DNA from: Streptomyces sp. P9-A4
Lineage (GTDB): Bacteria > Actinomycetota > Actinomycetes > Streptomycetales > Streptomycetaceae
DNA length: 64,000 bases
NCBI RefSeq assembly: GCF_036634195.1
Contig: NZ_JAZIFY010000001.1
Span: 5,280,501 to 5,344,500 of the forward strand
Direction of reading: 5' to 3'
Shown: piece after piece, positions 1 to 64,000 of the stretch
How the letters are laid out: each line of letters begins with the position of its first letter
How positions within the stretch are numbered: the first letter of the stretch is position 1
Notes under the pieces: model-generated
Databases searched by the model: none
What the model was told of the DNA's origin: nothing
Seen by the model: only the letters and a program-made list of their open reading frames with translations
Position numbers and translations under genes: made by a program

Positions 1-1917
1 GGTGTTGTTGCCGGTGTTGAGGTCGGGGAAGATCAGCACGGTCGCCTGCCCCGCCACCTCCGAGTCCGGCAGCTTCGTCGCCGCGACCGAGGGCTCGACG
101 GCGGCGTCGTACTGGATGGGCCCCTCGATCCGCAGCTCCGGCCGCGCCGCGCGGACCAGCTTGGTCGCCTCCCGCACCTTGTCGACGTCGGCGCCGGAGC
201 CCGAGGTGCCGGTGGAGTACGAGAGCATCGCGATCCGCGGCTCGACGCCGAAGCGGGCGGCGGTGGCCGCCGACTGGACGGCGATGTCGGCGAGCTGCTC
301 GGCGTTCGGGTCCGGATTGACCGCGCAGTCGCCGTACACGAGGACCTTGTCGGCGAGGCACATGAAGAACACCGAGGAGACGATCGAGGCCTCCGGCTTC
401 GTCTTGATGATCTCGAAGGCCGGCCGGATCGTCGCCGCCGTGGAGTGCACGGAGCCGGAGACCATCCCGTCGGCCAGCCCCTCCTGGACCATCAGGGTCC
501 CGAAGTAGTTGACGTCCGAGACCACGTCGTACGCCAGCTCCACCGTCACGCCCTTGTGGGCCCGCAGCACCGCGTACTTCTCGGCGAACGAGTCGCGCAG
601 CTCCGAGGTCTGCGGGTCGATCAGCTGCGTGTCCCCGAGCGTGATGCCGAGGTCGGCGGCCTTCTTGCGGATGGTCTCCACGTCGCCGAGCAGGGTCAGG
701 TCGCAGACGTCACGGCGCAGCAGCACGTCGGCGGCGCGCAGCACCCGCTCCTCGGTGCCCTCGGGGAGCACCACCCGGCGCCGGTCGGTGCGCGCCTGCT
801 CGATCAGCTCGTGCTCGAACATCATCGGGGTGACCCGGCCGCTGCGGGCCACCGAGACCCGCTTGAGCAGGTCGGCCGTGTCGACGTGCCGTTCGAACAG
901 ACCGAGGGCGGTCTCCGCCTTGCGGGGGGTGGCCGCGTTCAGCTTGCCTTCGAGCGCGAAGAGTTCGGCGGCGGTCGGGAAGCTGTTGCCCGGTACGGAG
1001 ATGACCGGGGTGCCCGGGGCCAGCCGGGCCGCCAGGGTCAGGATCTCCGCGCCGGGCCGCTCGTTCAGGGTGAGCAGCACACCGGCGATCGGCGGGGTGC
1101 CGGCCGAGTGCGCGGCGAGCGCGCCGACGACCAGGTCGGCCCGGTCCCCGGGGGTGACGACCAGACAGCCGGGGGTCAGCGCCTTGAGGAAGTTCGGCAG
1201 CATCGCGCCGCCGAAGACGAAGTCGAGCGCGTCCCGCGAGAGCCCCGCGTCGTCACCGAGGACGACGGAGGCGCCCAGCGCGTGGGTGATCTGGGAGACG
1301 GTGGGCGCGGCGAGCACCGGCTCGTCCGGCAGGACGTAGCAGGGCACGGGCAGCCGGGCGGCCAGCCGCTCGGCGATGGCCTCCCGGTCCTCGGCGGCCA
1401 CCCGGTTGACGACCATCGCGAGGACGTCGCAGCCGAGTCCGTCGTACGCCCGGAAGGCGTTGCGCGCCTCGGCCCGTACGGACTCCGCCGGCTGGCCCTT
1501 GCCGCCGACGACCGGGATGACGGAGGCGCCGAACTCGTTGGCCAGGCGGGCGTTGAGCGCGAGTTCGTCGGGGAGCTGGGTGGCGGCGAAGTCGGTGCCG
1601 AGGACGAGGACGACCTCGTAGGCGCGGGCCACCGCGTGGAAGCGGTCCACGAGCTGCGAGACCAGCTCGTCGGTGCCCTGCTCGGCCTGGAGCGCGGAGG
1701 CCTCGTGGTAGTCCATGCCGTAGACCGTGGAGGCGTCCTGCGAGAGCCGGTAGCGGGAGCGCAGCAGGTCGAAGAGGCGGTCGGGGCCGTCGTGCACCAG
1801 TGGCCGGAACACCCCCACCCGGTCCACCTGTCGGGTGAGGAGCTCCATGACTCCCAGCTCGACGACCTGGCGGCCGTCACCGCGGTCGATCCCGGTCACG
1901 TACACGCTGCGCGTCAC
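1..1917 (-). CDS. pta: Phosphate acetyltransferase (Pta), long form, 3' end cut by window edge
   Basis: Interconverts acetyl-CoA and acetyl phosphate in the cytoplasmic acetate overflow/assimilation pathway, normally paired with acetate kinase. The reading frame is open from a GTG at 1917 to the window edge (639 codons; the family's long form is about 700 residues). In order I read an N-terminal BioD-like domain (starts VYVTGIDRGDGRQ), a middle DRTGG-type domain with ALTPGCLVVTPGDRADLVVG, and the catalytic PTA domain with DVVSDVNYFGTLMVQEG and the late motif IAMLSYSTGTSGSGADVDK. The start is chosen because GGACAGGAGA lies a few bases upstream. It is divergent from pfkA. An ackA gene would be expected beyond the left edge, but that is inference. 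Confidence 0.93.
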   Translation of the reverse strand, partial: MTRSVYVTGIDRGDGRQVVELGVMELLTRQVDRVGVFRPLVHDGPDRLFDLLRSRYRLSQDASTVYGMDYHEASALQAEQGTDELVSQLVDRFHAVARAYEVVLVLGTDFAATQLPDELALNARLANEFGASVIPVVGGKGQPAESVRAEARNAFRAYDGLGCDVLAMVVNRVAAEDREAIAERLAARLPVPCYVLPDEPVLAAPTVSQITHALGASVVLGDDAGLSRDALDFVFGGAMLPNFLKALTPGCLVVTPGDRADLVVGALAAHSAGTPPIAGVLLTLNERPGAEILTLAARLAPGTPVISVPGNSFPTAAELFALEGKLNAATPRKAETALGLFERHVDTADLLKRVSVARSGRVTPMMFEHELIEQARTDRRRVVLPEGTEERVLRAADVLLRRDVCDLTLLGDVETIRKKAADLGITLGDTQLIDPQTSELRDSFAEKYAVLRAHKGVTVELAYDVVSDVNYFGTLMVQEGLADGMVSGSVHSTAATIRPAFEIIKTKPEASIVSSVFFMCLADKVLVYGDCAVNPDPNAEQLADIAVQSAATAARFGVEPRIAMLSYSTGTSGSGADVDKVREATKLVRAARPELRIEGPIQYDAAVEPSVAATKLPDSEVAGQATVLIFPDLNTGNNT

Positions 1918-2012
1918 GCCGTGGTCTCCTGTCCAGTCCTGCGGAACTCGGGGCCGGCCCCAGCCGTCAACCGGCCGTACTCAGAAGGCCCCGATAGGGC
2001 GGCATTACCCCC

Positions 2013-2040
2013 TTGACAATACCCCCGCCGATAGTTAAGT
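2013..2040 (+). promoter_or_regulatory. Candidate vegetative promoter for pfkA
   Basis: A perfect TTGACA (2013-2018) is followed 16-17 bases later by TTAAGT/TAAGTC (2035-2041). It lies in the only AT-leaning patch between pta and pfkA and would give a leader of about 150 bases. The -35 is strong and the -10 is only a fair match to the streptomycete consensus, so the assignment is tentative. Confidence 0.4.
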
Positions 2041-2197
2041 CGCCCGCCGGACGAAGGGCCCCGAACCCGGGACGAAAGGCCTCCTCGGAAGCCTCGGGAG
2101 GGACGCGCGGAGCGGCCGCGAGCGGCCCGGTCAGGTCCGGCGTGTGAGAATTGCGGTGGCTCACCACGGAACGCGACCGAGCAGGAGACACAGCACG

Positions 2198-3223
<1,026 letters not shown>

Positions 3224-3338
3224 GGCCTGTCGGCCCCTTCGGCCGACCGGTTGTCCGGTCCGCCGTTCGGCCCTTCGGCCGGGACCTTCGGCCCGACCTG
3301 TCCCGGATCCCGACCGGGACCCCGGCGGACCCGAGCGG

Positions 3339-3368
3339 CCCCGACCGTCCCCCCGTGGACGGTCGGGG
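3339..3368. terminator. Strong stem-loop after pfkA
   Basis: A perfect 12-bp stem (CCCCGACCGTCC with its complement) and a 6-base loop, 115 bases after the pfkA stop. No U-tract follows, as is usual for streptomycete terminators. Confidence 0.65.
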
Positions 3369-3499
3369 CCATATCTGTGTGCCCGGCATCACCCCCGGAA
3401 ATACCGGATTCCACTCTTGAGCCGGAGCGCGCGATCAACAAGGCTTGGGGCCTGTCCCGGACATGTCCCAGACCCGTCCGGCGGAAGGGAGACGCGCGG

Positions 3500-4693
3500 A
3501 TGAGCCCGGGGGAGCACGCCCCTGACCCGCGGGAGGCACGGACGCCCGCCGAGTTCCTCGCGCGGCTCCAGGCCCTCAAGGACTGGTCGGGCCTGACCTA
3601 CCGCGACCTGTCGGCGCGGGCGGAGGCGCGGGGGGACGTCCTGCCCCGGTCCACCGTGGCCAACATGCTGGCCCGCGCGACCCTGCCCCGTGAGGGACTG
3701 CTGACCGTCTTCGTCCGCGCGTGCGGGGCGCCGCCGACGGAGCTGGCGCACTGGCAGACGACACGGAGACGGCTGGCGGGGGCACGGGGGGAGGGGGAGG
3801 CGGGCGCGGGTCCCGACGAGGGCGTGGGCCCCGATGCGGGTACGGGTACGGGTACGGGTGCGGGCCGTGGCGGTACGGACACGGGGGCGCCCGGCCCCTC
3901 GGGCTCACCGGAAGCCTCCGGGGCGTCCGGTGCCTCGGAGGGCCCCCGGCCCTCCGATACGCCCTGGCTCTCGGACGGGCTTCGGCCCTCAAATACGCCC
4001 CGGCCCTCGGACGGGCCCGGTCCCGCCCACCGCCCGCCGTCACCCGTCTGGCCCGTGGGGCCCGACGCCCAGGGCGTCCCCGACCCCGCCCCGTCGCGGA
4101 TACGGCGCGCCCTCGTCGCCCTCGTCGCGGTGGCCGGGCTCGTGCTCGCCGGTGTCAGCGTGGTCGCCTTCCTGCGCGACGGGCACACCGGGCCCGCCGG
4201 GCAGCCGCCCCGTACTCCCGTCGCCTCCGCCGCCGCGCCCGTCGCCGGGGACGTACGCATCCGGGTGACCGGTACCGGCCTCTGCCTCGGGGAGCGGCGC
4301 GGCACCCGGACCGGGCAGGTCCACCAGGTGCCCTGCGCCGAGGCGGGCGTGCCGCTCTACTCGTTGGTGGCGGTGGGCGCCGGCCGGTGGAGGATCGCCT
4401 CGGACCACCCGGACTTCGGCCCCGGCTGCTCGGGCATACCGTCCGGCGGGCGCATCCCCGGTGCCGCGTACGAGGACTCCGAGTGCGGCGACCCGAGCCG
4501 GGTGGAGACCTTCGCCCTCGAACCGTACGGCCGTCCCGTCCGGGGCCACCGGATCGTCCCGGTCGGTTCCGCGACGCCCGGCGGCTGCGTCACGGTCACC
4601 GGTGACCGTGACGCGGCCTGGGCGCCGCTCGCCCAGGCGCCCTGCGCGCCGGACGCCGCAGGCCAGCTCTTCACCTTCGAGCGCCGGGACTGA
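3500..4693 (+). CDS. Membrane-anchored helix-turn-helix protein with extracytoplasmic domain
   Basis: A 397-residue protein of unknown role. Residues about 10-75 look like an XRE-type helix-turn-helix found in many streptomycete proteins (LTYRDLSARAEARGDVLPRS then STVANMLARATLP). Residues 90-200 are a low-complexity, Gly/Thr- and Pro/Ser-rich linker with short repeats (GTGTGTG; PRPSD/LRPSN units). A single membrane segment follows (about 202-225, ALVALVAVAGLVLAGVSVVAF). The rest, about 240-397, contains several cysteines (GLCLGERRG, GPGCSG, GGCVTVTG) and should be outside the cell; it may be a carbohydrate-binding or sensory module. The ATG at 3500 follows GGAAGGGA; a longer upstream frame exists but lacks coding character. 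It could be a one-protein membrane sensor-regulator, which is inference. Confidence 0.8.
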   Translation: MSPGEHAPDPREARTPAEFLARLQALKDWSGLTYRDLSARAEARGDVLPRSTVANMLARATLPREGLLTVFVRACGAPPTELAHWQTTRRRLAGARGEGEAGAGPDEGVGPDAGTGTGTGAGRGGTDTGAPGPSGSPEASGASGASEGPRPSDTPWLSDGLRPSNTPRPSDGPGPAHRPPSPVWPVGPDAQGVPDPAPSRIRRALVALVAVAGLVLAGVSVVAFLRDGHTGPAGQPPRTPVASAAAPVAGDVRIRVTGTGLCLGERRGTRTGQVHQVPCAEAGVPLYSLVAVGAGRWRIASDHPDFGPGCSGIPSGGRIPGAAYEDSECGDPSRVETFALEPYGRPVRGHRIVPVGSATPGGCVTVTGDRDAAWAPLAQAPCAPDAAGQLFTFERRD

Positions 4694-4714
4694 CCGGGCC
4701 GAGCGGCGCGGCGG

Positions 4715-5455
4715 CTACGGGACCTCCACGAGCCGGGCCCTGAGTGCCGTCACCACCGCCAGGTCGAGCCCGACATGGCCGGTGACGTACGCGTCCACGG
4801 AGCCGTACCGCGCGCGCAGGTCGGCGAGGAACAGCCGGATGATCTCGGCGGGCGCCCGGCCGTACCCCGGCCAGCGCGGCTCCCGGCCGGGGTGCGTCGA
4901 CCGCCAGTCGGCGATCAGCCGCTCCGTGGCGAGTTCGGTGAGCGCGAAGTCCGCGAGGATCTCCTCGTCAGGGACGCCGAGGAGGGCGAGGAGGACGGCC
5001 GCGAGCAGACCCGTACGGTCCTTCCCCGAGGCGCAGTGGAAGACGAGCGGCCCGTCGGCCGAGGCGATGACCTCCAGGGCCGTACGGAGTTCGGCCGCGC
5101 CGTCCTCGGCGACCTCGGCGAAGCGGTCCGCGAGGTAGCGCCAGGGGTCGAGCGCGGGGTCGATCTCCGCCTGGTCGTAGGGGCGGTGCTCGATGGAGAG
5201 GTTGTGCCAGGCGATGCCCGGGGTCTCCGGCAGACGGCCCTTGGCGACGATCTCCCACGGGTAGCGCAGGTCGATCACGGTGGCCACGGCCAGCGCGCGG
5301 AAGCGTTCCAGGTCGTCCGGTCCGGCGTCCGCGAGCTTGGCGAGGGAGTCGGAGCGGTAGAGGGTCTCCCACCGCACGGTCCCGCCGTCGGCGGTCCGAT
5401 AGCCGCCCAGGTCACGGAAGTTGTGGAGTCGTTCGAAAGGTATGTGTCGTCTCAC
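4715..5455 (-). CDS. Tyrosine-protein phosphatase, MptpB/LipA-like
   Basis: A 246-residue cytoplasmic dual-specificity or lipid phosphatase of the Y_phosphatase3 family. It opens with the family signature NFRDLGGYRTADG and carries the P-loop HCASGKDRTG (Cys nucleophile near residue 140, Arg at the end), followed by the DEEILADFALTE stretch typical of this family. Physiological substrates are unknown; relatives act on phosphotyrosine or phosphoinositides. The GTG start at 5455 directly precedes the conserved RHIPFERLHNFRDLGG and has no clear ribosome site, so it may be translated by coupling to, or leaderless with, the HTH gene 27 bases upstream on the same strand. It converges with the preceding membrane HTH gene, 21 bases apart. 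Confidence 0.88.
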   Translation of the reverse strand: MRRHIPFERLHNFRDLGGYRTADGGTVRWETLYRSDSLAKLADAGPDDLERFRALAVATVIDLRYPWEIVAKGRLPETPGIAWHNLSIEHRPYDQAEIDPALDPWRYLADRFAEVAEDGAAELRTALEVIASADGPLVFHCASGKDRTGLLAAVLLALLGVPDEEILADFALTELATERLIADWRSTHPGREPRWPGYGRAPAEIIRLFLADLRARYGSVDAYVTGHVGLDLAVVTALRARLVEVP

Positions 5456-5482
5456 GACGCCAATGTACGGAGCCGCGCCGGC

Positions 5483-6154
5483 TCAGACGCCCGTGGCCGT
5501 CCAGAAGTGGCCGGTGATCCCGTCCAGGTACGCGCGGCCCTCGTCGCCGGTCGCGGCCGAGGCGCCCCAGCTGCTGGTCGCCGCCATCCGGGCGTGGTAT
5601 TCGGCGTGCAGCCGCCGGAGCGCGGACTCCACGGTCCGTTTGGGCAGCGGCAGCATCTTCACCGCCGGTTTCACGTACGCCTGCCAGCGCGTGGTCGCGG
5701 CGTCGCGCAGCAGCGCGGCGAGACGCTCGTCGCCGCCGGTCGCGGTGATCAGGGCGCGCGGGCCGAGGCCGAGGACCTCGGCGAGGGCGGCCGTCTGGCG
5801 TTCGGTGCCGCGCCAGCGCCCCTCGTCCTCCATCCGCTGGTACGCCTGGGCCGAGAGCCCCACGTGCCGGGCCAGCTCGTCCGCCGTGAGCCCGCGCGCC
5901 ATGCGGTGCTCGCGCAGGCTGGAGGCGGCGGCGATCAGCTCGGCGGGGGAGCACCACAGCACACCGGCGAGGGCGGTGAGTTCCTGCTCGCCGGGGACGG
6001 CGCGGCCACGTTCCCAGGCGAGGACGGTGTCGGGGTGGACGAGGAGGCCGTACTGCGCGCGGAGGCCGTACGCGACATGGCCCGGGGTCATGCCGAGGCC
6101 CTCGCGGAGCCGACGGGCGGCCAGGGCGTCGAAGGGCGGGGAGGGTTGGTGCAC
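5483..6154 (-). CDS. Double helix-turn-helix (XRE-like) regulator
   Basis: A 223-residue probable DNA-binding protein. Two consecutive helix-turn-helix segments are readable: LRAQYGLLVHPDTVLAWERG (about residues 30-50) and LTADELARHVGLSAQAYQRM (about 84-104). The C-terminal third (WQAYVKPAVKMLPLPKRTVE, later RMAATSSWGASAATGDE) has no motif I recognise. I chose the GTG at 6154, just before the conserved-looking HQPSPPFDALAARRLREGLG; a TTG 51 bases further upstream is an alternative and neither has a good ribosome site. It probably forms a two-gene unit with the downstream tyrosine phosphatase, but what it regulates is unknown. Confidence 0.75.
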   Translation of the reverse strand: MHQPSPPFDALAARRLREGLGMTPGHVAYGLRAQYGLLVHPDTVLAWERGRAVPGEQELTALAGVLWCSPAELIAAASSLREHRMARGLTADELARHVGLSAQAYQRMEDEGRWRGTERQTAALAEVLGLGPRALITATGGDERLAALLRDAATTRWQAYVKPAVKMLPLPKRTVESALRRLHAEYHARMAATSSWGASAATGDEGRAYLDGITGHFWTATGV

Positions 6155-6235
6155 CCGGCCACGGTAGTGCGGAGGGTGACGGCCGGCTACGGTGCGTTCC
6201 GCCAACGTCCGAGGTCGTAGGAACGTGGGAACCGA

Positions 6236-6934
6236 TCAGTAACCGCGGTTCCCGCCGTCCAGCCAGCGGTACTGGAGCTCGGGCCGGCCGATCTGGCCGT
6301 ACTGCGGGGCGCGTACGGCCCGGCCCCCCGTGACCAGGTGCTCCAGGTAGCGGCGGGCGGTGATCCGGGAGATCCCGACGGCCGCGCCGGCCTCGGCGGC
6401 GGTGAGCCCGGCGGGGGCGGCCCTGAGGCCGCGGGTGACGGCCTCCAGGGTGGGCGCGCTCAGGCCCTTCGGGAGGGTCGCGGGGTGCGGGGCCCGCAGG
6501 GTCGCGAGGGCCCGGTCCACCTCGTCCTGCCCGGAGGCCTCACCGGCGGAGGCCCGGAACTCGGCGTACCGGGCGAGCCGGTCCCGGAGGGTCGCGAAGG
6601 CGAAGGGCTTCAGGACGTACTGGACGACGCCGAGGGAGACGCCCTCCCGTACGACGGCGAGGTCGCGGGCGGAGGTCACGGCGATGACGTCGGCGGAGTG
6701 CCCGGCGGCGCGCAGCGCGCGGAGCAGCTGGAGGCCGTGCCCGTCGGGCAGGTACAGGTCGAGCAGGATCAGGTCGACCGGCGTCCGGTCGAGCACGCGC
6801 ACGGCGGCGGCGCGGGAGTGGGCGACACCGACGACGGTGAAGCCCTCGACGCGTCCGGCGTAGAGCGCGTGGGCGTCGGCGGCGACGGGATCGTCCTCGA
6901 CGACGAGAACGCGAAGGGGCGCGACACCACTCAT
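6236..6934 (-). CDS. Response regulator, CitB/DctR-type
   Basis: A 232-residue response regulator. The receiver domain (1-120) shows VVEDDP, the phosphoacceptor in ILLDLYLPDG (Asp near 57), VTSARD and the conserved Lys in YVLKPFAFAT. The C-terminal domain (GLTAAEAGAAVGISRITARR) is the winged-helix type found in DcuR/CitB-like regulators of organic-acid transport. Its ATG overlaps the stop of the upstream sensor kinase (ATGA), so the two are translationally coupled. The symporter gene divergent from the kinase is the obvious target by analogy with DcuSR/DctBD-like systems. That link is inferred from gene order. Confidence 0.92.
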   Translation of the reverse strand: MSGVAPLRVLVVEDDPVAADAHALYAGRVEGFTVVGVAHSRAAAVRVLDRTPVDLILLDLYLPDGHGLQLLRALRAAGHSADVIAVTSARDLAVVREGVSLGVVQYVLKPFAFATLRDRLARYAEFRASAGEASGQDEVDRALATLRAPHPATLPKGLSAPTLEAVTRGLRAAPAGLTAAEAGAAVGISRITARRYLEHLVTGGRAVRAPQYGQIGRPELQYRWLDGGNRGY

Positions 6935-8658
6935 GCGGACACCTCGGTGGTGGGGTTGTCGGTGCTGGGGGTACGGGTGGGGCGGGCGCCCGGGCGGGGG
7001 CCGACGACTGCGTGTGCGTGTGCGTGTGCGTGTGCCTGGGCGGGTGCGGGCGCGGGTGCCGGTGCGGTGCCCGCCAGCGGCAGCCGGACCGTGAACTCCG
7101 CCCCGCCCTCCGCCGCGTCCGTCACGTCCAGCGTGCCCGACGCGCGGGAGACCGCCTGGCCGACCAGGGCCAGGCCGAGGCCCCGGCCGGGGCCCCGGGT
7201 GGTCCAGCCGCGGCCCAGGACCGCGTCGCGGTCGGCCGGGCGGACGCCGGGGCCGCTGTCGCCGACCCGGAGCAGCAGCTCGCCGTCGCCCGTCCGGGCC
7301 GCCACGGTGACCGTCACCCGCGCGTGCGGGGTGCCGCCCGCCGCCTCCACGGCGTTGTCGATCAGATTGCCCAGGATCGTCACCAGGTCACGGGACGGCA
7401 GCGTCGCGGGGACCAGGCCGTCGTCGATCCGGCTGTCCTCGGTGAGGACCAGCTCCACACCCCGCTCGTTGGCCTGCGCCGCCTTCCCGAGCAGCAGCGC
7501 CGCGAGCACCGGTTCGCCCACGGCGTCGACGACCCGGTCGGTCAGCGCCTGGGCGAGCTCCAGTTCCGCCGTCGCGAACTCCACCGCCTCCGCCACCCGG
7601 CCCAGCTCGATGAGCGACACCACGGTGTGCAGCCGGTTCGCCGCCTCGTGGGCCTGCGAGCGGAGCGCCTCCGTGAACCCCCGCTCCGAGTCCAGCTCGC
7701 CGGACAGCGTCTGCAGCTCGGTGCGGTCCCGGAGCGTGACGACGGTGCCGCGCCGCTCCCCGCCCACCACCGGGCGGGTGTTGACGACGAGGACCCGGTC
7801 GGCGGTCAGATGCGTCTCGTCGACGCGCGGCTCCGAGGACAGCAGCGCGCCCGTCAGCGGCGCGGGCAGGCCGAGTCCGGTCGCCGGCCGGCCGACGGCC
7901 CCCTCGTCCAGGCCGAGCAGCTCCCGCGCGCCGTCGTTGATGAGGGCGATCCGCCGCTGCCCGTCGAGCATCACGAGCCCCTCGCGCACCGCGTGCAGCG
8001 CGGCCTCGTGGTAGTCGTGCATCCGGCTCAGCTCCGTCGCGTTCATCCCGTGCGTATGGCGGCGCAGCCGCGCGTTGACCACGTACGTGCCCGCGCCGCC
8101 GAGCGCCAGCGCCACGCCCGCCATGCCGAGCAGGGCGGTGACCTGCTCGCGTACCTGCTCGCTGATCTTGTCGATGGTGATGCCCGCGCTGACCAGCGCG
8201 ACCACCCGGCCGTCGCCGTCGAGGACCGGCGCCACCGTCCGTACGGAGGGACCGAGGATCCCCAGGTGGGTCTCGGAGTACAGCCGGCCGGCCCGCGCCT
8301 GCTCGATGTGCCCGAGGTACGTCCGGCCGATCTGCTCCGGCTCGGGGTGCGTCCAGCGGGTGCCGTCCGGGGCCATGATCACCACGAACGCCACGCCCGC
8401 GTGGCGGCGCAGCGACTCGGCGTACGGCTGGAGGGCCGCCGTCGGGTCGGCGGAGCGGGCCGCGGCGACCACCGAAGGGGAGTCGGCGACGGCGGCGGCG
8501 GTCGCCGTCGCCTGCCGCCGCGCGGTCTCCTCGGCCTGCGCCCGGTCCGTGACGTACGCGAAGACCGCGCACCCCGCCACGACGACGGCCACCAGCACGA
8601 CCTGCATCGCGAAGAGCTGGCCGGCCAGGCTGCGGGGGCGGGGGAGGGGGAAACGCAT
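6931..8658 (-). CDS. Sensor histidine kinase, CitA/DcuS family
   Basis: A 575-residue membrane kinase. A first membrane segment (about 14-36, FAMQVVLVAVVVAGCAVFAY) and a second near 175-195 enclose an extracytoplasmic sensor domain of the CitA/DcuS type. A PAS domain (VREGLVMLDGQRRIALINDG), the phosphoacceptor helix SQAHEAANRLHTVVSLIELG and the ATPase domain (NLIDNAVEAAGG, GDSGPGVRPADRD, GRGLGLALVGQ) follow. The ATG at 8658 begins MRFPLPRPRSLAGQ; there is no ribosome site before it, so it may be leaderless. The odd feature is the C-terminal tail, rich in Ala-Pro then Ala-His repeats (QAHAHAHAHAV), encoded by a hexanucleotide microsatellite. It is predicted to sense a C4-dicarboxylate or similar acid for the neighbouring symporter. 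Confidence 0.9.
   Translation of the reverse strand: MRFPLPRPRSLAGQLFAMQVVLVAVVVAGCAVFAYVTDRAQAEETARRQATATAAAVADSPSVVAAARSADPTAALQPYAESLRRHAGVAFVVIMAPDGTRWTHPEPEQIGRTYLGHIEQARAGRLYSETHLGILGPSVRTVAPVLDGDGRVVALVSAGITIDKISEQVREQVTALLGMAGVALALGGAGTYVVNARLRRHTHGMNATELSRMHDYHEAALHAVREGLVMLDGQRRIALINDGARELLGLDEGAVGRPATGLGLPAPLTGALLSSEPRVDETHLTADRVLVVNTRPVVGGERRGTVVTLRDRTELQTLSGELDSERGFTEALRSQAHEAANRLHTVVSLIELGRVAEAVEFATAELELAQALTDRVVDAVGEPVLAALLLGKAAQANERGVELVLTEDSRIDDGLVPATLPSRDLVTILGNLIDNAVEAAGGTPHARVTVTVAARTGDGELLLRVGDSGPGVRPADRDAVLGRGWTTRGPGRGLGLALVGQAVSRASGTLDVTDAAEGGAEFTVRLPLAGTAPAPAPAPAQAHAHAHAHAVVGPRPGARPTRTPSTDNPTTEVSA
7011..7034. repeat. CGTGTG microsatellite (4 units) inside kinase 3' end
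   Basis: Four exact CGTGTG units lie in the coding region for the kinase tail and encode alternating His and Ala on the minus strand. The unit is 6 bp, so gain or loss of units keeps the reading frame and only changes tail length. Confidence 0.85.
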
Positions 8659-8735
8659 GCGGGTAAGTGTGCACGCCGGAATTTGCTCCGGAGCATTGCG
8701 TTCCCGAATCGTTCCCTTCCCGCGCGGGCCGCCCG

Positions 8736-8781
8736 ACGTTTCGGCCGTGAACGAAACGTACGCAACGGTGACCCCGGTCAC
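8736..8781. promoter_or_regulatory. Inverted repeats in kinase/symporter divergent region
   Basis: The 186-base gap between the sensor kinase and the symporter holds an 8-bp inverted repeat, ACGTTTCG/CGAAACGT with an 8-base spacer (8736-8759). A second, GTGAC/GTCAC with a 4-base spacer, lies at 8768-8781. Both sit where operators for the adjacent response regulator would be expected. Binding itself is inference. Confidence 0.4.
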
Positions 8782-8844
8782 AGGCTGATGGATAGTCGCG
8801 GAGTCCACCGGGACGTGGACACCCATCAGCACGAGGAGGACCCC

Positions 8845-10200
8845 GTGGCCGCACGCCGGGACCGTACCCACTATCTGTATCTGGCCGTCATCGGCGCCGT
8901 ACTGCTCGGCATCACGGTCGGGTTCCTGGCCCCGGGCGTCGCCGTCGAGCTCAAGCCGCTGGGCACCGGCTTCGTCAACCTGATCAAGATGATGATCTCG
9001 CCGATCATCTTCTGCACGATCGTCCTCGGCGTCGGCTCGGTGCGGAAGGCCGCCAAGGTCGGCGCCGTCGGCGGGCTCGCCCTCGGCTACTTCCTGGTCA
9101 TGTCGACCGTCGCACTCGCGATCGGCCTGGTCGTCGGCAACCTCCTGGAGCCCGGATCCGGCCTCCACCTCACCAAGGAGGTGGCCGAGGCCGGGGCCAA
9201 GCAGGCGGAGGGCGCGAGCGAGTCCACGCCGGACTTCCTGCTCGGGATCATCCCCAAGACCATCGTCTCCGCGTTCACCGAGGGCGAGGTCCTCCAGACC
9301 CTCCTGGTCGCGCTGCTCGCGGGCTTCGCCCTGCAGGCCATGGGGTCGGCCGGCGAGCCGGTCCTGCGCGGGATCGGGCACATCCAGCGGCTGGTCTTCC
9401 GCATCCTCGGCATGATCATGTGGGCCGCCCCCGTCGGCGCGTTCGGCGCGATCGCCGCCGTCGTCGGCGCGACCGGCGTCGACGCGCTCAAGTCACTGGC
9501 CGTCATCATGATCGGCTTCTATCTGACCTGCGCGATCTTCGTCTTCGTCGTGCTCGGCGCGATCCTCAGGCTGGTCGCCGGGATCAACATCTGGTCCCTG
9601 CTGAAGTACCTGGGCCGCGAGTTCCTGCTGATCCTCTCCACCTCGTCCTCCGAGTCGGCCCTTCCCCGGCTCATCGCGAAGATGGAGCACCTGGGCGTCA
9701 GCAAGCCGGTCGTCGGCATCACCGTGCCGACCGGCTACTCCTTCAACCTCGACGGCACCGCGATCTACCTGACGATGTCCTCGCTCTTCGTCGCCGAGGC
9801 GATGGGCGACCCGCTCTCGCTCGGCGAGCAGATCTCGCTGCTCCTCTTCATGATCATCGCGTCGAAGGGCGCGGCGGGCGTCACCGGCGCCGGACTCGCG
9901 ACCCTCGCGGGCGGTCTCCAGTCGCACCGGCCCGACCTGGTCGACGGGGTGGGCCTGATCGTCGGCATCGACCGCTTCATGAGCGAGGCGCGCGCCCTCA
10001 CCAACTTCGCGGGGAACGCGGTGGCGACGGTGCTCGTCGGTACGTGGACCAAGGAGATCGACAAGGCGCGGGTGACGGAGGTGCTGGCGGGGCGGGTGCC
10101 GTTCGACGAGAAGACGCTCGTCGACGAGCACGCTGCCGCGGTGCCGGTGCCGGATCAGCGGGCCGAGGGGGGCGAGGAGAAGGCGCGGGCCGGGGTGTGA
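8845..10200 (+). CDS. dctA: C4-dicarboxylate:cation symporter (DctA-like)
   Basis: A 451-residue inner-membrane transporter of the dicarboxylate/amino acid:cation symporter family. It takes up succinate, fumarate, malate or a related anion with protons or sodium. Family signatures are clear: the serine-rich hairpin LILSTSSSESALPRLI, the substrate-site segment GYSFNLDGTAIY, and the last-helix region MSEARALTNFAGNAVATVLV. About eight membrane segments are readable. The GTG at 8845 has GAGGAGGA 5-12 bases upstream; an in-frame ATG at 8788 would add a hydrophilic extension with no ribosome site. It is divergent from the CitA/DcuS-type two-component operon that probably induces it. Confidence 0.92.
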   Translation: MAARRDRTHYLYLAVIGAVLLGITVGFLAPGVAVELKPLGTGFVNLIKMMISPIIFCTIVLGVGSVRKAAKVGAVGGLALGYFLVMSTVALAIGLVVGNLLEPGSGLHLTKEVAEAGAKQAEGASESTPDFLLGIIPKTIVSAFTEGEVLQTLLVALLAGFALQAMGSAGEPVLRGIGHIQRLVFRILGMIMWAAPVGAFGAIAAVVGATGVDALKSLAVIMIGFYLTCAIFVFVVLGAILRLVAGINIWSLLKYLGREFLLILSTSSSESALPRLIAKMEHLGVSKPVVGITVPTGYSFNLDGTAIYLTMSSLFVAEAMGDPLSLGEQISLLLFMIIASKGAAGVTGAGLATLAGGLQSHRPDLVDGVGLIVGIDRFMSEARALTNFAGNAVATVLVGTWTKEIDKARVTEVLAGRVPFDEKTLVDEHAAAVPVPDQRAEGGEEKARAGV

Positions 10201-10224
10201 CGGCGGAGGCCGGAGCCTGACGGC

Positions 10225-10259
10225 GGGGCGGGGCGGGGGTTCTTTCCCCACCCCGCCCC
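10225..10259. terminator. Terminator after symporter gene
   Basis: A G-rich arm (10225-10238) pairs with CCCCACCCCGCCCC (10246-10259) with one mismatch; the 7-base loop contains TTCTTT. It lies 25 bases after the stop codon. Confidence 0.7.
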
Positions 10260-10269
10260 TTCCCGAACC

Positions 10270-10313
10270 GGGGCTCCGCCCCGGACCCCGGTCCTCAAAC
10301 GCCGGACGGGCTG
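10270..10313. repeat. Streptomycete-type intergenic repeat (GGGGCTCCGCCCC...CTCAAACGCCGG)
   Basis: GGGGCTCCGCCCCGGACCCC followed by GGTCCTCAAACGCCGGACGG is, from memory, a motif dispersed in non-coding gaps of many Streptomyces chromosomes, usually after terminators. Only one copy is seen in this window. The first half forms a short hairpin (GGGGC/GCCCC). Confidence 0.55.
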
Positions 10314-10382
10314 AGATGAGCCCCGGACCGGAGTGAACCCCCGGCGGCGGGCCGAGATGAGCCCCGCACGGGCCGAGAAGCG

Positions 10383-10491
10383 TCAGCCGTTCAGTTCTCT
10401 CAGTTCTTCCTCCGTCAGTTCCAGCCCGGTCGCCCCCGCCGAGTCCCTGAGAGCTGCGCGCGATGCCGCCGAGCACCTCGATCGTGCTCAC
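10383..10491 (-). pseudogene. Possible frameshifted small gene or C-terminal remnant
   Basis: Reading minus from a GTG at 10491, the frame gives VSTIEVLGGIAR. One base later the neighbouring frame continues as ALRDSAGATGLELTEEELRE and ends LNG-stop at 10383. Joined, the two halves make a sensible acidic 36-residue peptide or C-terminal fragment, of the kind seen at the ends of some enzymes (LELTEEELREL). A one-base indel is needed. It lies divergent from the MerR gene and could be the remnant of a MerR-controlled gene. Chance readability in GC-rich DNA cannot be excluded. Confidence 0.28.
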
Positions 10492-10545
10492 CTCCCCGGC
10501 GGAGCGGAAACCGCTGCCGCCGCCGGCATCACACCGACTCCTTGC

Positions 10546-10563
10546 CTTGACGTCGGCGTCAAG
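10546..10563. promoter_or_regulatory. MerR-type operator CTTGACG-TCGG-CGTCAAG
   Basis: A perfect 7-bp dyad separated by 4 bases, 17 bases before the merR start codon. It carries TTGACG as a potential -35; TACGGT at 10566 would be a -10. MerR-family operators typically sit in exactly this position and autoregulate. Confidence 0.65.
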
Positions 10564-10579
10564 CCGTACGGTCGGGGAC

Positions 10580-10990
10580 ATGCGCATCGGAGAGCTGGCC
10601 GAGCAGGCGGGGACCACCACACGGACCCTGCGGTACTACGAGTCCCGCGGTCTGCTGACCGCCCGGCGTACGGAGCAGGGGTACCGCACGTACGACGAGG
10701 ACGACCTGCGGCTGCTCCAGCAGATCAGGACCCTTCAGGACTTCGGGTTCGAGCTGGAGGAGACGCGGCCGTTCGTCGACTGCCTGCGCGCGGGCCATCC
10801 GGCGGGGGACTCCTGTCCCGCGTCGATCGCCGTCTACCGGCGGAAGGTCGCCGAGCTGGACGGGCTCATCGAACAGCTCCAGGCGGTACGCGCCCAGGTG
10901 GGCGCCCAGCTGCTGCGGGCCGAGGCGGAACTGCCGCACGGCCCGGAGCCCCGGTGCGAACTCGAAACGGTGACGGATGCGGAGGGGTGA
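10580..10990 (+). CDS. MerR-family transcriptional regulator
   Basis: A 136-residue MerR regulator. The winged helix-turn-helix starts MRIGELAEQAGTTTRTLRYY with the second conserved part ESRGLLTARRTEQGYRTYDE, followed by a dimerisation coiled coil (about residues 75-115, YRRKVAELDGLIEQLQAVRA). Cysteines occur at CLRAGHPAGDSC (about residues 70-81) and near the C-terminus (PRCE), so thiol, metal or redox sensing is possible; the effector cannot be assigned. The start at 10580 is very close to the promoter dyad and may be leaderless. It overlaps the thioredoxin gene start (GTGA), forming a two-gene operon consistent with a redox theme. Confidence 0.9.
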   Translation: MRIGELAEQAGTTTRTLRYYESRGLLTARRTEQGYRTYDEDDLRLLQQIRTLQDFGFELEETRPFVDCLRAGHPAGDSCPASIAVYRRKVAELDGLIEQLQAVRAQVGAQLLRAEAELPHGPEPRCELETVTDAEG

Positions 10991-11334
10991 CGGAGTTGAC
11001 GACGTACACGGAGAGCGTGGCCGAGGTCACGGACGCGGACTTCGGGACGGAGGTGCTGGGGGCCGAGCTGCCGGTCCTGGTGAAGTTCACCGCGGAATGG
11101 TGCGGGCCGTGCCGGCAGCTGAAGCCGGTGCTCGCCGCCATCGCCACGGAGGAGGCGGCCCGGCTGCGCGTCGTGGAGATCGACGTGGACCGCAACCCGG
11201 AGACCGCGCTGCGGTACGGGGTCCTCGCGACCCCGACGATGATGGTCTTCCGGGCGGGGGAGCCGGTGAAGTCCCTCGTGGGCGCCCGGCCGAAGCGCCG
11301 TCTGCTGGCGGACCTGGAGGACGTCCTCGGGTAG
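10987..11334 (+). CDS. Thioredoxin
   Basis: A small cytoplasmic thiol-disulfide reductant, 115 residues, with the active site FTAEWCGPCRQLKP and the cis-proline segment GVLATPTMMVF. The GTG at 10987 overlaps the MerR stop (GTGA). A TTG at 10996, placed 8 bases after GGAGGGG, is an equally good start and would begin MTTYTESVAEV. It is co-transcribed with the MerR regulator, suggesting that regulator controls a thiol-stress response. The length is normal for thioredoxin; no partner reductase is adjacent. Confidence 0.92.
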   Translation: MTELTTYTESVAEVTDADFGTEVLGAELPVLVKFTAEWCGPCRQLKPVLAAIATEEAARLRVVEIDVDRNPETALRYGVLATPTMMVFRAGEPVKSLVGARPKRRLLADLEDVLG

Positions 11335-11367
11335 CCCCGGCGCCCGGAGCTTCCGCAGGGCATACAG

Positions 11368-11402
11368 AAATACCCCGACTAGAATTGACAGTCGGGGTAT
11401 TT
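11368..11402. terminator. Perfect 13-bp stem-loop with A/T tracts between thioredoxin and helD
   Basis: AAATACCCCGACT (11368-11380) pairs exactly with AGTCGGGGTATTT (11390-11402) around a 9-base loop. With an A-tract before and a T-tract after, it resembles a bidirectional rho-independent terminator. It ends the merR-trx operon and overlaps the -35 of the next gene. Confidence 0.7.
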
Positions 11403-11415
11403 GCTCGCGTATATT
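11385..11415 (+). promoter_or_regulatory. Near-consensus promoter for helD
   Basis: TTGACA (11385-11390), an 18-19 base spacer, then GTATAT/TATATT (11409-11415). This is unusually AT-rich for this genome and gives an 85-90 base leader to the TTG start. The -35 lies in the loop and right arm of the preceding terminator hairpin. Confidence 0.65.
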
Positions 11416-11502
11416 AATGGATTCCGTGTCTGTCGCGCCATTTAGGCACACCAGAAACACGGAGAAGTTCAATAAACGCACTGTATCGCGCCGGGAGTCG
11501 AA

Positions 11503-13746
11503 TTGTCAACCGAGGAATTTCGGAACGAACAGCAATTCATCACCGATCTCTACGCACGGCTCGACGTCCTGCGGGACGAGGCCGAGGCCGCCGTCGAGCG
11601 CGCCCTGCGCACCCCCGGGGTCGGCGGCAACCAGGGCCGTCTCGAACGGGACGTGATGGTCGCCGAGCAGTCCGGGCTCCTCGCCGCGTTCAACGCGGGC
11701 GAGAGCGGGCTCTGCTTCGGGCGCCTGGTCTTCAAGGACGGCCCCGACCACCACATCGGCCGGCTCGGCATCCGAGAGGACGACCCGAACCGCACCCCGC
11801 TCGTCGTGGACTGGCGCGCCGAGATCGCCCGCCCCTTCTACCTCGCCACCGGTTACGAGCCCATGGGGCTCTCCCGCCGCCGGCACATCACCACCAGGGG
11901 GCGCGAGGTCGTCTCCCTCCACGACGAGGTGCTCGACCTCGCCGACGCCACCCGCACCGGCCACGAGAGCCGCGACGCCGACGAGGTGCTCCTCTCCGCG
12001 CTCGACGCCGCCCGCACCGGCCGGATGCACGACATCGTGCAGACCATCCAGGCCGAGCAGGACGCCATCATCCGCTCCCCGCACCGCGGGGTCCTCGTCG
12101 TCGAGGGCGGCCCCGGCACCGGCAAGACCGCCGTGGCGCTGCACCGGGCCGCGTACCTCCTCTACGCGCACCGCGAGCAGCTCGCCAAGCGGGCCGTCCT
12201 CATCGTCGGCCCCAACCCGGCCTTCCTCGGCTACATCGGCAACGTCCTGCCCTCGCTCGGCGAGACCGGCGTCCTCCTCGCCACCCCCGCCGAGCTGTTC
12301 CCCGGCGTCCGCGCCACCGGCACCGACACCCCCCGCGCCGCCGCCGTGAAGGGCGACCTCGCGATGGCCGGGGCGCTCGCCGCCGCCGTACGGGACCGCC
12401 AGCAGGTCCCCGAGCGCGGCGAACCGCTGATCGTCCCGCACGAGGACGGCGACCTCGTCATCGACTGGGACATGGCCCTGGAGGCCCGGCACAAGGCACG
12501 CGAGACGGCCCTCCCCCACAACCTGGCCCGCCCGTACTTCGTCTTCCGGATCCTCGACGCGCTCGCCGAGCAGCTCGCGGACCGGATCGGCGCCGACCCG
12601 TACGGCGGCCCCAACTTCCTCGGCCCCGACGACATCGCCCTGCTCGCCAAGGGCATCGCGGGCAACCCCGAGGTCCACGCGGCGATCGACACCCTCTGGC
12701 CCGCGCTCACCCCGGGGGAGTTCCTCGCCGGCTACCTGGCCGAGCCCACCCACCTGGCGGACGCGGACGCCGACGAGATCCGCCGCGACGGCGGCCCCTG
12801 GACCCCCGCCGACGTGCCGCTGCTCGACGAGGCCGCCGAACTCCTCGGCGAGGACGACTCGGCCGCCCGCGCCGCCGAGGAGGCCGAACGGCAGAAGCAG
12901 GTCCAGTACGCGCAGGGCGTCCTCGACGTCTCCTACGCCTCCCGCACCTACGAGTTCGAGGACAAGGAGGAGTACGACAAGGACGCCTCCGAGGTCCTCT
13001 CGGCGCACGACATCATCGACGCCGAGCGCTTCGCCGAGCGCCACGAGGAGGCCGACCACCGCACCGCCGCCGAGCGGGCCGCCGCCGACCGCACCTGGGC
13101 CTTCGGCCACATCATCGTCGACGAGGCGCAGGAACTCTCCGCGATGACCTGGCGGCTCCTGATGCGCCGCAGCCCCAACCGCTCGATGACCCTGGTCGGC
13201 GACCCCGCCCAGACCGGCGACCCGGCCGGCGTCGGCGCCTGGGAACGCATCCTCGCCCCCTACGTCGAGGACCGCTGGGAGCTGGTGCGCCTCGGGGTCA
13301 ACTACCGCACGCCCGCCGAGATCATGGCGGTCGCCGCCGAGGTGCGAAGGGCCGACGACCCCGGGTTCCAGCCCCCGAGTTCGGTGCGGTCCACCGGGGT
13401 CGAGCCCTGGGACCGTACCGTCGAGGACCCGGTGAAGGAGGCCGCCGACGCGGTGGCGGCCGAGCTGCGCGCCGAGGGCCGGATCGCCGTGATCGCCCCG
13501 CCGGAGCTGCACCCCGGCCTGGTCGCCGCCCTGCCGGAGGCCGCTTACGGACCGGCCCCCGACCTCACCCGGCCGGTGGTCCTGCTCGACCCCCGGCAGG
13601 CGAAGGGCCTGGAGTTCGACACCGTCCTCGTCGTCGATCCGGAGGGCATCGTCGCCGGCGCCGTCCACGGCACCAACGACCTGTACGTGGCGCTGACCCG
13701 GGCGACCCAGCGCCTCGGGATCATCCGCTCCGCAGCGCGCAGCTGA
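11503..13746 (+). CDS. helD: HelD-type RNA polymerase recycling/ATPase factor (UvrD-like)
   Basis: A 747-residue protein of the actinobacterial HelD class: a superfamily 1 helicase-like ATPase that inserts into RNA polymerase, releases it from DNA and, in some homologues (HelR), protects against rifamycins. The N-terminal arm is acidic and helical (TEEFRNEQQFITDLYARLDV). Walker A is EGGPGTGKTAVALHR (about residue 205), Walker B is IIVDEAQELSAMTW, and the C-terminal 1A/2A motifs include LVGDPAQTGDPAG, LGVNYRTPAEI, KGLEFDTVLVVDP and YVALTRATQRLGI. The TTG at 11503 is used because GGGAG lies 5-9 bases before it and the protein begins MSTEEFRNEQQ. I looked for, and did not find, a rifamycin-associated element upstream. 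Its 3' end overlaps the convergent afsA-like gene by 26 bases. Confidence 0.9.
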   Translation: MSTEEFRNEQQFITDLYARLDVLRDEAEAAVERALRTPGVGGNQGRLERDVMVAEQSGLLAAFNAGESGLCFGRLVFKDGPDHHIGRLGIREDDPNRTPLVVDWRAEIARPFYLATGYEPMGLSRRRHITTRGREVVSLHDEVLDLADATRTGHESRDADEVLLSALDAARTGRMHDIVQTIQAEQDAIIRSPHRGVLVVEGGPGTGKTAVALHRAAYLLYAHREQLAKRAVLIVGPNPAFLGYIGNVLPSLGETGVLLATPAELFPGVRATGTDTPRAAAVKGDLAMAGALAAAVRDRQQVPERGEPLIVPHEDGDLVIDWDMALEARHKARETALPHNLARPYFVFRILDALAEQLADRIGADPYGGPNFLGPDDIALLAKGIAGNPEVHAAIDTLWPALTPGEFLAGYLAEPTHLADADADEIRRDGGPWTPADVPLLDEAAELLGEDDSAARAAEEAERQKQVQYAQGVLDVSYASRTYEFEDKEEYDKDASEVLSAHDIIDAERFAERHEEADHRTAAERAAADRTWAFGHIIVDEAQELSAMTWRLLMRRSPNRSMTLVGDPAQTGDPAGVGAWERILAPYVEDRWELVRLGVNYRTPAEIMAVAAEVRRADDPGFQPPSSVRSTGVEPWDRTVEDPVKEAADAVAAELRAEGRIAVIAPPELHPGLVAALPEAAYGPAPDLTRPVVLLDPRQAKGLEFDTVLVVDPEGIVAGAVHGTNDLYVALTRATQRLGIIRSAARS

Positions 13747-14611
13747 ACAGCGGCTCGCCTTCCTGGTGGCCGGTGACCCGGACCGACCCCGCCGTGCTCC
13801 CGGGCTCCGCCCGGAGCAGGCAGGGGCCGCCGTCGAACTCGGCGTACCGGTGGAAGGCGATCCGCAGCTCGGCCGGCACGAAGGGGCGGGGCCAGGCGGC
13901 GGCGGTGGCCGCCTGGCGGGCGGCTTCGAGGAAGAGCATCCCCGGTATGTGGTCGTTGGGGCGCTGGAAGAGGGTGGGGTGGCCGGTGTCGACGACCAGT
14001 TCCCAGGCGTCCGCCCGGTCGCCCGGGGCGAGCAGCACGTCCTCGGGCCTGGTCCGGCCGGTCCGGTCCGCCGGGATCCGGCGGGCGTCCGGTCCCGGCC
14101 GTACGACCCCGGGCTCGACGTGTCCGCCGCGCAGTCTGCGGTAGGCCCCGGGGCCGGCGAACCGGGCGTCGGCCCCGCCGGTCGCGACGACGCCCGCCGC
14201 CCGCCGCACGGTCCACTCGACCCGCATCCGGCTCAACTCTCCGCCCCGGGAGACGAGTTCGGTGAACCGGACCTCGATGTCGACGTCCTCGCCGGCCACC
14301 GCGAGCCCCGCCGGGTCGCAGGAGAGGGATATCTCGCCGAGCAGGATGTGCCGGGTCAGCGGCATGCCGTGGGCCGCGTGCAGGAGGGCCATGGTGGACT
14401 GCCGCAGCGTCTCCACGACGAGCAGCGGGTCGTGGCACCGCTCGTCGCCCCGGCCGAGCGGGGCGAAGAACGGGTGGTCGGCGGGCCAGGTGGCCCGTAC
14501 CGCGAAGCGCTCCCGCCCGTCGAGCGGCCGCCACTCGACGGGGAAGGTGTCCTCGCCGCGCGCCCGGTGGCAGAGCTGCGGCGACAGGGGCCGCTCCACG
14601 GTCTTCTGCAT
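13721..14611 (-). CDS. AfsA/ScbA-family gamma-butyrolactone biosynthesis protein
   Basis: A 296-residue double hot-dog protein of the AfsA family. AfsA condenses a beta-ketoacyl chain with dihydroxyacetone phosphate to start gamma-butyrolactone signal synthesis. Both halves carry the family motif: HDPLLVVETLRQSTMALLHA in the first, and DHIPGMLFLEAARQAATAAA in the second. The N-terminal LCHRARGEDTFPVEW also fits the family. The ATG at 14611 follows GGGGACAACC. No TetR-type receptor (ArpA/ScbR) lies beside it, so it is an orphan: it could make a butyrolactone sensed elsewhere or a related 2-alkyl furan or lipid. It overlaps the end of helD by 26 bp and lies 173 bases downstream of glgB on the same strand. 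Confidence 0.87.
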   Translation of the reverse strand: MQKTVERPLSPQLCHRARGEDTFPVEWRPLDGRERFAVRATWPADHPFFAPLGRGDERCHDPLLVVETLRQSTMALLHAAHGMPLTRHILLGEISLSCDPAGLAVAGEDVDIEVRFTELVSRGGELSRMRVEWTVRRAAGVVATGGADARFAGPGAYRRLRGGHVEPGVVRPGPDARRIPADRTGRTRPEDVLLAPGDRADAWELVVDTGHPTLFQRPNDHIPGMLFLEAARQAATAAAWPRPFVPAELRIAFHRYAEFDGGPCLLRAEPGSTAGSVRVTGHQEGEPLFSCALRSG

Positions 14612-14784
14612 GGTTGTCCCCGCTCGTCCGGATCCGTCGGCACGATCCGAGAGCGAAGATAGCCGAACAGAGGGCGGTGTGTCCGAACGAATGAACGATC
14701 AAGGAGTGGTCGTCGGTCACCGGAAGGCCGCAGACCTTTGCGTCCACGGCCCTCCGCACCGCAGGGCCTCGCCCGGCACCGGGC

Positions 14785-17034
14785 TCAGGCCGGACGCAGC
14801 CAGACCGTCGCCAGCGGCGGCAGCGTCATCCGCAGGCTCGCCGCCCGCCCGTGGTGCGGCACCGACTCGGTCTTCACCGGGTCCCGCCCCGCCACGTCAC
14901 CACCGCCGTACCGGCCGGCGTCCGTGTTCAGGACCTCCGCCCAGGCCACCACGTCCTCCGGCACACCGAGCCGGTAGTCGTGCCGCACCACCGGCGAGAA
15001 GTTCGACACCGAGAGCAGCGGCGCCCCGGACGCGTCGAAGCGCAGGAACGCGAACACGTTGTCCTCCGCCGCGTCCCCGACCACCCACTGGAAGCCCTCG
15101 GGGGCCGTGTCCCGCTCCCAGAGCGAGGGCGTCGCCGCGTACACCGTGTTCAGGTCGCGGACCAGATCCCGCACACCCCGGTGGTCGGCCTCCGCCCCGT
15201 ACGCCGGATCCAGCAGCCACCAGTCCGGACCGTGGTCCGCCGACCACTCCGAGCCCTGCGCGAACTCCTGCCCCATGTACAGGAGTTGCTTGCCCGGATG
15301 GGCCCACATGAAGCCCAGGTACGCACGGTGGTTCGCCCGCTGCTGCCACCAGTCGCCCGGCATCTTCGACACCAGCGACCGCTTGCCGTGCACCACCTCG
15401 TCGTGGGAGATCGGCAGGATGTAGTTCTCGCTGTACGCGTACACCATCGAGAAGGTCATCTCGTTGTGGTGGTACTTCCGGTGCACCGGCTCCTTCCGCA
15501 CGTACTCCAGCGAGTCGTGCATCCAGCCCATGTTCCACTTCATGCCGAAGCCGAGACCGCCGTGGCCGCCGGGCCCCACCTGGTCCGTCGCCCGCGTCAC
15601 CCCGTCCCAGGCCGTGGACTCCTCCGCGAAGGTCACGATCCCCGGGCAGCGCCGGTACACCGTCGCGTTCATCTCCTGGAGGAACGCCACCGCGTCCAGG
15701 TTCTCCCGGCCCCCGAACTCGTTCGGCAGCCACTCGCCGTGCTCCCGCGAGTAGTCCAGGTAGAGCATCGACGCCACCGCGTCCACCCGCAGCCCGTCGA
15801 TGTGGAACTCCTGGCACCAGTACACGGCGTTCGCCACCAGGAAGTTCCGCACCTCCTTGCGGCCGTAGTCGAACTCCAGGGTCCCCCAGTCGGGATGGTG
15901 CGACCTGCGCGGGTCCTCGTGCTCGTACAGCGGACGCCCGTCGAACTCCGCGAGCGCCCAGTCGTCCTTCGGGAAGTGCGCGGGCACCCAGTCCATCAGG
16001 ACCCCGATCCCCGCCGCGTGCAGCGCGTCCACCAGGAACCTGAAGTCGTCCGGGGTGCCCATCCGGGCCGTCGGCGCGTAGAAACCGGTGACCTGGTAGC
16101 CCCACGAACCGCCGAAGGGATGCTCGGTGACCGGCATCAGCTCCACATGGGTGAAGCCCAGGTCCCGGACGTACGCGGGCAGCTGCTCGGCCAGCTGGCG
16201 GTACGTCAGTCCCGGCCGCCAGGACGGCAGATGGACCTCGTAGACGCTCAGCGGCGCCTCGTGGTGCGGACGCGCCCCGCGCCGCGCCATCCACTCCGCG
16301 TCGTCCCAGCTGTAGTGCGACTCGGTGACGATCGACGCGGTGTTCGGCGGGCACTCCGTGCGCCGGGCCATCGGGTCCGCGCGCACCGTGTGCGTACCGT
16401 CCGGCCGGGTGATGTCGTACTTGTACAGCGCGCCCTCGCCGATCCCCGGCACGAACAGCTCCCACACGCCCGTCGAGCCCAGCGAGCGCATCGGCAGCCC
16501 GGTGCCGTCCCAGTGCGTGAAGTCACCGGTGACCCGCACCCCCCGCGCGTTCGGCGCCCACACCGCGAACCGCGTGCCGGTCACCCCCTCGTGGGTCATG
16601 ACGCGGGAGCCGAGGGCCGTCCACAGCTCCTCGTGCCGGCCCTCCCCGATCAGATGCAGGTCCAGCTCCCCGAGGGACGGCAGGAAGCGGTACGGGTCGT
16701 GCGCGGCGAGCTCGTCCGGCCCGTCGTAGCGGACCCGCAGCTCGTACGCGGGGACCTTGCGCAGCAGCGGGAGCAGCGTGGAGAAGAACCCGTCGCCGTC
16801 GTCCGTGAGCGGGACGCGCCGGCCCTTGGTGAGGAGGGCCACCTCCTTCGCCCACGGGCGCAGTACCCGGACCGCCACCCCGCCCCGCACCGGATGCGCG
16901 CCGAGCGCACCGTGCGGATCGTGGTGCTCCCCGGCGAGCAGCCGGGCCCGGTCGCCCGGGTCGAGCGGTGGCGCCGTCCGGGGCGCGGGGGACTTGGTGC
17001 TGCGGGCCGACTTGCCTGCGGGGCGGGCGGTCAC
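14785..17034 (-). CDS. glgB: 1,4-alpha-glucan branching enzyme
   Basis: Introduces alpha-1,6 branches into glycogen or GlgE-made glucan. The 749 residues comprise an N-terminal CBM48 region duplicated as in long actinobacterial GlgB (first copy about 45-140, second about 145-250) and a GH13 catalytic barrel. Catalytic residues are the Asp in DGLRVDAVASMLYLD, the Glu in VTFAEESTAWDGV and the Asp in LPISHDEVVHGKRS, with FGGSWGYQVTGFYAPTARMG as region I. The GTG start at 17034 has AGGAGG 7 bases upstream. It is the last gene of the minus-strand glgE-treS-pep2-glgB cluster; a 175-base gap separates it from pep2, so it may have its own promoter. Confidence 0.96.
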   Translation of the reverse strand: MTARPAGKSARSTKSPAPRTAPPLDPGDRARLLAGEHHDPHGALGAHPVRGGVAVRVLRPWAKEVALLTKGRRVPLTDDGDGFFSTLLPLLRKVPAYELRVRYDGPDELAAHDPYRFLPSLGELDLHLIGEGRHEELWTALGSRVMTHEGVTGTRFAVWAPNARGVRVTGDFTHWDGTGLPMRSLGSTGVWELFVPGIGEGALYKYDITRPDGTHTVRADPMARRTECPPNTASIVTESHYSWDDAEWMARRGARPHHEAPLSVYEVHLPSWRPGLTYRQLAEQLPAYVRDLGFTHVELMPVTEHPFGGSWGYQVTGFYAPTARMGTPDDFRFLVDALHAAGIGVLMDWVPAHFPKDDWALAEFDGRPLYEHEDPRRSHHPDWGTLEFDYGRKEVRNFLVANAVYWCQEFHIDGLRVDAVASMLYLDYSREHGEWLPNEFGGRENLDAVAFLQEMNATVYRRCPGIVTFAEESTAWDGVTRATDQVGPGGHGGLGFGMKWNMGWMHDSLEYVRKEPVHRKYHHNEMTFSMVYAYSENYILPISHDEVVHGKRSLVSKMPGDWWQQRANHRAYLGFMWAHPGKQLLYMGQEFAQGSEWSADHGPDWWLLDPAYGAEADHRGVRDLVRDLNTVYAATPSLWERDTAPEGFQWVVGDAAEDNVFAFLRFDASGAPLLSVSNFSPVVRHDYRLGVPEDVVAWAEVLNTDAGRYGGGDVAGRDPVKTESVPHHGRAASLRMTLPPLATVWLRPA

Positions 17035-17209
17035 CGGGATGCCTCCTGAGGGTTACGGGGGGTACGGATGCGCAACGGTGGGGTGCCGGGGCGGGACACT
17101 CGGCCGAACGGGGGCGCGTGCGGTTCCCGCAGGCGGGGGCCGCCGGGGGGCGCCCCGCGCTGGTCCGAACGGGGGTGCGGCCGGGCCCCGGCGGCCCGCC
17201 CGTGGCGGG

Positions 17210-18559
17210 TCATCGGGGGGCCGACAGGCGCTCGATCGCGGACATCGGGACCGGCAGCCAGTCCGGCCGGTGCCGGGCCTCGTAGACGACCTCGTACACC
17301 GCCTTGTCGGTCTCGTAGGCGCGCAGGAGAGCGGGATCGGTACGGGGGTCGGCCCCGGCCGCCTCCGCGTAGCCCGTGCAGTACGCGGCCCGGCAGCGCG
17401 CCGCCCAGTCCGCGTTCCAGGGGCGGTGGGTGCGGGCCGCGTAGTCGAAGGAGCGGAGCATCCCCGCGACGTCGCGGACCGTGGGCTGCGGGCTCCGCCG
17501 CTCGTCCAGCGGCTTCGCCGGCTCGCCCTCGAAGTCGATGACGGCCCAGCCGCCGTCGGAACCCCGCAGGGTCTGCCCCAGGTGCAGATCGCCGTGGATG
17601 CGCTGCACCACACCCCCGCTGTCCGCGCCGCTCGCCGCCTCGAAGACGGCCCGGAGGCCGGGGACGTACGGCATGAGCGCCGGGACGGCCTGCGCGGCGG
17701 CGTGCAGCCGCCGGTCCATCGCCGCCGCGAGCTGCTCGGTCTCGGCGCGGGCGAGCCGCCGGGTCGGCAGCGCCTCGGCCAGGGCGAGATGGACCTCGGC
17801 CGTGGCCCGGCCCAGGGCCCGTGCCTCGGCGGCGAACTCCCTTCCGTCGGCGAGCGCGTCGAGCGCGAGCCGCCAGCCGTCGCGGGAGCCGCGCAGGAAG
17901 GGCTGGAGGACGCCTAGCGTGGCCGCCCCCGTCTCGAACCAGGCGACCGGGGCCGGGACCCTGGCGCAGCCCGCCCCGGCGAGGGCGAGCGGCAGTTCCA
18001 GGTCGGGGTTGGCCCCCGGGCTGACCCGGCGGAAGATCTTCAGGATGAACGAATCCCCATAGACCAGGGACGAGTTCGACTGCTCGGCGTCGAGCATCCG
18101 GGGGGCGAGGGCGGGCGGCAGTGAGGCCGTGGCGTGGAAGCGCAGCGGGCCGGTCCTGCCCGGGGTGCGCAGCCGCTCGTAGAGGAGGCCGGCGAGCCGC
18201 GGATCGCGCAGCCCCTCGTACACGGCGCGTCCGGCCAGCGGGCCCTGCCGGATCCGCCCGAGCAGGGCGGGGGCGAGGCGGGGCGGCAGCTGGGTCCGTA
18301 CGCCCAGGAGCAGTTGGTAGCAGTCGGCGGGCGTCCCGGCCGGGCGGCCCGGCTGTTCGACCCGTACGAGCAGATGGAGGAGGCCGGGTCCCGTGCCGTC
18401 CAGGGGGAGCAGCTCGGTGGCCGCGTCCAGGGTGAATCCGGTGACCCGGCGGCCCTTGCCCGCGAACCAGCGCTGCCGTGGCAGCCATTCGTGGAGCAGG
18501 GGGGCGAGGGACGGAAGGAGGGCGTCCGGGGCCCGGGTGGTGGATGCGGTCTCCGGCAT
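17210..18559 (-). CDS. pep2: Maltokinase (Pep2/Mak)
   Basis: Phosphorylates maltose with ATP to maltose 1-phosphate, feeding GlgE. The 449-residue protein has the N-terminal cap of this family (HEWLPRQRWFAGKGRRV) and an aminoglycoside-phosphotransferase-like kinase fold, with NSSLVYGDSFILKIFRR (lysine that contacts ATP), the catalytic loop QRIHGDLHLGQTL and the metal Asp in AVIDFEGEPAKPLDERR. The ATG at 18559 is preceded by GGAAAGGA; an upstream GTG would add residues unlike the family. In some mycobacteria treS and mak are fused; here they are separate, 245 bases apart. Confidence 0.94.
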   Translation of the reverse strand: MPETASTTRAPDALLPSLAPLLHEWLPRQRWFAGKGRRVTGFTLDAATELLPLDGTGPGLLHLLVRVEQPGRPAGTPADCYQLLLGVRTQLPPRLAPALLGRIRQGPLAGRAVYEGLRDPRLAGLLYERLRTPGRTGPLRFHATASLPPALAPRMLDAEQSNSSLVYGDSFILKIFRRVSPGANPDLELPLALAGAGCARVPAPVAWFETGAATLGVLQPFLRGSRDGWRLALDALADGREFAAEARALGRATAEVHLALAEALPTRRLARAETEQLAAAMDRRLHAAAQAVPALMPYVPGLRAVFEAASGADSGGVVQRIHGDLHLGQTLRGSDGGWAVIDFEGEPAKPLDERRSPQPTVRDVAGMLRSFDYAARTHRPWNADWAARCRAAYCTGYAEAAGADPRTDPALLRAYETDKAVYEVVYEARHRPDWLPVPMSAIERLSAPR

Positions 18560-18677
18560 GGCATCGCGTCCTTTCCCCGGGGCGCGCAGTTGGCTGTCGT
18601 TTGCGTTCAAATGCGCAGAGTGTCCCGGATGGCGGCTGGGGCTGTCCGGATGTGCGGGACGTGTCGGAAGGGGAAGA

Positions 18678-18710
18678 TCCGTACGGGTCCGGCAAGAAGG
18701 CCCGTACGGA
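18678..18710. terminator. Stem-loop between treS and pep2
   Basis: TCCGTACGGG (18678-18687) pairs exactly with CCCGTACGGA (18701-18710) around a 13-base loop, in the 245-base treS-pep2 gap. It could attenuate read-through or stabilise a processed mRNA end inside the operon. Confidence 0.5.
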
Positions 18711-18804
18711 CCTGGACCGACACGTGGAAGGTGTGGGGGGCGTGGTGCCCGGGGCGGGGCGGAGGAAACCGTCCCGCCTCGGACGCGTCCGAACCGACCG
18801 TCGG

Positions 18805-22574
<3,770 letters not shown>

Positions 22575-22784
22575 GGCCGCTCCTGTCCGCGTTCACCCGG
22601 ATGGCGGGCACAGAGGGATGAAACGGGACGATCATGGATGAACGGAGGTCGAGGGGAGACGGGTTCGGGGGTTTCCGGGGAGGAGCCTTCCCACGCTCCT
22701 CGGGTGGGCAATCCCGGAGGTTTGTTAACTACCAGGGCTACTGGGGCGTAAGGACGCGGGCAAGCACCGGACCCGGACAAAGAA

Positions 22785-22813
22785 ACGGCCCCGCCCTTGT
22801 CGGGCGGAGCCGT
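22785..22813 (-). terminator. Terminator of the NmrA-like gene
   Basis: ACGGCCCCGCCC (22785-22796) pairs with GGGCGGAGCCGT (22802-22813) with one mismatch and a 5-base loop. On the minus strand it is followed by TTTCTTTG, giving a near-canonical terminator. It insulates glgE from the accessory block upstream of it. Confidence 0.75.
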
Positions 22814-22846
22814 CTCCGGTGGTCGGCGGTGCTTCGGACCGGCCGC

Positions 22847-23797
22847 TCAGCGGTGCGGGGTCCCGTCCGCCTCGTCCGCCTCGTCCGCCCCCGAGGCCCA
22901 CACCTGCCACGGCTGGCGGGCCACCCACTCCTCCACCGGGGCCGGTTCGAGCGCGAGGACCTCCGTCGACACCCCGTCGTCGTCCGCCATCAGCAGCGGA
23001 TCGGCGCCGCTCGCCATGTAGTGGTAGATCCCCGCGACCCCGGCCGCCGTATCCGGGCCGAGCAGCCGGCCGAGCCCCCGCTCGAACACGGCCGGATCCA
23101 GCTCCTCGTACCGCACCGACCGCCCCAGACCCCGGCCGAACGCCGCCGCCAGCTGCCCGCCCGTCAGCGCACGCTCCCCGCCGATGTCGAAGGTCCGCCC
23201 CTCCAGGCCCTCCCGGGTCAGCGCCGAGAGCGCCGCCAGCGCCAGACCCCGGTGCGAGAGCCACGCCGTCCGCGTGGACTCCGGCAGCGGATACGCGAGG
23301 ACCCCCTCGTCGACCAGCGACGGGCCGTTCCACGGCGAGAACAGGTTGTCCAGGTACACCGGCGGCCGGATCACCACCAGCGGCACCCCGCTCTCCCGCA
23401 GCACCCGCTCCGCCAGCCGCCGCGTCTCGAACGCGGCGACATCCGTCGGACCCAGCGGAATCCGGGTGTTGGTGTTGAGCACCAGCCGGACCGTCCCCGC
23501 CTCACGGGCCGCCTCCCCGATGTGCCGGGCGTACGCCTCCACCCGCTCGGCCTCGTACACCAGCGGCATCGTGACGAACGCGTGCGTCGTCCCCTCGAAG
23601 AGCCGCCGCACGTCGTCCGGCCGCCCCAGATCGCCGCCGAGGAAGAAGGCCCCCGGCAGGGGCGGCCGGTCGGCCTCGGGACGCCGGGTCAGGGTCCGCA
23701 CCCGGTGGTGCCGTTCGGCGAGGAGACGGGCCACCGCACCGCCCTGGAACCCGGTCGCCCCCACGACCGCCACCCTCATCGGAATCTCACTGGACAT
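22847..23797 (-). CDS. NmrA-like NAD(P)-binding protein
   Basis: A 316-residue atypical short-chain dehydrogenase of the NmrA/HSCARG type. The nucleotide-binding motif VAVVGATGFQGGAVARLLAE starts at residue 8 and the following strand gives RTLTRRPEA, consistent with NADP(H) preference. FITMPLV-like and RLVLNTNTRIPLG strands follow; the canonical YxxxK active site is not obvious, so it may be a redox sensor or an isomerase-like reductase rather than a dehydrogenase. The ATG at 23797 is divergent from an AraC regulator with 117 bases between them, so it may be that regulator's target. It could also belong to the biosynthetic block to its right. Confidence 0.85.
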   Translation of the reverse strand: MSSEIPMRVAVVGATGFQGGAVARLLAERHHRVRTLTRRPEADRPPLPGAFFLGGDLGRPDDVRRLFEGTTHAFVTMPLVYEAERVEAYARHIGEAAREAGTVRLVLNTNTRIPLGPTDVAAFETRRLAERVLRESGVPLVVIRPPVYLDNLFSPWNGPSLVDEGVLAYPLPESTRTAWLSHRGLALAALSALTREGLEGRTFDIGGERALTGGQLAAAFGRGLGRSVRYEELDPAVFERGLGRLLGPDTAAGVAGIYHYMASGADPLLMADDDGVSTEVLALEPAPVEEWVARQPWQVWASGADEADEADGTPHR

Positions 23798-23820
23798 GTG
23801 TCTCTGAGGCCCTTCGATAG

Positions 23821-23901
23821 ACTTCCGCCGTTGCCGTGCCGGCGTCATCCAGGCTCGCCGCGGCGGCTTCGGCCGTTCAATTAACAAACCGGGGCGGAAG
23901 T
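23821..23901. promoter_or_regulatory. Inverted repeat in nmrA-like/araC-like divergent promoter
   Basis: ACTTCCGCC (23821-23829) recurs as its exact complement GGCGGAAGT (23893-23901), 63 bases apart. One copy faces each gene, in a patch containing TTCAATTAACAAACC. Paired half-sites at this distance would suit AraC-type looping, which is inference. Confidence 0.35.
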
Positions 23902-23914
23902 TGAAGGATCGTCC

Positions 23915-24895
23915 ATGGAATCCGTGGGAACCGACCGGCACGACCGACTCGACCAGGGCGGGCACGACGACCTGCTGAGCGAACTCCTCAAACCTCTCAG
24001 GCTCACCGGCGTCTTCGACAGCCGCTGGCACGTCCGAGCCCCCTGGGCCATCGAAGGGGACGACGAACGCAGCTGCGCCGTCCTCCACTACGTCGTCGAG
24101 GGCGACTGCTGGATCACCACCGCCGACGAACCCCCCGTCGCCCTGCACGCCGGCGACCTCGTCGTCTTCCCCACCGGCACCGCGCACCGCCTCTCCGACC
24201 GCCCCGAACGCCAGGGCCTCCCGCTCAAGGCCGTCCTGCCCGAGCGCAGGCCCGGCACCTCGGGCGAGATCGTCATCGACGGCACCGGCCCCGAGAGCCG
24301 GCTGCTCTGCGCCGGACTCCACTACGACGCCAGCGCCGCCACCGGCCTCTACACCTCGCTGCCCTGGGCACTCGTCCTCGACCGCGCCCAGGTCGACCGC
24401 GAACCCCTGCTCCGCGACACCCTCCGGCTGCTCGCCGCCCCCGACCGGCCCGTCGGGCCCGGCGACCGGCTCATCACCCTGCGCGCCTTCGAGATGGCCC
24501 TCGTCCTCGCCCTGCGTCCGCTGCTCCGCGAACTCGCCGACAGCCCGGCCTCCCTGCCGCTGCTCGGACACCCCGGGATCAGCCGGGCCGTCGTCATGAT
24601 GGCGACCCGGTTCGCCGAACCGTGGACCATCGACTCCCTCGCCCGGGAGGTCGGCATGTCCCGCTCCGCGTTCACCGCCGCCTTCCGCGAACTGGTCGGC
24701 GAGTCACCGGCCCGCCACCTCTCCGCCCGCCGGATGCAGGAGGCCGGCCGGCTCCTCGGGGAGACCTCGCTGCCGCAGTCCGCCGTGCCCGCCCGCGTCG
24801 GCTACCAGAGCGCCGTCGGCTTCCACCTCGCCTTCCGCAAATGGTTCGGGGTGACCCCGGGGGAGTACCGCGCGGGAGTCGTCCGGGCGGCCTGA
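23915..24895 (+). CDS. AraC-family regulator with cupin sensor domain
   Basis: A 326-residue regulator. The N-terminal half is a cupin-like ligand domain (VLHYVVEGDCWITTADEPPV, LHAGDLVVFPTGTAHRLSDR). The C-terminal 100 residues carry the two AraC helix-turn-helix motifs (TIDSLAREVGMSRSAFTAAF and the later VPARVGYQSAVGFHLAFRKW) and the family ending GVTPGEYRAG. The ATG at 23915 follows GAAGGA. It is divergent from the NmrA-like gene and 151 bases upstream of the HpaB-like/MFS/PrnB-like/PhzS-like genes, so it may control either side. The effector is unknown. Confidence 0.92.
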   Translation: MESVGTDRHDRLDQGGHDDLLSELLKPLRLTGVFDSRWHVRAPWAIEGDDERSCAVLHYVVEGDCWITTADEPPVALHAGDLVVFPTGTAHRLSDRPERQGLPLKAVLPERRPGTSGEIVIDGTGPESRLLCAGLHYDASAATGLYTSLPWALVLDRAQVDREPLLRDTLRLLAAPDRPVGPGDRLITLRAFEMALVLALRPLLRELADSPASLPLLGHPGISRAVVMMATRFAEPWTIDSLAREVGMSRSAFTAAFRELVGESPARHLSARRMQEAGRLLGETSLPQSAVPARVGYQSAVGFHLAFRKWFGVTPGEYRAGVVRAA

Positions 24896-25046
24896 ACGGC
24901 CCCCGCCGCGGCCCGACCTGACATCTTCGCGGGGCGGCTGGACGGTTCTTAAGGAGCCCTGGACGGACGTTCATTGCCGGGGCGGACCGTGCCGGAAAGG
25001 CTCGGGTCCGGCAGAGCCGTGACATCCGAGGAGAGGCGACACACCG

Positions 25047-26477
25047 GTGACGAGGTCCGGGCAGGAGTATCTGGAGGGGCTGCGCGACGGGCGCGAGATC
25101 TGGCTCGACGGGCAGCGGGTCGAGGACGTCACCACCCACCCCGCCTTCCGCGCCACCGCGGCCTCCTTCGCCGGGCTCTACGACCTCGCCGACGACCCCG
25201 TGCACCGCCCCGTCCTCGTCCGGGGCGGGGTGCGCCGCCCCTACGCCGTGCCCCGCTCGTACGAGGACCTCGTCGCCCGCCGCCGCGCCTTCCGGACCAC
25301 CGCCCGCGCCGGATACGGCTTCCTCGGCCGCACCCCCGACTACATGGCCGCGGGCGTGGCCGGGTTCGCCGCCGCCCCCGACGTCTTCACCGGGGAGTCC
25401 TTCGACGGAGCCGAGCACGCCCTCGCCCTCCACCGCCAGCTGGCCGAAGGCGACCTGCACACCGCCTTCACCCTCACCAACCCGGCCCCGGGGCACGGCG
25501 AGGACGACCTCACCCTGCGGGTCGTCGCCGAGCGGGACGGCGGGATCGTCGTCCGCGGCGCCAAGACCGTCGGCACCGGAGCCGTCTTCGCCGACGAGAT
25601 CCTCGTCGGCACCATCGAACCGCTCGCCGACGGGGACACCGAGCACGCCGTCACCTTCTCCGTACGGCCGGACGCCCCCGGCCTCAAGCTGGTCTCCCGC
25701 ACCTCCTACGAGGAACGCTCCCGGTCCGTCTTCGACCAGCCGCTGTCCTCCCGGTACGACGAGAACGACGCGATGCTGGTCTGCGAGGACGTCTTCGTGC
25801 CCTGGGAACGGGTCCTCACCTACCGGGACCCGGCCACCACCGGCGCCATCTGGTGGCGCACCCCCGCCTACCCGAACCTCGTCCACCAGTCCGCCACCCG
25901 CTTCTGGACCAAGCTGGAGTTCCTCACCGGGCTCGCGATCCTCCTCACCCGCTCCAACGGCACCGCGGAACTGCCGCCCGTCACCCAGGCCGTCGGCCGG
26001 CTCCTCGGGATGGTCGCCCAGGCCAAGGCGTTCGTGCTCGCCGCGGAGGCCTCCTACGAGCAGGTCGACGGGGGCCGCGGCGGCGTCCGCCCCGGGCAGG
26101 AGATCTCCTTCGCCCAGCGGATCATGGCCGGCGAGCTCTACCCGCGCGCCCTCCAGGACATCAGGCTCCTCGCCGGGGGCGCCCTGGTCCAGCTGCCGGC
26201 GAGCGGCCGGGACCTGCTGCATCCCGAACTCGGACCGCTGGTCCGCCGCTACTTCGGCGCCCCCGGCCACCCCGCCGAGGACCGGATCAAACTCCTCAAG
26301 CTCGCCTGGGACGCGCTCGGTTCCGAGTTCGCCGGCCGCCACGAGCAGTACGAGCGCTTCTACCACGGCGCCCCGCACGTCTATCTGACGATGCAGACCT
26401 GGGCCGGTTCCGCCGAGGAGTGCGAGCGCCTCGCACAGGACTGCCTCGACGGGTACGGCCTGGGGACGACCCGGTGA
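25047..26477 (+). CDS. HpaB/PvcC-family FADH2-dependent aromatic monooxygenase
   Basis: A 476-residue member of the 4-hydroxyphenylacetate 3-hydroxylase large-subunit family (acyl-CoA dehydrogenase fold). These enzymes use reduced FAD to hydroxylate phenols ortho to the hydroxyl, in catabolism and in antibiotic pathways (SgcC-, PvcC-like). Readable family features are the N-terminal GQEYLEGLRDGREIWLDGQR, the flavin-loop strand GDLHTAFTLTNPAPGHGEDD, GAKTVGTGAVFADEILVG, and the C-terminal helical region with TRSNGTAELPPVTQAVGRLL. The GTG at 25047 has GAGGAGAGGCG upstream. No HpaC-type flavin reductase is adjacent, so one must be borrowed. It overlaps the downstream exporter (GTGA), the first two of four co-directional accessory genes. 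Confidence 0.88.
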   Translation: MTRSGQEYLEGLRDGREIWLDGQRVEDVTTHPAFRATAASFAGLYDLADDPVHRPVLVRGGVRRPYAVPRSYEDLVARRRAFRTTARAGYGFLGRTPDYMAAGVAGFAAAPDVFTGESFDGAEHALALHRQLAEGDLHTAFTLTNPAPGHGEDDLTLRVVAERDGGIVVRGAKTVGTGAVFADEILVGTIEPLADGDTEHAVTFSVRPDAPGLKLVSRTSYEERSRSVFDQPLSSRYDENDAMLVCEDVFVPWERVLTYRDPATTGAIWWRTPAYPNLVHQSATRFWTKLEFLTGLAILLTRSNGTAELPPVTQAVGRLLGMVAQAKAFVLAAEASYEQVDGGRGGVRPGQEISFAQRIMAGELYPRALQDIRLLAGGALVQLPASGRDLLHPELGPLVRRYFGAPGHPAEDRIKLLKLAWDALGSEFAGRHEQYERFYHGAPHVYLTMQTWAGSAEECERLAQDCLDGYGLGTTR

Positions 26478-27958
26478 CCGCACCACCAGGGCCCCGGCGC
26501 GGGGCCCTCGCCCTGCTCGCCGCCACCCAGCTGCTGCTGATCACCGACACCGCGATCGTCAACGTCGCCCTGCCCTCGATCGGCGCGGACCTCGGCTCCG
26601 GCCCCACCGGACTCTCCTGGGTCGCCAACGCCTACCTCATCACCTTCGGCGGACTCCTCCTCCTCGGCGGCCGGGTCGCCGACCTCCTCGGCCACCGGCG
26701 GGTCCTGCTCGCCGGACTCGTCCTCCTCGCCGTCGCCTCCGCCACGGGCGGGCTCGCCCCCGGCGCCGCCGCGCTCGTCGCCGCCCGCGCCGCCCAGGGC
26801 GCCGGCGCCGCCCTCGCCGCCGCCTCGGCCTTCGCCCTGCTCCTCCTGCTCTTCCCCGACGGCCCCGCCCGGCACCGGGCGCTCGGCGCGTTCGCCGCGA
26901 TGGGCGGCCTCGGCGGAGTCCTCGGCACGGTCTGCGGGGGCGTCCTCACCGACCTCCTCGGCTGGCGCGCCACCTTCTGGCTGAACGTCCTCCTCGCGGC
27001 CGCCCTCGGCGCGCTCGCGCTCCGGGTCCTGGACGGCCGTACGGGCAGCGCCGACCGCTCCGGACGGCACCACCGGGGCGGCTTCGACCTCGCCGGGGCC
27101 TTCACCGGCACCGCCGGACTCGGGCTCGTCGCCTACGCGCTCGTCGGCGCCGCCGGGGCCGGATGGCTCTCCGCCCGGACCCTCACCACCGGGGGCGCGG
27201 GCCTCGCGCTGCTCCTCGCCTTCGCCGCCGTCGAGACCCGGGCCGCCGCCCCGCTGGTCCCCCCGGCGGTCCTCGGCCGCCCCGCGCTCGGGCTCGCCAA
27301 CCTCCTCGCGGCGCTCGCCCAGATGACGCTGTTCCCGATGTTCTTCCTGGTCAGCCTGCACCTGCAGAGCGTCATCGGGTACGCGCCGCTGGGCGGCGGC
27401 CTCGGCCTGCTGCCGCTCTCGCTGGTCGTCGTCGCGGTCGCCCCGCAGACCGGCCGGATCATCTTCCGGCTCGGACTGCCCCGGACCACGACGCTGGGCT
27501 TCGTCCTCCTCTGCGCCGGAACCCTGTGGCTGGCCCTCGCCCTCCGGGCGGACGGCACCTTCGCGCACACGGTCCTCGCCCCCAGCCTCCTCCTCGGCGC
27601 CGCCCTGCCGCTGGTCGTGGTCACCACCAACGTGGCCGCCACCGCCGAGGCCGCGCCCGGGGAGACCGGACTCGCCTCCGGACTCGTCAACACCAGCCAG
27701 CAGTTCGGCTCCGTCCTCGGCCTCGCCGTCCTGGTGGCCGTCGCCGCCGGCCGCACCGGGGCCGTGGACGCCTCGCGGTGGCCGGCGGTCGCCGAGACCG
27801 CCGGCCACCGCGCCGCCCTGCTCACGGGCGCCGCGCTCGCCGCCGTCGCCGCCCTCCTCTCCGTACGGCTCCACCGGGGAGAACCGGCGGCCGGGGCCGA
27901 CCCGGCACCCGCCCCGGACTCCCGGACACCGGACCCGCGCACACCCGGCCCGCGCTGA
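26474..27958 (+). CDS. MFS drug exporter, DHA2 (EmrB/QacA-like) family
   Basis: A 494-residue, probably 14-helix proton antiporter. Motif A is GGRVADLLGHRRVLLAG, motif D1 is TDTAIVNVALPSIGADLGSG in the first helix, and motif C (QFGSVLGLAVLV, GGVLGTVCGGVL) is recognisable. It starts at a GTG that overlaps the monooxygenase stop, so the exporter is coupled to the enzyme. This is the usual arrangement for self-resistance or product efflux in a biosynthetic locus. The C-terminal tail is Pro/Asp-rich and disordered. The substrate is unknown. Confidence 0.92.
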   Translation: MTAPPGPRRGALALLAATQLLLITDTAIVNVALPSIGADLGSGPTGLSWVANAYLITFGGLLLLGGRVADLLGHRRVLLAGLVLLAVASATGGLAPGAAALVAARAAQGAGAALAAASAFALLLLLFPDGPARHRALGAFAAMGGLGGVLGTVCGGVLTDLLGWRATFWLNVLLAAALGALALRVLDGRTGSADRSGRHHRGGFDLAGAFTGTAGLGLVAYALVGAAGAGWLSARTLTTGGAGLALLLAFAAVETRAAAPLVPPAVLGRPALGLANLLAALAQMTLFPMFFLVSLHLQSVIGYAPLGGGLGLLPLSLVVVAVAPQTGRIIFRLGLPRTTTLGFVLLCAGTLWLALALRADGTFAHTVLAPSLLLGAALPLVVVTTNVAATAEAAPGETGLASGLVNTSQQFGSVLGLAVLVAVAAGRTGAVDASRWPAVAETAGHRAALLTGAALAAVAALLSVRLHRGEPAAGADPAPAPDSRTPDPRTPGPR

Positions 27959-28062
27959 CCCGCCCCGCCGACCCCGCCCGCCCCACCAGAACACCGCCCA
28001 CCACCGGCGGGTGAGCCGCGCACCCCCGGCGAACCGAGCCCCCGAAGGAGAGGAGCCCCGCA

Positions 28063-29172
28063 GTGCCGCTCGGCGATTCGCCCCGCACGACCGAGGACAT
28101 ACGCGCCGCCGACCCGCTCGGCGCCGACGCCCTGCTCGCCGCGGTCCCCGCCATGAACGCGGACGCCGACACGGCCGCCCTGGCCGCCGCCCTGCGCACC
28201 CTCCTGCCGGACCCCGGCCGGGCCGCGCGGTGGAGCGTCACCGACGCGCTCGCCGCGATGCGCGACCTCGGCATCCTGCTCGGCTCGCTGAAACGTCACG
28301 GCGTACAGCCCCTCGCCGCCGTGCCGCAGGCGCTGCCCGTCCTCGAACTCCTCGGCCACCGCACCGACATGATCCCCCGGGACACCGTCCACCACTACAC
28401 GACGTGGAACCCGCCGGGCCCGCGCCGCCGCTCGTACACCGGCCACCCCACCGAGGCCCGCCTCCAGGAGGCCGTACGGATGGTGTTCCCCGGCCTGGTC
28501 GCCGCCCTCGACGACTGCGGCCGGATCGCCCGCCTCGATCCGTACGACCCCGCGTTCGCCACCACCCTCGACCGGGTGGGCCGGCATGTGCGGACGATGG
28601 TCGACTCCATCGACCTCACCGTCGCCCACGTACCGCCCGAGTACTTCGCGCTCACCCTGCGCCCGTACTTCGAGGAGGTCGACGTGGCCGGCCGCCCCTA
28701 CCTCGGCCCGGCCGCCGCCCAGGTCCCGCTCTGGCTGGTCGACCTGACGCTCTGGCAGTGCGACCGCCCCGACCCCGCCTACGACGCCTTCCTCGCCGAG
28801 TCCCTGCCGTACGCGCTGCCCGCCTGGCGCGCCTTCCACGCCCGCCACCGCGGCGGCGTGTCGGCGGTGAGCAGACTGTCCGCCGCCGTCGGCCGGGAGG
28901 GCGCGGACCCGCTGCCACCCGCGCTCACCGCCTCGGCGCAGGCCCTCGGCCGGGTGCTGCGCCTCCTGAAGACCTTCCGCGCCCGGCACCTCGGCATCGC
29001 CCGCAAGGCGTACCGCGAGGACGTGCGCCTGTACGAGGAGGGCAGCGGCGGGGCTCCGGTCGCGCTGCTGCGCTCGATCCTGGATCTGACCAGGGAGAAC
29101 GAGACCATGGTGCGCCGCGCGACCGTGCGGCGCCGTCCCGCCGGTGCCCCTGTCGGGCCGTCCGCCGCCTAG
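28063..29172 (+). CDS. PrnB-family (IDO/TDO-fold) haem protein
   Basis: A 369-residue protein resembling monodechloroaminopyrrolnitrin synthase PrnB (DUF1864), a haem enzyme of the indoleamine/tryptophan dioxygenase superfamily. PrnB rearranges chlorotryptophan into the phenylpyrrole skeleton of pyrrolnitrin. Length matches PrnB (361). The C-terminal helix LLKTFRARHLGIARKAYRED places His309 where PrnB has its haem ligand (His313, from memory) and IDO has its proximal His. SYTGHPTEARLQEAVRMVF and DSIDLTVAHVPPEYFALTLR are other family-like segments. The GTG at 28063 follows GAAGGAGAGGAG. Neither a PrnA-type halogenase nor a PrnD Rieske oxygenase is nearby, so the substrate is probably a non-chlorinated indole or amino acid. 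Confidence 0.78.
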   Translation: MPLGDSPRTTEDIRAADPLGADALLAAVPAMNADADTAALAAALRTLLPDPGRAARWSVTDALAAMRDLGILLGSLKRHGVQPLAAVPQALPVLELLGHRTDMIPRDTVHHYTTWNPPGPRRRSYTGHPTEARLQEAVRMVFPGLVAALDDCGRIARLDPYDPAFATTLDRVGRHVRTMVDSIDLTVAHVPPEYFALTLRPYFEEVDVAGRPYLGPAAAQVPLWLVDLTLWQCDRPDPAYDAFLAESLPYALPAWRAFHARHRGGVSAVSRLSAAVGREGADPLPPALTASAQALGRVLRLLKTFRARHLGIARKAYREDVRLYEEGSGGAPVALLRSILDLTRENETMVRRATVRRRPAGAPVGPSAA

Positions 29173-29193
29173 CGGCGCGAAGGAGCAGTCGAG

Positions 29194-30603
29194 ATGTTCC
29201 CGCACACGCCCTCCCCGTCCCCGTACCGCTCCGCCCACGGATACGGCCGGCAGGGACCGCACATCGTGATCGCCGGCGGCGGCATCGCCGGCCTCACCAC
29301 CGCCCTCGCCCTGCACGCCGCCGGGTTCGAACGGGTCACCGTCGTCGAGGCCGCGCCCGCGATCCGCCCGGTCGGCGCCGGACTCAACCTGATGCCGAAC
29401 GCGGTCCGCGAACTCGACGCCCTCGGCCTGCTCGACGCCCTCGAAGCGGGCGCCCTGCGCACCCGCGAGCTGCGCTACTACCACCGCTCGGGCGGGCTGA
29501 TATCCCGCGAGCCGCGCGGGCTCGGCGCCGGCTACCGCTGGCCGCAGCTGTCGGTCCACCGCGGCCACCTCCAGCAGGTCCTCGCCGGTGCGGTACGGGC
29601 CAGGCTCGGGCAGGCCGCCCTGGTCACCGGGGTCCGGGTGTGCGGTGTGGACCCGCTGCCGGGCGGGCGGCCCCGGCTGCGCCTGGAGCACCGGGCGGGG
29701 TCCGTGCACGGCCGGGCCTCCCTCGAAGCGGACGTCCTCGTCGGCGCGGACGGCATCCGCTCGGCGGTACGGGCCGCGCTACACCCGGCGGAGGGCGCCC
29801 CGCCGTGGAACGGGACGCTGATCTGGCGGGGGGTGTCCCGGGTGCCGGCGCGGACGGTCGGCCCGGCCATGTTCATCGCGGGCGACGACCGGCAGAAGGC
29901 CGTCGTGTACCCGATGAGCCGGCCGACGGGACCCGGCGGGGAGGTCCTGGTGAACTGGGCGCTCGCCCGCCCCGCGGCCGGCACCGGCACGGCGGCGGAC
30001 CCGCGCGGAGCCGGAGACCCGGACGCGGCCGGGGCGGCCGAGGGCGACGAACGGCTGCTCGGCGACTGGAACCGGCCCGTCCCCGTCGAGGCCTTCCTGC
30101 CGTTCTACGAGGGCTGGGAGTTCGACGGCGTCAGCGTCCCCGCCCTGCTGCGCGCCGCCGACTCCGCCCATGTGTACCCGATGGTCGACCGCGAACCCCT
30201 GGACCGCTGGACCCACGGCCGCACCACCCTCGTCGGCGACGCCGCCCACGCCATGTACCCCATCGGCTCCAACGGCGCGACCCAGTCCATCGTCGACGCC
30301 CGCGCCCTCGCCCACGCGCTCGCCCTGCACCCCGCCGACCCCGCCGAGGGCCTCGCCGCGTACGAACGCGCCCGCCGCCCCGTCACCACCGCCCTCCAGC
30401 GGGCCAACCGCGAGTTCGGCCCCGAGGTCGTCATCAACCTCGCCCACGCCCGCGCCCCGCACGGCTTCACCGACATCCACGAGGTCATCCCCGCCGAGGA
30501 ACTCGCCGCCATCGCCTGCCGGTACGCCGCCACCGGCGCCTTCGACCCGACCACCGTCAACCAGGGCTCCCCGTACGAGGTGCCCCTCCCCGCCATCGGC
30601 TGA
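29194..30603 (+). CDS. PhzS-like FAD-dependent aromatic monooxygenase
   Basis: A 469-residue class A flavoprotein hydroxylase. The FAD motif HIVIAGGGIAGLTTALALHA (about 24-43), the NADPH/FAD 'DG' motif VLVGADGIRSAVRAALHP and the second FAD motif TLVGDAAHAMYPIGSNGATQ are all present. Order and wording closely follow PhzS, the 5-methylphenazine-1-carboxylate hydroxylase (for example AAGFERVTVVEAAPAIRPVG and the paired ELRYYHRSGG, REPRG). Some 22 bases separate it from the PrnB-like gene, and GAAGGAG precedes the ATG. A Gly/Ala/Asp-rich insert (about residues 263-285) is not expected in PhzS. Decarboxylative or ortho hydroxylation of an aromatic acid is likely; the substrate is unknown. Confidence 0.88.
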   Translation: MFPHTPSPSPYRSAHGYGRQGPHIVIAGGGIAGLTTALALHAAGFERVTVVEAAPAIRPVGAGLNLMPNAVRELDALGLLDALEAGALRTRELRYYHRSGGLISREPRGLGAGYRWPQLSVHRGHLQQVLAGAVRARLGQAALVTGVRVCGVDPLPGGRPRLRLEHRAGSVHGRASLEADVLVGADGIRSAVRAALHPAEGAPPWNGTLIWRGVSRVPARTVGPAMFIAGDDRQKAVVYPMSRPTGPGGEVLVNWALARPAAGTGTAADPRGAGDPDAAGAAEGDERLLGDWNRPVPVEAFLPFYEGWEFDGVSVPALLRAADSAHVYPMVDREPLDRWTHGRTTLVGDAAHAMYPIGSNGATQSIVDARALAHALALHPADPAEGLAAYERARRPVTTALQRANREFGPEVVINLAHARAPHGFTDIHEVIPAEELAAIACRYAATGAFDPTTVNQGSPYEVPLPAIG

Positions 30604-30709
30604 GGCGCCCCGGCCCGCCGGCGCGCCACCCCGGCAGTCGGAGCGGCACGCCGGACGCACAGCGTGGTGCGCCCGCTCCGCTCCGTACTCGCCTGCGAAG
30701 GTGGACGAC

Positions 30710-33265
30710 GTGAAGGCAATCCGTCGATTCACCGTGCGTCCCGTCCTCCCCGACACCCTCCGACCCCTCGCCGACCTCGCGCACAACCTGCGCTGGTCCT
30801 GGCACCAGCCCACCCGGGCGCTCTTCGACTCCCTCGCCCCCGAGGGGCCGGCCGGAGCCGACCCCGTCCGGGTCCTCGGCGCCCTCGAAGCCCCCCGGCT
30901 CGCCGCGCTCGCCGCCGACCAGGAGTTCCTGACCCGGCTGCGGGCCGCAGCCGAGGACCTCGACACCTATCTGCACGCCCCCCGCTGGTACCAGGACCGG
31001 TCCGGCGACGCGCCCGCCGCCGTCGCCTACTTCTCGCCCGAGTTCGGTGTCGCCGCCGCCCTGCCCCAGTACTCCGGCGGCCTCGGCATCCTCGCCGGCG
31101 ACCACCTCAAGGCCGCCAGCGACCTCGGCGTCCCGCTGATCGGCGTCGGCCTGCTCTACCGGCACGGCTACTTCCGCCAGTCCCTCGGCCGCGACGGCTG
31201 GCAGCAGGAGCAGTACCCCGTCCTCGATCCCGGCGAGCTGCCCGTCGCCCTGCTCCGCGAGGCCGACGGCGCCCCCGCCCGGATCACCCTGGCGCTGCCC
31301 GGCGGGCGGAGCCTCCACGCCCATCTGTGGATCGCCCGGGTCGGCCGGGTGCCCCTCCTGATGCTCGACTCCGACGTCGAGGAGAACGCCCCCGGCGAAC
31401 GCGGCGTCACCGACCGGCTGTACGGCGGCGGCAGCGAGCACCGGCTGCTCCAGGAGATGCTGCTCGGCATCGGCGGCGTCCGCGCCGTCCGCACGTACTG
31501 CCGTCTCACAGGCACTCCCGCCCCCGAGGTCTTCCACACCAACGAGGGCCACGCCGGCTTCCTCGGCCTCGAACGCATCCGCGAACTCCAGGGCGAGGGC
31601 CTCGACTTCGACGGAGCCCTGGAGACCGTCCGGGCCGGCACCGTCTTCACCACCCACACCCCCGTCGCGGCCGGCATCGACCGCTTCGACCGGAGCCTCG
31701 TCGCCCGCCACCTCGGCGAGGACGGCGCCCTCCCCGGCGTCGACACCGGACGGGTCCTCGCCCTCGGCGAAGAGACCCCCCTCGGCGGCGAGCCCGGCGT
31801 CTTCAACATGGCCGCCATGGGCCTGCGCCTCGCCCAGCGCGCCAACGGCGTCTCCACCCTCCACGGCGCCGTCAGCCGGTCCATGTTCGCCGGGCTCTGG
31901 CCGGGCTTCGACGCCGACGAGGTGCCGATCACCTCCATCACCAACGGCGTCCACGCCCCCACCTGGGCCGCCCCCGAGGTCGGCGAACTCGGACCCGACC
32001 CCGCCGACCGGGAGCTGTGGGCCCTGCGCCGCACCCTCCGCGAACGGCTCGTGACCGATGTACGGGAGAGGCTGCGGGCCTCCTGGCGGCAGCGCGGGGC
32101 CGCAGCCGCCGAACTCGGCTGGACCGACTCCGTCCTCGACCCCGACGTGCTCACCATCGGCTTCGCCCGCCGGGTCCCCTCGTACAAGCGGCTCACCCTG
32201 ATGCTCCGCGACAAGGACCGGCTGCGGACCCTCCTCCTCCACCCCGAGCGGCCCGTGCAGCTCGTCGTCGCGGGCAAGGCCCACCCCGCCGACGACGGCG
32301 GGAAGCGGCTCGTGCAGGAACTCGTCCGGTTCGCCGACGACCCCCGGGTCCGGCACCGGATCGTCTTCCTGCCCGACTACGGCATGGAGATGGCCCGCGG
32401 CCTCTACCCCGGCTGCGACGTCTGGCTCAACAACCCGCTGCGCCCCCTGGAGGCCTGCGGCACCAGCGGCATGAAGGCCGCCCTCAACGGCTGCCTCAAC
32501 CTCTCCGTCCTCGACGGCTGGTGGGACGAGTGGTTCGAGCCCGACTTCGGCTGGGCGATCCCCACCGCCGACGGGGCCGCCGCCGCCGACGAGGACCGGC
32601 GCGACGACCTGGAGGCCGCCGCGCTGTACGAGCTGATCGAGCGCCGGGTCGCCCCCCGCTTCTACGACCGGGGCGCCGACGGCGTCCCGGCCGGCTGGAC
32701 GGCCATGGTCCGGCGCACCCTCACCGACCTCGGCCCGAAGGTGCTCGCCGACCGGATGGTCCGCGAGTACGTCGAGCGGCTGTACGTGCCCGCCGCCGGC
32801 GCCCGGCGGGCCCTCACCCCGGAGCGGGCGCGCGACCTCGCCGCCTGGAAGGCCCGGGTCAGGGACGCCTGGCCCAAGGTGACCGTCGACCACGTCGAGG
32901 TCGGCGACGGGCTCGCCGACGACCTGGCCGACGCGGATCTCGGGGCGACCCCGATCGTCCGGGTCCGGGTGGCCCTCGGCGGGCTCGGCCCCGAGGACGT
33001 CGAGGTGCAGGCCGTCACCGGCCGGGTCGACGCCGACGACACCCTCGCCGACAGCCGTGCCGTCCCGCTGAAGCCGGCGGGCGGCCCGGACCTGGAGGGC
33101 CGTCAGCCGTACGCGGGAACCCTGGAACTCGACCGCACCGGCACCTTCGGCTGCACGGTCCGGGTCCGCCCCGCCCATCCGCTCCTCGCCCACCCGGCGG
33201 AACTGGGCCTGATGGCACTGCCGGAGGAGACGACGGGGGCGGGGGCGGGGGTGCTGCTGCGGTAG
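30710..33265 (+). CDS. glgP: Alpha-glucan (glycogen) phosphorylase
   Basis: Releases glucose 1-phosphate from alpha-glucan chains using PLP. The 851-residue protein is the actinobacterial/archaeal-type phosphorylase. An N-terminal DUF3417-like segment (TLRPLADLAHNLRWSWHQPT) is followed by AYFSPEFGVAAALPQYSGGL, FHTNEGHAGFLGLERI, FTTHTPVAAGIDRFD and the PLP lysine in ACGTSGMKAALNGCLN. I chose the GTG at 30710 (KAIRRFTVRP next), 8 bases after GAAGG; a GTG at 30701 is the alternative. In S. coelicolor, as I recall, glgP sits immediately beside glgE. Here an 8-kb accessory block separates them. It converges with a sensor kinase 13 bases away. Confidence 0.95.
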   Translation: MKAIRRFTVRPVLPDTLRPLADLAHNLRWSWHQPTRALFDSLAPEGPAGADPVRVLGALEAPRLAALAADQEFLTRLRAAAEDLDTYLHAPRWYQDRSGDAPAAVAYFSPEFGVAAALPQYSGGLGILAGDHLKAASDLGVPLIGVGLLYRHGYFRQSLGRDGWQQEQYPVLDPGELPVALLREADGAPARITLALPGGRSLHAHLWIARVGRVPLLMLDSDVEENAPGERGVTDRLYGGGSEHRLLQEMLLGIGGVRAVRTYCRLTGTPAPEVFHTNEGHAGFLGLERIRELQGEGLDFDGALETVRAGTVFTTHTPVAAGIDRFDRSLVARHLGEDGALPGVDTGRVLALGEETPLGGEPGVFNMAAMGLRLAQRANGVSTLHGAVSRSMFAGLWPGFDADEVPITSITNGVHAPTWAAPEVGELGPDPADRELWALRRTLRERLVTDVRERLRASWRQRGAAAAELGWTDSVLDPDVLTIGFARRVPSYKRLTLMLRDKDRLRTLLLHPERPVQLVVAGKAHPADDGGKRLVQELVRFADDPRVRHRIVFLPDYGMEMARGLYPGCDVWLNNPLRPLEACGTSGMKAALNGCLNLSVLDGWWDEWFEPDFGWAIPTADGAAAADEDRRDDLEAAALYELIERRVAPRFYDRGADGVPAGWTAMVRRTLTDLGPKVLADRMVREYVERLYVPAAGARRALTPERARDLAAWKARVRDAWPKVTVDHVEVGDGLADDLADADLGATPIVRVRVALGGLGPEDVEVQAVTGRVDADDTLADSRAVPLKPAGGPDLEGRQPYAGTLELDRTGTFGCTVRVRPAHPLLAHPAELGLMALPEETTGAGAGVLLR

Positions 33266-33278
33266 CCGCCGGCGGCGG

Positions 33279-34919
33279 TCACGGCACCTCGGCCTTGTCG
33301 GCGAGGTGCCCGTCGACGAAGCACAGCCGGTACACCGGGATCGCCGCGAGCATCGAGGCCCGGTAGTACCGGCACTCGTGCATGCCGGCCGGTTCGGGCG
33401 GCACCCCGTGCGGGGGATGTCCGAGCGGGTGGTCGGGCAGGTCGTCGGAGGCCTCGGAGATCTGCGCCAGGCTCATCCCGACCCGCAGCTTCGCGTAGTC
33501 CTCCGGCTCCAGATACGACTGGTACTGCGTCCACAGCGCCACCCCGGCCATCAGCAGGCCCAGCGCGGCGAGCAGCGCGAGCGGGATCCAGATCGCCCGC
33601 GCGAGGCCCTTGCGCACCTCGCGGCGGGCCCGGTCCAGCTCCCGGGCCGAGGTGGGCGCGGTGGGCAGCGGGGCGGGGGGCTTCCTGGGCAGCTCCGCCT
33701 CCAGGGCGAAGCCGCCGTCCGGGGTGGCCCGGTGGGTGAGCGTGCCGCCGGCAAGCCGGACCCGCTCGCCGAGACCGACGAGCCCGGTGCCGCCGGAATC
33801 GGAGTCGGGGCCGGGTCCGGAACCGGGTTCGGGGCGGTGGCCGGAGATCCGCTCCTGCCCGTCGGGCCCGGCGCCCGTACCCGTACCGGCAGCCGCGCCC
33901 GTGTCCGTACCCCCGCCGCCCTGTTCCCTGCCGGGCCCGCTGACCACCCTGACCCGGACGTACGTCGGATTCGGGGTGACGGTGACCGTGACGGCCGCGC
34001 CCGGCGCGTGCTTGGCCGCGTTGGTCAGGCCCTCCTGCACGATCCGGTGCAGCGCGAGCCCCGACATCCCCGGCAGGGTGGGGACCGGGGTCGTGGCGAG
34101 GGTGACCGCCAGGCCCGAGGCGCGGGCGCGGGCGGCCAGCTCCTCCACCGTCTCGCCGGGCGGGGTGGTGGGCGCCCCCGCGTCCTCCTCGCGGAGCACG
34201 CCGATGATGTCCCGCAGCCGGGCCGTGGCGTCCGCCGCCGCCCCGCGCAGCTCGCCCGCCGCCCGCTGCTGGGCGGGTCCGAGCTCCGGCGAGACCTCCA
34301 GGGCACCCGCCCGGATCGCGATCAGGGCCAGGTCGTGGCCGAGGGAGTCGTGCATGTCGCCCGCGATCCGGGACCGCTCGCGCAGCCGCTCCCGGTCGGC
34401 GACGGCGGCCTGCTCCCGTTCCATCCGGTCCGCCAGCTCCCAGCCGCTCCGGACGAGGCGGTCGTACTGCCGCACGTACCGGCCGATCAGCCAGGGCGCC
34501 ACGACGGCCAGCGCGAGGGCGAGCAGCAGGGTGAACCACTGCCCCAGCGAGGTGTGGGTGAGGCGGGTCAGGAGGAGACCGACGGCCGCGACCGCGCCGA
34601 ACAGCCACAGCGCCGCCCGGGTGTGCTCCTGCCGCCGTCCCGCGAGGTAGCCGAAGGCGATCAGGGCCAGGCTGTACGAGGGGGTGAACAGCTCAAGGGA
34701 GGCCGGCAGGCTCGCCGCGACCGTGACGCCGAGTGCGAGCAGTGGCCATCTGCGGCTCACCGCGACACAGCCGGCGAGGACCACGACGCCGATGGCGACC
34801 AGGGGCCAGCTGCCGCCGTCGTTCGGGTCGGACTTCAGCAGCACCGGCACGCACAGCAGCAGCCACAGGACCAGGTCGAAGAGGCGTTCCCGGGCGGCCC
34901 CGCGGCGCGGCTCAGGCAT
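33279..34919 (-). CDS. DesK-type sensor histidine kinase with extra C-terminal membrane/extracytoplasmic domain
   Basis: A 546-residue kinase. Six N-terminal membrane segments (residues about 12-170) lead to the HisKA_3 dimerisation helix with the phosphoacceptor in RSRIAGDMHDSLGHDLALIA, then the N-box RIVQEGLTNAAKHAPG and the G-box GTGLVGLGERVRLAGG. Two features are unusual. A roughly 40-residue Gly/Thr/Pro-rich insert sits inside the ATPase domain between those boxes. A seventh membrane segment (AIWIPLALLAALGLLMAGVA) is followed by about 80 residues with LRVGMSLAQISEASDDLP and paired cysteines (HECRYYRAS, YRLCFVDG), predicted outside the cell and faintly BamE/SmpA-like. It overlaps the upstream response-regulator gene by 8 bases. 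The signal is unknown. Confidence 0.9.
   Translation of the reverse strand: MPEPRRGAARERLFDLVLWLLLCVPVLLKSDPNDGGSWPLVAIGVVVLAGCVAVSRRWPLLALGVTVAASLPASLELFTPSYSLALIAFGYLAGRRQEHTRAALWLFGAVAAVGLLLTRLTHTSLGQWFTLLLALALAVVAPWLIGRYVRQYDRLVRSGWELADRMEREQAAVADRERLRERSRIAGDMHDSLGHDLALIAIRAGALEVSPELGPAQQRAAGELRGAAADATARLRDIIGVLREEDAGAPTTPPGETVEELAARARASGLAVTLATTPVPTLPGMSGLALHRIVQEGLTNAAKHAPGAAVTVTVTPNPTYVRVRVVSGPGREQGGGGTDTGAAAGTGTGAGPDGQERISGHRPEPGSGPGPDSDSGGTGLVGLGERVRLAGGTLTHRATPDGGFALEAELPRKPPAPLPTAPTSARELDRARREVRKGLARAIWIPLALLAALGLLMAGVALWTQYQSYLEPEDYAKLRVGMSLAQISEASDDLPDHPLGHPPHGVPPEPAGMHECRYYRASMLAAIPVYRLCFVDGHLADKAEVP
33283..33310. terminator. Stem-loop at glgP/kinase convergence
   Basis: GGCACCTCG (33283-33291) pairs exactly with CGAGGTGCC (33302-33310) around a 10-base loop, inside the last codons of the kinase gene and 17 bases after the glgP stop. 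It probably serves both transcripts. Confidence 0.55.
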
Positions 34920-35568
34920 CGGGGACCAGCCCCGCCTCGTACGCGAGGACCGCGAGCTGCACCCGGTTGCGCAGGCCGAGCCGGCCGAGGACGGCGCTCA
35001 CGTGCGCCTTGACGGTGCCCTCGACGACGTACAGCCGTTCGGCGATCTCCTGGTTGGAGAGGCCCGCGCCGAGGAGGGCCACGACCTCCCGCTCCCGGCC
35101 GGTGAGCGGCTCCAGGCGGGTCCGTGCCTCGGCCGCGCGGGTGAACCGCTCGCCGCCGAGGGTGTCGATGACCCGGCGGGCGACGGTGGGGGAGAGGGCG
35201 GCGCCGCCCCCGGCGACGGCCCGGACCCCGGCGATCAGCTCGCGCGGGTCCCCGGACTTGAGCAGGAAGCCGCTGACGCCGCAGCCGAGGGCGCGGGCGA
35301 TGAAGGCGTCCTCGGAGAAGGTGGTGAGCATGACGACGGCCGCGTCCGGCAGGACCCCGCGCAGTTCCTCGGCGGCGCCGAGTCCGTCGAGCCGGGGCAT
35401 CCGGATGTCGAGGAGGACGACGTCGGGCCGGTGCTCGCGGGCGAGCTCGACGGCCTCGTGGCCGTCGCCGGCCTCGGCGACCACCTCGATCCCCGGGTCG
35501 GAGGCGAGGATGGCCCGCACCCCGGCTCTGATCATCGTCTCGTCGTCGGCCAGCAGCACCCTGATCAT
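34912..35568 (-). CDS. NarL/LuxR-type response regulator
   Basis: A 218-residue regulator: receiver domain 1-120 (LLADDETM, phosphoacceptor in VVLLDIRMPRLDG near Asp54, LTTF, FLLKSGDPRELI) and a GerE/LuxR helix-turn-helix (LTGREREVVALLGAGLSNQE, then GTVKAHVSAVLGRLGLRNRV). It is the first gene of a two-gene operon with the DesK-type kinase that overlaps its end. The ATG at 35568 starts MIRVLLADDETMIRAG. Only 76 bases separate it from the metalloprotease upstream on the same strand, with a strong terminator between. Confidence 0.94.
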   Translation of the reverse strand: MIRVLLADDETMIRAGVRAILASDPGIEVVAEAGDGHEAVELAREHRPDVVLLDIRMPRLDGLGAAEELRGVLPDAAVVMLTTFSEDAFIARALGCGVSGFLLKSGDPRELIAGVRAVAGGGAALSPTVARRVIDTLGGERFTRAAEARTRLEPLTGREREVVALLGAGLSNQEIAERLYVVEGTVKAHVSAVLGRLGLRNRVQLAVLAYEAGLVPDA

Positions 35569-35590
35569 GCGGTCCAGGGTATGCAGACGC

Positions 35591-35628
35591 GCGGGCGCCC
35601 GGAGGGAAGCTTCCCTCCGGGCGCCCGC
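35591..35628. terminator. 38-base perfect palindrome, terminator of metalloprotease gene
   Basis: GCGGGCGCCCGGAGGGAAG is followed at once by its exact reverse complement, centred on AAGCTT. It lies 17 bases after the metalloprotease stop and just before the response-regulator start. Confidence 0.75.
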
Positions 35629-35644
35629 TCCCGTGCCGTGAGGC

Positions 35645-37669
35645 TTACGGGAAGGTCAGCTTGAAGCTGTTGATGTAGCCGGTGTCCGACCCGGCCTTGT
35701 CCTGGACGCGGAGCTTCCAGGCACCGTTGGCGACCTCGGAGGAGGCGTTCACGGTGTAGGTCTGCTGGATGTTGTCCGCGCTGCTGCCGGTCCGGTTGTG
35801 CAGGTTGTAGACCGAGCCGTCGGGGGCGATCAGGTCGACGACGAGGTCACCGATCCAGGTGTGGACGATGTCCACGCCGACGGAGAGGTTGCTCGGCGCG
35901 TTGCCGGTGATGCCGGTGACGTTGACCGTCGAGGTGACCGCGGCGCCGGCGTCCGGGATGGCGACGTCGGCCGTGTTCTCGAAGGAGGTGCCGGTGGGCG
36001 GGGTGCCGCCACCGGAGCGCGGACCCACGTTGATGGCGGCGAAGGAGTCCTCCACGGCCTTGACCTCGGGGCTGCCGGCGCCGTACAGCTCGGTGGCCGC
36101 CGCGACGGCACCCGTGCGGGCGCCGGCGTAGTTGGTCGAGGAGCCGAACTTGGTGGTGAGCGCCTTGAACCAGATCAGCCGGGCCTTGTCGATGCCGATG
36201 CCGGTGACCGGCAGGCCGTCGGAGGTCGGCGAGTCGTAGTTCACGCCGTTGACGGTCTTGGCGCCGCTGCCCTCGGAGAGCAGGTAGAAGAAGTGGTTCG
36301 CCGGGCCCGAGGAGTAGTGGACGTCGATCGAACCGATGCCCGAGTACCAGGCGTCCTTGGACGAGCCGTCCTTGCTCGGCTTGTCCATGTAGCGCAGCGG
36401 GGTGCCGTTGCCGCGGATGTCGATCTTCTCGCCGACGAGGTAGTCGCCCGGGTCGCTGGCGTTGTTGGCGTAGAACTCGACCGCCGCCGCGAAGATGTCC
36501 GAGGTGGCCTCGTTGAGGCCGCCGGACTCGCCGCTGTAGACCAGGCCGGCCGTGTTGGAGGTGACGCCGTGCGTCATCTCGTGCGCGGCCACGTCGATGG
36601 ACGTGAGCGGCTTGGCGTTGTTCGTGCCGTCGCCGTAGGTCATGCAGAAGCAGGAGTCGGACCAGAACGCGTTCACGTAGGCGTTGCCGTAGTGGACGCG
36701 GGAGTACGCGCCGACGCCGTCACCCTTGATGCCGGTGCGGCCGTGCACGTTCTTGTAGTAGTCCCACGTGAGCGCGGCGCCGTAGTGCGCGTCGGCGCCC
36801 GCGGTGGCCCGGTTGGACGTGGTGCCGTTGCCCCACGTGTCCGTGGTGTTGGTGAACAGCGTCCCGGTGCCCGACGTACCGCCGTTGAGGTCGTACGTCT
36901 TGTGGTTGCCGCGGGTGGTGTCGGTCAGCGAGTAGGAGGGCGCGGTGCCGAGGGTCACCTGGCCGCTGTACTGCGTGTTGCCGACGCCGGTCTCGATGGC
37001 CTGCCACTCGTAGAGCTTCGCGCCGGACTTCGCGTCCGTCACGACGTGCAGCTCGTTCGGGGTGCCGTCGTGCTGGAGGCCGCCGACGACGGTCTCGTAC
37101 GCGAGGACGGGCGCGCCCTGGGCCATCCACACGACCTTGCGCGGGGCGCGGTCGGCGGCGGCCTTCTTCGAGCCCTCCGCGGCGGCGAGGCCGACGGCCT
37201 GCTTCTCGGCGGCGGCCGGGGCGAGGGTGGCGGCGAGGTCGACGCCCGCGAGCGTGGCGCGGTTGGACTTGATGACCCCGGCGGGGGCACCGGCCTTGGT
37301 CTCGGCGACGATCAGGTCACCGCCGAGGACGGGGAGTCCGGCGTAGGTGCGCTCGTAGCGCGTGTGGGTGGTGCCGTCGCGGTCCTGGACGACGTCGCGG
37401 ACGACCAGCTTCTCCTGGGCGCCGAGGCCGAGGGACTTGGCCGTGGCGGCCTTGTCCGCGTCCGCCGCCTTGATGAGCGCGGCGCGCTCGTTGGGGGAGA
37501 GGTCGGCCGGCAGCTTGCCGGGGTTGGGCTTGCCCGCGGACAGCGCCGACGGGGCCGCCGCGAAGGGGTCGGCCGAGGCGGTACCGGCCTGCACACCGAT
37601 GGTGAGCATGGCGGCGGCAGCGATCAGGGCGCCGGTCGCGGTGGCACGACGGCTGGGCGTGGATCTCAC
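35645..37669 (-). CDS. Secreted M4 (thermolysin-like) metalloprotease with P-domain
   Basis: A 674-residue secreted zinc endopeptidase. A Sec signal peptide (MRSTPSRRATATGALIAAAA to about residue 33, cleavage near TASA-D) precedes an FTP/PepSY propeptide (to about 210). The M4 catalytic domain has the zinc motif VAAHEMTHGVTSNT, the third ligand in GGLNEATSDIF, and the proton-donor His in GPANHFFYLLSEGSG. A C-terminal proprotein-convertase P-domain of about 120 residues (SFENTADVAIPDAGAAVTST through WIGDLVVDLIAPDGSV) ends the protein. Start at the ATG (37669) is supported by AGGAG upstream. Such proteases are typically released during mycelial growth and differentiation to digest extracellular protein. 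Confidence 0.95.
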   Translation of the reverse strand: MRSTPSRRATATGALIAAAAMLTIGVQAGTASADPFAAAPSALSAGKPNPGKLPADLSPNERAALIKAADADKAATAKSLGLGAQEKLVVRDVVQDRDGTTHTRYERTYAGLPVLGGDLIVAETKAGAPAGVIKSNRATLAGVDLAATLAPAAAEKQAVGLAAAEGSKKAAADRAPRKVVWMAQGAPVLAYETVVGGLQHDGTPNELHVVTDAKSGAKLYEWQAIETGVGNTQYSGQVTLGTAPSYSLTDTTRGNHKTYDLNGGTSGTGTLFTNTTDTWGNGTTSNRATAGADAHYGAALTWDYYKNVHGRTGIKGDGVGAYSRVHYGNAYVNAFWSDSCFCMTYGDGTNNAKPLTSIDVAAHEMTHGVTSNTAGLVYSGESGGLNEATSDIFAAAVEFYANNASDPGDYLVGEKIDIRGNGTPLRYMDKPSKDGSSKDAWYSGIGSIDVHYSSGPANHFFYLLSEGSGAKTVNGVNYDSPTSDGLPVTGIGIDKARLIWFKALTTKFGSSTNYAGARTGAVAAATELYGAGSPEVKAVEDSFAAINVGPRSGGGTPPTGTSFENTADVAIPDAGAAVTSTVNVTGITGNAPSNLSVGVDIVHTWIGDLVVDLIAPDGSVYNLHNRTGSSADNIQQTYTVNASSEVANGAWKLRVQDKAGSDTGYINSFKLTFP

Positions 37670-37812
37670 GCAGACTCCTTATGCGAGGGGGGTACCGGCG
37701 GACTTGGGTGAGCCCGTCCGGGCGGAGCAAGGAGAGCTGTGGAGCAAGTACTTGTGACGCGTTACTCGTTCGGGTGAAGCGGTGAACGGTGGTGCGAAGG
37801 ACCGGGGAGAGA

Positions 37813-37839
37813 CTGACAGGAATGACGGGGACCTGTCAG
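37813..37839. promoter_or_regulatory. Inverted repeat upstream of metalloprotease
   Basis: CTGACAGG (37813-37820) and CCTGTCAG (37832-37839), a perfect 8-bp dyad with an 11-base spacer, lie 144 bases before the metalloprotease start. They are in the 224-base gap to the regulator gene, near a TTGACG on the minus strand. It may be an operator. Confidence 0.4.
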
Positions 37840-37893
37840 GACCGCGTCAACAAGTTGGCCGGAAATCGTCCGGTGCCCGACGGGCCGTGTTCG

Positions 37894-38805
37894 TTAACCG
37901 GACGTTTCGTCGATCATGGCCGCGATGCCGTCCAGCGTTCGCCCGAGCCCGAATTCGAAGAGAGTCCGCAGATCGAGACCGAACCCGCCGTCACGGGTGA
38001 CGGAGGCCAACTCGGGGTACGAGCGCGCCGATTGGATCGCGTCGAACCGTGGCTCGTTCTGTTCCATCCACTCGCCGTCGGAGATGCCCGAATCCTGACG
38101 CGCCTGCTCCTCCAGGTCGTCCGCCATCGACAGCCCCTGCACATAGGCGAAGATCACCAGATGGGTGTGCAGCTTCTGCGTCGCCGTCAGCGGAGTGCCC
38201 CGCAGCGCCCGCAGCACCCACTCCGTGTACGCCATCGCATTCGGCGTCGCCACCGGCCGCGTGAACGAGGCCATCGCGTGCGCCAGCCACGGATGCCGCG
38301 CGTACACCCCGCGCAGCCAGCGCGCCCCCTGCTCCAGACCGGTCCGCCAGTCCGCCGGCACCGGACCCAACGGCACCTCGCCGCACGCCGCGTCCGTCAT
38401 CAGCCGCACCAGCTCCGGCTTGCCCGGCACATGGCGGTACAGACTCATCGTGGACACCCCGAGCACGGTCGCCACCCGGCGCATCGTCAGCGCGTGCAGG
38501 CCCTCCGTGTCCGCCAGCAGGAGCGCCGCCGCGACCACCCGCTCCCGCGACAGCGGAGCCGCCTCCGGCGCCGCCCCCGCCTTCGCCCCCGAGGCCGTCA
38601 CCACCGTGCCCACCCCCGGCTCCGGGCGGACAAGACCCTCCTGGCGCAGCACCGCGAGCGCCTTCGTCGCCGTGGCCATCGCCACCCCCCACTCACGGGT
38701 GATCGCCCGCGTGGACGGCACCCGGTCCCCGGGCGACAGCTCCCCCGTGTGGACGCGACGGCGGAGTTCGGCGGCGATCTCCAGATAGGGCGGCTCGGTC
38801 GTCAT
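37894..38805 (-). CDS. GntR/TetR hybrid transcriptional regulator
   Basis: A 303-residue regulator combining two DNA-binding modules. Residues 1-75 are a GntR winged helix (YLEIAAELRRRVHTGELSPG, REWGVAMATATKALAVLRQE). After a short Ala-rich linker, residues about 88-140 are a TetR helix-turn-helix (LTMRRVATVLGVSTMSLYRH), with a TetR C-terminal ligand domain (ELVRLMTDAACGEVPLGPVP, HPWLAHAMASF). The start is the ATG at 38805 (MTTEPPYLEIA). There is no ribosome site and a -10-like TAGTAC lies just before it, so it may be leaderless. It is divergent from an MFS exporter; paired operators lie between. It most likely represses the pump until a drug binds, by analogy with TetR-pump pairs. Confidence 0.9.
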   Translation of the reverse strand: MTTEPPYLEIAAELRRRVHTGELSPGDRVPSTRAITREWGVAMATATKALAVLRQEGLVRPEPGVGTVVTASGAKAGAAPEAAPLSRERVVAAALLLADTEGLHALTMRRVATVLGVSTMSLYRHVPGKPELVRLMTDAACGEVPLGPVPADWRTGLEQGARWLRGVYARHPWLAHAMASFTRPVATPNAMAYTEWVLRALRGTPLTATQKLHTHLVIFAYVQGLSMADDLEEQARQDSGISDGEWMEQNEPRFDAIQSARSYPELASVTRDGGFGLDLRTLFEFGLGRTLDGIAAMIDETSG

Positions 38806-38818
38806 GGCGGGGAGTGTA

Positions 38819-38887
38819 CTAGTGCACCAAGGCTGCTGTACGCGGCTCTGAGCTGCGGCTTCCCGGCGGGCGAGCACGGTGCACTAG
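38819..38887. promoter_or_regulatory. Two inverted GTGCAC operators in regulator/MFS gap
   Basis: CTAGTGCACC (38819-38828) recurs as its exact complement GGTGCACTAG (38878-38887), 50 bases apart. Each copy is itself centred on the palindrome GTGCAC, and one copy abuts each divergent gene's promoter zone. This is a convincing operator pair for the hybrid regulator, though binding is inferred. Confidence 0.6.
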
Positions 38888-38930
38888 GGCAGGAGTGGCG
38901 TCGTACACACCGCGCTGCTTCTCTCCTCGC

Positions 38931-40433
38931 ATGACACTCCTCGCACCCCCCGATTCCGAGCCCCGCCCCGCCCTCGCGGGCCGCCGCGAATGGACCGCCC
39001 TCGGCGTCCTCATGCTGCCGCTGCTGCTCGTCTCCATGGACGTCTCCATCCTCTACTTCGCCATCCCCTCCATCAGCGCCGACCTACGGCCCGGAGCCAC
39101 CCAGCAGCTCTGGATCCTCGACACCTACGGCTTCGTCCTCGCCGGCCTCCTCGTCACCATGGGCGCCCTCGGCGACCGCGTCGGACGCCGCAGGATGCTG
39201 CTCGGCGGGGCCGCGCTGTTCGGCGTCGCCTCCGTCGCCGCCGCCTACGCCCACACCCCCGGCGCGCTCATCGGCGCCCGCGCCCTGCTCGGCGTCGCCG
39301 GAGCCTGCCTCATGCCCGCCACCCTCGCCCTCATCCGGGTGCTGTTCCCGGACCCCGCGCAGCGCGCCAAGGCCGTCACCCTGTGGACCTCCGTCATGGC
39401 GAGCGGCATCTCCCTCGGCCCCGTCGTCAGCGGCGCGCTCGTCGAGCACTTCTGGTGGGGGTCCGTCTTCCTGATCAACCTGCCCGCCATGGCCCTGCTC
39501 CTGGTCCTCGGACCCCTGCTGCTCCCCGAGTCCAAGGGCGCCGCCGCCACCGGCCGGTTCGACCTGCTCAGCGCGGCCCTCTCGCTCGCGAGCCTGCTGA
39601 CGCTCGTCGGCGGCATCAAGGAACTCGCCAAGAACGGCTGGGCCCCCCTGCCCGCGCTCGCCGTGCTCCTCGGCCTCCTCCTCGCCGGCGTCTTCCTGCG
39701 CCGGCAGACCCGGCTCGCCCACCCCATGATCGACCTCGGCCTCCTGCGGAACCGGGCCTACGGCGGCTCCGTGCTCGTCAACCTGCTCGCCATGGCGGCG
39801 ACGGTCGGCTTCGCCGTCTTCCTCACCCAGTACCTGCAGTCCGTCCTCGGCCAGAGCCCGTTCGAGGCGGCGCTGTGGAGCCTCGTGCCCACCGGAGGCG
39901 TCCTCGTCGCCGCGCCGGCCGCCGCCGGGCTCGCCGGCAAGATCGACCGCGCGTACGTCATGGCCGGCGGGTTCCTCCTCTCGGCCGCCGGCTTCGCCTG
40001 GCTCGGCGCCGTCGACCGGGCCACCCCGCTCTGGGTGGTGCTCGTCGGCAGCGCCGTCTACGCGGGCGGCCTGGTCTCCGCGATGACCCTCGCCAACGAA
40101 CTCGCCCTCGGCGCCGCCCCGCCCGAGCGCGCCGGAGCGGCCGCCGCCGTCCTCGAATCGGGCCAGGAACTCGGCGGGGCGCTCGGCATGGCCGTCCTCG
40201 GCGCGGTCGGCGCGGCCGTCTACACCTCCGCGATGCCGGCCTCGGCCCCGGCGGCGGCCAGGGAGACGCTGGGCGGTGCGCTGGACTCCTCGGGAGCGGT
40301 GCTCGACGCGGCGCGGGAGGCGTTCGTGTCGGCGATGAGCGGGGCGGCGGTGGGGGCGGCGGCCCTGATGGCGACGGCGGCGGTGCTTTCGCTGGTTCTG
40401 TTGCGGACCCGGCCCGGCCACGAGGCCCGGTGA
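38931..40433 (+). CDS. MFS multidrug exporter (DHA2, SmvA-like)
   Basis: A 500-residue 14-helix proton-linked drug exporter. It shows VSMDVSILYFAIPSISADLR in helix 1, QQLWILDTYGFVLAGLLVTM, motif A MGALGDRVGRRRMLLGG and motif C ASGISLGPVVSGALVEHFWW. This is the SmvA/QacA type that pumps cationic dyes and methyl viologen-like compounds. The ATG at 38931 opens MTLLAPPDSE; an upstream GTG at 38895 would add a short non-membrane extension. It is divergent from, and probably repressed by, the GntR/TetR hybrid. The frame ends shortly before a large inverted repeat. Confidence 0.92.
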   Translation: MTLLAPPDSEPRPALAGRREWTALGVLMLPLLLVSMDVSILYFAIPSISADLRPGATQQLWILDTYGFVLAGLLVTMGALGDRVGRRRMLLGGAALFGVASVAAAYAHTPGALIGARALLGVAGACLMPATLALIRVLFPDPAQRAKAVTLWTSVMASGISLGPVVSGALVEHFWWGSVFLINLPAMALLLVLGPLLLPESKGAAATGRFDLLSAALSLASLLTLVGGIKELAKNGWAPLPALAVLLGLLLAGVFLRRQTRLAHPMIDLGLLRNRAYGGSVLVNLLAMAATVGFAVFLTQYLQSVLGQSPFEAALWSLVPTGGVLVAAPAAAGLAGKIDRAYVMAGGFLLSAAGFAWLGAVDRATPLWVVLVGSAVYAGGLVSAMTLANELALGAAPPERAGAAAAVLESGQELGGALGMAVLGAVGAAVYTSAMPASAPAAARETLGGALDSSGAVLDAAREAFVSAMSGAAVGAAALMATAAVLSLVLLRTRPGHEAR

Positions 40434-40469
40434 CCCCGCTCCACGGGCCACGGAACCGACGGCGGCAGT

Positions 40470-40576
40470 GGGGGTCGTGTTCGGGACGTGAAGCGTGATT
40501 TGTGGCGCATGAGAAACGCCCACGACGGCAGGACGTCCCATGCGCCGCAAATCATGCAGTCCCGAACACGACCCCC
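40470..40576. repeat. 107-base long inverted repeat
   Basis: The left arm 40470-40511 and right arm 40539-40576 are imperfect complements over about 40 bases. The outer 18 bases match exactly (GGGGGTCGTGTTCGGGAC with its complement). The inner blocks GTGATTTGTGGCGCATG and CATGCGCCGCAAATCAT match with one change. A 27-base loop separates them. It lies between convergent genes (MFS and ABC) and could be a bidirectional terminator, but it is much longer than usual and could be a MITE-like remnant or structured RNA. Confidence 0.8.
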
Positions 40577-40624
40577 GGAACAGCCCCCACGGCACCCCCA
40601 CGGGTCTGAGCGCCCCTGGGACGC

Positions 40625-42496
40625 TCAGCCGGCCAGGCTCTCCCGCCAAGCCCGGTGCAGCCCCGCGTAGTGCCCCTCCCCGGTGACCAGTTCCGAAGGC
40701 GGGCCGTCCTCGATGATGCGGCCCGACTCCATCACCAGGACCCGGTCCGCCACCTCGACCGTGGACAGCCGGTGGGCGATCACCACGGCCGTACGGCCCG
40801 CCAGGACCGTGTCCATCGCCCGCTGCACCGCCCGCTCGCCCGGCACGTCCAGGGAGCTGGTCGCCTCGTCCAGGATCAGCACCGCCGGGTCCGCGAGCAG
40901 GGCCCGCGCGAAGGCGACCAACTGGCGCTGGCCCGCCGAGATCCGGCCGCCCCGCTTGCGTACGTCCGTGTCGTAGCCGTCCGGTAGGCCCGCGATGAAC
41001 TCGTGCGCCCCGATCGCCCGCGCCGCCTCCTCGATCTGCGCCCGGCTCGCGTCCGGCCGGCCGATCGCGATGTTCTCGGCGACCGTCCCCGAGAAGAGGA
41101 ACGCCTCCTGCGTCACCATGACGACACCCCGGCGCAGTTCCGGGGTGGCGAGGTCGCGCAGGTCCACCCCGTCCAGCCGCACCGCGCCCTCCGTGGGGTC
41201 GTAGAAGCGGGCCAGGAGCTTCGCGAGCGTCGACTTGCCCGCGCCCGTCGCCCCCACCACGGCGACCGTCTGGCCCGCCGGGACCGTCAGGTCGAAGCGG
41301 GGCAGGACCTCGCCGCCCGTGCGGTAGGCGAACCGCACGCCGTCGAAGACGACCTCGCGGCCCGGGGAGCCCGGGCGGGCGGGGAGCTCCCGGGGCGCCG
41401 CCGTCTCCGGCACCCCCGGCTCCTGCGCCAGCAGCCCCGCGATCTTCGCGAGGGACGCGGCGGCCGACTCGTAGGAGTTGAGGAACATGCCGAGCCGGTC
41501 GATCGGGTCGTACAGCCGCCGCATGTACAGGACCGCCGCCGCGAGGACGCCCAGCTCCAGGGAGCCCGAGGCGACCCGGTAGGCGCCCCACAGACACATC
41601 CCGGCGACCGCCGTGTTCGCGACGAGCCGCGAGCCGGTGACGTAACGGGCCATCTCCAGGCTCGAGTCGCCGTTGCTGCGCTCGTGCCGGTGGTTGAGCA
41701 CCGCGAACTCGGCGTCGTTGACCGGCTCGCGGCGGAACGCGCGGACCGGGCGGATGCCGTTCATGGTCTCCGCGAACTTCACGATCACGCCCGCGATGGC
41801 CGTGGAACGCTCGGCGAACACCCGGCTCGCGCGCCGCCGGTACAGGCTCACCAGGAAGTACAGCGGCAGGAAGGACGCCACGGCCACCGCCCCGATCCCC
41901 AGGTCCAGCCAGAGCAGCACCAGGGAGATCGACACGAAGGACAGGACGACACCGATCAGCTCCTGGAGGCCCTCCGAGAGCAGTTCGCGCAGCGACTCGA
42001 CGTCCGTGGTCGAGCGGGAGATCAGCCGCCCCGAGGTGTAGCGCTCGTGGAAGTCGACGCTCAGGATCTGGGCGTGGCGGAAGATCCGGCCGCGCAGGTC
42101 GAGCAGGACGTCCTGGTTGACGCGGGCGGCCCCGCGGACGAAGACGTACTGGAGGAGGCCGGACAGGACCGCGCAGAGCAGATAGCCGAGCGCCACCGCG
42201 ACGACCGGCCCGTGGTCGCCCGCCCGGAACGCCGGGACGCCCCTGTCGATGGCGTACGCCACGAGGAGCGGACCCGCCTGTACGGCCGCCTCCTTGACGA
42301 GCAGGACGAGGGCGGCGAGCGCGACCCGGACGCGGTGCGTGGCCAGGAGGGAGCGGAGCAGCGCGCCCGTCGCCCCGGGCGGGGACGGCAGGTCGTCGCG
42401 GTCGAAGGGGTCGCCGGCCGCCGGAGGCGCGGCCGGGGCGGCCTGCGGCTCGGCGGACGCGGTGTCCGTGATCTCGGTGAGTGTGCCGTCGGTCAT
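40625..42496 (-). CDS. ABC exporter half-transporter B (type I, catalytically complete ATPase)
   Basis: A 623-residue fused membrane/ATPase protein. Six membrane helices (about 55-340) precede the nucleotide-binding domain: Walker A AVVGATGAGKSTLAKLLARF, signature RISAGQRQLVAFARALLADP, Walker B VLILDEATSSLDVPG, H-loop VVIAHRLSTVEVAD. The catalytic Glu is present, but the signature is ISAGQ rather than LSGGQ. The ATG at 42496 overlaps the stop of the companion gene (ATGA), so the pair forms a coupled operon and presumably a heterodimer exporting a lipid, peptide or drug. It ends 48 bases after the long inverted repeat at 40470-40576. Confidence 0.93.
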   Translation of the reverse strand: MTDGTLTEITDTASAEPQAAPAAPPAAGDPFDRDDLPSPPGATGALLRSLLATHRVRVALAALVLLVKEAAVQAGPLLVAYAIDRGVPAFRAGDHGPVVAVALGYLLCAVLSGLLQYVFVRGAARVNQDVLLDLRGRIFRHAQILSVDFHERYTSGRLISRSTTDVESLRELLSEGLQELIGVVLSFVSISLVLLWLDLGIGAVAVASFLPLYFLVSLYRRRASRVFAERSTAIAGVIVKFAETMNGIRPVRAFRREPVNDAEFAVLNHRHERSNGDSSLEMARYVTGSRLVANTAVAGMCLWGAYRVASGSLELGVLAAAVLYMRRLYDPIDRLGMFLNSYESAAASLAKIAGLLAQEPGVPETAAPRELPARPGSPGREVVFDGVRFAYRTGGEVLPRFDLTVPAGQTVAVVGATGAGKSTLAKLLARFYDPTEGAVRLDGVDLRDLATPELRRGVVMVTQEAFLFSGTVAENIAIGRPDASRAQIEEAARAIGAHEFIAGLPDGYDTDVRKRGGRISAGQRQLVAFARALLADPAVLILDEATSSLDVPGERAVQRAMDTVLAGRTAVVIAHRLSTVEVADRVLVMESGRIIEDGPPSELVTGEGHYAGLHRAWRESLAG

Positions 42497-44397
42497 CGGT
42501 TCCCGTTCTCCCCGGCCTTGCCCTCGCCGGACATCAGCCAGGCGTACTCCTCGCTGGTCCGCAGCAGTTCCTGATGGGTGCCCACGGCCGCGATCCGGCC
42601 CCGGGACAGCAGCGCGACCCGGTCCGCCAGCATCACGGTGGACGGGCGGTGCGCCACGACCAGCGCGGTCGTCTCCCGCAGGACGTCGCGCAGGGCCGCC
42701 TCGACCCGCGCCTCGGTGTGGACGTCGAGCGCGGAGAGCGGGTCGTCCAGGACGAGGAAGCGGGGGCGGCCGACGACCGCCCGCGCCAGCGCGAGCCGCT
42801 GCCGCTGGCCGCCGGACAGGCTCAGCCCCTGCTCGCCGACCTGGGTCGCGGTGCCCTCGGGCAGCCGGTCGACGAAGCCGTCCGCCTGCGCGACCCCGAG
42901 GGCGCGCCGCAGTTCCGGCTCGCCCGCCGAACCGCCGGCGCCCATCAGGACGTTCTCCCCGACGCTCGCGGAGAACAGGGTGGGTTCCTCGAAGGCCATC
43001 GACACCAGGGACCGCAGCCGCTCCCGGCCCATCAGGGCGATGTCCTCGCCGTCCAGCAGGATGCGGCCGTCGGAGGCCTCGTGCAGCCTCGTGACGAGGG
43101 CGGTGAGCGTGGTCTTGCCGGAGCCGGTGCCGCCGACCAGGGCGAGGGTCTCGCCGGGGCGGATGTGGAGGTCGACGCCGTCCAGGACGGGCGGGGAGCC
43201 CTCCGGGGCGTCCGGGTAGCGGAACGACACGCCTTCGAACCGCACGCCACCGGGTACGAGGTCGGGCGCCGGGTCCGTGGCCGCCTTCGGGTCCGCCGGG
43301 TCCGTGGCCGCCTTCGGGTCCGGGCCCGGAACCGCGTCCGGTTCCTCCTCGGCGTCCATCACCTCGAAGTAGCGTTCCGTCGCGGTCGCCGCCTCCTGGC
43401 TCATCGCCAGCAGGAAGCCGATCGACTCCACCGGCCAGCGCAGCGCCAGCGCCGTCGACAGGAACGCGACGAGCGTGCCCGCCGACAGGTCCCCGTCCGC
43501 GACCTGCACCGTGCCGAGGACGAGCGCCGCCCCGATGGCCAGTTCCGGTACGAAGGTGATGACCGCCCAGATCATCGCGAGCAGCCGGGCCTTGGCCAGT
43601 TCCGTACCGCGCAGCCGGCCGGACAGCTCGCGGAAGGCGGTGGCCTGGCTGCGGTGCCGGCCGAAGCCCTTGACGATCCGGATGCCGAGGACGCTCTCCT
43701 CGACGACCGTCGTCAGGTCGCCCACCTGGTCCTGGGCGCGCCGCGCGACCACCCCGTACCGCCCCTCGAAGACCGAGCAGACGATCACGAGCGGGACGAC
43801 CGGAGTCAGCAGCACCAGGCCGAGCGACCAGTCCTGGGCGAGCAGCAGGACACAACCCGCGAGGATCGTCACGCCATTGACCAGGAGGAACGTCAGCGGG
43901 AAGGCCAGGAACATCCGGACCAGCATCAGATCGGTCGTGCCGCGCGACAGCAGCTGCCCCGAGGCCCAGCGGTCGTGGAAGGCGATCGGCAGCCGCTGGA
44001 GCCTGCCGTACAGCTCGGACCGCATCCGCGCCTCGACCCAGGACAGCGGACGGGCCACCAGCCAGCGCCGGAAGCCGAAGAGCACCGCCTCGGTGATGCC
44101 GAGCAGCAGCAGGTACAGCGCCCCCAGCCACACCCCGCCCGGGTCGCGTTCCGCGACCGGCCCGTCGACCAGCCACTTCAGGACCAGCGGGATGACGAGC
44201 GACAGACAGGAGGCGACGATCGCGACGAACGCGGCGGCCAACAGCCGCGCCCGTACGGGCCGTACGTACGGCCAGAGACGGAGCAGGACACGGACCGTGG
44301 ACCGGCCGGCGCCGTCGTCGGTATCAGCGGCGGTACCGGTGGCGGCGGGTCCGGCCTCGGGACCGGGGGACTCTGGGGCGACAGGTTTCTCGGGCAT
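42493..44397 (-). CDS. ABC exporter half-transporter A (type I, degenerate Walker B)
   Basis: A 634-residue partner of the downstream half-transporter. After a Pro/Ala-rich N-terminus come six membrane helices (LLAAAFVAIVASCLSLVIPL, IGAALVLGTVQVADGDLSAG and others). The ATPase follows with Walker A ALVGGTGSGKTTLTALVTRL, the canonical signature LSLSGGQRQRLALARAVVGR and Walker B FLVLDDPLSALDVHTE. Here Asp replaces the catalytic Glu, so this site is degenerate. Together with the odd signature of the partner, this matches heterodimeric exporters such as TM287/288 with one inactive ATP site. A linker between the halves carries a duplicated DPKAATDPA repeat. Divergent from a TPR-like membrane protein. 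Confidence 0.93.
   Translation of the reverse strand: MPEKPVAPESPGPEAGPAATGTAADTDDGAGRSTVRVLLRLWPYVRPVRARLLAAAFVAIVASCLSLVIPLVLKWLVDGPVAERDPGGVWLGALYLLLLGITEAVLFGFRRWLVARPLSWVEARMRSELYGRLQRLPIAFHDRWASGQLLSRGTTDLMLVRMFLAFPLTFLLVNGVTILAGCVLLLAQDWSLGLVLLTPVVPLVIVCSVFEGRYGVVARRAQDQVGDLTTVVEESVLGIRIVKGFGRHRSQATAFRELSGRLRGTELAKARLLAMIWAVITFVPELAIGAALVLGTVQVADGDLSAGTLVAFLSTALALRWPVESIGFLLAMSQEAATATERYFEVMDAEEEPDAVPGPDPKAATDPADPKAATDPAPDLVPGGVRFEGVSFRYPDAPEGSPPVLDGVDLHIRPGETLALVGGTGSGKTTLTALVTRLHEASDGRILLDGEDIALMGRERLRSLVSMAFEEPTLFSASVGENVLMGAGGSAGEPELRRALGVAQADGFVDRLPEGTATQVGEQGLSLSGGQRQRLALARAVVGRPRFLVLDDPLSALDVHTEARVEAALRDVLRETTALVVAHRPSTVMLADRVALLSRGRIAAVGTHQELLRTSEEYAWLMSGEGKAGENGNR
43271..43321. 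repeat. 27-bp tandem duplication in ABC linker
   Basis: A 27-base unit (43271-43297) is repeated immediately (43298-43321, 24 bases identical), encoding DPKAATDPA twice between membrane and ATPase domains. It is in frame and recent-looking, since the two copies show no substitutions. Confidence 0.85.
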
Positions 44398-44548
44398 CAG
44401 GTCCGACCATACGGTTCACCACTGACACGCCTCATCCGGTTTTCCGGCCGCCCTTCCCCGACCGGCTCCCGGATTGGTCTTGACCAGGCAAACCCGCACG
44501 TCGCAGACTTGCCCAGCCCCGCACGGGGGAGGCACAGGGGAGAAACAC

Positions 44549-45373
44549 ATGACCACGCTCGACACCTACGAGACCCGCTGCGAGCAGCTGTTCCTCGCCG
44601 GCGGCAACGCCGCCGCGCGCCGGGCCGCGCAGGAGGGACTCGACTCCCTCGGCCCGCAGGCCGATCTCTACTGCTGGCTCGCTCTGGGGCACGCCGCCGA
44701 GGACGAGGACGACCACGACGACCTCGCCGAGGAGGCCTTCCGTGCCGGGCTGGCCCTCGACGGCGACCACCTCGGGCTGCTCGCCGGCTACGCCGAGCTG
44801 TGCCTGCGCGCCGACGCGTTCGACCACCCGGGCCGCGCCTCCCGCGCCCGCGTCCTCTCCCGCCGCCTGAAGGAGCTCGCCCCCGAGTCCGCCGAGGCCG
44901 ACCGCCTGGCCTCCGCCGAACGCTGGGCCCGCCGAAGCTACTGGGACGAACTGCGGACGGCCGCCGCCCAGGGGGCCGTCGCCTCCCGGCAGACGCAGGA
45001 CCAGGCCCGCGCGCTCACCGACGCCCTCGCCGCGGGCGGCGGCGACGCGGCCCGCGCCGCCGAGTCCGCCGCCCCCACCGACCGCGACGCCGCCGTCCTC
45101 GCCGCGACCGTCGAGGCGCTCGCGGGCCCGTGGAACGCGCCGGTGCGCCTGCTGGGGCGCCACCGCCCGGCGGCCTGGGCCGTCTCCATGGGCCTGGCCC
45201 TCCTCACCAACACACTGCTCCGGCAGACCGGCGCCGTCGACTCCTTCAGCTTCTGGGGCTACCTCTGGCTGCTCCCGGTCCTCCTCGTCGACCGCCGTTT
45301 CTCCTCCGTGCGCAAGGAGGCCGAGGCCCGCCACCTGACCCGCCTCGAAGCGGAGCTCGCGGCCCGCCACTGA
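44549..45373 (+). CDS. TPR-like protein with C-terminal membrane segments
   Basis: A 274-residue protein of unknown function. The N-terminal 130 residues are helical, acidic and repeat-like (YETRCEQLFLAGGNAAARRA, DLYCWLALGHAAEDEDDHDD, AFRAGLALDGDHLGLLAGYA), suggesting tetratricopeptide-like helices. Two membrane segments near the C-terminus (about 208-226, AVSMGLALLTNTLLR; about 232-248, WGYLWLLPVLLV) are followed by a charged tail. The ATG at 44549 has GGGGAGAAACAC upstream. It is divergent from the ABC exporter operon, separated by 151 bases. A scaffolding role at the membrane is conceivable but unsupported. Confidence 0.8.
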   Translation: MTTLDTYETRCEQLFLAGGNAAARRAAQEGLDSLGPQADLYCWLALGHAAEDEDDHDDLAEEAFRAGLALDGDHLGLLAGYAELCLRADAFDHPGRASRARVLSRRLKELAPESAEADRLASAERWARRSYWDELRTAAAQGAVASRQTQDQARALTDALAAGGGDAARAAESAAPTDRDAAVLAATVEALAGPWNAPVRLLGRHRPAAWAVSMGLALLTNTLLRQTGAVDSFSFWGYLWLLPVLLVDRRFSSVRKEAEARHLTRLEAELAARH

Positions 45374-45416
45374 ACCGCCGGCCCCAACCCCCGCCCCGCC
45401 CCGAAGTCGTACCCGC

Positions 45417-45436
45417 CATCAGCCGATCGGCTGATG
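45417..45436. promoter_or_regulatory. 20-bp perfect palindrome before ABC-2 operon
   Basis: CATCAGCCGATCGGCTGATG is fully self-complementary and lies 58 bases before the ATPase start codon. With no loop, it is better suited to an operator for a dimeric protein than to a terminator. Confidence 0.5.
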
Positions 45437-45493
45437 CCACGTCGAGCGCGATGGCCGATGTCCCGGCGCCGGCCGCGCCGACAGTCTGGGGAC

Positions 45494-46399
45494 ATGACAG
45501 CGATCGAGGTACGGGGACTGCACAAGGCGTACGGCGGCCGGAAGGTCGTGGAGGGGGTTTCCTTCGAGGTCGGTGAGGGCGAGGTCTTCGGGATCCTCGG
45601 TCCCAACGGCGCCGGCAAGACCACCATCGTGGAGTGCGTGGAGGGGCTGCGGACCCCCGACGAGGGCCTGGTCCGGGTCTGCGGGTACGACCCGGCCACC
45701 CAGCGGGCAGAGATCACCCGGCTCCTCGGCGTCCAGCTCCAGGAGAGCGAACTCCAGGCGAAGCTGACCGTCCGCGAGGCGCTCGACCTCTACGCCTCCT
45801 TCTACGAGCGGCCCGCCGACCGGCACGCGCTCGCCGAGCGGCTCGGCCTCCAGCCGCATCTGGGGACCCGCTTCGGGGAGCTGTCCGGCGGCCAGAAGCA
45901 GCGGCTCTTCATCGCCCTCGCCCTGATCGGGGACCCCCGGGTCGTCGTCCTCGACGAACTCACCACCGGCCTCGACCCGCGCGCCCGCCGGGAGGTCTGG
46001 GAACTCGTCGAGTCCATCAGGGACGGCGGCGTGACCGTGCTGCTCGTCACCCACTTCATGGAGGAGGCCCAGCGCCTCTGCGACCGGATCGCCGTCCTCG
46101 ACCAGGGCAGGATCGCCGCGCTCGACACCCCCGACGGGCTGATCGGGCGGGCCACCGCCGCCAAGACGATCTCCTTCGCGGCCGACACCGCGATCGGCCC
46201 GGCCGAGCTGCGGTCCCTGCCCGGAGCCGTCTCCGTGGAGACGGCGGACGGCCGGACGGTCCTCAGCGGCACGGACGAGACCGTCACCGCCTTCGTCTCC
46301 CTCCTCGCCCGCCGGGGCGTCACCGCCGGACAGCTCCGGGTCACCGACGCCACCCTCGACGACGCCTACCTCGACCTGACAGGGACCGATCACCGATGA
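45494..46399 (+). CDS. ABC-2 type exporter ATPase subunit
   Basis: A 301-residue ATPase of the DrrA/ABC-2 class: Walker A GILGPNGAGKTTIVECVEGL, Q-loop VQLQESELQ, signature ELSGGQKQRLFIALALIGDP, Walker B VVVLDELTTGLDPRAR and H-loop LLVTHFMEEAQRL. A C-terminal regulatory domain of about 90 residues follows. The ATG at 45494 is preceded by GGGGAC. It overlaps the permease gene (ATGA), and the same transcript continues into a two-component system, so the operon is probably an inducible drug or antibiotic exporter. Confidence 0.94.
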   Translation: MTAIEVRGLHKAYGGRKVVEGVSFEVGEGEVFGILGPNGAGKTTIVECVEGLRTPDEGLVRVCGYDPATQRAEITRLLGVQLQESELQAKLTVREALDLYASFYERPADRHALAERLGLQPHLGTRFGELSGGQKQRLFIALALIGDPRVVVLDELTTGLDPRARREVWELVESIRDGGVTVLLVTHFMEEAQRLCDRIAVLDQGRIAALDTPDGLIGRATAAKTISFAADTAIGPAELRSLPGAVSVETADGRTVLSGTDETVTAFVSLLARRGVTAGQLRVTDATLDDAYLDLTGTDHR

Positions 46400-47169
46400 G
46401 CACGACCACCGCCGTACCCCGCGCCCCGCGTTCCGCCACCGCCGCCGTCCTGCGCACCGAGGCCCGGCTCTTCACCCGTGAGCCCGGCGCCCTGTTCTGG
46501 GTGATGATCGCGCCGACCGTGCTGCTCACGATCCTCGGCCTGATCCCCTCTTTCCGGGAGGCCGTCCCGGAGCTCGGCGGGCGCCGGACCATCGACGTCT
46601 ACGTCCCCGTCGCCGTGCTCTTCGCCCTCATCATGTCCGGGCTCAACGCCATGCCCCCGGTCCTCGCCGGCTACCGGGAGCGCGGCATCCTGCGCAGGAT
46701 GTCCACCACACCCGTACGCCCCGGAGCGCTGCTCACCGCCCAGCTCGTCCTGCACGCCGTCGCCGCGCTGGTCTCCTCGTGCCTGGTGATCGGGGTGGGC
46801 AGGGTCGCCTTCGGCGTCGCCCTGCCGGAGAACCTCGTGGGCTACGGACTCGCCCTGGTCCTCGCCGTGGCGGGAGGCCTGGCCCTCGGCGGAGCGGTGT
46901 GCGCGGTCTCCCGTACGCAGAAGATCGCCACGGCGCTCGGCTCGGTCGTCTTCTTCCCCACCATGTTCACGGCCGGTGTGTGGGTGCCGGTCCAGGCCAT
47001 GCCGGATACGCTGCAGCGGATTGTCCAGTTCACCCCGTACGGCGCTGCTTCCCGGGCCCTGGACGCCGCCGCCTCCGGGGGCTGGCCCGCCGGGGCCGCG
47101 CTCGCCGTGATGGCGGTGTGGACGGTGCTGCTGACCGGTGCGTCGGTGCGCTGGTTCCGCTGGCAGTGA
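46396..47169 (+). CDS. ABC-2 type exporter permease
   Basis: A 257-residue membrane protein with about six helices (FWVMIAPTVLLTILGLIPSF, YVPVAVLFALIMSGLNAMPP, LVLHAVAALVSSCLVIGVGR, LALVLAVAGGLALGGAVCAV, VVFFPTMFTAGVWVPVQAMP, AALAVMAVWTVLLTGASVRW). The pre-helix RERGILRRMSTTPVRPGALL is the conserved ABC2_membrane coupling segment. It overlaps the ATPase stop and is followed after 40 bases by the sensor kinase, forming one four-gene operon. Confidence 0.94.
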   Translation: MSTTTAVPRAPRSATAAVLRTEARLFTREPGALFWVMIAPTVLLTILGLIPSFREAVPELGGRRTIDVYVPVAVLFALIMSGLNAMPPVLAGYRERGILRRMSTTPVRPGALLTAQLVLHAVAALVSSCLVIGVGRVAFGVALPENLVGYGLALVLAVAGGLALGGAVCAVSRTQKIATALGSVVFFPTMFTAGVWVPVQAMPDTLQRIVQFTPYGAASRALDAAASGGWPAGAALAVMAVWTVLLTGASVRWFRWQ

Positions 47170-47209
47170 GCGCGGCCGACCGCGGCCGGGAGAGGACGGC
47201 AGGGACACC

Positions 47210-48520
47210 GTGCCGATCACCGTCGAGGAACCCTGGCGCCTCTTCTACCGCTGGGGGCCGTACGCCCTGCTCGCCGTCGCCACCTGCATCGCCGTCGCGG
47301 CGGACCCGCTGACGGAGGGTACGCGGTTCACCGCGGCGGGCACCCTGGTGGCCGCCGGGCTGCTGCTCCAGCTGGGGTGGGACCGCTACAACCGCCGGAC
47401 GGAGGCGGAGACCACCGGGACCGCGGAGGACGGCGTCCCGCACGTCGCCGGGCCCGGGTTCCGGCTGGTGCCCGGGGCCGCCGGGCCCGTCTCCGTCGCC
47501 TACTTCCTCCTCCGTACCGGCCTCGCCTTCACGCTCACCCTGTTCAACCCCTTCTTCTCGATCTACGCCTCCGTCGGCTTCTTCGACGCCGTCCACCTGC
47601 TGCCCCGGCGCCTCTTCCGGGCCGGACTCCTCGCCGTCGCCGTCATCATGGCCGGTGCCCAGTCCGGCGGACTGCCGCCCTCCTCGCTCGTCCAGTGGGT
47701 GGCCTTCGCCGGACTGTTCGGCCTGAACGCCGGTCTCGCCGTGCTCTTCTCGCACCTCGGCGCCATGGAGGCCGAGAAGGCCGTCGAGCGGGCCGCGACC
47801 ATCGCCGAACTCGCCCGCGCCAACCAGCGCCTCGAACAGGCCCTCGCCGAGAACGCGGCCCTCCAGGCGCAGCTGCTCCTCCAGGCCCGCGAGGCCGGGA
47901 TCGCCGACGAGCGGCGCCGGCTCGCCGCCGAGATCCACGACACCATCGCCCAGGGCCTCACCGGGGTCGTCACCCAGCTCCAGGCCGCCCACGCCGTCCC
48001 GGACCGGGAGGCCGCCGAGGTCCACCTCCGGCGGGCCGCCGACCTCGCCCGGCACAGCCTCGGCGAGGCCCGCCGCTCGGTGCGGAACCTGAGCCCGGTC
48101 GCCCTGGAGCACGACCCGCTCCCCGAGGCCCTGCGCAAGACCGTCGCCGACTGGGCCGAACGCACCGGCGTCGACACCCGCTTCACCGTCACCGGAGCCG
48201 AACGGCCGCTCCACGACGAGGTGGCCGCCACCCTGCTGCGGATCGCCCAGGAGGCCCTGTCCAACGCCGCCCGGCACTCGGGGGCCGGCCGGGCCGGCGT
48301 CACCCTCTCCTACATGGGCGACGAGATCACCCTCGACGTACGGGACGACGGGCGCGGTTTCGACCCGCTGTCCCGCCCCGAACGGAGCCGCGCCGAGGGC
48401 GGGTTCGGGCTCGACGGCATGCGGGCCCGCGCCGAGCGCCTCACCGGGTCCGTCACCGTCGAGACCGCGCCGGGCGAGGGTACGGCGATCTCCGCTCGCG
48501 TACCGTTGGGCGCGCCATGA
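47210..48520 (+). CDS. NarL-family sensor histidine kinase
   Basis: A 436-residue kinase. Membrane segments lie at about 14-30, 44-60, 110-135, 150-165 and 172-190, followed by a coiled coil (RANQRLEQALAENAALQAQL). The phosphoacceptor helix has the conserved ERRRLAAEIHDTIAQGLTGV, and the ATPase domain shows RIAQEALSNAARHSGAGRA, DVRDDGRGFDPL and GGFGLDGMRARAERLTG. The GTG at 47210 follows CAGGGACACC. Its stop overlaps the response-regulator ATG. Sitting in an exporter operon suggests it senses the exported compound or membrane damage. Confidence 0.92.
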   Translation: MPITVEEPWRLFYRWGPYALLAVATCIAVAADPLTEGTRFTAAGTLVAAGLLLQLGWDRYNRRTEAETTGTAEDGVPHVAGPGFRLVPGAAGPVSVAYFLLRTGLAFTLTLFNPFFSIYASVGFFDAVHLLPRRLFRAGLLAVAVIMAGAQSGGLPPSSLVQWVAFAGLFGLNAGLAVLFSHLGAMEAEKAVERAATIAELARANQRLEQALAENAALQAQLLLQAREAGIADERRRLAAEIHDTIAQGLTGVVTQLQAAHAVPDREAAEVHLRRAADLARHSLGEARRSVRNLSPVALEHDPLPEALRKTVADWAERTGVDTRFTVTGAERPLHDEVAATLLRIAQEALSNAARHSGAGRAGVTLSYMGDEITLDVRDDGRGFDPLSRPERSRAEGGFGLDGMRARAERLTGSVTVETAPGEGTAISARVPLGAP

Positions 48521-49164
48521 CTGACATCACCCTGCTGATCGTCGACGACCACCCCGTCGTACGGGACGGCCTGCGCGGCATGTTCGCCGCGGCCGGTTCC
48601 GGCTTCCGGGTCCTCGGCGAGGCCTCCGACGGCGTCGAGGCCGTCGCCCTCGCCCACCGTCTGGACCCGGACGTCGTCCTGATGGACCTGCGGATGCCCG
48701 GCGGGAACGGCGTCGACGCCATCGCCGAGCTGGCCCGCCGCGGCGCCCGCTCCCGGGTCCTGGTCCTCACCACCTACGACACGGACACCGACACGCTCCC
48801 GGCGATCGAGGCGGGCGCCACCGGCTACCTGCTCAAGGACGCGCCGCGCGAGGAGCTGTTCGGGGCCGTGCGGGCCGCGGCCGAGGGCCGGACCGTGCTC
48901 TCCCCGGCGGTCGCCTCCCGTCTTGTCACCGCCGTCCGCGCCCCCGCCGCCGGAGCCGACGGCGGGGCCCTCTCCGCGCGCGAGAGCGAGATCCTCGCCC
49001 TGGTCGCGAAGGGCACGGCCAACCGGGCCATCGCCGCCGAGCTGTTCATCAGCGAGGCCACCGTCAAGACCCATCTCACCCACATCTACGGCAAGTTGGG
49101 CGTGAAGGACCGGGCGGCAGCCGTCGCCACCGGGTACGACCGGGGCATTCTGGGCCGTTCCTGA
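48517..49164 (+). CDS. NarL/LuxR-type response regulator
   Basis: A 215-residue regulator with receiver motifs LLIVDDHPVVRDGLRGMFAA, the phosphoacceptor in VVLMDLRMPGGNG and GYLLKDAPREELFGAV, plus a LuxR helix-turn-helix (LSARESEILALVAKGTANRA, EATVKTHLTHIYGKLGVKDR). Last gene of the ABC-2/two-component operon; it starts on the kinase's stop (ATGA). The 20-bp palindrome at 45417-45436 upstream of the operon is a candidate binding site, which is inference. Confidence 0.94.
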   Translation: MTDITLLIVDDHPVVRDGLRGMFAAAGSGFRVLGEASDGVEAVALAHRLDPDVVLMDLRMPGGNGVDAIAELARRGARSRVLVLTTYDTDTDTLPAIEAGATGYLLKDAPREELFGAVRAAAEGRTVLSPAVASRLVTAVRAPAAGADGGALSARESEILALVAKGTANRAIAAELFISEATVKTHLTHIYGKLGVKDRAAAVATGYDRGILGRS

Positions 49165-49335
49165 GCCGGGAGTGCGCACAGAGTCAACGATCCGTGCGCC
49201 GGGGATCAACGACACCGCAGGGCCTCCGGCCGAGACTGGTCCCACACGCGGGTGGCCGGACGGGGGCACGTTCCGGCGGCCCGCGGCGCGGGTGTCCGTG
49301 CGGGCCGTCCCCCGGCCCGCCGGGGGAGCACCCGC

Positions 49336-49374
49336 CCGCCCGGCCACCGCCGTCGCGCCGCGGTGGCCGGGCGG
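49336..49374. terminator. Bidirectional terminator between response regulator and glgX
   Basis: CCGCCCGGCCACCGC (49336-49350) and its exact complement (49360-49374) form a 15-bp stem with a 9-base loop, 3 bases beyond the end of the convergent glgX gene. The preceding 170 bases hold nothing else recognisable. Confidence 0.75.
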
Positions 49375-49377
49375 CCC

Positions 49378-51588
<2,211 letters not shown>

Positions 51589-51752
51589 CGTCCCGGCCTC
51601 CCGCGGCTCGTCGGGCCCGCACCCGGGGGAGCGGCGGCGTCCCGGCCGCCGCCCCCTCGGGTGGTCCTCCTCCTGTTCTGCCCGCGCGGCCGTCCTCCCA
51701 ACATGACCCGCACGCACGTTTCCCCTGGAGGGTGGCCGTCGTTGGGCCGAGC

Positions 51753-52970
51753 GTGACAGTTGTATGGAAGCGGGCGAGGTACGCCCTCGCGGTGGCGGGA
51801 CTGATGGCGGGCCTCGTGGGCTGCACGGCGGCGGACGGCGGAGGCGGGATCGACATCGGCCTGCCGGGGAAGGCGCGGGCCCCCGGTGATGTCATCCGGG
51901 TGAGCCCGGAGGACGGCGGGCGCGGGGTGCAGGCCGAGGGTCCGGTGGAGGTGAGGGTGGACGCCGGGCGGCTCGAACGGGTGACGGTCGCCCAGGTCGA
52001 CGACGGCCGCCGGACGGCGGTCGCCGGGGAGATCTCGGCGGACGGGCTGCGCTGGCGACCCCGGCCGGACACCCGGCTCGCGCTGGCCGCGAAGTACAGC
52101 GTGGACGCGGTCGCGCTCGACGCGCACGGGCGCCGCTCCGCCCGGCACACCACCTTCACGACGGTGGTGCCGGAGAGCCGCTTCATCGGCTACTTCAAAC
52201 CGGAGAACCGTTCCACGGTCGGCACCGGCATGATCGTCTCCTTCGGCTTCAACATGCCGATCGAGAACCGGGCCGAGGTCGAGCGGGCCGTCCGGGTCAC
52301 CTCCGACCCGCCGGTGGAGGTGGTCGGCCACTGGTTCGGCAAGGAGCGGCTCGACTTCCGGCCCGCCGCGTACTGGGCGCCCGGCACGAGGGTCACCGTC
52401 GAGCTGGGCCTGCGGGACGTCGAGGGCGCCCCCGGGGTGTACGGCATCCAGCGCAAGACGGTCGGCTTCACCGTCGGCCGCTCCCAGGTCTCCCTGGTCG
52501 ACGCCGCCGCGCACACCATGGAGGTACGGCGGGACGGCGAGGTCCTCGCCACCCTGCCGATCACGGCGGGGGCGCCGAAGACCACCACGTACAACGGGAA
52601 GATGGTCGTCACCGAGCTGTACGACGTGACGCGGATGGACGGGCGCACGGTCGGCTTCGGCGGCGAGTACGACATCAAGGACGTGCCGCACGCGATCCGG
52701 CTGACCGACTCGGGGACCTTCCTGCACGGCAACTACTGGGCCTCGTCCGACACCTTCGGCTCCGCGAACGTCAGCCACGGCTGTGTGGGGCTGCGGGACG
52801 AGAAGGGCGGCAGCGCGGACGCGCCGGCGGGCTGGTTCTTCGAGCGGACGATCATCGGCGACGTGGTGGAGGTGGTCAACTCCCGTGACCGGAAGGTCGC
52901 TCCCGACAACGGCCTCGGCGGCTGGAACATGGAGTGGAACCTCTGGAAGGCGGGCTCGGCTCTGCACTGA
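51753..52970 (+). CDS. L,D-transpeptidase lipoprotein (first of tandem pair)
   Basis: Makes 3-3 cross-links in peptidoglycan. A 405-residue lipoprotein with lipobox GLMAGLVGC (Cys near residue 24), two Ig-like domains (about 50-250, including TTVVPESRFIGYFKPENRST) and a YkuD catalytic domain (about 255-380). The active-site motif is LHGNYWASSDTFGSANVSHG followed by CVGL. Typical actinobacterial Ldt ending GGWNMEWNLW is present. The GTG at 51753 has only a weak ribosome site. It is a tandem paralogue of the next gene, which has the same architecture. Confidence 0.92.
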   Translation: MTVVWKRARYALAVAGLMAGLVGCTAADGGGGIDIGLPGKARAPGDVIRVSPEDGGRGVQAEGPVEVRVDAGRLERVTVAQVDDGRRTAVAGEISADGLRWRPRPDTRLALAAKYSVDAVALDAHGRRSARHTTFTTVVPESRFIGYFKPENRSTVGTGMIVSFGFNMPIENRAEVERAVRVTSDPPVEVVGHWFGKERLDFRPAAYWAPGTRVTVELGLRDVEGAPGVYGIQRKTVGFTVGRSQVSLVDAAAHTMEVRRDGEVLATLPITAGAPKTTTYNGKMVVTELYDVTRMDGRTVGFGGEYDIKDVPHAIRLTDSGTFLHGNYWASSDTFGSANVSHGCVGLRDEKGGSADAPAGWFFERTIIGDVVEVVNSRDRKVAPDNGLGGWNMEWNLWKAGSALH

Positions 52971-53155
52971 TCCCACGTCCCCCTCGTACCACCCGGCACG
53001 CCTGCTCCCGTAGCAGGTCGATCGGGACGGAACGGTGACATTCACGAGGATCTTTCGTGTCCTGCGGTGTGATTGTCTATCGCCGTGTGCGCGAGTGGAT
53101 GCGCACGGGGGTGGGGCCGTGGCAGTGCCAGGCCGTGCGAGGGGAGACGACCACA

Positions 53156-54424
53156 GTGAACGGGCAGCCGATATCGGGGGCATCGGTAGGGGCCGAGGGG
53201 CGGCGGGGCCGACGCGGGGGCGTCGGACTGCGGGCCCTGGCGGCGGGGGCGATGCTCCTGGTGCTCACCGCCTGCGGCGGGGGAGCGACCGCCGGCGGCG
53301 GTACGGGGGGACAGGGGCCGGCGGCCCAGGGCGGCGGCGGTACGCAGGACAACAACGCGGCCTCCCAGGCGGTCGTGACGATCCTTCCGAAGGACGGCGC
53401 CGACTCGGTCGCCACCAGCGGGGTCCTCAAGGTCACCGCGGAGCAGGGCAAGCTGACCACGGTCACGGTCGCCGACTCCAAGGGCACCGCGATCGACGGG
53501 AAGATCGCGGCGGACGGCGCCAGCTGGTCGCCGACCTCGCACCTGTCGGGCGGCACCCAGTACAAGGTGCACGCCATCGCGAAGGACTCGGCGGGCCGTG
53601 AGTCGGCGAAGGACACCTCCTTCACCACGCTGGTCCCGAAGAACACCTTCATCGGCCACTACACGCCGGAGGACGGTTCGACCGTCGGCGTCGGCATGCC
53701 GGTGTCCATCAACTTCACCCGGGGCATCACGGACCCGGAGGCCGTCGAGAAGGCCATCAAGGTGACGGCCGTGCCGTCGGTGCCGATCGAGGGCCACTGG
53801 TTCGGCAACGACCGCCTGGACTTCCGCCCGGAGGACTACTGGGCCGCCGGCACCAAGGTGACCGTGCACCTCAACCTGGACGGCGTCGAGGGCCGCCCCG
53901 GCGTCTACGGCAAGCAGAAGAAGACGATCACCTTCACCATCGGCCGCCGTCAGGTCACCACCGTCGACGCGAGCGCCAAGACGATGAAGGTCGAGCGCGA
54001 CGGCAAGGTCATCAAGACGATCCCGATCACCGCGGGCGCCCCGTCGACGACCACGTACAACGGTCAGATGGTCATCAGCGAGAAGTTCAAGGTGACCCGG
54101 ATGAACGGGGCCACCGTCGGCTTCGGCGGCGAGTACGACATCAAGGACGTGCCGCACGCGATGCGCCTGTCCACCTCCGGCACCTTCGTGCACGGCAACT
54201 ACTGGGCCTCGGCGGGGACGTTCGGCTCCTCCAACGTCAGCCACGGCTGCGTCGGCCTCCAGGACGCGCGGGGCGCGGGCGACAGCTCCATGCCGGCCGC
54301 CTGGTTCTACGACCGCTCGATCATCGGTGACGTGGTCGTCGTGAAGAACTCGAACGACAAGCAGATCAAGCCCGACAACGGCCTCAACGGCTGGAACATG
54401 AAGTGGTCGGAGTGGATCGCGTAG
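53156..54424 (+). CDS. L,D-transpeptidase lipoprotein (second of tandem pair)
   Basis: A 422-residue paralogue of the preceding gene with the same order: signal peptide and lipobox LVLTAC, a Gly/Thr/Gln-rich linker, two Ig-like domains (TILPKDGADSVATSGVLKVT onward) and a YkuD domain with VHGNYWASAGTFGSSNVSHG then CVGL. The GTG at 53156 follows GGGGAGA at 8 bases. A 185-base gap from the first copy leaves room for its own promoter. A strong terminator follows. The linker is much longer than in copy one, so the two may reach different depths in the wall. Confidence 0.94.
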   Translation: MNGQPISGASVGAEGRRGRRGGVGLRALAAGAMLLVLTACGGGATAGGGTGGQGPAAQGGGGTQDNNAASQAVVTILPKDGADSVATSGVLKVTAEQGKLTTVTVADSKGTAIDGKIAADGASWSPTSHLSGGTQYKVHAIAKDSAGRESAKDTSFTTLVPKNTFIGHYTPEDGSTVGVGMPVSINFTRGITDPEAVEKAIKVTAVPSVPIEGHWFGNDRLDFRPEDYWAAGTKVTVHLNLDGVEGRPGVYGKQKKTITFTIGRRQVTTVDASAKTMKVERDGKVIKTIPITAGAPSTTTYNGQMVISEKFKVTRMNGATVGFGGEYDIKDVPHAMRLSTSGTFVHGNYWASAGTFGSSNVSHGCVGLQDARGAGDSSMPAAWFYDRSIIGDVVVVKNSNDKQIKPDNGLNGWNMKWSEWIA

Positions 54425-54442
54425 CCGTACGCGACTGAGAGC

Positions 54443-54475
54443 GGGCCCGGTGCTGTGAGCAACAGCACCGGGCCC
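54443..54475. terminator. Terminator after L,D-transpeptidase pair
   Basis: A perfect 14-bp stem, GGGCCCGGTGCTGT with its complement, around the 5-base loop GAGCA. Confidence 0.8.
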
Positions 54476-54505
54476 CTCCGCGTTAACGGACACTAACCTC
54501 TCCGT

Positions 54506-55273
54506 ATGACTGTGAACCTCGAAGTCGCCGAAGGCGTCGGCACCATCCGCCTCGACCGCCCCCCGATGAACGCCCTGGACATCGCGACCCAGGACCGGCT
54601 GCGCGAGCTGGCCCAGGAGGCGACCGACCGCGACGACGTGCGCGCCGTGGTGATCTACGGCGGCGAGAAGGTGTTCGCGGCCGGCGCGGACATCAAGGAG
54701 ATGCAGGTCATGGACCACGTGGCCATGGTCAAGCGCTCCCGCGCCCTCCAGGACGCCTTCACCGCCGTCGCCCGCATCCCCAAGCCGGTCGTCGCCGCGA
54801 TCACCGGCTACGCCCTGGGCGGCGGCTGCGAGCTGGCGCTCTGCGCGGACTACCGGATCGCCGCCGACAACGCGAAGCTGGGCCAGCCGGAGATCCTGCT
54901 CGGCCTGATCCCGGGCGCGGGCGGCACCCAGCGCCTCTCCCGCCTGGTCGGCCCGTCCAGGGCCAAGGACCTCATCTTCACCGGCCGGATGGTCAAGGCG
55001 GACGAGGCCCTGACGCTGGGCCTGGTCGACCGGGTCGTGCCGGCCGCCGAGGTGTACGAGCAGGCGCACGCCTGGGCGGCCCGGCTCGCGCAGGGCCCGG
55101 CGGTCGCGCTGCGGGCCGCGAAGGAGGCGGTCGACCAGGGTCTGGAGACGGACATCGACACCGGTCTCGCCATCGAGCGCACCTGGTTCGCCGCCCTGTT
55201 CGCGACCGAGGACCGCGAGACCGGGATGCGCAGCTTCGTCGAGGAGGGCCCGGGCAAGGCGAAGTTCGCCTGA
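54506..55273 (+). CDS. Enoyl-CoA hydratase/isomerase
   Basis: A 255-residue crotonase-fold enzyme, presumably beta-oxidation or related acyl-CoA metabolism. The oxyanion-hole segment is EKVFAAGADIKEMQVMD, and both catalytic glutamates are present (GYALGGGCELALCADYRIAA and GQPEILLGLIPGAGGTQRL). The ATG at 54506 lies 30 bases after the preceding terminator, near TTAACGGACACTAACCT, a promoter-like AT-rich patch. Length and motif spacing are normal. The precise acyl substrate cannot be told. Confidence 0.93.
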   Translation: MTVNLEVAEGVGTIRLDRPPMNALDIATQDRLRELAQEATDRDDVRAVVIYGGEKVFAAGADIKEMQVMDHVAMVKRSRALQDAFTAVARIPKPVVAAITGYALGGGCELALCADYRIAADNAKLGQPEILLGLIPGAGGTQRLSRLVGPSRAKDLIFTGRMVKADEALTLGLVDRVVPAAEVYEQAHAWAARLAQGPAVALRAAKEAVDQGLETDIDTGLAIERTWFAALFATEDRETGMRSFVEEGPGKAKFA

Positions 55274-55344
55274 CGGGCGGTTCGGGGGGGTCGATTCCGT
55301 CGGAACGGCCCCCGCGAACCCTCCGGTGCGGCCATGATGGGGGC

Positions 55345-55851
55345 ATGGCGGGCCTGGAGGGTAGGGAACAACCGTGGCAGCGCGCGAGCGCGGCCGCAGC
55401 GCGGTGGTCACCGGCCGCGGATGACGAACAGGCCGCCGAAGCAGTGGAGTTGTACGGCAACCCGGCCGATGAGGACGTGCGGCTGCCGTCCCTGCCGGAG
55501 TCCGCGTGGCTGGCCCGCAGGCTCACCCAGCACGTCGTGCTGCGGCAGTGGGCGCTCGGCCCGCAGATCGCGGAGTACGCGGTGCTGCTGGTCTCGGAGC
55601 TGGTCGGGAACGCGGTGCGGCACACGGGTGCCCGCTCCTTCGCGTTACGTCTCCAGCGGCGGCGCGGCTGGATCCGGGTGGAGGTGCGCGATCCCTCGCG
55701 CGGACTGCCCTGTCTGATGCCGGTGCACGAGCTGGACACCAGCGGCCGGGGGCTCTTCCTGGTGGACAAGCTCTCCGACCGCTGGGGCGTGGACCTGGCT
55801 CCGCGCGGCAAGACGACCTGGTTCGAGATGCGGGTCGCGGACCGCCCCTGA
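55345..55851 (+). CDS. RsbW-like ATP-binding (anti-sigma-type) protein, contains a TTA codon
   Basis: A 168-residue stand-alone HATPase_c_2 domain of the RsbW/SpoIIAB-like group, abundant in Streptomyces. The N-box is VLLVSELVGNAVRHTGARSF and the G-box TSGRGLFLVDKLSDRWGVD. The N-terminal 40 residues are unrelated and probably disordered. These proteins act as switch kinases or anti-sigma factors; the partner is not adjacent. Leu101 is encoded by TTA (55645-55647), so translation should need the bldA tRNA and be developmentally delayed. It ends before a terminator. Confidence 0.9.
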   Translation: MAGLEGREQPWQRASAAAARWSPAADDEQAAEAVELYGNPADEDVRLPSLPESAWLARRLTQHVVLRQWALGPQIAEYAVLLVSELVGNAVRHTGARSFALRLQRRRGWIRVEVRDPSRGLPCLMPVHELDTSGRGLFLVDKLSDRWGVDLAPRGKTTWFEMRVADRP

Positions 55852-55878
55852 GGGCGTGGCCCCGGCCGGCCCCGCACG

Positions 55879-55925
55879 CACGGAAGCCCCCGTGCGCCGT
55901 GGTGGGGTGCGTGGGGGCTTCCGTG
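55879..55925. terminator. Terminator after RsbW-like gene
   Basis: CACGGAAGCCCCC (55879-55891) pairs exactly with GGGGGCTTCCGTG (55913-55925); a 21-base loop separates them. Confidence 0.7.
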
Positions 55926-56248
55926 TGGAGCGCCGTGGACGGGGGGGTGTGTATCCACGGCCGCTATGTCGACCTGGCCCGGGTCAATGGGGGTCGTGTC
56001 TCCGACTATGGCAGACAGGTGGCCTTGCCGCCAAAAGTCCCTACTGGGGCAATCCAGGTCAAACCCGGACAGTTTCATAGTGAATCATTGGTGACGTGCG
56101 GCACTCGCCTTGCAAACAATGAATGACTATGCGGTTCATGGGTTGTTTCCCCGGCTCGTCCGCATGCTGGACGCCCCTTCGAAGCCAATAAACGTCCTGA
56201 ATTGGCCTAATCGTAATAAATCAGGCATCTCTGTCCTTGAATGGTCGC
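55926..56248. other. AT-rich non-coding region before NodB-like gene
   Basis: A 320-base gap whose second half is much richer in A/T than the rest of the window (for example AATAAACGTCC, CGTAATAAATCAGG). It holds one short hairpin, GCCGTGGA/TCCACGGC (55932-55961). No conserved gene, tRNA or known riboswitch is recognised. A short open frame from about 56119 (MNDYAVHGLFPRL) has codon use unlike the genome and is probably not coding. It may be a regulated leader for the downstream lipoprotein pair or a fragment of foreign DNA. Confidence 0.6.
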
Positions 56249-57016
56249 GTGAAGCCGACCGACCGCCGAGGAATCCTCCGGGCGGGCGCGGCCGCCGCCC
56301 TCGCGGGAGCCCTCGCCACCGCCTGCGGCACGGAGCCCCGCCCCGCCGCCGCCCCCGTGCCCCGGGGCCCCGCCCCCGCACCCCACGCCGCGCCCGCGCC
56401 CCGGCGCCTGCCCGGACAGCCCGCCGAGATCGCCCACGGCCCCCGCGACCGGCCCCGCGTCGCCCTCACCTTCCACGGCCAGGGCGACCCCGCCCTCGCC
56501 CGGACCCTCCTCGGCCAGGCCGAGAAGGCCGGTGCCCGCGTCACCGTCCTCGCCGTCGGCAGCTGGCTCGACGCCCACCCCGACCTGGCCCGCCGTGTCC
56601 TCGACGGCGGCCACGACCTGGGCAACCACACCCAGCGCCACATCGACATCAACGCCATGACCGAGGACCGGGCACACGCCGAGATCGCCGCCTGCGCCGA
56701 CCGGCTGCGCCGGCTCACCGGCTCCATCGGCACCTGGTTCCGGCCCTCCCGCACCCAGCACGCCGCCCCCGCCGTCCTGCGCGCCGCCCGGCGGGCCGGA
56801 TACCCGCACGTCCTCTCGTACGACGTCGACTCCCTCGACTTCACCTCGCCCGGCGCCCCCGCCGTCGTCCGCAACGTCACCGGCACGGTCCGCGCCGGCT
56901 CCGTCGTCAGCCTGCACTTCGGCTACCCGGACACCGCCGCCGCGCTGCCCCTCCTCCTCGCCGACCTCGACCGCCGCGGACTGAGCGCGGTCACCACCAC
57001 GGAGCTGCTGACCTGA
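56249..57016 (+). CDS. NodB-fold (polysaccharide-deacetylase-like) lipoprotein, atypical active site
   Basis: A 255-residue exported protein. The N-terminus DRRGILRAGAAAALAGALAT followed by Cys is a twin-arginine-like lipoprotein signal; a Pro/Ala-rich linker follows. The domain keeps NodB motif 2, GHDLGNHTQRHIDIN (metal-binding HxxxH), and FRPSRTQ resembling motif 3. Motif 1, normally TFDDGP, is TFHGQGDP: the catalytic-base and metal-binding Asp pair is lost. It may be a binding protein or use altered chemistry. The GTG at 56249 is chosen; a TTG at 56237 is possible. Its stop overlaps the next start (TGATG), coupling it to the YVTN propeller lipoprotein. Confidence 0.85.
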   Translation: MKPTDRRGILRAGAAAALAGALATACGTEPRPAAAPVPRGPAPAPHAAPAPRRLPGQPAEIAHGPRDRPRVALTFHGQGDPALARTLLGQAEKAGARVTVLAVGSWLDAHPDLARRVLDGGHDLGNHTQRHIDINAMTEDRAHAEIAACADRLRRLTGSIGTWFRPSRTQHAAPAVLRAARRAGYPHVLSYDVDSLDFTSPGAPAVVRNVTGTVRAGSVVSLHFGYPDTAAALPLLLADLDRRGLSAVTTTELLT

Positions 57017-58236
57017 TGGCACACCCCACGCAGAGCCACCGCGCACGGAACCACCGCACCACCGGGCGCCTCGCGCCGCGGGCCCTCCTCGCCGCCGCCC
57101 TCCTCGTCGGCCTCGCCGGCTGCGGCGGCGGCGACCCGGGAGAGGGCGCCACCACCGTGAAGAAGGCCGCCGCCCCCGCCGTACCCAAACCGGCGACGGC
57201 CCCCGCCGGGCTCCCCGGGATGCCGCCGCTGCTCGACCCGAAGGACGTCTACGCCGCGGACCGGCCCGACCGGCTCTCACCGGTCGTCAAGAACTTCCCC
57301 TCCCGGGTCTACGTCCCCAACACCGCCTCCAACACGGTCTCCGTCATCGACCCCGCCACCTACCAGGTCGTCGAGACCATCCCCGTCGGCAACCAGCCCC
57401 AGCACGTCGTGCCCTCCTGGGACATGAAGACCCTCTGGGTCAACAACAACCGGGGCCACACGCTCACCCCGATCGACCCCGCCACCGGCGTCGCCGGGAA
57501 ACCGGTCGAGGTCCACGACCCGTACAACCTCTACTTCACGCCCAACGGCAAGTACGCCGTCGTGATGGCCTCGCTCGACCGCGAGCTCGTCTTCCGCGAC
57601 CCCCACACGATGGAACGGAAGAAGACCGTCCCGGTCAGCTGCTACGGCGTCAACCACGCCGACTTCTCCGCCGACGGGCGCTACTTCGTCGTCTCCTGCG
57701 AGTTCTCCGGCGAACTGCTCAAGGTCGACACCGAGAAGATGGAGGTGATCGGCCAGCAGAAGCTGCCCTTCGAGGGCGCCATGCCGCAGGACGTGAAGAT
57801 CTCCCCGGACGGCAAGACCTTCTACGTCGCCGACATGATGGCCCACGGCATGTGGGTCCTGGACGGCGAGAAGTTCACCACCCCGACCCTGCTCCCCACC
57901 GGCAAGGGCTGCCACGGCCTCTACGTCGGCCGGGACTCGCGCGAGATGTACGTCTCCAACCGCGGCGAGGGCACGGTCTCCGTCTTCGACTTCGAGAAGA
58001 ACAAGCTGACCAAGAAGTGGCACCTGCCCGACGGCGGCTCCCCCGACATGGGAGGCGTCTCCGCCGACGGCAAGGTCCTGTGGCTCTCCGGCCGCTACGA
58101 CGCCGAGGTCTACGCGATCGACACCACGACCGGCCGCCAGCTGGCCCGCATCCCGGTCGGCAGCGGCCCCCACGGCCTCGCCGTCTACCCGCAGCCGGGC
58201 CGCTACTCCCTCGGGCACACCGGGATCTTCCGGTAG
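57016..58236 (+). CDS. YVTN-family beta-propeller lipoprotein
   Basis: A 406-residue exported lipoprotein. Signal peptide with lipobox LLVGLAGC (Cys near residue 38), a Lys/Pro/Ala linker, then a seven-bladed propeller built of YVTN-type repeats. Blades begin SRVYVPNTASNTVSVIDPAT, then KTLWVNNNRGHTLTPIDPAT, DGKTFYVADMMAHGMWVLDG and REMYVSNRGEGTVSVFDFEK, among others. Conserved cysteines (VSCYGVNHADFS, VSCEFSGE, GKGCHGLYVG) could bind a cofactor or metal. It is coupled to the NodB-like gene by a TGATG overlap, so the two likely act together at the cell surface. Confidence 0.9.
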   Translation: MAHPTQSHRARNHRTTGRLAPRALLAAALLVGLAGCGGGDPGEGATTVKKAAAPAVPKPATAPAGLPGMPPLLDPKDVYAADRPDRLSPVVKNFPSRVYVPNTASNTVSVIDPATYQVVETIPVGNQPQHVVPSWDMKTLWVNNNRGHTLTPIDPATGVAGKPVEVHDPYNLYFTPNGKYAVVMASLDRELVFRDPHTMERKKTVPVSCYGVNHADFSADGRYFVVSCEFSGELLKVDTEKMEVIGQQKLPFEGAMPQDVKISPDGKTFYVADMMAHGMWVLDGEKFTTPTLLPTGKGCHGLYVGRDSREMYVSNRGEGTVSVFDFEKNKLTKKWHLPDGGSPDMGGVSADGKVLWLSGRYDAEVYAIDTTTGRQLARIPVGSGPHGLAVYPQPGRYSLGHTGIFR

Positions 58237-58240
58237 CGGG

Positions 58241-58888
58241 TCAGCCGGCGACGAGGAGCGCCTCCGAGGCCACCGGGCGGTAGCCCGCCGCCTGGAAGAC
58301 CCGGACGCTGCGGGCGTTGCCCGGGGACTGCTGGGCCCAGACCACCTCGCCCGGAGCGAGGTGGCGGGCCGCCGTCGCCAGGGTCCGGCCCAGACCCCGG
58401 TGGCGCACCTCCTCGTCCACCTCGATCGCCGCCTCCCAGCGGCCCGCGACGCCCCGGCCCAGGACCAGCACCCCGCCGTCCGCCGCCCACACCCGGACCT
58501 CGTCGCGGAACCTCAGCGCCCGCGCCACCCGGGGGTGCCGATCCTGGACCGGGGCGTCGAGCTCCCGCAGCTCCAGCGGGGGAGGGCCGGGCAGCGTGTC
58601 CGCGACGGTGAGCAGGTCGATCGTGTTCATACGGCGGCCGGTACGGGCCATGAGCGCGAGCAGGAAGCCCGGGTTCATGCTCGCCGCCAGCGGGTCGCTC
58701 GACGTGGCCGCCAGCTCGGCCCGTACCCACGCCGGGTCGGCGTCCGTGAAGACGACCGAGTGGGCGGTGAAGGCCAGCACCCCGGCGTCCCTGGGGCCCG
58801 GCTGCGGCACCACCGTCGTCGACCCGTCCGGAGCGGGAAACTCCCCGCGTGCCGCCGCCGCCATGATCACTGCCAGCTCCTCGCTCAT
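58241..58888 (-). CDS. GNAT-family N-acetyltransferase
   Basis: A 215-residue acetyl-CoA-dependent acetyltransferase. The C-terminal GNAT core shows RWEAAIEVDEEVRHRGLGRT (motif A, Q/RxxGxG/A in the RHRGLG segment), VVWAQQSPGNARSVRVFQAA and GYRPVASEALLV (motif B). The N-terminal half (TVVPQPGPRDAGVLAFTAHS, DPAWVRAELAATSSDP) is a substrate domain seen in streptomycete paralogues. The ATG at 58888 follows GGGGGT; an upstream frame extension lacks coding character. It converges with the propeller gene only 4 bases away. The acceptor is unknown. Confidence 0.87.
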   Translation of the reverse strand: MSEELAVIMAAAARGEFPAPDGSTTVVPQPGPRDAGVLAFTAHSVVFTDADPAWVRAELAATSSDPLAASMNPGFLLALMARTGRRMNTIDLLTVADTLPGPPPLELRELDAPVQDRHPRVARALRFRDEVRVWAADGGVLVLGRGVAGRWEAAIEVDEEVRHRGLGRTLATAARHLAPGEVVWAQQSPGNARSVRVFQAAGYRPVASEALLVAG

Positions 58889-58962
58889 ACCCCCATCATC
58901 CGGGAACGCCGGGCCAGCTAATCTGACCCCCGTCAGAGAAGCACCGAGAAGGGGTGAAAGCA

Positions 58963-59178
58963 GTGGCGGACATCGAGTCGGCACGCACGGCATTCAACAA
59001 GTTCGACGCCGACGGGGACGGTTTCATCACCGCCGCGGAGTACAAGAGCCTCATGGCGAAGCACGGCGACTTCAACGTCACCGAGTCGGTCGCCGAGGTG
59101 CTCATCAAGCAGCGCGACGACAACGGCGACGGCGTGCTCTCCTGGGACGAGTTCTGGGCGCACTACAGCAAGGCCTGA
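58963..59178 (+). CDS. Small EF-hand calcium-binding protein
   Basis: A 71-residue protein consisting of two EF-hands: DADGDGFITAAE (first loop) and DDNGDGVLSWDE (second loop), each with canonical Asp/Glu ligands and the central Gly. It resembles the small calmodulin-like Cab proteins of Streptomyces implicated in calcium buffering or signalling during aerial growth. The GTG at 58963, 8 bases after GAAGGGG, is preferred to the GTG at 58954 that lies inside that site. It is divergent from the GNAT gene. Confidence 0.93.
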   Translation: MADIESARTAFNKFDADGDGFITAAEYKSLMAKHGDFNVTESVAEVLIKQRDDNGDGVLSWDEFWAHYSKA

Positions 59179-59246
59179 GCCGCCGGCCCGGACGGGCGGG
59201 GCAACGCTGAGTTGCCGCCCGTCCGGGGCTCGGTGACGATCGTCCG

Positions 59247-60155
59247 GTGACCCTTCCCGGATCCTTCGGTACCCCGAGCCGTCTGACAGCGGTGGTCCTC
59301 GCCGCAGCGGCCGTCCTCGGCGTCGCCCTGCTGGGCGCCGGTCTCGCCCAGACGGGTACGGGCGAACTGCGGATACCCGCCGCGGGCACCACCACGGTGC
59401 TGCGGCTCCTCGTGCTCACCGGTCTGGCCGTGCACGTCGGCGAACTCGCCGGACGCCGGCTCGCCGGCGAAGGACCACGGCCCCGCGCCTGGTCCGCCCC
59501 CGCCGCCCTCCTCGCCGCGACCGCCTCGGCCGGACTCCTGCTGCTCTTCACCGTCGTCAGCGGACTGAGCACGCGCGTGGTGTACGGACTCCGCGAGGGC
59601 CGCCTCCTGCTCGTCGCCGCCAACGCCTTCGTGCTGGCCGCCCTCTGCGCCGCCTCCCGGCGCCCCGGGCTCGCCGTGCTCCCGCTCGCCCTCGCCGTCG
59701 GGGCCGAGGCGCTGCGCGCCCACCCCGAGACGAACCAGCCGCTCCTGGGGAGCGGCCTCACCGTCGTCCACCTCACCGCCGCCTCGCTGTGGACCGGCAC
59801 GCTCCTGTACGTGCTCCGCACCATGCGGCTCAGGGGCGGCGGGCGGGACGTGCTGCTCCGGTACGCCCGGATGGCCGCCTGGGCGTACGCGGCCCTCGCC
59901 GTCACCGGCACCCTGTCGACCCTGCGCAAGCTGCCGCTGGACGCCGTCCTGAGCACCGCCTACGGACGGCTGCTGCTGGTGAAGCTGGTGCTGTTCGGCG
60001 GGGTGAGTCTGCTGGCGCTGGCCGCCCGGGGACGGCTGATGTCCGGCGGGAACGCCCAGGCACCCGCGCGCGTGGAGGTGTCCGTCCTCGCGGGGATCGT
60101 CCTCGTCTCGGCGCTGCTCACGGTCGTCCCCGCCCCGCACGGCTTCGCGCCCTGA
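59247..60155 (+). CDS. CopD-family membrane protein
   Basis: A 302-residue integral membrane protein with about eight hydrophobic segments, matching the CopD/PcoD copper-import family. It has the helix LTVVHLTAASLWTGTLLYVL with the conserved His and Trp, the loop RYARMAAWAYAALAVTGTLS, and TAYGRLLLVKLVLFGGVSLL near the C-terminus. Fusion to a CopC domain, common in actinobacteria, is absent. The GTG at 59247 begins MTLPGSFGTPSRL. A periplasmic copper role is family knowledge; no CopC, chaperone or copper regulator is adjacent. Confidence 0.85.
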   Translation: MTLPGSFGTPSRLTAVVLAAAAVLGVALLGAGLAQTGTGELRIPAAGTTTVLRLLVLTGLAVHVGELAGRRLAGEGPRPRAWSAPAALLAATASAGLLLLFTVVSGLSTRVVYGLREGRLLLVAANAFVLAALCAASRRPGLAVLPLALAVGAEALRAHPETNQPLLGSGLTVVHLTAASLWTGTLLYVLRTMRLRGGGRDVLLRYARMAAWAYAALAVTGTLSTLRKLPLDAVLSTAYGRLLLVKLVLFGGVSLLALAARGRLMSGGNAQAPARVEVSVLAGIVLVSALLTVVPAPHGFAP

Positions 60156-60237
60156 CCGTCGTGTGACACGGCTCCGCCGCGGGCGGCGCCGTGGGGGCCG
60201 GGCGACCCGCACGCGCACCGGGCGGTTCGCCGTTCCC

Positions 60238-60315
60238 TTGACAGCGGATGAGGTGCGCTTCATGATTCAAACGAAATCAAGTGAGTTGACGCACAGAAGC
60301 AACGGATTTCGTTGC
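60238..60315 (+). promoter_or_regulatory. Promoter and inverted repeats before hydrazine-type locus
   Basis: TTGACA (60238-60243), a 17-base spacer and CATGAT (60261-60266) form a plausible promoter. Just downstream, AACGAAATC (60270-60278) and its complement GATTTCGTT (60305-60313) make a 9-bp dyad, nested with GCAACG/CGTTGC (60299-60315). The region is AT-rich for this genome. A pathway regulator may bind here; the rest of the 216-base gap shows nothing else. Confidence 0.5.
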
Positions 60316-60371
60316 TACGTACGCCAGTTGCAGCCGAATCCGTGAGTCGTCGATGGCTGGAGTTATCTCGC

Positions 60372-60722
60372 ATGCTGATTCGTCCGATGGCCGACGCCGA
60401 CCTCGTCGAGGCGTACGGCATCCGCTACCAGCAGCTCTATCCCGGTGGCGGCGAGGACCTCGCGCCCTGGGGATTCGGCCGCGCGGTCGTCGAGCCCGGC
60501 GGTGTGACCGACCCGCACGCACATGACGAGAACGAGGTCTTCCTGATCCTGGAGGGCGCGGGCGAGATGACGATCGGCGAGGAACGCCGGCCCATAGGCC
60601 CGGACACGGCCGTGTTCATTCCGGCCGGGAACCCCCACTTCATCAGGAACACCGGCGACAGCGAGCGACTGACCTTCCTGTCGATCTACTGGCCCACGGC
60701 GCACGGGCGCATCGACCTCTGA
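60372..60722 (+). CDS. Cupin protein, candidate N-N bond-forming module
   Basis: A 116-residue single-domain cupin with both metal motifs intact. Motif 1 is GGVTDPHAHDENEVFLILEG (HxH and Glu) and motif 2 is GPDTAVFIPAGNPHFIRN (final His). The ATG at 60372 has GGAG 9-12 bases upstream. On its own it would be an ordinary cupin, but it sits 15 bases before a MetRS-like gene and upstream of a sarcosine-oxidase-like gene. In hydrazine synthetases such as Spb40 and Tri28 a zinc cupin is fused to a MetRS-like domain and rearranges an aminoacyl hydroxylamine ester into a hydrazine. Here the modules are separate polypeptides. Cupin identity is firm; role by context. Confidence 0.87.
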   Translation: MLIRPMADADLVEAYGIRYQQLYPGGGEDLAPWGFGRAVVEPGGVTDPHAHDENEVFLILEGAGEMTIGEERRPIGPDTAVFIPAGNPHFIRNTGDSERLTFLSIYWPTAHGRIDL

Positions 60723-60737
60723 GGAGAGCGGCACACC

Positions 60738-62402
60738 ATGGCCAAGTTCAGCATCGTCACCGCGGCTCCACCCACGCCCAACGGAGATCTCCACCTCGGG
60801 CATCTCGCGGGCCCCTACTCGGGGGCCGACATCTTCGCCCGCGCCTGCCGGCTGCGGGGCGAGCGGAGCGTGTACGCCACCGGCTCGGACGTGCACCAGA
60901 GCTATGTGCCGGCCAAGGCCCGCACCCTGGACCTCGAACCGCTCGACATGGCTCAGGGGTTCGCGGACGAGATCGCCGCGATCTTCTCCTCGGCCGACTT
61001 AGCCACCGACTCCTACGTACGCCCCCAGCACTCGCCGCTTCACCGTGAGACCGTCCGCGACTTCATCCGCGCGCTCCACGACGGAGGCCGCCTGGAGCGG
61101 CGCACCGAGGACTGCCTGTACTGCGAGCGCTGCCGGCGCTACCTCTTCGAAGCGCATGTCACCGGAGCGTGCCCCCGGTGTGCGGCGGCCAGCGACGGGA
61201 ACTCCTGCGAGAACTGCGCCTGGCCCAATGTGTGCACCGACCTGGTGGACCCGCGGTGCAACGCCTGCGGCGACACCCCGACGCTCCGTTCCTACGAACG
61301 GCTCGTCTTCCCGCTGAGCCGGTATGCCGAACGGCTCGCCGCGTTCCACGACAGGACCGTACTGAGCCCCCAGGTCGAAACCCTGTGCGCGACGCTGACG
61401 GAGCACGGCCTGCCGGACATCCCGATCAGCCACCCCACCGACTGGGGCATACCCGTGCCGGTGGAGGGCTTCGAGGACCAGCGCGTCTACGTCTGGGCCG
61501 AGATGGTGCCCGGCTACCTCGCCTCGTTCGCCGAAGCGCTGGGCAGTGCCGACGGCAGTGGCGCGGCCGCGGACTGGCGGCAGGTCTGGGACGACCCCGG
61601 GACCGAAGTGGTGCAGTTCTTCGGCTTCGACAACGGCTACTTCCACGCGGTGCTGTTCCCGGCCCTCCTCATGGCGTACGACGAGACGCTGCGGCTGCCG
61701 GCCGCGCTGCTGTCGAACGAGTTCTACGAGCTCGAAGCGGCCAAGTTCTCCACCAGCAGGCGCCACGCGATCTGGGCGTCCGACCTGCTGGCCCATGTTC
61801 CCTCGGACACCGTCCGGTTCGTCCTCGCGTACGACCGTCCCGAGGACCGGCGCACGAACTTCACCTGGGACCGCTTCCGCGCACTGGCGGACGGCGAACT
61901 CGTCGGCACCTGGCAGCCCTGGCTCGACGCCCTCTTCACCCGCATGGAGGCGACGGGCTCCGGACGCGTCCCGGACGCCGCGGGCGCCACCCGCTCCCAC
62001 CTTCGCTACCTCGCCGACCTGGACCGGCTCGCCGAGCGCGGCCACCGCGCGTACCGGGCCGAGGGCTTCTCGCCCCGGCTCGCGACCCGCGTCCTGTGCG
62101 AACTCGTGCGCGGCGCCGAGGGGTTCGCGGCGGCCCAGAGCCGTCTGTACGCCTCCCGGCCCGGGTCCGCCGAAGCCGCGGCGGCGCTCGCGGCCGAGGC
62201 CGCGACCGCCCATGTCCTCGCCCAGCTCGCCCAGCCCGTCATGCCGCAGTTCGCCGAGCGGCTGTGGCAGGCGCTCGGCTGCGCGGGAGAGCCGGTCCGC
62301 ACGGAAGCGGCACTCCTTCCCGCCGGGCAGGCGGTCAAGGGCGGCGGCACCTTCTTCACCCCGCTGGACGCGGACCTCGAGGTCAAGGTGATGGGCGCGT
62401 GA
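60738..62402 (+). CDS. MetRS-like amino-acid-activating enzyme (hydrazine synthetase type)
   Basis: A 554-residue class I aminoacyl-tRNA-synthetase paralogue. The HIGH box is PPTPNGDLHLGHLAGPYSGA (residues 11-30). The zinc-knuckle insert has paired cysteines (CLYCERC near residue 126, then CPRC, CENC, CNAC). The KMSKS loop is AAKFSTSRRHAIW, with Thr for the second Lys. The C-terminal helical domain lacks the Asn and PW of the MetRS anticodon-binding region. It therefore probably activates an amino acid for transfer to a small acceptor, as in Spb40/Tri28. GAGGAGAG precedes the ATG. Leu88 is encoded by TTA (60999-61001), suggesting bldA control. Housekeeping MetRS is unlikely. Confidence 0.87.
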   Translation: MAKFSIVTAAPPTPNGDLHLGHLAGPYSGADIFARACRLRGERSVYATGSDVHQSYVPAKARTLDLEPLDMAQGFADEIAAIFSSADLATDSYVRPQHSPLHRETVRDFIRALHDGGRLERRTEDCLYCERCRRYLFEAHVTGACPRCAAASDGNSCENCAWPNVCTDLVDPRCNACGDTPTLRSYERLVFPLSRYAERLAAFHDRTVLSPQVETLCATLTEHGLPDIPISHPTDWGIPVPVEGFEDQRVYVWAEMVPGYLASFAEALGSADGSGAAADWRQVWDDPGTEVVQFFGFDNGYFHAVLFPALLMAYDETLRLPAALLSNEFYELEAAKFSTSRRHAIWASDLLAHVPSDTVRFVLAYDRPEDRRTNFTWDRFRALADGELVGTWQPWLDALFTRMEATGSGRVPDAAGATRSHLRYLADLDRLAERGHRAYRAEGFSPRLATRVLCELVRGAEGFAAAQSRLYASRPGSAEAAAALAAEAATAHVLAQLAQPVMPQFAERLWQALGCAGEPVRTEAALLPAGQAVKGGGTFFTPLDADLEVKVMGA

Positions 62403-62442
62403 CCCGTCGGCACCCGCGGGCCTCGGCACCCGCCGCGCGCGG

Positions 62443-63543
62443 ATGACCCGTTCACAGAGCGCCCTCGTCGTCGGGGGCGGGGTCTTCGGGCTGTCGATCG
62501 CACGGGAACTCGCCCGCCGCGGCCGACGGGTGACCCTCGTCGATCGCCAGTCGCCCGGACACGCCGTCCCCGCCGGCCCGTCGACCGCGGAATCCCGCAT
62601 CCTGCGCTGTTCGTACGGAACGCGGCAGTGGTACTCCGCGATGGCCCACGCCTCCGCACAGCAATGGCGTGACCTCGAGAAGGAGGCCGGCCGGGAACTC
62701 CTGGTCCCCTGCGGTGTCATCGGCTTCGCGTCCCGCGCGCCCTCGGAACCGGCGGACGCCGACGGGGAGCTGGCCTCGCTCGCCGCCCTGAGCGAACTCG
62801 GCATCCCTGTCGAGAAGTTGACGCCGCAGTCCGTGGCGCGCCGCTTTCCGGGCGTGGCGGACGTGGACCTGGACTTCGCGGTGTACGAACCCGAGTCGGG
62901 CGTGCTCCGGGCCAGGGAGGCCGTGGGGGCCCTGGCCGAGTCGGCGCAGCGGTACGGGTGCCGGATGCTGCGGGGCGCCGCCCGTCCCGACGGTGCCGGG
63001 GTGCGGATCGACGACGCCGAGACGTACACCGCGGATGTGGTCGTCTGGACGGTCGGGGCCGCGCTGCCCGACCTCTTCCCCGGGCTGACCTCGGCCCGTG
63101 CGGCGCACCAGGTCAGCTACTACCTGGACTCCACGGCGATGCCGTGCGCCCCGGGAGGTCCGGCGTGGATCGATCGCCGCCGCGGCCTCTACGGGGTGGG
63201 GGCGCTGAGTCCCCGGGGGGTCAAGGTCGTCCCGGACGTGGAAACGCCCGTCGGCGCGCCCGCACCGGCCGCCCGCCCCGAACTGCCCGCCACGGCCCGG
63301 TCGTACCTGCGCGGGCGGTTCCCCGCCCTCGCCGCCGCGCCGGTGGCGACGGCCGAGACCTGTGCCTACGCGGCGATGGAGGACGAGGAATTCCTCGTGG
63401 GACGGCATCCGGCCCACGAGCACGTGTGGCTGGTCGGCGGGGACTCGGGCCATGGGTTCAAAAACGCTCCGACGTGGGGGAAGTACGTATGCGACGTGAT
63501 GGACGGGACGACAACGGTGCACTCCAGATGGCGGCTGCGTTAG
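62443..63543 (+). CDS. Sarcosine-oxidase-type FAD-dependent amine oxidase
   Basis: A 366-residue flavoprotein of the MSOX/DAO family. FAD motif ALVVGGGVFGLSIARELARR (residues 7-26), the family segment AGPSTAESRILRCSYGTRQW, and the C-terminal GDSGHGFKNAPTWG are present. Cys in AETCAYAAMEDEEF aligns with the cysteine that covalently holds FAD in monomeric sarcosine oxidase. Such enzymes oxidise secondary amines. In s56-p1 and triacsin pathways an FAD oxidase (Spb39/Tri27) cleaves the N6-(carboxymethylamino)lysine-type hydrazine to release hydrazinoacetic acid, and this gene is placed to do the equivalent. The ATG at 62443 lies 40 bases after the MetRS-like stop with a weak ribosome site; its 3' end overlaps the next gene by 55 bases. 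Confidence 0.88.
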   Translation: MTRSQSALVVGGGVFGLSIARELARRGRRVTLVDRQSPGHAVPAGPSTAESRILRCSYGTRQWYSAMAHASAQQWRDLEKEAGRELLVPCGVIGFASRAPSEPADADGELASLAALSELGIPVEKLTPQSVARRFPGVADVDLDFAVYEPESGVLRAREAVGALAESAQRYGCRMLRGAARPDGAGVRIDDAETYTADVVVWTVGAALPDLFPGLTSARAAHQVSYYLDSTAMPCAPGGPAWIDRRRGLYGVGALSPRGVKVVPDVETPVGAPAPAARPELPATARSYLRGRFPALAAAPVATAETCAYAAMEDEEFLVGRHPAHEHVWLVGGDSGHGFKNAPTWGKYVCDVMDGTTTVHSRWRLR

Positions 63544-64000
63544 GCGCGGCCCCGCCCGGCGGCGACGACCCGCTGCAGGCCGCGCTGGGGCGGCTCGTGC
63601 CCGGCGACCGGCGCCGGAGCTTCGGCGCGGACATCGACGCGGCGCACGAGGTGCTCCTGTCCACGGCCTCGCGGGAGCGGAAGGAAGCGGAGCTGCTGCG
63701 CTGGTTCGGGCGCTCGCAGCCCTGTGTCTTCGCCAAGGTCACGGCACGCGCGGCGGCGCATCCGGCACTCGACGTGTGCTGGATCGACGAAGCCGACCTG
63801 GAGCGCGGTGCCCACCACGTCCGGGAGCGGCTCCAGCGGGCCAGGACCGCATGGAAGCGGCGGGCGGCCGCCGGTCTCACCAGCAGTCTGCAGGTCATGT
63901 TCAACAGCGAGGTCCTCGCGTACGCCGAGCCGGGACCCGAACTGGTCGAGGTCCTCCTGATGCTGACCGGTCTCTACCTGCCGGAGTGGGCGCCCGTGGA
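63489..64000 (+). CDS. Unrecognised protein, 3' end cut by window edge; TTA codon
   Basis: At least 170 residues, open to the window end. The ATG at 63489 has GGGGGAAG 6 bases upstream and overlaps the FAD oxidase end by 55 bases; an ATG at 63528 is an alternative. Segments such as LLRWFGRSQPCVFAKVTARA, LDVCWIDEADLERGAHHVRE and GLTSSLQVMFNSEVLAYAEP are vaguely like YqcI/YcgG-type haem N-oxygenases (a PC-x-F strand, then an acidic charged stretch), but this is weak. An N-hydroxylase would complete a hydrazine pathway here. Codon 18 is TTA (63540-63542). Function not assigned. Confidence 0.75.
   Translation, partial: MRRDGRDDNGALQMAAALGAAPPGGDDPLQAALGRLVPGDRRRSFGADIDAAHEVLLSTASRERKEAELLRWFGRSQPCVFAKVTARAAAHPALDVCWIDEADLERGAHHVRERLQRARTAWKRRAAAGLTSSLQVMFNSEVLAYAEPGPELVEVLLMLTGLYLPEWAPV

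Follow-up and report, generated by a model that had tools for sequence, protein, structure and literature searches.

How does an operon predicted to join two nitrogens come by its hydroxylamine when no flavin N-hydroxylase stands beside it? The question is raised by the last genes of a 64,000-nucleotide stretch of Streptomyces sp. P9-A4 DNA (the window), part of a 6.84-Mb contig in a genome of 7.54 Mb. We put at roughly 70% the probability that this is a hydrazine-synthetase operon in which N-oxygenation has passed from a flavin N-hydroxylase (NMO) to the product of its fourth gene, here called g4.

A seven-gene operon running past the window

Open reading frames and Pfam matches give seven genes in a row. 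The first three encode a stand-alone cupin (60372-60722, plus strand; 116 aa from its ATG; Cupin_2, 4e-18), a MetRS-like amino-acid ligase (60738-62402, plus strand; 554 aa; PF09334, 4.5e-89) and a DAO/MTOX-type FAD oxidase (62443-63543, plus strand; 366 aa; DAO, 9e-43). These had been noted in the preliminary description, and they are as it had them, with the cupin and ligase genes separate and 15 bases apart. The operon does not stop at the window's edge, where that account ended. The gene for g4, a predicted thiolate-heme N-oxygenase of 367 aa on the plus strand, begins inside at 63528, overlapping the end of the FAD gene by 16 bases, and runs through 64000 to end at 64631 outside (L006:7528-8631). 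Three more genes follow to the right, for a DUF4178 protein (L006:8631-9188; E 6e-10), a SAM methyltransferase (L006:9181-10002) and a SIS protein (L006:10009-10998). Among the NCBIfam models that the methyltransferase matches are those for daptide methyltransferase (at 96 bits) and glycine/sarcosine N-methyltransferase (at 61 bits), neither score reaching its cut-off. After the SIS gene the next genes listed are on the opposite strand; in L006:11238-20000 a ParA/MinD-like NTPase is encoded on that strand, together with a gene that has no Pfam family, and farther right are genes that we take to resemble sdaA, glyA, gcvH and gcvT. Directly upstream (58954-60155) lie genes for an EF-hand protein and a CopD-like protein, and nothing indicates that they belong to the operon.

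The loci used for comparison are those of the best 80 among 555 MetRS-like relatives in named genomes (570 pattern matches, 555 of which encode a relative). The cupin satisfies the zinc-ligand pattern H/D-x-H-x3-E...H: its H49, H51, E55 and H89 correspond to H50/H52/E56/H90 of PyrN, which sections of PMC8664883 give as zinc-ligand residues alongside D63/H65/E69/H103 of RHS1. A cupin match was obtained in 75 of the 80 loci. H51, E55 and H89 do not vary among these 75, and at position 49 there are 44 H, 27 D and 4 other residues. A PDB search with the cupin matched RHS1 (5UQP) at 1.5e-4, ranked 12 of 58. We predict a zinc cupin that rearranges an O-acyl hydroxylamine ester to a hydrazine. In the MetRS-like protein, H19, H22, D51 and the lysine of KFSTS, K336, are identical in 80/80 relatives. 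It shares 28% identity with the genome's third MetRS homolog (3.59 Mb), presumably the housekeeping enzyme, and 45-51% with cupin-MetRS fusions found among 120 listed of 1712 database matches. Because of this difference it is, as far as sequence comparison tells, not a housekeeping MetRS; its distinctness is judged by pairwise identity and motifs, the MetRS tree containing no canonical MetRS. Together the pair is predicted to carry out ATP-dependent N-N bond formation.

Motifs and relatives thus support the preliminary assignment to hydrazine machinery of the Spb/Tri type, with Spb39, Spb40 and Tri28 known here by description only. The accompanying idea that an unfused cupin and MetRS mark a new branch does not hold, since stand-alone pairs are already in print: passages of PMC2922099 predicted stand-alone cupins beside a MetRS paralog in 2010, and passages of PMC8664883 describe such pairs in 2021, including the assayed Rhodococcus jostii cupin RHS1. 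A second MetRS-like protein is encoded in the same genome (L008:13050-14615; G000:C1:4238050-4239615). It is 39% identical to the first and about 50% identical to those of a group of loci, most of them with a cupin and an NMO; neither a cupin nor an NMO was found in the 40 kb around its gene (L008, L009). Its neighbors include asparagine-synthetase and PrpF-like genes by Pfam, and what we take to be PIG-L-like and SDR-like genes.

The FAD enzyme has as its best NCBIfam model N-methyl-L-tryptophan oxidase, at 180 bits against a cut-off of 257, and its gene is present in 15/15 of the nearest loci at 40-66% identity. Its C307, which we take to be the covalent-FAD cysteine position of the family, is Cys in 13 of these 15 loci, those whose alignment covers the position. 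By analogy with Spb39, Tri27 and Apy10, for which such a step is reported, its predicted role is cleavage of the hydrazine intermediate, a likeness drawn from description, the sequence result being the DAO match. The curated models that fit the enzyme best, even if below cut-off, are those of N-methyltryptophan and sarcosine-type oxidases, and this would agree with a locus with no N-N pathway, in which the cupin, the MetRS-like protein and the FAD enzyme are catabolic or peptide-ligating. We consider this very improbable, given the zinc-cupin ligands, the cupin fusions among the ligase's relatives and the NMO gene beside 64 of the 80 relatives.

The fourth gene as a candidate heme N-oxygenase

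A lysine or ornithine N-hydroxylase had been expected beyond the right edge. None was found in the window or within 32 kb to its right (L006, L007), and g4 stands there instead. Passages of PMC2922099 have an adjacent lysine flavin N-hydroxylase "without exception" at such loci; over the window and 32 kb downstream, this operon departs from the rule. Across the genome, PF13434 matched at full length twice (1.72 Mb and 2.57 Mb) and weakly and in part five times, in each case outside the window. Hence the genome is not devoid of N-hydroxylases, which the preliminary description would have held against its reading, and the two NMOs are unlinked to the operon. The 2.57-Mb gene sits between genes that we take to resemble desA and desD of desferrioxamine, and the 1.72-Mb gene adjoins a PLP decarboxylase gene. 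Of 61 genomes sampled from the genus, 53 have a gene at least 72% identical to the latter NMO that covers most of its length, and 3 others have it in pieces.

No Pfam family was matched by g4. The first guess, a match to the YqcI/YcgG Pfam model PF08892, was not borne out (0/13 g4-family members at E<=1). PDB sequence searches with g4 found nothing, and the initial structure prediction, built on 13 sequences (pLDDT 64.5), had no significant structural match. The model used in its place, built from 64 sequences, has a predicted AglA-type sandwich resembling YqcI/YcgG, the match being moderate. With untrimmed alignments, a first hhalign comparison scored 17.3, at a probability of 4.8%, far below the 128 reached by one of 30 shuffles; on repetition with trimmed alignments and the larger family, 0 of 100 shuffles reached the real score. 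C66, kept in 66/66 sequences, aligns with AglA Cys44 in the N-terminal PC heme-cysteine motif. From these features we infer heme binding and N-hydroxylation, and predict that g4 is a thiolate-heme N-oxygenase distantly related to YqcI/YcgG.

With no Pfam family and a moderate fold match, one might also suppose an ordinary hydrazine-synthetase locus with its hydroxylase elsewhere and g4 in an unrelated, non-catalytic or regulatory role. This seems improbable, as g4 resembles an enzyme fold and 16 residues are invariant in 64/64 family sequences, Cys, His, Asp and Arg among them (the set includes H196, D197, R199, H213, D294 and Y325).

The gene was found in 1 of 396 genomes of the phylum sample, the window's own, and in 2 of 295 in a further count, the window's own included; both protein searches scored only about 8,000 candidates sharing most words, so that the family may be larger. 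Among open-licence papers, we found neither a description of the g4 family nor a heme-type N-oxygenase in a cupin/MetRS operon.

Relatives of g4 also occur on E. coli plasmids, where a g4-family protein, 35-37% identical to a Burkholderia relative, is followed by an EamA/DMT exporter (L120:881-2801, L121:7944-9870, L122:7944-9870). The two plasmid sequences aligned keep all 16 family invariants. Matches were obtained to 163 plasmid records (132 Escherichia, 18 Salmonella, 6 Klebsiella, 5 uncultured, 2 Shigella), and a DNA match to the g4-exporter pair is present in 119 of 5,426 complete E. coli genomes; in 93 it covers 80% or more of the pair, always on plasmids. A 5.9-kb plasmid carries the pair as its sole annotated cargo beyond replication and mobilization genes, in a gene table that is incomplete. 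The pair is possibly a two-gene small-molecule system. Three g4-type hydrazine loci likewise have an EamA exporter, assigned by Pfam, nearby (L028:15069-16094, L035:11626-12552, L036:13237-14157).

Exchange of g4 and NMO among related loci

Among the 80 loci, g4 is found in 8 (L022, L023, L024, L028, L029, L030, L035, L036), NMO in the 64 already mentioned, both in none, and neither in 8 (L038, L042, L061, L062, L070, L078, L091, L098); of the last, L070, L078 and L091 span less than 8 kb, and L042 and L062 more than 21 kb. The 15 nearest loci divide into 8 with g4 and 7 with NMO, and in 13 of these the oxygenase gene is directly upstream of the cupin (NMO 7/7, g4 6/8), counts that are not independent trials, since the loci share descent. 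In L022 and L023, g4 follows the FAD gene, as in the window. Of the downstream genes, DUF4178 is in 7/8 g4 loci versus 2/7 NMO loci, methyltransferase in 5/8 versus 1/7 and SIS in 5/8 versus 0/7, where absences in L024 (4 kb) and L026 (cut on the left) carry little weight. The methyltransferase of the NMO locus L034 is 65% identical to the window's, closer than those of three g4 loci. The downstream genes are partly common to both kinds of locus. In two Bacillota genomes, SIS proteins with an adjoining DAO protein lie near cupin/MetRS genes (L090:7109-8023, L096:6890-8086), so that a SIS partner may recur among hydrazine loci.

The MetRS-like tree has 57 rows, of which 45 come from the 80 loci and 10 are database proteins; the remaining two are the window and the second MetRS-like protein of the genome. 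The rows are labelled as 19 g4-linked (10 of these labels assigned by inference), 33 NMO and 5 unlabelled. One clade of 26 rows (100/99), which includes the window's ligase, takes in every one of the g4-linked rows along with 7 NMO rows, the latter as a nested clade (100/99). Well-supported branches of the tree require at least two changes of oxygenase. A quick tree of 44 NMO rows places the 7 nested NMOs with L014, the genome's own NMO at 1.72 Mb (SH-aLRT 100), and away from the other hydrazine-locus NMOs sampled. The simplest reading is that NMO was replaced by g4, and g4 then by another NMO; g4 may instead have been gained twice.

This shared lineage, together with its full length, lends something to the idea that the unlinked 1.72-Mb flavin NMO beside the PLP decarboxylase supplies the hydroxylamine, with g4 a later tailoring oxygenase. 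That arrangement is nonetheless unlikely, because relatives of this NMO are as widespread across the genus as noted above while g4 is rare, and because g4 and a local NMO are mutually exclusive and mostly occupy the same slot. The preferred reading, that g4 took over the flavin enzyme's step, allows a bolder one, for which we would not claim even odds: g4 would found a new thiolate-heme family, the sister group of YqcI/YcgG, acting on aliphatic amines by N-hydroxylation; it would have displaced the flavin N-hydroxylase in one hydrazine-synthetase branch, before being displaced there by a siderophore-type NMO; and on E. coli plasmids its stand-alone form, paired with an exporter, would make a small N-oxygenated molecule.

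Proposed chemistry and comparison with known systems

Gene content, motifs, the fold similarity of g4 and its distribution complementary to NMO are the observations behind the following scheme, in which heme binding, N-hydroxylation, the order of steps, the substrates and the product are all proposed. The side-chain amine of a basic amino acid or a diamine would be hydroxylated by g4; the MetRS-like enzyme would adenylate a second amino acid and join it as an ester to the oxygen of the hydroxylamine; through the zinc cupin this ester would rearrange to give a hydrazine, from which the FAD oxidase would free a hydrazino product by cleaving one C-N bond; and the methyltransferase and SIS protein would tailor it. 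Our confidence in any given substrate is lower than that in the N-oxygenase role of g4. The nested NMO locus L025 has a diaminobutyrate transaminase above its NCBIfam cut-off and a diaminobutyrate decarboxylase match below cut-off, a gene pair that, judged by these models, points to 1,3-diaminopropane. In the g4 locus L035, a saccharopine-dehydrogenase-fold protein follows DUF4178, with no NCBIfam model decisive; homospermidine synthases have the same fold. Pyrazomycin PyrL is termed a putative saccharopine dehydrogenase in a section of PMC8664883, and the accepted partners named in part of a review (PMC11705231) include N3-OH-DAPN, N4-OH-putrescine, N4-hydroxy-DABA and N6-hydroxylysine. A basic amino acid or a diamine is the most likely substrate of g4, and arginine is less so. 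Were arginine used, g4 would act on its guanidine, and the N-N bond would join the guanidine nitrogen of an N-hydroxyguanidine to an amino acid. Guanidines are indeed substrates of characterized YqcI/YcgG enzymes, according to parts of PMC12866846 and PMC10849742, but g4 is far from PF08892 and that preference need not carry over; FAD and, once, methyltransferase genes are common to g4 and NMO loci; and the L034 NMO and the genome's two NMOs all best match, below cut-off, the same amine N-monooxygenase model. We regard the arginine route as unlikely, if less so than a supply of hydroxylamine from the unlinked NMO.

What is probably new here is that a split hydrazine-synthetase operon has, where the flavin enzyme would be, a probable heme N-oxygenase not yet described; the stand-alone cupin/MetRS pairs, and the proposal for chalkophomycin that a YqcI/YcgG enzyme replaces another N-oxygenase, were already known. 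In the parts of the literature drawn on, the first step of the cupin/MetRS hydrazine pathway is flavin chemistry and the neighboring N-hydroxylase is called invariable. If our reading is true, a heme enzyme in the flavin slot is a second entry to N-N natural products, and the YqcI/YcgG fold might extend to new substrates. As a family marker, g4 could reveal clusters overlooked when searching for flavin N-hydroxylases, and the E. coli plasmid relatives give the family's chemistry an interest beyond Streptomyces.

In its cupin zinc-ligand pattern and its MetRS-like ligase with KFSTS, the operon is like the known cupin/MetRS hydrazine synthetases (Spb40, Tri28, PyrN, the RHS1 pair and Apy9), and its DAO-type FAD oxidase parallels the Spb39/Tri27/Apy10 step. 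It differs in that the described synthetases use a flavin N-hydroxylase, whereas this operon has a putative heme protein of another family. Heme and hydrazine are also common to the KinJ/FzmP enzymes, in which parts of PMC12154649 suggest a His heme ligand, with nitrite as substrate and a ferredoxin partner. A KinJ-type identity for g4 was set aside on the nitrite substrate and the suggested His-ligated heme; the text of PMC12154649 makes no mention of MetRS, cupin or YqcI. The YqcI/YcgG heme N-oxygenases (AglA, ChmN, GntA, DcsA) resemble g4 in predicted fold and PC heme-cysteine motif, from which a shared N-oxygenation role would follow. Unlike them, g4 has no Pfam match, is longer at 367 aa than the AglA chain (274), has invariant residues of its own and adjoins a hydrazine synthetase. 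The likeness to chalkophomycin ChmN/ChmM lies in a YqcI/YcgG enzyme replacing one N-oxygenase of an N-N pathway, which is put forward as a proposal in the relevant part of PMC10849742. That case differs in turn, for there the ChmN-type enzyme takes the place of a diiron domain and supplies an SznF-like protein with hydroxyarginines.
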